IMG/VR virus record: IMGVR_UViG_3300013123_000162
Span: 1-25,354 of that record
DNA length: 25,354 nucleotides
DNA from: a virus
Reading direction: 5' to 3' (one strand)
Shown: piece by piece, positions 1 through 25,354 of the stretch
Layout of the letters: every line of letters begins with the position of its first letter
Numbering within the stretch: position 1 is the first letter of the stretch
Made by a program: the position numbers and the translations under genes
Notes under the pieces: model-generated
Seen by the model: the letters and a program-made list of their open reading frames with translations, nothing else
Databases searched by the model: none
Told to the model about the DNA's origin: nothing

Positions 1-123
1 AAATATCGAGTTTCATTAAATGAAGTTAAATATAAATTTAATGTTTTTCAGCAAAATTCAACATTAAAAAGCATGATTTAAATTATGATTAATTATTTAA
101 TTTATTGGATTTTGTATTTTATA
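1..123. repeat. 123-bp direct terminal repeat, left copy
   Basis: These 123 bases are identical, base for base, to the last 123 bases of the window. The repeat is non-coding. It contains a small hairpin (TTCAT 12-16 with ATGAA 20-24) and a perfect 9-bp stem (TTTAATGTT at 37-45 with AACATTAAA at 60-68, 14-nt loop). The simplest explanation is a circular assembly whose ends overlap. A true repeat flanking this module in a larger phage genome is the alternative. Confidence 0.97.
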
Positions 124-127
124 TAAA

Positions 128-164
128 TAAACTATGTTTAACTAAATATTCTGATATATTTATA
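128..164 (+). promoter_or_regulatory. Putative phage late promoter / conserved 37-nt upstream element, copy 1
   Basis: This stretch aligns without gaps to 549-585 (32 of 37 positions identical) and both copies sit just ahead of a gene. The last part, CTGATATATTTATA, is fully conserved and contains the TATATTTAT core that recurs upstream of several other genes here. It lies about 45 nt before the ATG at 210. The promoter role is inferred from repetition and position only. Confidence 0.45.
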
Positions 165-209
165 ATTAAAAATATTAAACATTTTCAACTTATCATATAA
201 GGAATAATT

Positions 210-539
210 ATGACACACACAATTCAAATAGAACCTAAATTAATATCAGTTTTTCCTATTGAAAAAACTGCAAGATTTTTATATATAAATAATATTGCAG
301 TAGCATTAATAGATAACGGAGTTAATATAATATATCAATTATTAGATATTAATCATTCTGTAATAACACAACAGGAATTTATTCAATTACCTAACGACTC
401 ATTAGTTACGTGGGTTAATTCAGATGAACAATTAGTTGATATTTTATTATCTAAATTAAATTTAGTAAAATCAAATGAACCTATAGAGCAAATTCCTAAT
501 GATATCCCTATTCCTCCTGTTATAAATCCAGTACCATAA
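210..539 (+). CDS. Hypothetical small phage protein
   Basis: A 109-residue protein, not recognised with certainty. The ATG at 210 follows a good ribosome binding site (AAGGA about 8 nt upstream). The body looks like a compact alpha/beta domain, and the last 20 or so residues are rich in proline and isoleucine (PIPPVINPVP at the end). The segment around residues 40-90, reading roughly YQLLD...SLVTWVNSDEQLVDILLSKLNL, resembles small domains often seen beside virion structural or fibre genes in large phages; this is an impression, not a family assignment. It has its own upstream element (128-164), separate from the glycan genes that follow. No signal peptide or membrane segment is visible. Confidence 0.75.
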   Translation: MTHTIQIEPKLISVFPIEKTARFLYINNIAVALIDNGVNIIYQLLDINHSVITQQEFIQLPNDSLVTWVNSDEQLVDILLSKLNLVKSNEPIEQIPNDIPIPPVINPVP

Positions 540-548
540 ATATTTATA

Positions 549-585
549 TAAACTGTATTTAACGAAATGCTCTGATATATTTATA
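549..585 (+). promoter_or_regulatory. Putative phage late promoter / conserved 37-nt upstream element, copy 2
   Basis: Second copy of the element at 128-164, differing at five positions, with an identical CTGATATATTTATA end. It lies about 32 nt before the ATG at 618 and probably drives the glycan island. Retention of this stretch in two otherwise unrelated intergenic regions argues for function. Confidence 0.45.
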
Positions 586-617
586 TTTGTAATTGTTATA
601 ACAAACCTTAAGGTTAC

Positions 618-3137
618 ATGAAAAAATTAGTGTATATCGCACCACACTTGTCTACTGGTGGTATGCCTCAGTATTTATATAAACAAATAGAAATGCTGAT
701 AAATGATTTTGATATTTACTGTATTGAGTGGTCCGATGTGACCGGAGGAGTATTAGTAATTCAAAAAGATAAGATTTATAATATTTTAAATAATAAATTA
801 ATTACTTTAAAAGAAAATAAAAAAGAATTATTTAATATTATAAATACATTATCTCCAGATATTATACATCTTCAAGAAATTCCTGAATTATTTATGGATC
901 ATTTAATTGCAGAACAATTATATTCTAAAAATAGAAAATATTCTATTATAGAAACTTCTCATGATTCATCTTTTAATATTGAAAATAAAATATATTTTCC
1001 AGATAAATTTATGATGGTTAGTCAATATCAAATTGATAGTTATAAATTATTAAATATTCCATGTGAACTTGTAGAATATCCTATCGAACATAAAATTAAA
1101 ACTAAAACTAGAGACCAAGCACTTAAAATATTAGGATTAGATCCTAAACTTAAACATATTATCAATATTGGTTTATTTACTCCTAGAAAAAATCAAGCTG
1201 AAATTATTGAATATGCTAAACAATTAAAAGATTATCCTATTCAATTTCATTTTATTGGTAATCATGCAGATAATTTCAAATATTATTGGGAACCATTAAT
1301 GAAAGATTTTCCATCAAATTGTAAATGGTGGAATGAAAGAAGTGATATAGATTCCTTTTTCGAAGCTGCAGATTTATTTTTATTTACATCTAGAGGTTCG
1401 AATTTAGATAAAGAAACAATGCCATTAGTAATTAGAGAAGCATTAGGATGGAATATTCCATCCTTAATATATAATTTACCAGTATATTTAAATTATTTTG
1501 ATAAATATAATAATATAGAATATTTAGATTTTAATAATTTGGATTTAAATATAAATAAAATTTTAAATAAGATTGATTTAACAACACATATAAATACTGA
1601 TACTTTAATATTAAATAAACGTAAAGTTCCGTTGTGTGATGACCATAATGGTGTAAATGTTTTATATGGACTTAAAGATTTAATTACAGAAAATTTTCCA
1701 AAGAATGCTTCAATTGTTGAAGTAGGTTGTTTTGAAGGTAAATCAATTGAATTATTTAGTATATTTTGTAAAAATGTATATGTAGTGGATCCATATTCAT
1801 CTTATAATGATATATCAGACGAATTATTATTAAATGCAAAATCACAGTTGGATGAAATAATTAAACAACATCCCAATATTATTAAATTAAAAAAACACAG
1901 TATTGACGTATCCTTAGATTTTGAAGATTATTCATTAGATGCTGTATATATTGATGGTGCTCATGATTATATTAATGTTAAAAATGATATATTAACTTGG
2001 ATTAAAAAAATTAAACCTAATGGAATTTTATGTGGTCATGATAGACATTCTGATGGTATAAACACTGCACTTAAAGAAATATTCAATGATAGTTTTATTG
2101 CTGAGTATTCTGACACATCATGGGCAATAAAAGTAAATACAAATTATATTCAATCTAATATATCTTCTAAGTGGAATTTAGAATCACAGACGATTTATTT
2201 TTCATCTAAAATAGATATTAATTTTCCAATACGAGTTGTTTTAAAAGAATATATGTCTAATGCAGTAATGTATGGACATGTATATAATAGTATACCAAAA
2301 AATATAGAATTTTGGATGATACCCGTCGATAAGAATATACATAAATATGAATTAGATCAAAATTTTTCAGGTGTTAAATTATGTATCTATAATATAGAAA
2401 CAGGTGATCAAATTTATGAACAACCCTACTATCACAGATTTACAAATGTACCTCAAATTGAATCATTAAGTAATGTTGCATTTTATTATAATAATTATTT
2501 AGAATATTTTGTCAATAAAAAATATGATAAATGGTTTAAAGGAAAATATTTTAAAAATGTAATTGATGTTGGTGCTAACATTGGTGTATTTACTAAATTT
2601 ATAATTTATAATAACATATCAGATAATATATTTTCAATTGAATGTTCTCCAACTGCATTAAATGATTTATATTATAATTTTAAAAATGAAAACAGAGTCA
2701 CTATAATTCCAAAGGCATTACATATTAGTAATGAACCTATAACATTTTATAATTCTGAAGAACATTCTATCATAAGTAGTACTATACCACCTGAAAAACT
2801 TACACAACACACGGCGGGAATTAAAGGTGAGTCTAAAATTACAGTAGATACAATTACACTAAAAGAACTAATTGATCAATACGGTACAATAGATTTATTA
2901 AAAATTGATATTGAAGGTGCAGAATATAATATATTTGATAGTATTGATGTTAATTTATTTGATAATATTAATAATATGTTTATTGAGTGTCATTATTTTG
3001 AAGATGATTATAAAGAAAAATACTTAAATCTTAAGAATATATTAATATGTGCAGGTTATATAGTACATAAATTTTCTACAAATCAAGATTTAGCTGGTCA
3101 GAGTGAATGTATATTTGTAACTAGGAGTACAAATTGA
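618..3137 (+). CDS. Fusion protein: GT4 glycosyltransferase - class I methyltransferase - FkbM methyltransferase
   Basis: An 839-residue three-domain enzyme. Residues 1 to about 310 form a GT-B glycosyltransferase of family 4 type: an STGGMPQYL loop near the N-terminus, the NIGLFTPRKNQ strand-loop that opens the donor domain, and an EX7E motif (E266, E274) followed by ALGWNIPSLIYNLP. Residues about 340-505 are a Methyltransf_24-like SAM domain (EVGCFEGKS from 368, then YIDGAHDY and NGILCGHD). Residues about 620-839 are an FkbM-type methyltransferase (DVGANIG at 650-656, KIDIEGAEY from 762). The likely role is transfer of a sugar plus O-methylation of the glycan; substrates are unknown. AAGG precedes the ATG. 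The stop overlaps the next start. The same methyltransferase and FkbM domains recur as separate genes downstream, in the same order. Confidence 0.9.
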   Translation: MKKLVYIAPHLSTGGMPQYLYKQIEMLINDFDIYCIEWSDVTGGVLVIQKDKIYNILNNKLITLKENKKELFNIINTLSPDIIHLQEIPELFMDHLIAEQLYSKNRKYSIIETSHDSSFNIENKIYFPDKFMMVSQYQIDSYKLLNIPCELVEYPIEHKIKTKTRDQALKILGLDPKLKHIINIGLFTPRKNQAEIIEYAKQLKDYPIQFHFIGNHADNFKYYWEPLMKDFPSNCKWWNERSDIDSFFEAADLFLFTSRGSNLDKETMPLVIREALGWNIPSLIYNLPVYLNYFDKYNNIEYLDFNNLDLNINKILNKIDLTTHINTDTLILNKRKVPLCDDHNGVNVLYGLKDLITENFPKNASIVEVGCFEGKSIELFSIFCKNVYVVDPYSSYNDISDELLLNAKSQLDEIIKQHPNIIKLKKHSIDVSLDFEDYSLDAVYIDGAHDYINVKNDILTWIKKIKPNGILCGHDRHSDGINTALKEIFNDSFIAEYSDTSWAIKVNTNYIQSNISSKWNLESQTIYFSSKIDINFPIRVVLKEYMSNAVMYGHVYNSIPKNIEFWMIPVDKNIHKYELDQNFSGVKLCIYNIETGDQIYEQPYYHRFTNVPQIESLSNVAFYYNNYLEYFVNKKYDKWFKGKYFKNVIDVGANIGVFTKFIIYNNISDNIFSIECSPTALNDLYYNFKNENRVTIIPKALHISNEPITFYNSEEHSIISSTIPPEKLTQHTAGIKGESKITVDTITLKELIDQYGTIDLLKIDIEGAEYNIFDSIDVNLFDNINNMFIECHYFEDDYKEKYLNLKNILICAGYIVHKFSTNQDLAGQSECIFVTRSTN

Positions 3138-3967
3138 TTTTGTTTTTATATAGTAATAAAGAATATGAACATCAGGCTATTGGATGTATTAAATCACTAA
3201 AATATAAATTAAATGATGATAATAAAATTGTATATTATACTATTGGATTTAAATCTTCATATAGTGCACCAAATGTTACATGTATACAATTAGGATTTAA
3301 AGATTATCCGAGGTATCACTTTTATAAATCCGAATTATCTTTACTTACAATGGAATTATTTCCAAATGAAACACATTTTATATTTTCAGATACAGATATT
3401 TTGTTTTCTAAAAAATTTAATTTTAATAAATTAAAACACGATTATACATACCCACTTGCAAGTTTCGGACCACATGAATATCCGTTTATTTATGAAATAA
3501 TTAATAATGAAACTATTATACATGATGAAACAAGACTCATGAATTATTTTAATGTTTCTAAAAGATCTATGCAATATACGTGGTCATGTATTTACGCATT
3601 TAATAGATCATGTAAAGATTTTTTAGAAGAATATACTTCAATGTGTCAAAACAAGTATTTATCAAGTAAAAATTTATATTATTATCCATTCGCAGATGAA
3701 ACTGCTTTTAATATATGTCTTTGGAAAAGAAATGCTACTCACAATTTAGGGTATGCGTTTTTGAATACACATAATCCTGAATCTGTTAAATTTGTAGAAG
3801 AACATAACTTAATTGACATTCATCTTGGAAAAAATATAGATGACTTGGGAGCAGATTGGGAATATGTTGGAGATTCATCAAATATTATATGTTATCATGG
3901 TTTTAAATTTGATTATGACATAAATCCAACATTAGAATATTTAATAGGTAATAATTATGAGAAGTAG
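3134..3967 (+). CDS. GT-A-fold glycosyltransferase (nucleotide-sugar transferase)
   Basis: A 277-residue protein with the layout of a GT-A glycosyltransferase. It begins with an ILFLYSN strand, has a DxD motif (D86-T87-D88 in FIFSDTDILF) for metal and nucleotide-sugar binding, and has a late YHGFKF segment like the histidine-containing end of GT8-type enzymes. The start is TTG at 3134. It overlaps the TGA of the previous gene and is preceded by AGGAG at 3123-3127, which supports this start over any internal ATG. The end overlaps the next gene by 11 nt. No membrane segment is seen, so it is probably cytosolic. The donor and acceptor cannot be read from the sequence. Confidence 0.82.
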   Translation: MILFLYSNKEYEHQAIGCIKSLKYKLNDDNKIVYYTIGFKSSYSAPNVTCIQLGFKDYPRYHFYKSELSLLTMELFPNETHFIFSDTDILFSKKFNFNKLKHDYTYPLASFGPHEYPFIYEIINNETIIHDETRLMNYFNVSKRSMQYTWSCIYAFNRSCKDFLEEYTSMCQNKYLSSKNLYYYPFADETAFNICLWKRNATHNLGYAFLNTHNPESVKFVEEHNLIDIHLGKNIDDLGADWEYVGDSSNIICYHGFKFDYDINPTLEYLIGNNYEK

Positions 3968-4586
3968 AATTGATTTTAGTAAATTATTATTAAGTAATAA
4001 TTTAACTGGATACGGAGTAGAATTGGGATCATTTGAAGGACAATTCGCAAAGAATATATTATCATCTTGGCCAGGTAATTTATATATGATAGATGTATGG
4101 AGAACATTACCGTCAGATGAATATGATGATATATCTAATCAATATGATTATTTGTCCGTTATAGATACTGCAATTAAAAATATACAACCATATGAAGATA
4201 GAGCACATATAATTAGAATGAAAGGTAAAGATGCTGTTAATTTATTTAACGATAATATGTTAGACTTCGTTTATATAGATGCAAATCATACTTATGAAGC
4301 TGTAATAGATGATATTAATATGTGGTATCCCAAAGTTAAATCAGGTGGTATAGTTTCCGGTCATGATTATTTACCATTACAATGCGATTATAATAAAGAA
4401 AATTATGATAAAAATATAAAAAATATTCCAATAAACATGTGGTCAAATAGTGATCCTACTAAAATTGAATATGTAGGAATGTTTGGAGTAAATCCTGCAG
4501 TTGAAGAATTTACTACTGAACATAATTATAAATTTAACGTAACTCCAGATGACTGGAATGGTACTTGGTGGTTTATAAAAAGATGA
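3957..4586 (+). CDS. Class I SAM-dependent methyltransferase (Methyltransf_24-like)
   Basis: A 209-residue single-domain methyltransferase. Motif I is VELGSFEGQF (residues 21-30), an acidic end of strand beta2 is seen in MIDVW, and the DFVYIDANHTYEAV...GGIVSGHDY segment (about 102-139) is typical of the family. The C-terminal region carries a PDDWNGTWWFIKR ending like that of stand-alone enzymes acting on sugars. It is a separate relative of the middle domain of the fusion protein at 618-3137 (EVGCFEG, YIDGAHDY, CGHD). It overlaps its upstream neighbour by 11 nt and its downstream neighbour by 4 nt, so translation is coupled. Probable role: O-methylation of a glycan intermediate. Confidence 0.85.
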   Translation: MRSRIDFSKLLLSNNLTGYGVELGSFEGQFAKNILSSWPGNLYMIDVWRTLPSDEYDDISNQYDYLSVIDTAIKNIQPYEDRAHIIRMKGKDAVNLFNDNMLDFVYIDANHTYEAVIDDINMWYPKVKSGGIVSGHDYLPLQCDYNKENYDKNIKNIPINMWSNSDPTKIEYVGMFGVNPAVEEFTTEHNYKFNVTPDDWNGTWWFIKR

Positions 4587-5494
4587 AATTGTGTAATGTT
4601 ATATTAAACAAATCTGAATTAAAAATAGATATAAATTATCTTTTAGATATAGATATAGATTTAAAAATCGTAATATCTGATTTAATATATGACTGTACAT
4701 ATTATATATTTAATACATCTTTTCAAAAAAATTCATCAATATGGGTAGTACCATTACCGTTAAATTTAAAAAATTCAATTTCTAATACTAATTTTAAAGG
4801 ATTTTATTGTAAAATATATAATACTAAATTAAGATTATTACAATCAGACGAATTAATTTTAAATGATAATACATTTAAATCTAAAAATTTTAGTAGTGAT
4901 CCACTTGATATGGTCGGTGAGTCGTATGTAGATTTTTTTTATAGTGATTTACTTAATAACATTGATACTAGTGGTGTAGTTATTGATGCAGGTGCAAACG
5001 TCGGATTTTTTACATTATATTGTTTACAAAATCTTAATTTATATAGAATATATAGTATTGAACCAGATGTGTTACCATTTTTTCATTTAAATAGAAACTT
5101 TATAAATGATTCTAGAGTTATTTTAATTAATAAAGCATTATCACATAATTGTGATGATATACAATTTTCATTTTCAGTTTGGAATTCGGTTGGTAGTAGT
5201 GAATTTAATCAAACCGATGGTGTATTTAGAACTAATGTTAGTTCAATAGACCTAAATACTATTTTAAATTTGGAATCTAAAATAAATTTATTAAAAATGG
5301 ATATAGAAGGAACGGAATTCAGAATATTTGAAAACTTGGATAATAGTGTATATGATAAAATAAATCAATTTTTTATTGAATTTCACGGTACACCATACAC
5401 TATATTTAACATATTACAATCACATGGTTATACAGTTGAATATAGGCATTCTAATGAAAACGATATTGCTGGATTTATATATGCATATAAATAA
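4583..5494 (+). CDS. FkbM family methyltransferase
   Basis: A 303-residue protein. The C-terminal two thirds is an FkbM SAM-dependent methyltransferase: VIDAGANVGFF around D135, SIEPDVLPFFHLNRN, and KMDIEGTEFRIF starting at residue 238. The first 110 or so residues look like a beta-rich accessory domain, comparable with the region just before the FkbM domain in the fusion at 618-3137. I chose ATG 4583, which overlaps the upstream TGA as ATGA, over the in-frame TTG at 4565 that would add six residues and lacks a better ribosome site. FkbM enzymes methylate sugar hydroxyls, which fits a methyl-capped glycan. The stop lies inside the next gene's start region. Confidence 0.86.
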   Translation: MKLCNVILNKSELKIDINYLLDIDIDLKIVISDLIYDCTYYIFNTSFQKNSSIWVVPLPLNLKNSISNTNFKGFYCKIYNTKLRLLQSDELILNDNTFKSKNFSSDPLDMVGESYVDFFYSDLLNNIDTSGVVIDAGANVGFFTLYCLQNLNLYRIYSIEPDVLPFFHLNRNFINDSRVILINKALSHNCDDIQFSFSVWNSVGSSEFNQTDGVFRTNVSSIDLNTILNLESKINLLKMDIEGTEFRIFENLDNSVYDKINQFFIEFHGTPYTIFNILQSHGYTVEYRHSNENDIAGFIYAYK

Positions 5495-6599
5495 TTATTT
5501 GGTAGTTTTTTCTTCTCATATAAATAACGATTCTAAAAAAGAATTTGCTATTGAAACATTAAAACATTTACAAGACAATAATATAGATGTTTGTATATCT
5601 ACCCATTGTAATAAATATTTAGAAGAATTATCATTATATGCTAAATATATAATATATGATTATAATAATGAACTAGTTGTTGTTAAAGATTTTTTAGATA
5701 ATATAGATTTAATAGATGATTCATGTAATATTAATGGTAGTGTAGATAATTTTTTTACGTTTGATTATTCAGGTGATTCACCAGTTGCATCAAGATTTAT
5801 ACCCGGACCAGAACATTCAAAACCTGCACTAATATTATTACGAAATGGAGTTCAAGTTGCACATTCAAATCAATATAAGTGGGTAATATATTTAGAATAT
5901 GATCTTCCAATTCCAATAGGTGGATATAAAAAATTTATAGAAGACAAAATATCAATATTAGAAAATAATAATAAAGAATGTTTTTATTATATATCAAATT
6001 TAACATACAATCAATATTTGTGGGGTGGATGTTTTATCTGTAAAACAAATAAATTATTTTCTAGTAAAAAGTTGATGTTAGATGAATGGAATACAAGCGT
6101 ACGTATGTGGATTAAATATTGGGGAATTACACCATTTGAATATTGTATACGAGCCAGTATTTATGAAGTATTAGATTATAGTGAAATTCATACTGAAATA
6201 TTCGCTGATACATATAAAGAATATTGGAATGTAGATAATTATTTAAATTTATCTAGATCTGATTTAAGTTTTCAACAATACTCAAATACTAATTTACATA
6301 TTTATCCTGTATTAAATAACAACCAGTATGATTTATATTTTTTAATGTTTAATTTTCACGTAGAAACTATAGTTAATAATGTACAAATTTTTATAAATAA
6401 TAATATTGTATATGATATTAAACAATATACTATTCCAGCATATGGTTGGTTAACACAAAAAATTGAATATAATTTAAATGATTTTATTGAATTAAAATAT
6501 AGTTTAAATCCTGAAGGTCAAATATACTCAGAATCATTCCATACAAATGATATAGAAAAAATTTATAAATATATGTTAAGAATCACAAATAATAAGTAG
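5481..6599 (+). CDS. Putative GT-A-like glycosyltransferase with C-terminal beta domain
   Basis: A 372-residue protein, probably a glycosyltransferase. The start YLVVFSSHINNDSKKEF and the CISTH segment suit the first strands of a GT-A fold, and WVIYLEYDLPI (E139, D141) sits where a DxD-like metal site is expected. FYYISNLTYNQYLWGGCFICKT resembles the acceptor-side region of phage and bacterial polysaccharide-linked GTs. The last 120 or so residues look like a beta-sandwich. ATG 5481 overlaps the upstream stop by 14 nt. Upstream in-frame starts (5454, 5376) would lengthen the overlap and add residues without family character. Family identity is less certain than for its neighbours; its position between methyltransferases and a sugar aminotransferase supports the call. 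Confidence 0.65.
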   Translation: MHINNYLVVFSSHINNDSKKEFAIETLKHLQDNNIDVCISTHCNKYLEELSLYAKYIIYDYNNELVVVKDFLDNIDLIDDSCNINGSVDNFFTFDYSGDSPVASRFIPGPEHSKPALILLRNGVQVAHSNQYKWVIYLEYDLPIPIGGYKKFIEDKISILENNNKECFYYISNLTYNQYLWGGCFICKTNKLFSSKKLMLDEWNTSVRMWIKYWGITPFEYCIRASIYEVLDYSEIHTEIFADTYKEYWNVDNYLNLSRSDLSFQQYSNTNLHIYPVLNNNQYDLYFLMFNFHVETIVNNVQIFINNNIVYDIKQYTIPAYGWLTQKIEYNLNDFIELKYSLNPEGQIYSESFHTNDIEKIYKYMLRITNNK

Positions 6600-6606
6600 G
6601 TTAATT

Positions 6607-7746
6607 ATGAAACAAATTCCATTATTTAAAGTTTATATGGATCCAAACGCTAAAATTGAAGTTGGAAAAGTATTAGATAGTGGTTATATAGGACAAGGCA
6701 AAAAGGTAGAAGAATTTGAAACAAATTTAAAAGAATATTTTAACGTAGATAAATTACTTACTCTCAATTCTGGTACTTCTGCATTACATTTGGCAATACA
6801 TTTATTAAAAAAACAAACAACAGACTGGCCAGGTTTATATCCTGGAGATGAAGTATTAACAACTGCACTTACTTGTACTGCGACTAATTGGCCAATACTC
6901 GCTAATGGTTTAGATATAAAATGGGTAGATATAGATGAAAAAAATCTAAATATCGATTTAGATGATTTAGAAAGAAAAATTACAAGTAAGACTAAAATTA
7001 TTATTGCAGTTCATTGGGGTGGATATCCTGTTGATTTGAAAAGATTGAAGAAAATACAACAACACGCATACGAATTGTATGGATTCAAGATTATGATTAT
7101 AGAAGATGGTGCACATTCATTTGGAACAGAATATGATGCTAAAAAATTAGGTAATGATGGCAACATTGTTATGTATAGTTTACAAGCTATTAAACATGTT
7201 ACTTCTATAGATGGTGGAATATTAATATTACCAACTCAAGAATTATATAATAGAGCTAAACTAATTAGATGGTATGGAATAGACAGAGAGCATAATTCTA
7301 AGGATTTTAGATGTGAGGCCGACGTAATAGAATGGGGATTTAAGTTTCATATGAATGATGTTAATGCTACAGTAGGTATAGAAAATTTAAAACACGCAGA
7401 TGAAATATTAAATATTCATAGAAATAATGCAAAGTTTTATGATATTCACATAAAACATCCTGATGTAACTTTACTAGAACGACAAGATTATAATAATTCA
7501 GCATTTTGGATTTATAGTATGAAAGTAAAAAATAGATTTATGTTCTATACTAGAATGAAAGAATGTGGTATAATGGTTTCGCAAGTTCATGAACGAAATG
7601 ACAAACACACAGCAGTTAAACAATATAAAACATTTTTACCGACACTAGATAGAGTTTTACCAGAAGTTGTATCTATACCAGTTGGTTGGTGGGTAACTAA
7701 TGATGATAGACAATATATTGTAGATTGTATTAATGGAGGTTGGTAA
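6607..7746 (+). CDS. DegT/DnrJ/EryC1/StrS family sugar aminotransferase (PLP-dependent)
   Basis: A full-length 379-residue PLP aminotransferase of the DegT/StrS family, which converts a keto-sugar nucleotide to an amino sugar (for example perosamine-type or 4-amino-4,6-dideoxy sugars). It opens with IPLFKVYM and SGYIGQGKKVEEFE. TLNSGTSALHLAIH binds the PLP phosphate, IEDGAHSFG holds the ring-binding Asp (D167), and SLQAIKHVTSIDGG holds the Schiff-base lysine (K196). The family usually has SxQxxK at this spot, and it is intact here. The downstream GNAT gene overlaps by one base, the usual partner for N-acylating the new amine. No 4,6-dehydratase is encoded in the window, so the keto-sugar must come from the host or from genes outside. 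Confidence 0.93.
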   Translation: MKQIPLFKVYMDPNAKIEVGKVLDSGYIGQGKKVEEFETNLKEYFNVDKLLTLNSGTSALHLAIHLLKKQTTDWPGLYPGDEVLTTALTCTATNWPILANGLDIKWVDIDEKNLNIDLDDLERKITSKTKIIIAVHWGGYPVDLKRLKKIQQHAYELYGFKIMIIEDGAHSFGTEYDAKKLGNDGNIVMYSLQAIKHVTSIDGGILILPTQELYNRAKLIRWYGIDREHNSKDFRCEADVIEWGFKFHMNDVNATVGIENLKHADEILNIHRNNAKFYDIHIKHPDVTLLERQDYNNSAFWIYSMKVKNRFMFYTRMKECGIMVSQVHERNDKHTAVKQYKTFLPTLDRVLPEVVSIPVGWWVTNDDRQYIVDCINGGW

Positions 7747-8327
7747 TGTATAAACATAAAAATGGAATTACTTTAGTTAAATTGGAAAGAGAAGATCTTC
7801 CAATATTAAAAAGATTAAAAAATGAATCTTGGTTTGGTACTCATACTATTAATTTTGTAAATGATGATGATCAAACACGTTGGTTTAACTCATTAGATAA
7901 TAATAAATCTTTAATATTAATTGTAATACATACTATCACTAACCAAAAAATAGGATTGTATAAAATACAAAATATAGATTGGATTAATAGAAAATATGAT
8001 TCTGCACATGATATTTTTGAAAATTTTAGAGGTAAAGGATTATCTAAAATATTATTAGAAGCGGGAGTAGATTTTGGATTTGAAATATTGAATATGAATC
8101 GAATAGACACTGAGGTTTTAGAAAATAATATAGCAAGTTATAAATCAGCAATACACGTGGGTTTTATTCAAGAAGGTATTAAAAGAAAATGTATTCATAA
8201 ATGTGGTCAATATTTAAATAGTAATGTATTGGGTATATTAAGAGAAGATTGGATGCAATTACCCAGAGTTATAAAATATGGTAAAATTTGTAATATTTCA
8301 TATATACCCAAGAATGGTATAATGTGA
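7746..8327 (+). CDS. GNAT family N-acetyltransferase (RimJ/RimL-like), probable sugar N-acyltransferase
   Basis: A 193-residue GNAT enzyme. The acetyl-CoA pyrophosphate loop is FRGKGLSKIL (R95-G96-K97-G98), and the C-terminal half has TEVLENNIASYKSAIHVGFIQEGIKRK, the standard end of RimJ/RimL-type acetyltransferases. ATG 7746 shares a base with the upstream TAA, and GGAGG lies six bases before it, so I preferred it to the TTG at 7740. Its place directly after the sugar aminotransferase points to N-acetylation (or another acylation) of the amino sugar. A ribosomal-protein acetylase role cannot be excluded from sequence alone but is unlikely in this context. Confidence 0.87.
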   Translation: MYKHKNGITLVKLEREDLPILKRLKNESWFGTHTINFVNDDDQTRWFNSLDNNKSLILIVIHTITNQKIGLYKIQNIDWINRKYDSAHDIFENFRGKGLSKILLEAGVDFGFEILNMNRIDTEVLENNIASYKSAIHVGFIQEGIKRKCIHKCGQYLNSNVLGILREDWMQLPRVIKYGKICNISYIPKNGIM

Positions 8328-10417
8328 AAATAATTAATATAACTCCAGGTTTAATATCAATACCACCTAATGGATGGGGTGCAATTGAAAAGATTATATG
8401 GGAAATACATATAAATCTATTAAAGTTAGGTCACGATTCTCAAATAAAATACTTAGATGAAGTAACACCAGATGATAAAATAGTTCATATACATGTTGCT
8501 AATTTAGCTAATTTGGCATACGAACGAGGTATACCTTATTATTTTACAATGCACGATCATCATTCATATCTTTATGGAAAAGAGTCTGAATTATATAAAG
8601 AAAATTTATTAGCAATTAAACATGCAAAACATGCTTTTGTTCCGGCTAAATATTTAGTAGATTATTTTGAAGGAATTCCAACTTACTTTTCACATGGGGT
8701 TAACACTGAATATTTTATACCTAATCACTATACAGATGAACAACATAGATTATTATGTGTAGCTAATAATGGCTTTATACATGATGCGTCTGAAGACCGT
8801 AAAGGATTCGGTTATGCAATTGATATAGCAAAAAAATTAAATTTACCTATTACAATTGCTGGACCATCTAATAATAAAAAGTATTTTGAAAAATATCCGT
8901 CTACATATAAAGGTCTTACAATTTTATATGACTTAACCGAAGATCAATTAAAAGAATTATATCAAACACACTCTATATTTTTACACTTTTCTATGTTAGA
9001 AGCAGGTCACCCCAATTTAACAATATTAGAAGCTATGGCATCTGGACTTCCTGTAATAGGAACATTTGAAGAAAATAACAGTTTAGCTGGAATGAAAATC
9101 ATTAACAGAGAAATTAATGATGACACATTAAAGATCATATACGATGTGGTATTACATCACAGTAAATATAAATTAGATGCAGTTTTTACTGCTAATATTT
9201 TATCATGGAAAAATAGAACATTAGAATTAATTAAATTTTATAAGGATGAACCTAAAGTGAAAGAACAATTAATAAACAGTTATAATAATATACATCCACT
9301 TTATATTGAACCAAAGCATTTTACAGCATCATTAAATATAAATAATATAGATGGAGCATATGCCGATGTTTTAGGTGAAGATGGTAAAGATTATATTGTA
9401 GATTTTATAGATAAGAAAACTAATAAAACTGAGTATTCATGTATATTAAAAAACGGTAACTGGGGTAAAGTATCTAAGAAATATTTTGTTAATTGGAAAA
9501 TAATACTAAAAGATTCAAATGGTAGTATAATAAAAGAATATGATTTAGATTTTTCAAATAAAAAAGTTTATATTGCTCTTGAGTCTAAGTCACTTGGTGA
9601 TACACTGGCTTGGATTCCGTATGTAGAAGAGTTTAGAAAAAAACACAAATGCCAAATCATATGCTCTACATTTTGGAATAATCTATTTATAAAAACATAT
9701 TCAGATATAGAATTTATTGAACCTGGAAAAGTTGCAAATAATATAGTTGCAATGTACTGTGTTGGTATATTTTATAATTCATCAAATTTGATAGATCTGT
9801 TTAAACATCCAGTTGATCCTATAAGTCGTCCGTTACAACAAACCTGTTCTGATATTCTAGGTTTAGATTATAAAGAAATTCGTCCTTTAATAAACTTGCG
9901 TGATAATATAGAAAAAGAAAAAATTGTTACAATCGCAATTCATAGTACATCACAAGCAAAATACTGGAATAACACTACAGGTTGGCAAAAAGTAGTTGAT
10001 TATTTGAAATCACGTGGTTATAAAGTTATATTATTATCTACTGAAGAAAATGGTTATATGGGAAACATGAATCCTAAAGGAGTAGATTATCATCCTAAGG
10101 GTAAAATTGAATATGTAATTAACCTATTACAAAAGTCAACAATGTTTATAGGTGTAAGCAGTGGTTTAAGTTGGTTGGCATGGGCGTGTAATACAAAAAC
10201 TTGTATGATTTCAGGTTTTACAGAACCATTTAATGAATTTATTTGTACTAGAATATATCCAGAGATTGATATTTGTTCAGGTTGTTATAACAGATTTATA
10301 TTTGATAAAGGTGATTGGAATTGGTGTCCTGTTCATAAACATACATATAGACAATTTGAATGTACAAAAACAATTACTGGAGAAGATGTAATTAGTAAAA
10401 TTAAACAATATCTTTGA
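8324..10417 (+). CDS. Fusion protein: GT4 glycosyltransferase - autotransporter heptosyltransferase (BAHT, TibC/Aah-like) domain
   Basis: A 697-residue two-domain enzyme. Residues 1 to about 300 are a GT-B glycosyltransferase (ITPGLISIPPNGWGAIEKI at the N-terminus; EAGHPNLTILEAMASGLP from E226). A small beta-rich linker follows. Residues about 414-697 match bacterial autotransporter heptosyltransferases, relatives of GT9: SLGDTLAWIPYVEEF, CSTFWN, SDILGLDYKEIRP, STSQAKYWN...GWQKVVDYL, GVSSGLSWLAWA and MISGFTEPF. The C-terminus holds four cysteines (C651, C654, C668, C680) around DKGDWNWCP and FECTKTI, the pattern that binds iron in TibC-type enzymes. Known members attach heptose from ADP-heptose to serines of autotransporter beta-helices. 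Start is GTG 8324, overlapping the previous stop (GTGA). Target in the phage is unknown. Confidence 0.9.
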   Translation: MKIINITPGLISIPPNGWGAIEKIIWEIHINLLKLGHDSQIKYLDEVTPDDKIVHIHVANLANLAYERGIPYYFTMHDHHSYLYGKESELYKENLLAIKHAKHAFVPAKYLVDYFEGIPTYFSHGVNTEYFIPNHYTDEQHRLLCVANNGFIHDASEDRKGFGYAIDIAKKLNLPITIAGPSNNKKYFEKYPSTYKGLTILYDLTEDQLKELYQTHSIFLHFSMLEAGHPNLTILEAMASGLPVIGTFEENNSLAGMKIINREINDDTLKIIYDVVLHHSKYKLDAVFTANILSWKNRTLELIKFYKDEPKVKEQLINSYNNIHPLYIEPKHFTASLNINNIDGAYADVLGEDGKDYIVDFIDKKTNKTEYSCILKNGNWGKVSKKYFVNWKIILKDSNGSIIKEYDLDFSNKKVYIALESKSLGDTLAWIPYVEEFRKKHKCQIICSTFWNNLFIKTYSDIEFIEPGKVANNIVAMYCVGIFYNSSNLIDLFKHPVDPISRPLQQTCSDILGLDYKEIRPLINLRDNIEKEKIVTIAIHSTSQAKYWNNTTGWQKVVDYLKSRGYKVILLSTEENGYMGNMNPKGVDYHPKGKIEYVINLLQKSTMFIGVSSGLSWLAWACNTKTCMISGFTEPFNEFICTRIYPEIDICSGCYNRFIFDKGDWNWCPVHKHTYRQFECTKTITGEDVISKIKQYL

Positions 10418-10502
10418 CCCCATATTTGGTATAATATTGATACCAATTTACTTAGGAGGTGAATTATAACATGGTTAATGTATTATATTAAATGTGGGTC
10501 AA
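10414..10502 (+). promoter_or_regulatory. Structured regulatory/RNA element with enclosing stem, operator-like dyad, extended -10 and perfect Shine-Dalgarno
   Basis: TTGACCC (10414-10420) is complementary to GGGTCAA (10496-10502), and the stem continues with CAT/ATG across one bulged T. Inside lies a second dyad, TTGGTAT (10426-10432) with ATACCAA (10440-10446). It overlaps an exact extended -10 box, TGGTATAAT (10427-10435). After it comes AGGAGGTGA (10454-10462), fully complementary to the 16S rRNA tail, then a six-codon ORF. This can be read as a promoter with an overlapping operator, or as a folded RNA that gates translation. It sits at the border of the glycan and tail modules. The left arm overlaps the upstream stop codon. 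No known riboswitch class was recognised. Confidence 0.55.
10471..10491 (+). CDS. Six-codon minigene (MVNVLY) behind a consensus Shine-Dalgarno
   Basis: ATG GTT AAT GTA TTA TAT TAA follows AGGAGGTGA, the strongest ribosome binding site in the window, with 8 nt between the end of that motif and the ATG. The ORF is too short for the usual gene finders. It could act as a leader peptide, as a ribosome-loading site that keeps the enclosing stem open, or could be a relic of a deleted gene. The stop codon lies next to the right arm of the enclosing inverted repeat. Translation is an inference. Confidence 0.35.
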   Translation: MVNVLY

Positions 10503-10569
10503 TTTTAGTACTAATAGAATTTCATCTAATATTTAATTTAAATATCAATTTCATAAATAAAGGAAACAT

Positions 10570-10836
10570 ATGGAAACTAATAATGACGTAATAAAATTAC
10601 CGGACGAAATAATTAATAAGATTAAAGAATTTCAAGAACGAACTATGGTCTTAGTATCGAGATTAGGTGATATTAATTTGCAACAACATAATTTACAAAA
10701 AGCTAAAGAAGGTTTGTTGAATCAATATGATACGAATATTGTAGAAGAAAACAATCTAATCAAAGAAATAGAAACCAATTATGGTTTAGGCAGTCTTGAT
10801 ATTAAAACTGGTCTATTGACAAAGTTAAAAAAATAA
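10570..10836 (+). CDS. Small coiled-coil protein of unknown function, tail-module leader gene
   Basis: An 88-residue, highly charged helical protein. Residues about 10-70 have the heptad character of a coiled coil (KIKEFQERTMVLVSRLGDINLQQHNLQKAKEGLL...), and the end carries a NYGLGSLDIKTG motif. Small proteins of this shape, a helical hairpin followed by a YGxGxLDxxxG tail, are familiar from large aquatic myoviruses beside structural genes, but I know no assigned function. AAAGGAA lies just before the ATG. It is the first gene after the regulatory element and precedes the sheath gene by 100 nt. A tail-assembly role is suggested by position only. Confidence 0.75.
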   Translation: METNNDVIKLPDEIINKIKEFQERTMVLVSRLGDINLQQHNLQKAKEGLLNQYDTNIVEENNLIKEIETNYGLGSLDIKTGLLTKLKK

Positions 10837-10936
10837 AAAAAATAATAAAAACTGAGTATTAATTATATTTCTGCATAGAGATTTCTATATATATATTTAA
10901 CATACTTTATTTAATATAATCTTTAGGAGAAATATA
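10837..10936 (+). promoter_or_regulatory. Leader of the tail sheath gene
   Basis: This 100-nt gap is very A+T-rich and ends in TTTAGGAGAAATATA directly before the sheath ATG, a strong ribosome site nearly identical to the one before the tube gene (TTTAGGAGAAATTAAAA). A TATATATATATTTAAC stretch near 10890 and TTTAATATAATC near 10911 are promoter-like, but in such A+T-rich DNA they carry little weight. No terminator stem was seen. Confidence 0.35.
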
Positions 10937-13237
10937 ATGGCAGAAAAAATGGTTAGCCCTGGCGTATTTACGCGAGAAAATGACCAATCATATTTAGCAT
11001 CAGGTATAAGTGCAATAGGTGCAGCAGTTATCGGTACTACTGAATCTGGTCCAGCTTTTGTTCCAACCCCAGTATCATCATTTGCGGAATTTGAAGCTTT
11101 ATTTGGATCAACAAGTGATTCAACATATGTTCCATATGTTGTAAAATCATATTTACAAAATGCAGGAATTATAAATGTAGTAAGAGTACTTGGCACAGAA
11201 GGTTGGCTAAACAGTAATACACGTATTAATGGTCAAAATAATTTAGTTAAACTTGTTGTAAATGGAAAAACTGCAGTTGCTTTAGGTGTTACTGCAGGTT
11301 CTACTAATTTTTCTGTTTCAGGTTTAACGGTTACTGGGAATGGTAATAACTTTACACTTAATTCAGCATCAGTATATGTATCATGTTCACTTGATAAATC
11401 TAATCCTAATTATATTGTAAAAGTATTCGGAACAGATCCTTTAAATAATAGTGGAAATACACTGTCTTCGAATTTATATATATATTCAATGAATATTGAA
11501 GCAGCAACTCCTTACACATCATCAACTGTATCAGTAACTAGTTCACAAGCATTAACATTTCTTACAAACTCGGATTATTCAGCAGCAAGTACCCCTTGGA
11601 TCCAATCACAATTGGTAGCAGGTGAAGCATATAATTTATTTAGATTCTGGACTTTAAGTGATGGTACAAACGCTAACATGAAATATAAAGTTGAGATTAG
11701 TAATATCACAAAACCAGTAGATGATACACAATATGGTGTATTTACAGTTGTTGTTAGAGAATATTCTGATTTAGACTTTAGACAAAGTGTCGTAGAAACA
11801 TATTCAAATTGTAACTTAGATCCAACTAGTAAAAATTATATCTTAAAGAAAATTGGTGATAAATATAAAACTATAGATTCTGAAGGTAGAATAAATGTTT
11901 ATGGTACCTATGATTCAAAATCTAAATATATCAGAGTTGAAGCAGCTTCTACTTTAGAAAAATTAGCAAATACAATTGTTCCGTTTGGTCATGGTCAATA
12001 TTATAACCCAATTACAGGTAGTGCAGACACATTTTTTGATATACCATTTAAGACATATCAAGGAACAGCTGATATTTATCAATCGTATGTTCCATGGGGT
12101 ATTGATTTTACAAACTTAGATCATAAAGCATTTTTGACACCAATTGCAGATAATGTTACTTATAGTACAAACTCTTCATTGAATTTAGATAATATTATGG
12201 GTCATGCAAGTTCATCTTATACATCATCACTATCAAGTTCGGCCGCACCAACAGAAATGTTACATTTCATCGTAGGTTTCCAAGGTGGTTGGGACGGTTT
12301 ACCACCTAATAGAGTTAAGAATATTGGTACTAATATTTCTGCAAGTAATGTATTTGGACATGATTGTAGTGGTGCTATGACAGAAGGTACATTAGCACTT
12401 AAAAAAGCAATAAATGCAATCTCTAATCCAGATGAACTTGATATTAACTTGATTGTAATTCCAGGTATATTAGAATCATTACATCCTTATGTAACAGATT
12501 ATGCACGTACACTATGTCGAAATAGAGGTGATTGTTTTTATATTATGGATTCAGTTCAATTTACTGGAACAAAAGAAGATATAGTAAGTGCAATAGCTTC
12601 TATTGACAACAACTATGTTGGTACTTATTTTCCATGGGTACAAATTGATGATAATGTTAGAGGCAAACGTGTTTGGGTACCACCTAGTGTAATAATCCCA
12701 GCTGTATACTCATTCAATGATAAAGTAAGTGCTCCTTGGTGGGCTCCTGCTGGACTTAATCGTGGTGGATTAACAGAAGTAATTGAAGTTAAACGTAGAT
12801 TAAATCAATCCGATAGAAACTATCTTTATGAAAACAGAGTAAACCCAATTGCAGTATTTCCTGGAACTGGTCCAGCTGTATGGGGACAAAAAACTCTTCA
12901 AAAGAAAGCTTCTGCTCTTGATAGAATCAATGTAAGAAGACTTCTTTTAGAAATAGAGAAGTTCATTGCTTCAACTTCAAGATTCTTGGTATTTGAACCT
13001 AATGTAGCGAATACAAGAATTCAATTTTTATCTATTGTAAATCCGTATTTAACCGATGTACAAAAAAGAAGTGGTGTTTATGCATTTAAAGTAGTAATGG
13101 ATGAAAGTAATAATGATGCTGACGCACTTGATAGAAATATTTTACGTGGAGCAATTTATATTCAACCTACTAAAGCCGCGGAATTTATTGAATTAACTTA
13201 TAATATTACCCCAACCAACTCTACGTTCTCTTCTTAA
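10937..13237 (+). CDS. gp18: Tail sheath protein (T4 gp18-like)
   Basis: A 766-residue contractile tail sheath subunit. The N-terminus VSPGVFTREND and the following ISAIGAAVIGTTESGPAFVPTPVSSFAEFEALFG are hallmark sheath features. The C-terminal third (about 540-766), with NYVGTYFPWVQIDD...KRVWVPPSVIIPAVYS, WWAPAGLNRGG, NPIAVFPGTGPAVWGQKTL and RINVRRLLLEIEKFI, is the conserved core that packs around the tube. It is longer than T4 gp18 (about 660 residues); the excess probably lies in the variable Ser/Thr-rich outer domains at residues 110-400. Those surface domains are plausible targets for the glycan genes upstream (inference). A strong AGGAG site precedes the ATG and a rho-independent terminator follows the stop. 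Confidence 0.97.
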   Translation: MAEKMVSPGVFTRENDQSYLASGISAIGAAVIGTTESGPAFVPTPVSSFAEFEALFGSTSDSTYVPYVVKSYLQNAGIINVVRVLGTEGWLNSNTRINGQNNLVKLVVNGKTAVALGVTAGSTNFSVSGLTVTGNGNNFTLNSASVYVSCSLDKSNPNYIVKVFGTDPLNNSGNTLSSNLYIYSMNIEAATPYTSSTVSVTSSQALTFLTNSDYSAASTPWIQSQLVAGEAYNLFRFWTLSDGTNANMKYKVEISNITKPVDDTQYGVFTVVVREYSDLDFRQSVVETYSNCNLDPTSKNYILKKIGDKYKTIDSEGRINVYGTYDSKSKYIRVEAASTLEKLANTIVPFGHGQYYNPITGSADTFFDIPFKTYQGTADIYQSYVPWGIDFTNLDHKAFLTPIADNVTYSTNSSLNLDNIMGHASSSYTSSLSSSAAPTEMLHFIVGFQGGWDGLPPNRVKNIGTNISASNVFGHDCSGAMTEGTLALKKAINAISNPDELDINLIVIPGILESLHPYVTDYARTLCRNRGDCFYIMDSVQFTGTKEDIVSAIASIDNNYVGTYFPWVQIDDNVRGKRVWVPPSVIIPAVYSFNDKVSAPWWAPAGLNRGGLTEVIEVKRRLNQSDRNYLYENRVNPIAVFPGTGPAVWGQKTLQKKASALDRINVRRLLLEIEKFIASTSRFLVFEPNVANTRIQFLSIVNPYLTDVQKRSGVYAFKVVMDESNNDADALDRNILRGAIYIQPTKAAEFIELTYNITPTNSTFSS

Positions 13238-13258
13238 TCTTAATAAATTAAGAAAATT

Positions 13259-13292
13259 AAAAGGCCTATAATTAATTTTATAGGCCTTTTTT
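13259..13292 (+). terminator. Rho-independent terminator after the sheath gene
   Basis: A 12-bp stem with arms AAAAGGCCTATA (13259-13270) and TATAGGCCTTTT (13279-13290), loop ATTAATTT, running into a T tract. It lies 22 nt after the sheath stop codon and isolates a separate sheath transcript, fitting the high and unequal dose of this subunit. Confidence 0.92.
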
Positions 13293-13309
13293 GTTAAAAT
13301 TGATTATTT

Positions 13310-13320
13310 CTATATTTATA
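13310..13320 (+). promoter_or_regulatory. TATATTTATA element upstream of the DUF5661-like gene
   Basis: CTATATTTATA lies between the sheath terminator and the next ribosome site (TAGGAAAC), 16 nt before the ATG at 13337. It matches the core of the elements at 128-164 and 549-585. Because a terminator precedes it, a promoter is needed in this gap, which strengthens the reading a little. Confidence 0.38.
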
Positions 13321-13336
13321 ATAAATTAGGAAACTT

Positions 13337-13744
13337 ATGAAACGATTAATGTTAAAAGAATTTTATGATAACAGATTAATGTTTGACCCTCAATTAGAGA
13401 TTCAAATATTAACAACTGATATTGTTAGACAAATTGGTAAATATTTGTCGGTCGATTTTTCTAAAATACATATTGATCAATTGTTTTATGGAATTAAGGT
13501 TGAACAGAAACGTAGTGTAGGAGAAATTAAATCTGGAAGTCCTAATCAAATGAAGAATTTAGTATTGTTTGCTAAAATTGCATTAACACATTTAAATAAT
13601 AATAAAACATATTATGATGATTTAGATAAGAAAGATGACACATCAAATTTTATTGAACACAAGATTCCAAATGTTTTTAATGAATTAAGAGAATTTAAAA
13701 AAACTAATAAATTAAAATTAAAAAATTTAATAAAAAACAAATAA
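13337..13744 (+). CDS. DUF5661-like small protein between sheath and tube genes
   Basis: A 135-residue protein. The core ISKYL-type helix followed by VDFSKIHIDQLFYGIKVEQKRSVGEI and NLVLFAKIALTHLNNNKTYYDDLDK resembles DUF5661 proteins, short helical proteins with the pattern GxDFSKxxxxQFxxGxxVExEHG...KIAxxHLxExPdYYxxL. Here the usual EHG is replaced by QKR. The C-terminus is a lysine-rich tail. Function is unknown in the family. It has its own TAGGA ribosome site and sits between the sheath terminator and the tube gene, an uncommon insertion between two genes that are adjacent in T4. No catalytic motif is visible. Confidence 0.7.
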   Translation: MKRLMLKEFYDNRLMFDPQLEIQILTTDIVRQIGKYLSVDFSKIHIDQLFYGIKVEQKRSVGEIKSGSPNQMKNLVLFAKIALTHLNNNKTYYDDLDKKDDTSNFIEHKIPNVFNELREFKKTNKLKLKNLIKNK

Positions 13745-13745
13745 T

Positions 13746-13770
13746 CTTATATTTATATTTATATAAATAT
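13746..13770 (+). promoter_or_regulatory. TATATTTATA element upstream of the tube gene
   Basis: CTTATATTTATATTTATATAAATATAA lies in the 47-nt gap before the tube gene. It repeats the TATATTTATA core and also contains the T4-type late box TATAAATA on the + strand, about 27 nt before the ATG. Either could be the real -10 region. Confidence 0.4.
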
Positions 13771-13791
13771 AATTTTTAGGAGAAATTAAAA

Positions 13792-14298
13792 ATGGCAACA
13801 TTATTAGAAAATTCAGAAATGCTTTTTCAAAATTATGAACCAAAGACTCAATTTAGATTTAAATTCAGTTTTGGAGGTTCTGCTACATCGGCTATTCCAG
13901 CATGGTTAGTAAAAAGTTCTAAAAGACCATCTATTACTTTCAGTCCTATTACAATAGATCATATTAACTCTAAAAGAAAACTTTTGGGTAAAGGTGAATG
14001 GGAAGATATTGATGTTGTATTTTATGATCCAATTACTCCAAGTGGAGCACAAGCTGTAATAACTTGGATGAGACAAGGATATGAATCATTTACCGGTAGA
14101 GCCGGTTATGCTTCATTTTACAAAAGAGACATAACGCTTCAGATGTTAGGTCCAATCGGTGATGTTGTAGAAGAATGGTCATTAATTGGTGCATTCATTA
14201 GTAAATGTGATTGGGGTTCGTTGGATTATACATCAAACGATGCCTTATCAGAAATATCTGCAACAATTACCTATGATTATGCTATTTTGAATTACTAA
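13792..14298 (+). CDS. gp19: Tail tube protein (T4 gp19-like)
   Basis: A 168-residue inner tail tube subunit, close in length to T4 gp19 (163 residues). Diagnostic segments are the FRFKFSFGG strand, WLVKSSKRPSITFSPITIDHINSKRKLLGKGEWEDIDVVFYDPI, and VEEWSLIGAFISKCDWGSLDYTSNDALSEISATITYDYAILNY, which form the two beta-sheets and the conserved C-terminal strand of tube proteins. It hexamerises into the DNA or effector channel inside the sheath. The ATG is preceded by TTTTTAGGAG. A hairpin follows the stop. Confidence 0.97.
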   Translation: MATLLENSEMLFQNYEPKTQFRFKFSFGGSATSAIPAWLVKSSKRPSITFSPITIDHINSKRKLLGKGEWEDIDVVFYDPITPSGAQAVITWMRQGYESFTGRAGYASFYKRDITLQMLGPIGDVVEEWSLIGAFISKCDWGSLDYTSNDALSEISATITYDYAILNY

Positions 14299-14314
14299 TT
14301 TCTCTAGAATTAAT

Positions 14315-14340
14315 GGAGACTCCTTTATAGGAGTCTTCTC
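14315..14340 (+). terminator. Hairpin after the tube gene, probable weak terminator
   Basis: AGACTCCT (14317-14324) pairs with AGGAGTCT (14329-14336) around a TTAT loop, and the stem can be extended by a G-T and a G-C pair. It is 18 nt after the tube stop. The following bases (TCTCCTATAAATT) lack a clear U tract, so this may serve to stabilise the 3' end of the mRNA or to attenuate transcription rather than terminate fully. Confidence 0.6.
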
Positions 14341-14393
14341 CTATAAATTATAAAAGTTTTAATAAATAGTTTCATATATAAGAAAGGTCACTC

Positions 14394-15200
14394 ATGTTAA
14401 ATCAAACAACAACAAACACAAACGAGTTACACGATGAGAAATATCCTTATGAAATAATAGAATTACCGAGTGGTGGTGTTTTTTATTCTAAAGATAATTC
14501 TCTGTCAAGTGGTCTCATTAAATTAAAACTTCCTACCGCAAAACATGAAGATATATTAACATCTAAAAACCTAATTACAAAAGGTATAGTTATAGATGAA
14601 TTATTAAAATCATTAATATTAGATAAAATTAATTATGACGATCTTTTATTAGGTGATATTAATGGGTTAATCATTTCAACTAGAATTTTGTTATATGGTT
14701 CAGATTATAATACTCAAATTCATTGCCCATCGTGTGATAAGTTAAATCAGATTAAAATTAATTTGTCATCTTTAAAAGTTAAAGAATTTCCAAGTATAGA
14801 TGAGAATCTAAAAGGTATAAACGAACATGATTTTGTGTTACCATTTAGTAAAATACCTATTAAATTTAAATTTTTAACACATAAAGATGAACAAGAAATT
14901 AATTTGTACCTTAAGAAAATGAAAAAACACATCGGTGGGATTGATCCTGAAATAACAACTCGGTTAGGTTTTGCTATTATTGAAATTAATGGTGAAACGG
15001 ATAAGACAAAAATACAGCATTATGTGTCAGACCAAATGACTACTAAAGATACAAAGGCATTTAGAGAACATTTAAATGCAGTATCACCAGGCGTTGATAC
15101 TGAAATTTTATTTGAATGTGATTCGTGTGGTCATGAAGATACTTTGACTATGCCTATGAATGTTGACTTTTTTTGGCCTAGCGGAAAACTACAGAAGTAG
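14394..15200 (+). CDS. gp26: Baseplate hub assembly protein (T4 gp26-like) with split zinc-ribbon cysteines
   Basis: A 268-residue protein of the T4 baseplate gp26 family. The N-terminus EIIELPSGGVFYSKD...LIKLKLPTAKHEDILTSKNLITKGIVIDELLKSLI is the family signature. Two Cys pairs, C111-P-S-C114 and C242-D-S-C245, are far apart in sequence and probably form one zinc ribbon. The C-terminus MPMNVDFFWPSG is typical of the family. T4 gp26 is required for central hub assembly. The gene comes right after the tube and two genes before the tape measure, the position held by tail assembly chaperones in other myoviruses, and its end overlaps a +1-frame ORF at a run of seven T. AAAGG precedes the ATG. Confidence 0.85.
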   Translation: MLNQTTTNTNELHDEKYPYEIIELPSGGVFYSKDNSLSSGLIKLKLPTAKHEDILTSKNLITKGIVIDELLKSLILDKINYDDLLLGDINGLIISTRILLYGSDYNTQIHCPSCDKLNQIKINLSSLKVKEFPSIDENLKGINEHDFVLPFSKIPIKFKFLTHKDEQEINLYLKKMKKHIGGIDPEITTRLGFAIIEINGETDKTKIQHYVSDQMTTKDTKAFREHLNAVSPGVDTEILFECDSCGHEDTLTMPMNVDFFWPSGKLQK

Positions 15201-15393
15201 TGTATTAACTGAAATATTTTTCATAATTACAAAGACTCAAGGTGCATTTACACATGATGAAATATATAATATGCCAGTTGGTAGAAGAAGAAGTTATTTA
15301 GGTCTTCTTCTACAATCTTTAGAGCCACCTGTAAATAACTCAAATACTAAAAATACACGTAGTCCCAGTAAATTTCAACGTAAAAAATCTTAA
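15160..15393 (+). CDS. Overlapping +1-frame ORF, probable tail assembly chaperone extension
   Basis: A 77-codon ORF overlapping the end of the gp26-like gene by 41 nt in another frame. The conserved-looking part, ENYRSSVLTEIFFIITKTQGAFTHDEIYNMPVGRRRSYLGLLL (residues about 9-51), resembles short proteins next to gp26 genes in T4-like phages. The last 20 residues are polar and basic. ATG 15160 has no good ribosome site. The overlap contains seven T (15168-15174), and a +1 (or -2) slip there would give ...NVDFFGLAENYRSS..., a fused product. A -1 slip meets TAG within three codons. It may be made as a frameshift extension, by coupled initiation, or both. A terminator follows the stop. Confidence 0.7.
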   Translation: MLTFFGLAENYRSSVLTEIFFIITKTQGAFTHDEIYNMPVGRRRSYLGLLLQSLEPPVNNSNTKNTRSPSKFQRKKS

Positions 15394-15396
15394 TTT

Positions 15397-15430
15397 AAGC
15401 TATATATTCTAACGAATATATAGCTTTTTT
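15397..15430 (+). terminator. Rho-independent terminator before the tape-measure unit
   Basis: A perfect 13-bp stem, AAGCTATATATTC (15397-15409) with GAATATATAGCTT (15414-15426), loop TAAC, followed by further T residues. It closes the gp26-like/+1 ORF unit immediately after its stop codon. Confidence 0.93.
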
Positions 15431-15437
15431 AGTTTTT

Positions 15438-15449
15438 CAATATTTATTA
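15438..15449 (+). promoter_or_regulatory. AATATTTATT element upstream of the tape-measure unit
   Basis: CAATATTTATTATT lies between a strong terminator and the AGGA ribosome site of the gene at 15476, about 28 nt before the start. It is a variant of the recurring TATATTTAT core. A promoter is expected here because of the terminator. Confidence 0.35.
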
Positions 15450-15475
15450 TTAACCAATTCTTAATAGGAAATAAA

Positions 15476-15742
15476 ATGCTTAACATGAAAAACACACTTA
15501 ATGAAGGAATTATAGATAATATATTATCTAAAATATTTTCTATATTATTTAGTACTCAATTAAAACATATTCAAACAAAAGTCAAAGCACTTAATAAACA
15601 ATTAAAAGATAATAATATTTTAGAACGCCCAGACATAATAGAATTAAAACATATGATTGATGACAAGCATGTTATGACTATATTACATAAGTCTGGAAAT
15701 GATAAAAGTTTATTAGATTTATATGACGCGTTAATTAAATAA
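15476..15742 (+). CDS. Small hypothetical protein upstream of the tape measure
   Basis: An 88-residue mostly helical protein, not recognised. The N-terminal part, IIDNILSKIFSILFSTQL, is an amphipathic or hydrophobic helix, followed by a Lys-rich helix and a short C-terminal helix (SLLDLYDALIK). AATAGGAAATAAA gives a good ribosome site for ATG 15476; the ATG three codons later is the only close alternative. The stop TAA shares its last A with the start of the tape measure, so the two are translationally coupled. This suggests a partner or chaperone of the tape measure, or a membrane-active tail component, but nothing proves it. Confidence 0.72.
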   Translation: MLNMKNTLNEGIIDNILSKIFSILFSTQLKHIQTKVKALNKQLKDNNILERPDIIELKHMIDDKHVMTILHKSGNDKSLLDLYDALIK

Positions 15743-18333
15743 TGACAAAACACGATAAACAATCTGAATCAGAGTTTGATGATACGACACAGACTAGAAG
15801 AACTTTAAAAAGTTTTACTACTGAATTAAATGATATGACTGCTAACATTTTAAAAAATGTAGCACAAATAACTAAATTATCCGGTACTAAACTGTTTGAC
15901 CCGGCTACTATTAGATCTGATATTGAGGCAATGCAAAGTAGAAGTAGACAACTTGATGATTTTATTAAAACATCAAAAGCTGGTTATAAAGATATTATGA
16001 AGGCCCAAAAAGATCTTGCATTAAATACTAGATTGGTTAATAACAAAATAAAACAATTAAATGATGCAGTATTTCTAGATACCAGTAAAAAATATACAGA
16101 ATATTCTTCTAAAATTTCACAACAGCTTGAAGATATGAAAAAAAGTGGTAATTCAAGTTTCTTTGATACTGGTGAAGCAGATGAATATATTAATAGAATT
16201 GAAGAATTACAACAAACTTTTACTGATTTAGCATCTACCCAAGATTTAAGTGCAGATAAATTAGAACAAGTTAATATATTATTAGGTTTAATGGATAATA
16301 CACTTAAAAGTATTACATCATCTAAAAAAGAATCTGAAGATTTAGGTGATCGTTTAGGAGGTATCTCAGATGATATAATAAAACCGTTTACAAGTCTTAC
16401 TGGAATTATAGATAATATACCAATAATAGGAAATTCACTTAGTAGAATATTAGATACTGAAGGTTTAACTAAAACTTTAAAAGAAAATATAACAAATACA
16501 CTAAGAAAATCTATAACAAAAGATGGTATATCTGTAGAAGGTTTAAAAGATGGATTTGTTAATACATTTAAATCTATGTTTAGTTTAATAGGTTTGGCTA
16601 TGAAAACATTATTTTTAAATCCTATGATACTAGGTATATCGGCAACTGTAGGTTTAGTATATGGTATGTGGAAAATATTTTCATCTATAGGAAAAACATC
16701 AAGCGAAGTTGCACAGACACTGGGAGTTGGAAATGCTATTACATCGGAATTAAGTTATAATTTAAAAATGAGCGAGTCTAATTTAATTAATATGGGTTCA
16801 TCGCTCGAAAGTGCAATTGAATCTGCAGCTGCATTAAATACAGTTTTAGGTAATACACACTTTGTTACAGTTGATGCATCAACTGCCATGGCTAAAATGT
16901 CAGATTGGACAGGAGCAACTAAAGAAACAATGGCAGCTATATATTCTCAAATGTTAGGTATACAAGGTGCTACAGAAAAATCGGCAATTGCCTCAACCCA
17001 ACAATTGGCAGCAGTTGCTAATTTATCAGGTATTGCACCTAATATCTTATTTAAGGATATAGAATCTAATTCAGAATTAATTGCAACTCATTTATCTAAA
17101 ACGCCAGGTGCGTTAAATAAAGCAATTGTGTCAACTAGAAAATTAGGTTTAAGTTTAAGTCAAGTAGATTCTATAATTGAATCAACTATGGATTTTGAAT
17201 CTTCAATTGAAAAAGAATTTAAAGCATCTGTACTTTTAGGAAAACAATTAAACTTTAATAGTGCTAGACAAAAGATTTTTAATAATGATATAACAGGTGG
17301 AATACAAGATATTATGAATCAAGTTGGTTCATTAGAAGAATTTAATAATATGAATATGTTTCAAAAGAAAGCATTAGCCGATACACTTGGAATGTCAGCA
17401 GGTGAATTACAAAAGTCGTTACAATATCAAAGTATGTTATCGAAGATGTATCCAAATGATGCAAACCAACAACAAAAAATATTAGATATGTTAGAAGGAA
17501 AAGAGTCTTTAGATGAAAAAAGTTTAAAGAATCAAATTAGTTATCAAAGTGCAATAAGTGATATTAAAAACTCATTTGCTTCAATATTACCATTAATTAC
17601 TGAATCGTTAATACCTGCTGCAAAAGAATTCTTTGGATGGATATCCAAAGAAGAAACAAAAAACATGATAAAAGATACAGTAATCGGTTTGGGTGATATG
17701 GCATCTGCTTTAGTTTCAATAGTTGGTTTCTTTTCGAAAGCAGGTATGTTAGGTTTAGCATTATTAGGAACAATAACTATGATGATACCTAAATTGATTA
17801 CAATGGCTGCGATACAATTTGCAAGTGGTAGTCCATTTGGTGCAGGTGTTGGTTCTTATATGTCAAAACTAGCTTATGCAGGTTTAGGAGTTGGATTAGG
17901 AACTACATTAGGTGGAGGTGGTACATATGCTACATTGGGATCTGTAGCAGGCTCAGTGCTAGGTGGTTTAGCTGGGGCATTTATTCCAGGTGCACAGGCA
18001 TTTACACCGTGGTTAATGTCTGGTGGTGGTGCATTGGGTGGATATTTAGCTGGAATGTTAGATACTCCTGTAAAAGATGGTATACTTAGAGGTAATATTA
18101 TGCATCCTATTTCTAATGAGGATGATGTAATGGCTTTAAAATCTGGTGGACCAATTGGAAATGCGTTATCAAATAAAGAAGCAGATAGTTCTGAATCAAC
18201 TAAAGTATTGAGTGATAAATTAGATAAAATTGCAACTCTACTTTCTCAATTGAAAATAGATGTAATGCTAGATGGTAAAAAAGTTGGCTATGGTATTTCC
18301 AAAGCACAAATATTACCAAGAGGAGGATATTAA
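15742..18333 (+). CDS. Tail tape measure protein
   Basis: An 863-residue protein with tape-measure character: long helical, Ser/Thr/Lys/Gln-rich segments (residues about 15-200), a hydrophobic stretch around 275-312 (MFSLIGLAMKTLFLNPMILGISATVGLVYGMW), further helices with ALNTVLG and MAKMSDWTGATKETMAAIYSQM, a second hydrophobic stretch near 653-693 and a glycine/alanine-rich segment near 712-760. The C-terminus (HPISNEDDVMALKSGGPIG... KLDKIATLLSQLKIDVMLDGKKVGYGISKAQ) is a common tape-measure ending. It sets tail length and probably reaches the host membrane during DNA entry. Start TAATG coupling with the previous gene; its end contains the strong AGAGGAGGA site of the next gene. Confidence 0.88.
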   Translation: MTKHDKQSESEFDDTTQTRRTLKSFTTELNDMTANILKNVAQITKLSGTKLFDPATIRSDIEAMQSRSRQLDDFIKTSKAGYKDIMKAQKDLALNTRLVNNKIKQLNDAVFLDTSKKYTEYSSKISQQLEDMKKSGNSSFFDTGEADEYINRIEELQQTFTDLASTQDLSADKLEQVNILLGLMDNTLKSITSSKKESEDLGDRLGGISDDIIKPFTSLTGIIDNIPIIGNSLSRILDTEGLTKTLKENITNTLRKSITKDGISVEGLKDGFVNTFKSMFSLIGLAMKTLFLNPMILGISATVGLVYGMWKIFSSIGKTSSEVAQTLGVGNAITSELSYNLKMSESNLINMGSSLESAIESAAALNTVLGNTHFVTVDASTAMAKMSDWTGATKETMAAIYSQMLGIQGATEKSAIASTQQLAAVANLSGIAPNILFKDIESNSELIATHLSKTPGALNKAIVSTRKLGLSLSQVDSIIESTMDFESSIEKEFKASVLLGKQLNFNSARQKIFNNDITGGIQDIMNQVGSLEEFNNMNMFQKKALADTLGMSAGELQKSLQYQSMLSKMYPNDANQQQKILDMLEGKESLDEKSLKNQISYQSAISDIKNSFASILPLITESLIPAAKEFFGWISKEETKNMIKDTVIGLGDMASALVSIVGFFSKAGMLGLALLGTITMMIPKLITMAAIQFASGSPFGAGVGSYMSKLAYAGLGVGLGTTLGGGGTYATLGSVAGSVLGGLAGAFIPGAQAFTPWLMSGGGALGGYLAGMLDTPVKDGILRGNIMHPISNEDDVMALKSGGPIGNALSNKEADSSESTKVLSDKLDKIATLLSQLKIDVMLDGKKVGYGISKAQILPRGGY

Positions 18334-20168
18334 TGCAAGATCTTTTATCTATTTATAGTAAAACTATATCAAACAGTAATAAACCAACAGAGGTTAAGTC
18401 CCATATATTAGAACAATATCGACGTACTGAAACTAAAATGCATAATGATGATATGATAGATAGATATAAGAAATTTTTATCTAGTAGTATTATTTTAATA
18501 GATACAAATTTTACATTATATTCACAAATAATGTTAAAATTGAATTCGACAATAAATACAGACTTAAATAAAATTAGAAGTACCCAATTTGATACTATAC
18601 CTTTATACACTGTGAGAAAAGATTTGGGTTCTAAATATAGTGGTTGGACAGGTCATTATTTAAATCAATATTATACTACTCAATATTTGGCAAATAATCA
18701 GTTTATTAAAACTATTAATAGATCACTTTCACCTATAGTGTTTAATACAACTTCAATTTTAGATTCTTATAATAGTAGTATGCCAGAAATGTGGTCACGC
18801 GAATTTTCTAGTATGTTTAGTATGCCAATTAACTTTCATACGGTTTCTAGTCAATCACCCATGCAAAAATTACTTACACAATTTGGTGCAGGTAAATTAC
18901 AATTTTTTAAAGAATACAATGTGTGGAAAATAAATACACCTGATGAATTGAAAAAAATATCTGAAAATAATAATAGTTATATAAGAACAAATTCTACGAA
19001 TGTAATAGAAACTATTCCACTACTTGGTAGATTTTTTAATGATGTTTCTTTAAGTGCAATGTGGGCATATAGAACTGTAATATCTGTAAATTCATTTGCA
19101 AATAAATATGGTATAATGCTTGGATTAGGAACAGATACTTGGTGGTTAAAACAAAGAAATGCATTGCAATTAATACCATCTATAGGTTATATTTCTCAAT
19201 ACACACCTGTTACATACGCAACCGGTAAATTACAATCTTATTTTAATGCATTTAATCCAGTTGGGTTCGTAAATATATTAGATACAACTATTAATTTATT
19301 ATCTATGCCACCTACATCGTATGAAGCAATTAGTGGTTTATTATCTAGAGGTTTAGATTACTATTATAATAAATATTTAACAGATAATAAACTTAAATTT
19401 ACTGAAAGAACTACATATACAGATTTAAAAGGTATACCATATATTAATTCTAATAATGAAGATTGTACTCATTTAAATGAAAGTGATATATTAACAGGTC
19501 AATCTAGATTAGGATTTCCTGAATCTAATAATTCTAAAACATTAGATAAAATTAATATGTTAGAACCACATGTTGGTATTGAAAATTCAAATTTAAATAA
19601 TAATATTAAATTTATATTTGAAACAGTATTATTGTCAAACGCCAATACTGATAATGTTGGACCCATTATATTTAGAAGTACTTTAACTTCAATAAAAGAT
19701 ACTATTAATCCTGAATGGAACGGTATTTCATATATGGGTCGTCCAGATAAATTTTATCAATATTCAGGTGTTACTAGAGAAATAAGTTTTGGATTTACGG
19801 TTTATACAAATAGTGAAGATGAAGTAAAACCACAATGGAATAAATTAAATGCACTTTCCGGACTATGTTACCCTGTTAAATATTATGATAATAGAACAAT
19901 GAAAGGTTCTATGATAAGATTGACGATTGGTAATATGTTTCATAGACTATATGGATTTATTAATTCATATAATATGTCACCTCATGATGATTCAATGTGG
20001 TCAGTGCGAGCACCTGGAAAATATTCTAACACAATTGAACTTCCACACATTGTTAATGTAGATATAGGTTTTACAGTAATATCAAACATGGCACCACTTG
20101 CTAGTGATAGTAGATATGAATACGACCAAGTAGATAAATCTTCAACTAATGCCAGTACGGGCAGTTAA
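18333..20168 (+). CDS. Baseplate-tail tube junction protein (T4 gp48/gp54-like)
   Basis: A 611-residue baseplate protein. The C-terminal 200 residues carry the recognisable part: FIFETVLLSNANTDNVGPIIFRSTLTSIKDTINPEWN, GRPDKFYQYSGVTREISFGFTVYTNSEDEVKPQWNKLNALSGLCYP and a final MAPLASDSRYEYD, typical of tube-like baseplate proteins that cap the hub and nucleate the tail tube. The first 350 residues are helical and poorly conserved, perhaps contacting the tape measure. The strong ribosome site AGAGGAGG lies in the end of the tape-measure gene and the junction is TAATG. Assignment to gp48 versus gp54 cannot be settled by eye; this phage may use one protein for both roles. Confidence 0.72.
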   Translation: MQDLLSIYSKTISNSNKPTEVKSHILEQYRRTETKMHNDDMIDRYKKFLSSSIILIDTNFTLYSQIMLKLNSTINTDLNKIRSTQFDTIPLYTVRKDLGSKYSGWTGHYLNQYYTTQYLANNQFIKTINRSLSPIVFNTTSILDSYNSSMPEMWSREFSSMFSMPINFHTVSSQSPMQKLLTQFGAGKLQFFKEYNVWKINTPDELKKISENNNSYIRTNSTNVIETIPLLGRFFNDVSLSAMWAYRTVISVNSFANKYGIMLGLGTDTWWLKQRNALQLIPSIGYISQYTPVTYATGKLQSYFNAFNPVGFVNILDTTINLLSMPPTSYEAISGLLSRGLDYYYNKYLTDNKLKFTERTTYTDLKGIPYINSNNEDCTHLNESDILTGQSRLGFPESNNSKTLDKINMLEPHVGIENSNLNNNIKFIFETVLLSNANTDNVGPIIFRSTLTSIKDTINPEWNGISYMGRPDKFYQYSGVTREISFGFTVYTNSEDEVKPQWNKLNALSGLCYPVKYYDNRTMKGSMIRLTIGNMFHRLYGFINSYNMSPHDDSMWSVRAPGKYSNTIELPHIVNVDIGFTVISNMAPLASDSRYEYDQVDKSSTNASTGS

Positions 20169-20184
20169 CTTAACATAGGAACAT

Positions 20185-20466
20185 ATGAGCAGATACCAAA
20201 ATATATCTATAACTAATAAACACTATATTAGTGTTAATTATCCCGTAATTTCTAAGTTGAGTACTGATAATTATATTATTAGTAATAATGAAACTAGATT
20301 AGATTTATTGTCAACTGATTATTATGGAGATCAAACATTATATTGGATTATAGCTATATGTAATAATATAGAAGGAACAATATTTGTCACTCCTGGAACT
20401 CAACTTTGTATTCCAAATAAAAATAGAATTATTTCAATTCTTTCACAATATAACGGTTTAAATTAA
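20185..20466 (+). CDS. gp53: Baseplate wedge protein, gp53-like / LysM-like
   Basis: A 93-residue protein with the gp53/LysM-like signature in its second half: LDLLSTDYYGDQTLYWIIAICNN...IFVTPGTQLCIPNKNRIISIL. T4 gp53 and the small LysM baseplate proteins of other myoviruses hold wedges to the hub. The protein is shorter than T4 gp53 (about 196 residues), keeping only the LysM-like core plus an N-terminal strand pair. TAGGA precedes the ATG. Its TAA is immediately followed by the ATG of the next gene, in the same reading frame. Confidence 0.78.
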   Translation: MSRYQNISITNKHYISVNYPVISKLSTDNYIISNNETRLDLLSTDYYGDQTLYWIIAICNNIEGTIFVTPGTQLCIPNKNRIISILSQYNGLN

Positions 20467-21399
20467 ATGGGTACATATAACGGTTTTCCCTTCGTATCTA
20501 ATATTACAGATTCTGTTAAGAACGAAATAGATAGGAGAATGTCATCACCTGTATCCAGACTTGATAATTCTAATTCGTGGTGTAAAATTACAAGTGGCGT
20601 ATATAAGGTAGGTATAAATGGTGCTAAAGTTGATGATAATCTAAAAACCATGTCTACATTTATAATGAATGATATACTGGATAATACACCAGAAAATATT
20701 ACAATAAACAATATATATGGAATTGGTGATATTGAGTATGAAGGATTATTGAAACCTGGAATTACGGAATTAACAGTAGAACATATGGGTAATGATGGTG
20801 GTGGAATTAGAAAAGCAAAAATTAAATGGACAACATATTCAATAGGTGACTTTGAAGAACTCGCTAACTATTTTTTATCAGTTGGTAGATCATGTTTAAT
20901 AGAATGGGGAACATTTTCTTTAAAAAATGAATTTGACCCAAATAGTAAACCAATTACATTAGATGTAAAAGGAATAGAGCAGTTTTCAGGTGGGAATTTT
21001 AAAACTGCATATGAATTATTACAAAAGAAAACAGAACTAAGTAAGGGTAATTATGACGGTATGCTGGGTATAATTACTAATTATGATTTTTCTTTGAATG
21101 ATAATGGTGGGTTTGATTGTACTACAGAAATAACATGCTTGGGCGCGGTTATGTATGGAACAAGTTTATCACATCAATATAATAGTACTGAACTAAAGAG
21201 TAAAAAAATATCAGAATTACAGAATTATATTATAGATGAATTAAACGATGACTTAAATAAATACTATACTGGAATTCACCTTACTGAAGGCAAATATTGG
21301 TATAGGAATGATAAAACAGGTTATCATGCTTTCGTTGATCAAAAAGCAAATGAAAATAATATAATTCCCAATAATTTAAAAGATTGGCAAAACAAATAA
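20467..21399 (+). CDS. Baseplate hub protein, N-terminal part
   Basis: A 310-residue baseplate protein, read as the N-terminal portion of a large hub subunit (gp27-like role). Telling segments are VKNEIDRRMSSPVSR, the strand pair GITELTVEHMGNDGGGIRKAKIKWTTYSIGDFEELANYFLSVGRSCLIEWG, and MLGIITNYDFSLNDNGGFDCTTEITCLGAVMYG, which I associate with large baseplate structural proteins of jumbo and aquatic myoviruses. The ATG follows the previous stop with no gap, and no clear ribosome site is present. The stop TAA is separated from the next ATG by one codon in the same frame, so the two halves look like one ancestral gene broken by a stop. Family assignment is from memory. Confidence 0.7.
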   Translation: MGTYNGFPFVSNITDSVKNEIDRRMSSPVSRLDNSNSWCKITSGVYKVGINGAKVDDNLKTMSTFIMNDILDNTPENITINNIYGIGDIEYEGLLKPGITELTVEHMGNDGGGIRKAKIKWTTYSIGDFEELANYFLSVGRSCLIEWGTFSLKNEFDPNSKPITLDVKGIEQFSGGNFKTAYELLQKKTELSKGNYDGMLGIITNYDFSLNDNGGFDCTTEITCLGAVMYGTSLSHQYNSTELKSKKISELQNYIIDELNDDLNKYYTGIHLTEGKYWYRNDKTGYHAFVDQKANENNIIPNNLKDWQNK

Positions 21400-21402
21400 A
21401 GT

Positions 21403-23403
21403 ATGGCAACTGACAATAAAACCGATTTTTGGAAAAAATTTATAACTATTGGTTATTTAGAACAAATAATTAATTCATATTCTCATACTAAATTTAGTGA
21501 TGGTGTTAAAGTATTTGAATTTAAAAATGAATTGAATGATGGTTCTTCAATAAAAATATTAAACCATATAGGTTTAAGAACCACAGATTTATCTGTAGCA
21601 TTTATAAATAATACTAATAATCTAGAAACATTAAAATTTAATACGGATGAAACTTATAATAGTGGATATATAAGAAATATTTATGTTAATTTAGAAGTTG
21701 TTAGAAATGCATTTCAAAATAATGATACTTTACGTAACGCAATTGTATCAATATTAAATAGTATTAATAGTGTATTTTTAGGATATTGGGATTTTCATCT
21801 TAAAGTTAATGAATCTACACAATGTATATCTATAATAGATAAGAATTTTATAAATGAAAAATTAAATAACGTTCGTAACAATATATTTAAATTTAAAATG
21901 TATGGTGGTAATTCTATAATAAAATCACTGAGTGTTAATTCTAAATTATCAAATGAAATAGGTATGACATCATTATATTCTATTAATGTTGATAATAAAG
22001 GTACAAATTATATTCTTAATAATGACTCGGACGCATTTACTTCTATATGGAATGATACTAAAAATACAAAGTACATATACAAAGATAAGTTTGTGGGTAC
22101 ATTATTATCACTTGACAATACAAATACTAAATCTACTACTAATATGGAAATTAAATCTACTGATTCTAGTATTAATAAGCAAAATAAATCATATATGTCT
22201 CCAGCTAAAGATACTAATAATAAATATGATACAATACAACATAATATAGATTCATATTTACTTAACATTTCAAAGAAAATTGAAAATGCTGAACATAATT
22301 TAAAATTTAGTATTGAGTGTAAAAATGCGTATTTACCTTCAACTGAATCTGAAATTTATAAACCATTTGTTACAAGTGACTATGATACTGATGTGGATGT
22401 TATGCGCAATTGTATATTTCGTAAAAGTACTAGTATTAATCAAACTGGTAAATCTGTAATGTATATTCCAATAGATTTTGAAATGCAACTTGCTGGAATA
22501 TCTGGAATACGCTTAGGTGATATATTTACAGTAGATGCATTACCTACTGCGTATAGAAATAATTCTGTACTACAAGTTACGGGTGTAACACATACTATTA
22601 AAGATAATATATGGGATACGACGGTAAATGCAGGATTAAGAATTTTTAAGTTTGATGATAATCAAAAAGAAATTCCACCGCCACCGCGTAAAGAATATAA
22701 AAATATAATAAGACCTGGTAAATGGGAAACAGAAACCGATAATGTAGATGAAGCTGAAGTGGTTAGTAGTTTTAAAGGAAAAAATAATTTAATTGGAGTT
22801 GATGTAAAATATACAATGGCACTTCTAAGTTATAAAGCACCTGCCGCACTAGCATCTAAAAATTATCATAAATTTCCAAAAGATGGAATTCGAATTGAAC
22901 TTCCGCGTACTCCGAACACTGATAGAGTTGAATTAAAGCGCAATATAAAATCAGTTGTAGACGTATTAGTAAATATTAATAATTATTTAGATAAAGTGAC
23001 ATCAGCTATTAATAATAAATACTATGTTGCACGAGTATTAAGTGGGTTTAGATCAGATAAAAGTGGAAGTTCTCATTCACACGCACTTGCATTGGATATT
23101 TCATTTTGGGTGTGGGATAAAAAAAATAAAAAACTGGGTAATATTAATTCTGATAAAGATATTCATGTTAAAATAGTAAATATGTTGGTAAAAGATGTAT
23201 TATCGAATAAAAATATGAATCAAGTATTATGCGAATTTAATGCTAATGGCGCATGTTGGCTACACATAGACACTTCTCCTACTACACCTGATATAAAATT
23301 TTATACTGAACCTGGTCCAAATGGTACGTGGGATGGAGATACTAATGCAGCATATAACCCTAACAGAGTTAATCAGTATTATAACCCGTGGAAAAAAGTG
23401 TGA
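21403..23403 (+). CDS. Baseplate hub protein, C-terminal part, with M15-type peptidase domain
   Basis: A 666-residue protein. Residues 1 to about 440 continue the hub: FWKKFITIGYLEQIINS, RNIYVNLEVVRNAF...AIVSILNSINSVFLGYWDFHLKV, MYGGNSIIKSLSVNSKLSNEIGM and GIRLGDIFTVDALPTAYRNNSVLQVTGVTHTI, the last typical of hub beta-barrels. Residues about 500-640 form an M15-like zinc peptidase: SGFRS, then S556-x-H558 leading to D565 in SSHSHALALDI, E611, and H621 in ACWLHIDTS. This keeps the H/D/H zinc ligands and catalytic Glu, though the usual Gly of SxHxxGxAxD is Ala. M15 peptidases cut peptidoglycan stem peptides, so this replaces the lysozyme carried by T4 gp5. No obvious ribosome site; the gene is in frame with the previous one. 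Confidence 0.8.
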   Translation: MATDNKTDFWKKFITIGYLEQIINSYSHTKFSDGVKVFEFKNELNDGSSIKILNHIGLRTTDLSVAFINNTNNLETLKFNTDETYNSGYIRNIYVNLEVVRNAFQNNDTLRNAIVSILNSINSVFLGYWDFHLKVNESTQCISIIDKNFINEKLNNVRNNIFKFKMYGGNSIIKSLSVNSKLSNEIGMTSLYSINVDNKGTNYILNNDSDAFTSIWNDTKNTKYIYKDKFVGTLLSLDNTNTKSTTNMEIKSTDSSINKQNKSYMSPAKDTNNKYDTIQHNIDSYLLNISKKIENAEHNLKFSIECKNAYLPSTESEIYKPFVTSDYDTDVDVMRNCIFRKSTSINQTGKSVMYIPIDFEMQLAGISGIRLGDIFTVDALPTAYRNNSVLQVTGVTHTIKDNIWDTTVNAGLRIFKFDDNQKEIPPPPRKEYKNIIRPGKWETETDNVDEAEVVSSFKGKNNLIGVDVKYTMALLSYKAPAALASKNYHKFPKDGIRIELPRTPNTDRVELKRNIKSVVDVLVNINNYLDKVTSAINNKYYVARVLSGFRSDKSGSSHSHALALDISFWVWDKKNKKLGNINSDKDIHVKIVNMLVKDVLSNKNMNQVLCEFNANGACWLHIDTSPTTPDIKFYTEPGPNGTWDGDTNAAYNPNRVNQYYNPWKKV

Positions 23404-23798
23404 AACTAAAAGAACCAAATAGATATAAATATGATTTTTTTGATGTATTAAAGTCTATAGAAGATTATAATTTACTCATACAGCTTCAATTTACAGATGT
23501 AATTAATACTACAAAATTGATAGTTACTGATTATGATTATGACTTAGGTTATATTACTAGATATTTTTTTAAACAAAAAAATGTTTCAAATTCTGTAATA
23601 ACAGAATCACTTAAAAAAGATTGGTCAAATTCTAAATTTAATCCTCTTTATAATAATATTTCGATAGATTGGAGAATCACAGGAAAACAAAGTGCTATCG
23701 AAGAAGAAAATCTAAAAACTATAACTGAAGCAGATAAAATTATGTCAGGTATAAAAAATTTATTGGAAAAAAATTTATTAGAGTACGTCAAATTATAA
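23400..23798 (+). CDS. Hypothetical protein following the hub gene
   Basis: A 132-residue protein, not recognised. GTG at 23400 overlaps the hub stop as GTGA and has GGAAAA upstream; an in-frame GTG at 23388 would add four residues. The first 70 residues look alpha/beta (DFFDVLKSIEDYNLLIQLQFTDVINTTKLIV), the middle has a DWRITGK segment, and the end is a charged helix with AIEEENLKTITEADKIMSGIKNLLEKNLLEYV. Tight coupling to the hub gene suggests a baseplate component or hub chaperone. No signal peptide or membrane segment is visible. Confidence 0.7.
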   Translation: MKLKEPNRYKYDFFDVLKSIEDYNLLIQLQFTDVINTTKLIVTDYDYDLGYITRYFFKQKNVSNSVITESLKKDWSNSKFNPLYNNISIDWRITGKQSAIEEENLKTITEADKIMSGIKNLLEKNLLEYVKL

Positions 23799-23809
23799 GA
23801 AACTTTGGT

Positions 23810-23831
23810 TATATTTATTTATAAATAAAGG
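23810..23831 (+). promoter_or_regulatory. Promoter-like TATATTTATT core and 16-bp perfect palindrome ahead of the polymerase gene
   Basis: The 41-nt gap before the TTG start holds TATATTTATT (an instance of the recurring core) merged with TTTATTTATAAATAAA (23814-23829), which is identical to its own reverse complement. AAAGG, the ribosome site, abuts it directly. The palindrome could be an operator for a dimeric protein, or chance in A+T-rich DNA. Confidence 0.4.
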
Positions 23832-23839
23832 TTACATAG

Positions 23840-25192
23840 TTGATTATTATAGAAAATAAAGCGCTTTTAAAAGAAATTTGTCTAAAGATTCATATGGGTG
23901 ATTCTATAATTATTCCTGTGTTTACTGACCATAAACAAAATCATCATATAAATAAACCTTTATTTTTATATATTTATCTTATTAAATTTAAAACTGGGTA
24001 TATAATTCCAATTAATACTGAAGATTGTATTAATATAGAAAATCTAGATTTATTTGACCTTTTTACTAATATATTAAATAATATAACAACTAAATATGTA
24101 ATTAATCTAGATCATCTATATTATTTTAGACCTTCTTTAGATGATAGATTTGTTGACTTAAGAGTGTTAGAATATATATCGACCGGTAAAGTATCTACTC
24201 ATTATAATAGATTATTACCTACTCAAAGTTTTATGTATCATCTACATTATAACATGAATGATGTTAATATATCTATTCCGATTACTAAACACATTGAATA
24301 TTTAGAAATGGAAACAGAAAATATATTAAATGTTATTAAATTATATTCAGAAAATGAATTTGAATTAAGTCTTAAAATGTTTAATAATATAATGCTTCCA
24401 ACTCTAAATACCATAACCCAGGCAGGTATACCAGTTGATACTGAATTTCCAGTTAAAGAAAATATTAAGAATAATTGTATTTATACAACCTATAATCCTT
24501 TTAATCTGACTAGTCGACCAACGTGTAGTTCTGGAAAATTCAGTTTTAGTTCAATAGCAAAGGACTCTCAAGATAGAAAGCACATTATTTCTAGATTCGG
24601 AGAAGATGGAACTTTGGTCTTATTTGATTATAATTCATATCATATATCATTGATATGTGAAATTATAAATTATAAATTTAATGAATACGCGTATACTCAA
24701 TTAGGTAAAATATATTTTGGCAAAGAAGAATTAACTCATGACGAAATAACAGATGCTAAAATCTTAACATTTAGAGTTTTATATGGTGGTATACCAACTG
24801 AATTCTTACAAATAGAATTTTTTAAAAGAGTAGATAAATTTATAAAAGAATTGTGGTCAGCATATAATTCAGATGGGTGTATATATACTAGATTATTTAA
24901 GCGAAGATATAATAGGAAAAACTATCCTGATATGAATGCTCAAAAATTATTTAATTATTATCTTCAATCATTTGAAACTGAAAATAATATGATGATACTA
25001 AATAAAATAAATACATATTTACAACAATATTCAACTAAAGTTATCCTATACATATATGATTCTATATTAATTGACTTCAAATTTGAAGATGGAAAAGATG
25101 TCATTAATCAAATACTGAATATTTTTAAAAATGATAAGTATGATGTAAGTATTTTTATGGGAAATAATTATTTAGATTTAGTCAAAATTTAA
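23840..25192 (+). CDS. Divergent family A DNA polymerase, exonuclease site absent
   Basis: A 450-residue protein with a pol I-type polymerase domain. Motif A is LVLFDYNSYHISLICEI (catalytic D263). Motif B has K307, F311 and Y315 in AKILTFRVLYGG, spaced as K758/F762/Y766 in Klenow, but the Arg at -4 is Ile303. GCIYTRLFKRRYNR and NYYLQSFETENN follow, and motif C is YIYDSILIDF (D407; the usual VHDE is YDSI). The first 200 residues retain the outline of the 3'-5' exonuclease fold (GYIIPINTEDC, VINLDHLYYF, VDLRVLEYI) but lack its DxE active site. Start is TTG 23840: an in-frame TAG immediately precedes it and AAAGG lies 8 nt upstream. Far shorter than bacterial Pol I (about 930 residues). Role in replication or repair is open. 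Confidence 0.82.
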   Translation: MIIIENKALLKEICLKIHMGDSIIIPVFTDHKQNHHINKPLFLYIYLIKFKTGYIIPINTEDCINIENLDLFDLFTNILNNITTKYVINLDHLYYFRPSLDDRFVDLRVLEYISTGKVSTHYNRLLPTQSFMYHLHYNMNDVNISIPITKHIEYLEMETENILNVIKLYSENEFELSLKMFNNIMLPTLNTITQAGIPVDTEFPVKENIKNNCIYTTYNPFNLTSRPTCSSGKFSFSSIAKDSQDRKHIISRFGEDGTLVLFDYNSYHISLICEIINYKFNEYAYTQLGKIYFGKEELTHDEITDAKILTFRVLYGGIPTEFLQIEFFKRVDKFIKELWSAYNSDGCIYTRLFKRRYNRKNYPDMNAQKLFNYYLQSFETENNMMILNKINTYLQQYSTKVILYIYDSILIDFKFEDGKDVINQILNIFKNDKYDVSIFMGNNYLDLVKI

Positions 25193-25193
25193 G

Positions 25194-25219
25194 TATTCTT
25201 TATATTTATTATTAAAAAT
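25194..25219 (+). promoter_or_regulatory. Third TATTCT/TATATTTATT promoter-like element
   Basis: TATTCTTTATATTTATTATTAAAAAT closely follows the layout of TATTCTGATATATTTATAATTAAAAAT at 147-172 (one-base gap). It lies just past the polymerase stop codon and runs toward the terminal repeat. If the molecule is circular, both elements lie in the same intergenic region ahead of the gene at 210. Confidence 0.38.
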
Positions 25220-25231
25220 TAACAATAATTA

Positions 25232-25354
25232 AAATATCGAGTTTCATTAAATGAAGTTAAATATAAATTTAATGTTTTTCAGCAAAATTCAACATTAAAA
25301 AGCATGATTTAAATTATGATTAATTATTTAATTTATTGGATTTTGTATTTTATA
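25232..25354. repeat. 123-bp direct terminal repeat, right copy
   Basis: Exact copy of positions 1-123. The intergenic region here (25193 to the end) holds no gene, only the promoter-like element at 25194-25219 and the repeat. If the ends are joined, a non-coding stretch of about 250 nt separates the polymerase gene from the gene at 210. Confidence 0.97.

Follow-up and report, generated by a model that had tools for sequence, protein, structure and literature searches.

Glycosyltransferases of the TibC/Aah type (BAHT enzymes) are described as a family that serves bacterial virulence and is linked to autotransporters. Here we describe a phage enzyme from a distinct viral clade with a different genomic partner. 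Its BAHT domain shares with TibC and Aah the fold, the family-model score, the catalytic Asp, the equivalents of K230, T226 and W305, the four finger Cys and a small N-terminal beta domain. By alignment, a hydrophobic pair stands at the place of the TibC thumb tip, on a shorter hairpin. It differs in being phage-encoded, in its separate clade, in the change of Arg286 to Val and in its fusion to a GT4 glycosyltransferase; neither an autotransporter in its window nor a strand-loop-strand repeat over the cut-off in the records of its phage relatives was found, and its acceptor is likely another protein. The literature searched, mostly outside subscription papers, yielded no description of phage BAHTs.

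Glycosylation of collagen-like repeats is familiar from BclA, a glycosylated bacterial collagen-like protein of the spore surface. In BclA, as in the fibres considered here, Gly-X-Y repeats could serve as a multivalent glycan scaffold, although BclA sits on the spore surface and is modified by other enzymes. Among phages, glycosylated capsid and tail tube have been reported for mycobacteriophages (Freeman et al. 2023, as cited in PMC12619734); glycans on virion proteins would be common to both cases, with a TibC-type enzyme and putative collagen-like fibres in the present one. The phage collagen-like proteins EPclA and EPclB, produced recombinantly in E. coli, were not glycosylated (PMC3368898). 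Functional viral heptose enzymes, without a phosphatase, have also been reported (Tang et al., Science 2024, as relayed in PMC11461863 and PMC11573728), and passages of the two relaying articles state that the purpose of viral NDP-heptose enzymes is unsolved. An HldE-type phage kinase and nucleotidyltransferase occur in both settings, but here they adjoin a protein glycosyltransferase. If fibres are glycosylated, the viral heptose enzymes would gain a concrete role, and phages may have a new way to tune adhesin stability, receptor binding and recognition.

The window, that is, the whole stretch of DNA analysed, is a 25,354-base virus record and a fragment. It carries a sugar cassette upstream of the GT4-BAHT gene and genes for tail sheath, tail tube and baseplate hub downstream (Table 1), an arrangement that shows the DNA to come from a contractile-tailed phage and bears out the phage origin claimed in an earlier note made from the sequence. 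The GT4-BAHT gene begins at a GTG and shares 4 nt with the end of the GNAT gene before it. By sheath and tube the closest isolates were the Microcystis phage Mel-JY01 (44% and 54%) and Flavobacterium phage immuto; a megablast search of the window against 50,697 phage records gave no DNA-level match. Searches of the 25-kb window found no Ser/Thr-rich (S/T) collagen array, no heptose genes and, as the earlier note had stated, no autotransporter gene beside the enzyme, and nothing marks a 109-aa ORF at 210-539 as a fibre gene. The cassette begins 617 bases from the start of the record, so fibre genes may lie beyond its edge.

Table 1. Features of the window (all on the plus strand).
Feature	Position	Strand	Details
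GT4 + methyltransferase-24 + FkbM methyltransferase fusion	618..3137	+	839 aa, cassette start; Pfam
Protein with no family found	3134..3967	+	277 aa; homologues in related cassettes (cluster c37, 6 loci)
Methyltransferase (PF13578)	3957..4586	+	Pfam
FkbM methyltransferase	4565..5494	+	Pfam, NCBIfam
Cassette protein without family match	5376..6599	+	Listed as 407 aa (ORF list); true start probably later, because the listed frame overlaps the previous gene
DegT/DnrJ sugar aminotransferase (PseC-like)	6607..7746	+	Pfam, NCBIfam
GNAT acetyltransferase (weak PseH-like)	7740..8327	+	Pfam, NCBIfam
GT4-BAHT fusion gene	8324..10417	+	697 aa, GTG start, one intact ORF to stop at 10417
GT4 (GT-B, retaining type) N-terminal domain	8324..9283	+	Residues 1-320; Pfam, alignment, Foldseek
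Small beta-rich N-terminal part of BAHT domain	9329..9544	+	Residues 336-407; TibC beta-barrel equivalent; predicted strands, TibC match from 347
BAHT (TibC/Aah-type) glycosyltransferase domain	9389..10408	+	Residues 356-695; TIGR04414
D426, equivalent of TibC catalytic base D110	9599..9601	+	Alignment; kept in 123/123 phage relatives
T542 and K546, equivalents of TibC T226 and K230 (donor beta-phosphate)	9947..9961	+	Alignment to TibC
Y578-M579, hydrophobic pair where TibC has thumb tip F265-V266	10055..10060	+	Alignment
V598, replacing TibC R286 (adenine contact)	10115..10117	+	Alignment
S612, where TibC has P300 and AAH S294 (heptose stereoselectivity)	10157..10159	+	Alignment; site from PMC4358343
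W617, equivalent of TibC W305 (heptose O4)	10172..10174	+	Alignment; W305 invariant
Iron-finger segment, C651, C654, C668, C680	10274..10363	+	Alignment
Tail sheath protein	10937..13237	+	Context; contractile-tailed phage
Tail tube (13792-14298) and baseplate hub (14394-15200)	13792..15200	+	Context

Profile searches and structure comparison confirmed that the gene encodes a GT4 glycosyltransferase fused to a TibC/Aah-type domain, as the earlier note had proposed. With the BAHT family model, NCBIfam TIGR04414 (hepto_Aah_TibC, autotransporter strand-loop-strand O-heptosyltransferase), the match reached 280.3 bits (E 2e-83) against a curated cut-off of 200 bits, and by sequence TibC (PDB 4rap/4rb4) was the sole solved relative (phmmer E 1e-56, residues 347-691). 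TibC was also the top PDB match of the predicted model in Foldseek (E 7e-30, TM-score 0.79 normalised by TibC), followed by GT4-type enzymes. The note had placed the domain at about residues 414-697; it begins earlier, with the small beta-rich part at about 336-407. The fused N-terminal half passed the Pfam gathering scores for PF13692 (31.5 bits; threshold 27) and PF00534 (28.2 bits; threshold 26.4), and resembled SenB, BshA and MshA in Foldseek; on the 697-aa protein, the GT4 matches in Pfam span about 158-247, and GT9 is matched at 528-635. In the GT4 half, E226 and E236 are invariant across 19 fused phage orthologues; from the motif we take them to be the active-site glutamate pair of GT4 enzymes. 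The full-length AlphaFold model, built on an alignment of the window enzyme and these 19 orthologues, had a mean pLDDT of 83 and a pTM of 0.53, with pLDDT below 50 in the linker between the domains (residues 322-332), as expected for two domains whose relative placement is uncertain; the iron-finger stretch 651-680 reached only about 51-57.

Alignment to TibC placed the four cysteines exactly where the earlier note had put them, opposite TibC C339, C342, C358 and C370, and these predicted iron-coordinating residues are kept: all four occurred without exception in the relatives alignable through the finger, 123/123 from phages and 46/46 from bacteria, a count that excludes five loci of bacterial genomes in which no finger could be placed. 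The equivalent of K230 was present in 123/123 and that of T226 in 121/123 phage relatives, and F678 aligns with TibC F368. The thumb hairpin is shorter than that of TibC; its hydrophobic tip pair is present in most phage enzymes, while the hairpin is deleted in 32/97 dereplicated ones. Three of the four donor-site residues (the T226, K230 and W305 equivalents) are retained by the window enzyme. The fourth, the adenine-contacting R286, is reported to be strongly conserved among BAHTs (PMC4358343), and Arg was found there in 44/46 bacterial enzymes versus 3/123 phage relatives, with V, T, I, L or A in the remaining 120.

These residues, together with the gene neighbours of BAHT relatives, bear on the donor sugar. 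In a lineage of stand-alone BAHTs, the next two genes usually encode a nucleotidyltransferase, for which HldE domain II was the best model (102 bits, versus 63 for TagD), and a kinase, for which it was HldE domain I (104 bits), both below the equivalog cut-offs. A pair of this kind is likewise found after a fused BAHT (L237, L238 and L244) and, in L049, 1.3 kb from the BAHT on the opposite strand; HldA/HldC-like genes adjoin the enzyme in two sub-clades and lie close to it in a further locus. No gmhA was detected in 48 phage BAHT records, a point against the favoured explanation. From the heptose-gene neighbours and the HldE matches, manno-heptose is the best guess, perhaps on a nucleotide other than ADP; a heptose donor for the window enzyme is plausible.

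The replacement of R286 in nearly all phage enzymes means that the donor may not be ADP-heptose. A different nucleotide sugar altogether, used by an enzyme that kept the fold while its specificity drifted, is possible if somewhat doubtful, and would be compatible with a fibre acceptor. Besides the changed R286 site, this is favoured by the top PDB matches of the neighbouring nucleotidyltransferases, which are cytidylyltransferases (TagD/Ect-like), and by the K/R that nearly all of them have at the first position of the STT motif; it is opposed by their preference for the HldE-II model, by a kinase with an SPEAPVPV-like motif whose top PDB match is heptose-7-phosphate kinase, and by the invariance of the heptose-contacting W305. 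Loss of R286 is itself undecisive as proof of a different donor, since the enzymes encoded beside HldA/HldC lack it too. An STTR5 motif, associated with CTP/UTP promiscuity, was rejected for the phage nucleotidyltransferases because position 5 is not Arg.

The earlier note had treated the enzyme as a lone oddity, whereas it belongs to a large phage family with many fusion architectures. Scanning IMG/VR with the BAHT domain as query retrieved 167 relatives and scanning with an alignment at least 588 confirmed ones; the alignment query found 76 loci in 84,980 prokaryote genomes (one per species). The scans picked up more BAHT copies among viral contigs than across 85,000 prokaryote species sampled at one genome apiece, counts that are not a rate comparison because the scan patterns differ and the viral set is redundant. 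Phage copies are stand-alone (~385 aa) or fused to GT4, other glycosyltransferases or methyltransferases. The GT4-BAHT architecture recurs, the closest examples (L168-L170) being ~55-57% identical over the BAHT half and 66-67% over the GT4 half. A 136-row tree (quick method, midpoint root) split into two clades, each with an SH-aLRT of 99: one consisted of 34 bacterial rows, the other of 98 phage rows together with four contigs from bacterial bins, which are probably phage DNA binned with bacteria. Phage BAHTs are thus a separate, supported clade from the bacterial ones, and the window enzyme, which passed the model but is without R286 and an autotransporter partner, is best filed in a phage sister subfamily rather than as a typical BAHT.

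The tree bears directly on a second suggestion of the earlier note, namely that a host autotransporter or other host adhesin is modified to block superinfection. The characterised BAHTs TibC and AAH do target autotransporters (PMC4358343), but the phage clade stands apart from the bacterial enzymes, no autotransporter gene lies nearby in the window, and the strand-loop-strand target repeat (TIGR04415) exceeded the cut-off in 0/48 phage BAHT records, with one sub-threshold hit. As a positive control, the same model exceeded the cut-off in 33/45 BAHT-bearing prokaryote genomes, a set in which none of five phage-like bins had it. We therefore dropped an autotransporter-like acceptor for the phages, and the suggestion of a host adhesin, for which we found no support, is very improbable.

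What lies near many phage BAHTs instead are genes for long proteins with 28-50% Ser+Thr, built of Gly-Thr/Ser-Ser triplets that Pfam recognises as Collagen repeats. In L205, L169 and L173 the array protein ends C-terminally in a Peptidase_S74 chaperone, a domain typical of phage fibres. Locus L183 has a cassette largely syntenic with that of the window (most genes, and their order), after which sheath, tube and baseplate genes come as they do in the window; directly upstream of this cassette lies a collagen-S74 fibre gene, in which the portion of the frame after the array ends in Peptidase_S74. An array gene stands directly downstream of the BAHT on the same strand in nine loci.

The association was quantified in both directions, on loci from uncultivated, partial and partly redundant contigs. 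In the forward test, an S/T collagen array lay within ~10 kb in 35/97 dereplicated phage BAHT loci, compared with 1/80 loci chosen for a relative of the tail sheath encoded in the window (Fisher P 6e-10, with flank lengths that differ; the sheath set is one lineage-based control, without phylogenetic correction) and 0/33 bacterial-clade loci. Restricted to loci of at least 17 kb, the figures were 29/65 (before dereplication) versus 1/28 sheath records (P 6e-5). In the reverse test, 20/50 viral records picked for ten G-S/T-S/T triplets and nothing else had a BAHT over the cut-off, versus 1/28 sheath-relative records (P 4e-4). Among collagen-like arrays not selected for serine, those in BAHT loci had Ser at position Y in 75% of their triplets, and those of sheath controls in 15%. 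This was rejected as proof of selection by the enzyme, as repeat-selected contigs with and without a BAHT had the same composition.

We consider it about an even chance that the window protein glycosylates serines of the phage's own virion protein, the best candidate being a collagen-like fibre, with the GT4 half extending the glycan. The earlier note had likewise pointed to the phage's own adhesin, which the fibre genes near relatives support indirectly; its beta-helical fibre gives way to serine-rich collagen-like proteins. By inference from TibC, the enzyme would be a serine O-glycosyltransferase for a repetitive surface protein, its serine specificity likewise being taken over from TibC. 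It would be a two-headed protein glycosyltransferase of a contractile-tailed phage. Its C-terminal TibC/Aah-type domain would use a nucleotide sugar as donor and attach the sugar, most likely D-glycero-manno-heptose, to serine residues; the candidate acceptor is a collagen-like tail fibre rich in serine, built of G-T/S-S repeats and often closed by an S74 chaperone, whose gene would lie outside the 25-kb fragment. A second sugar would, we infer, then come from the N-terminal GT4 domain, and products of the neighbouring methyltransferase, DegT aminotransferase and GNAT genes may decorate the glycan; the purpose could be fibre stability, receptor binding or shielding. The wider proposal is somewhat less probable: that hyper-heptosylation of serine-rich collagen-like fibres, by a phage-specific enzyme of the TibC type, is carried out by many large aquatic phages, the acceptor being G-X-S collagen and not autotransporter repeats, and that some lineages bring their own heptose-activating enzymes, possibly with a non-ADP nucleotide.

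The acceptor could also be a different virion protein (another S/T-rich fibre, neck, baseplate or sheath), with the collagen link a side effect of fibre modules shared among the same large aquatic phages. In the stand-alone clade beside HldA/HldC, 0/27 loci had an S/T collagen array nearby, so collagen is an unlikely acceptor there and the acceptor probably differs within the family; many of these loci encode a conserved ~2000-aa protein three or four genes upstream. Other S/T-rich repeat proteins adjoin BAHTs too, for example one with FATSASFATT repeats in L003. Moreover, within ten records arrays lay only modestly nearer the enzyme than random (combined P 0.013), which means that some of the link may stem from phage lineages and fibre-gene regions that the two genes have in common. 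Selection on the repeat alone nevertheless recovered BAHTs as often as stated above, and the association was found in several separate BAHT sub-clades; we regard this explanation as unlikely.

Heptose is typically an LPS sugar, and the cassette contains sugar-modifying genes; it could alter the LPS, O-antigen or capsule glycans of the host surface and so, for example, keep other phages out. This is the usual interpretation of phage glycosyltransferase clusters (PMC7824862, PMC7029224), but the window enzyme belongs by score to the protein-serine branch (TibC/Aah): in the same NCBIfam library, the LPS heptosyltransferase I model (TIGR02193, WaaC type) gave 34 bits, below its cut-off of 185. With the iron finger retained and the linkage to fibre genes, a host-glycan role appears quite improbable.

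Isolates and complete genomes give further instances of the pairing of a BAHT with collagen-like arrays. No array was present in any of seven complete phage records that have related sheaths and gave no BAHT hit, and the huge phage LR756504 has a BAHT and no array. In the 735-kb phage LR756501, a GT4-BAHT homologue of full length (41%) occurs together with a very large number of arrays, some of them within ~5 kb of the BAHT. In Mel-JY01 (PP395634), a BAHT fusion (WWT39291.1) is encoded at 4750-8430, and a plus-strand ORF at 2-3052, in place of which the record annotates an antisense frame, encodes a collagen-like protein with 149 consecutive G-X-Y triplets and 56% Ser+Thr. Possession of both genes by this isolate makes glycosylation of the collagen-like fibre a directly testable hypothesis.

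Serine-rich G-T/S-S triplet repeats, the collagen-like S/T pattern of the fibres regarded as candidate acceptors of phage BAHTs, gave more than 1,200 overlapping matches on a single strand of LR756501.1, a 735-kb phage with a GT4-BAHT homologue, starting from about 103.5 kb. The plus strand of Microcystis phage Mel-JY01 (PP395634.1) carries a collagen-like ORF at 2-3052, whose antisense reading at 739-2298 is annotated as the minus-strand CDS WWT39287.1; this gene call is probably wrong.

Phage-like BAHTs also occurred on contigs that had been assigned to bacterial or archaeal genome bins (L092, L093, L094 and L102, and also L095 and L157). None of the five such genomes tested contained the strand-loop-strand repeat targeted by bacterial BAHTs, and L157 carried a collagen-like S/T array. 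These contigs are probably mis-binned phage DNA.

The beta-hairpin thumb, which TibC requires for its dodecamer ring, is deleted in a phage BAHT sub-clade of 29 rows (e.g., L006, L041, and L079), and these thumb-less enzymes may adopt a different oligomeric state. The phage BAHT gene in L179, L186, L216, L230, and others was followed by one for an HldC-like nucleotidyltransferase with Lys/Arg at position 1 of an eight-residue motif ending in STT, in contrast to the arginine of the described STTR5. At 18 loci (L186, 723-6959, and relatives), the gene three or four positions upstream of the stand-alone BAHT encodes a large conserved protein, about 2,000 residues long, which is a candidate acceptor there.

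Other ORFs of the window
Feature	Position	Observation
450-aa ORF	23840-25192	Sole match: DNA polymerase in PHROG, weak (E 2.5e-4)
277-aa cassette protein	3134-3967	Conserved in related cassettes

The 277-residue protein, encoded among the sugar-modifying genes upstream of the fusion, had no family match. Judged by eye, an SDTD stretch in it could be a glycosyltransferase metal site.
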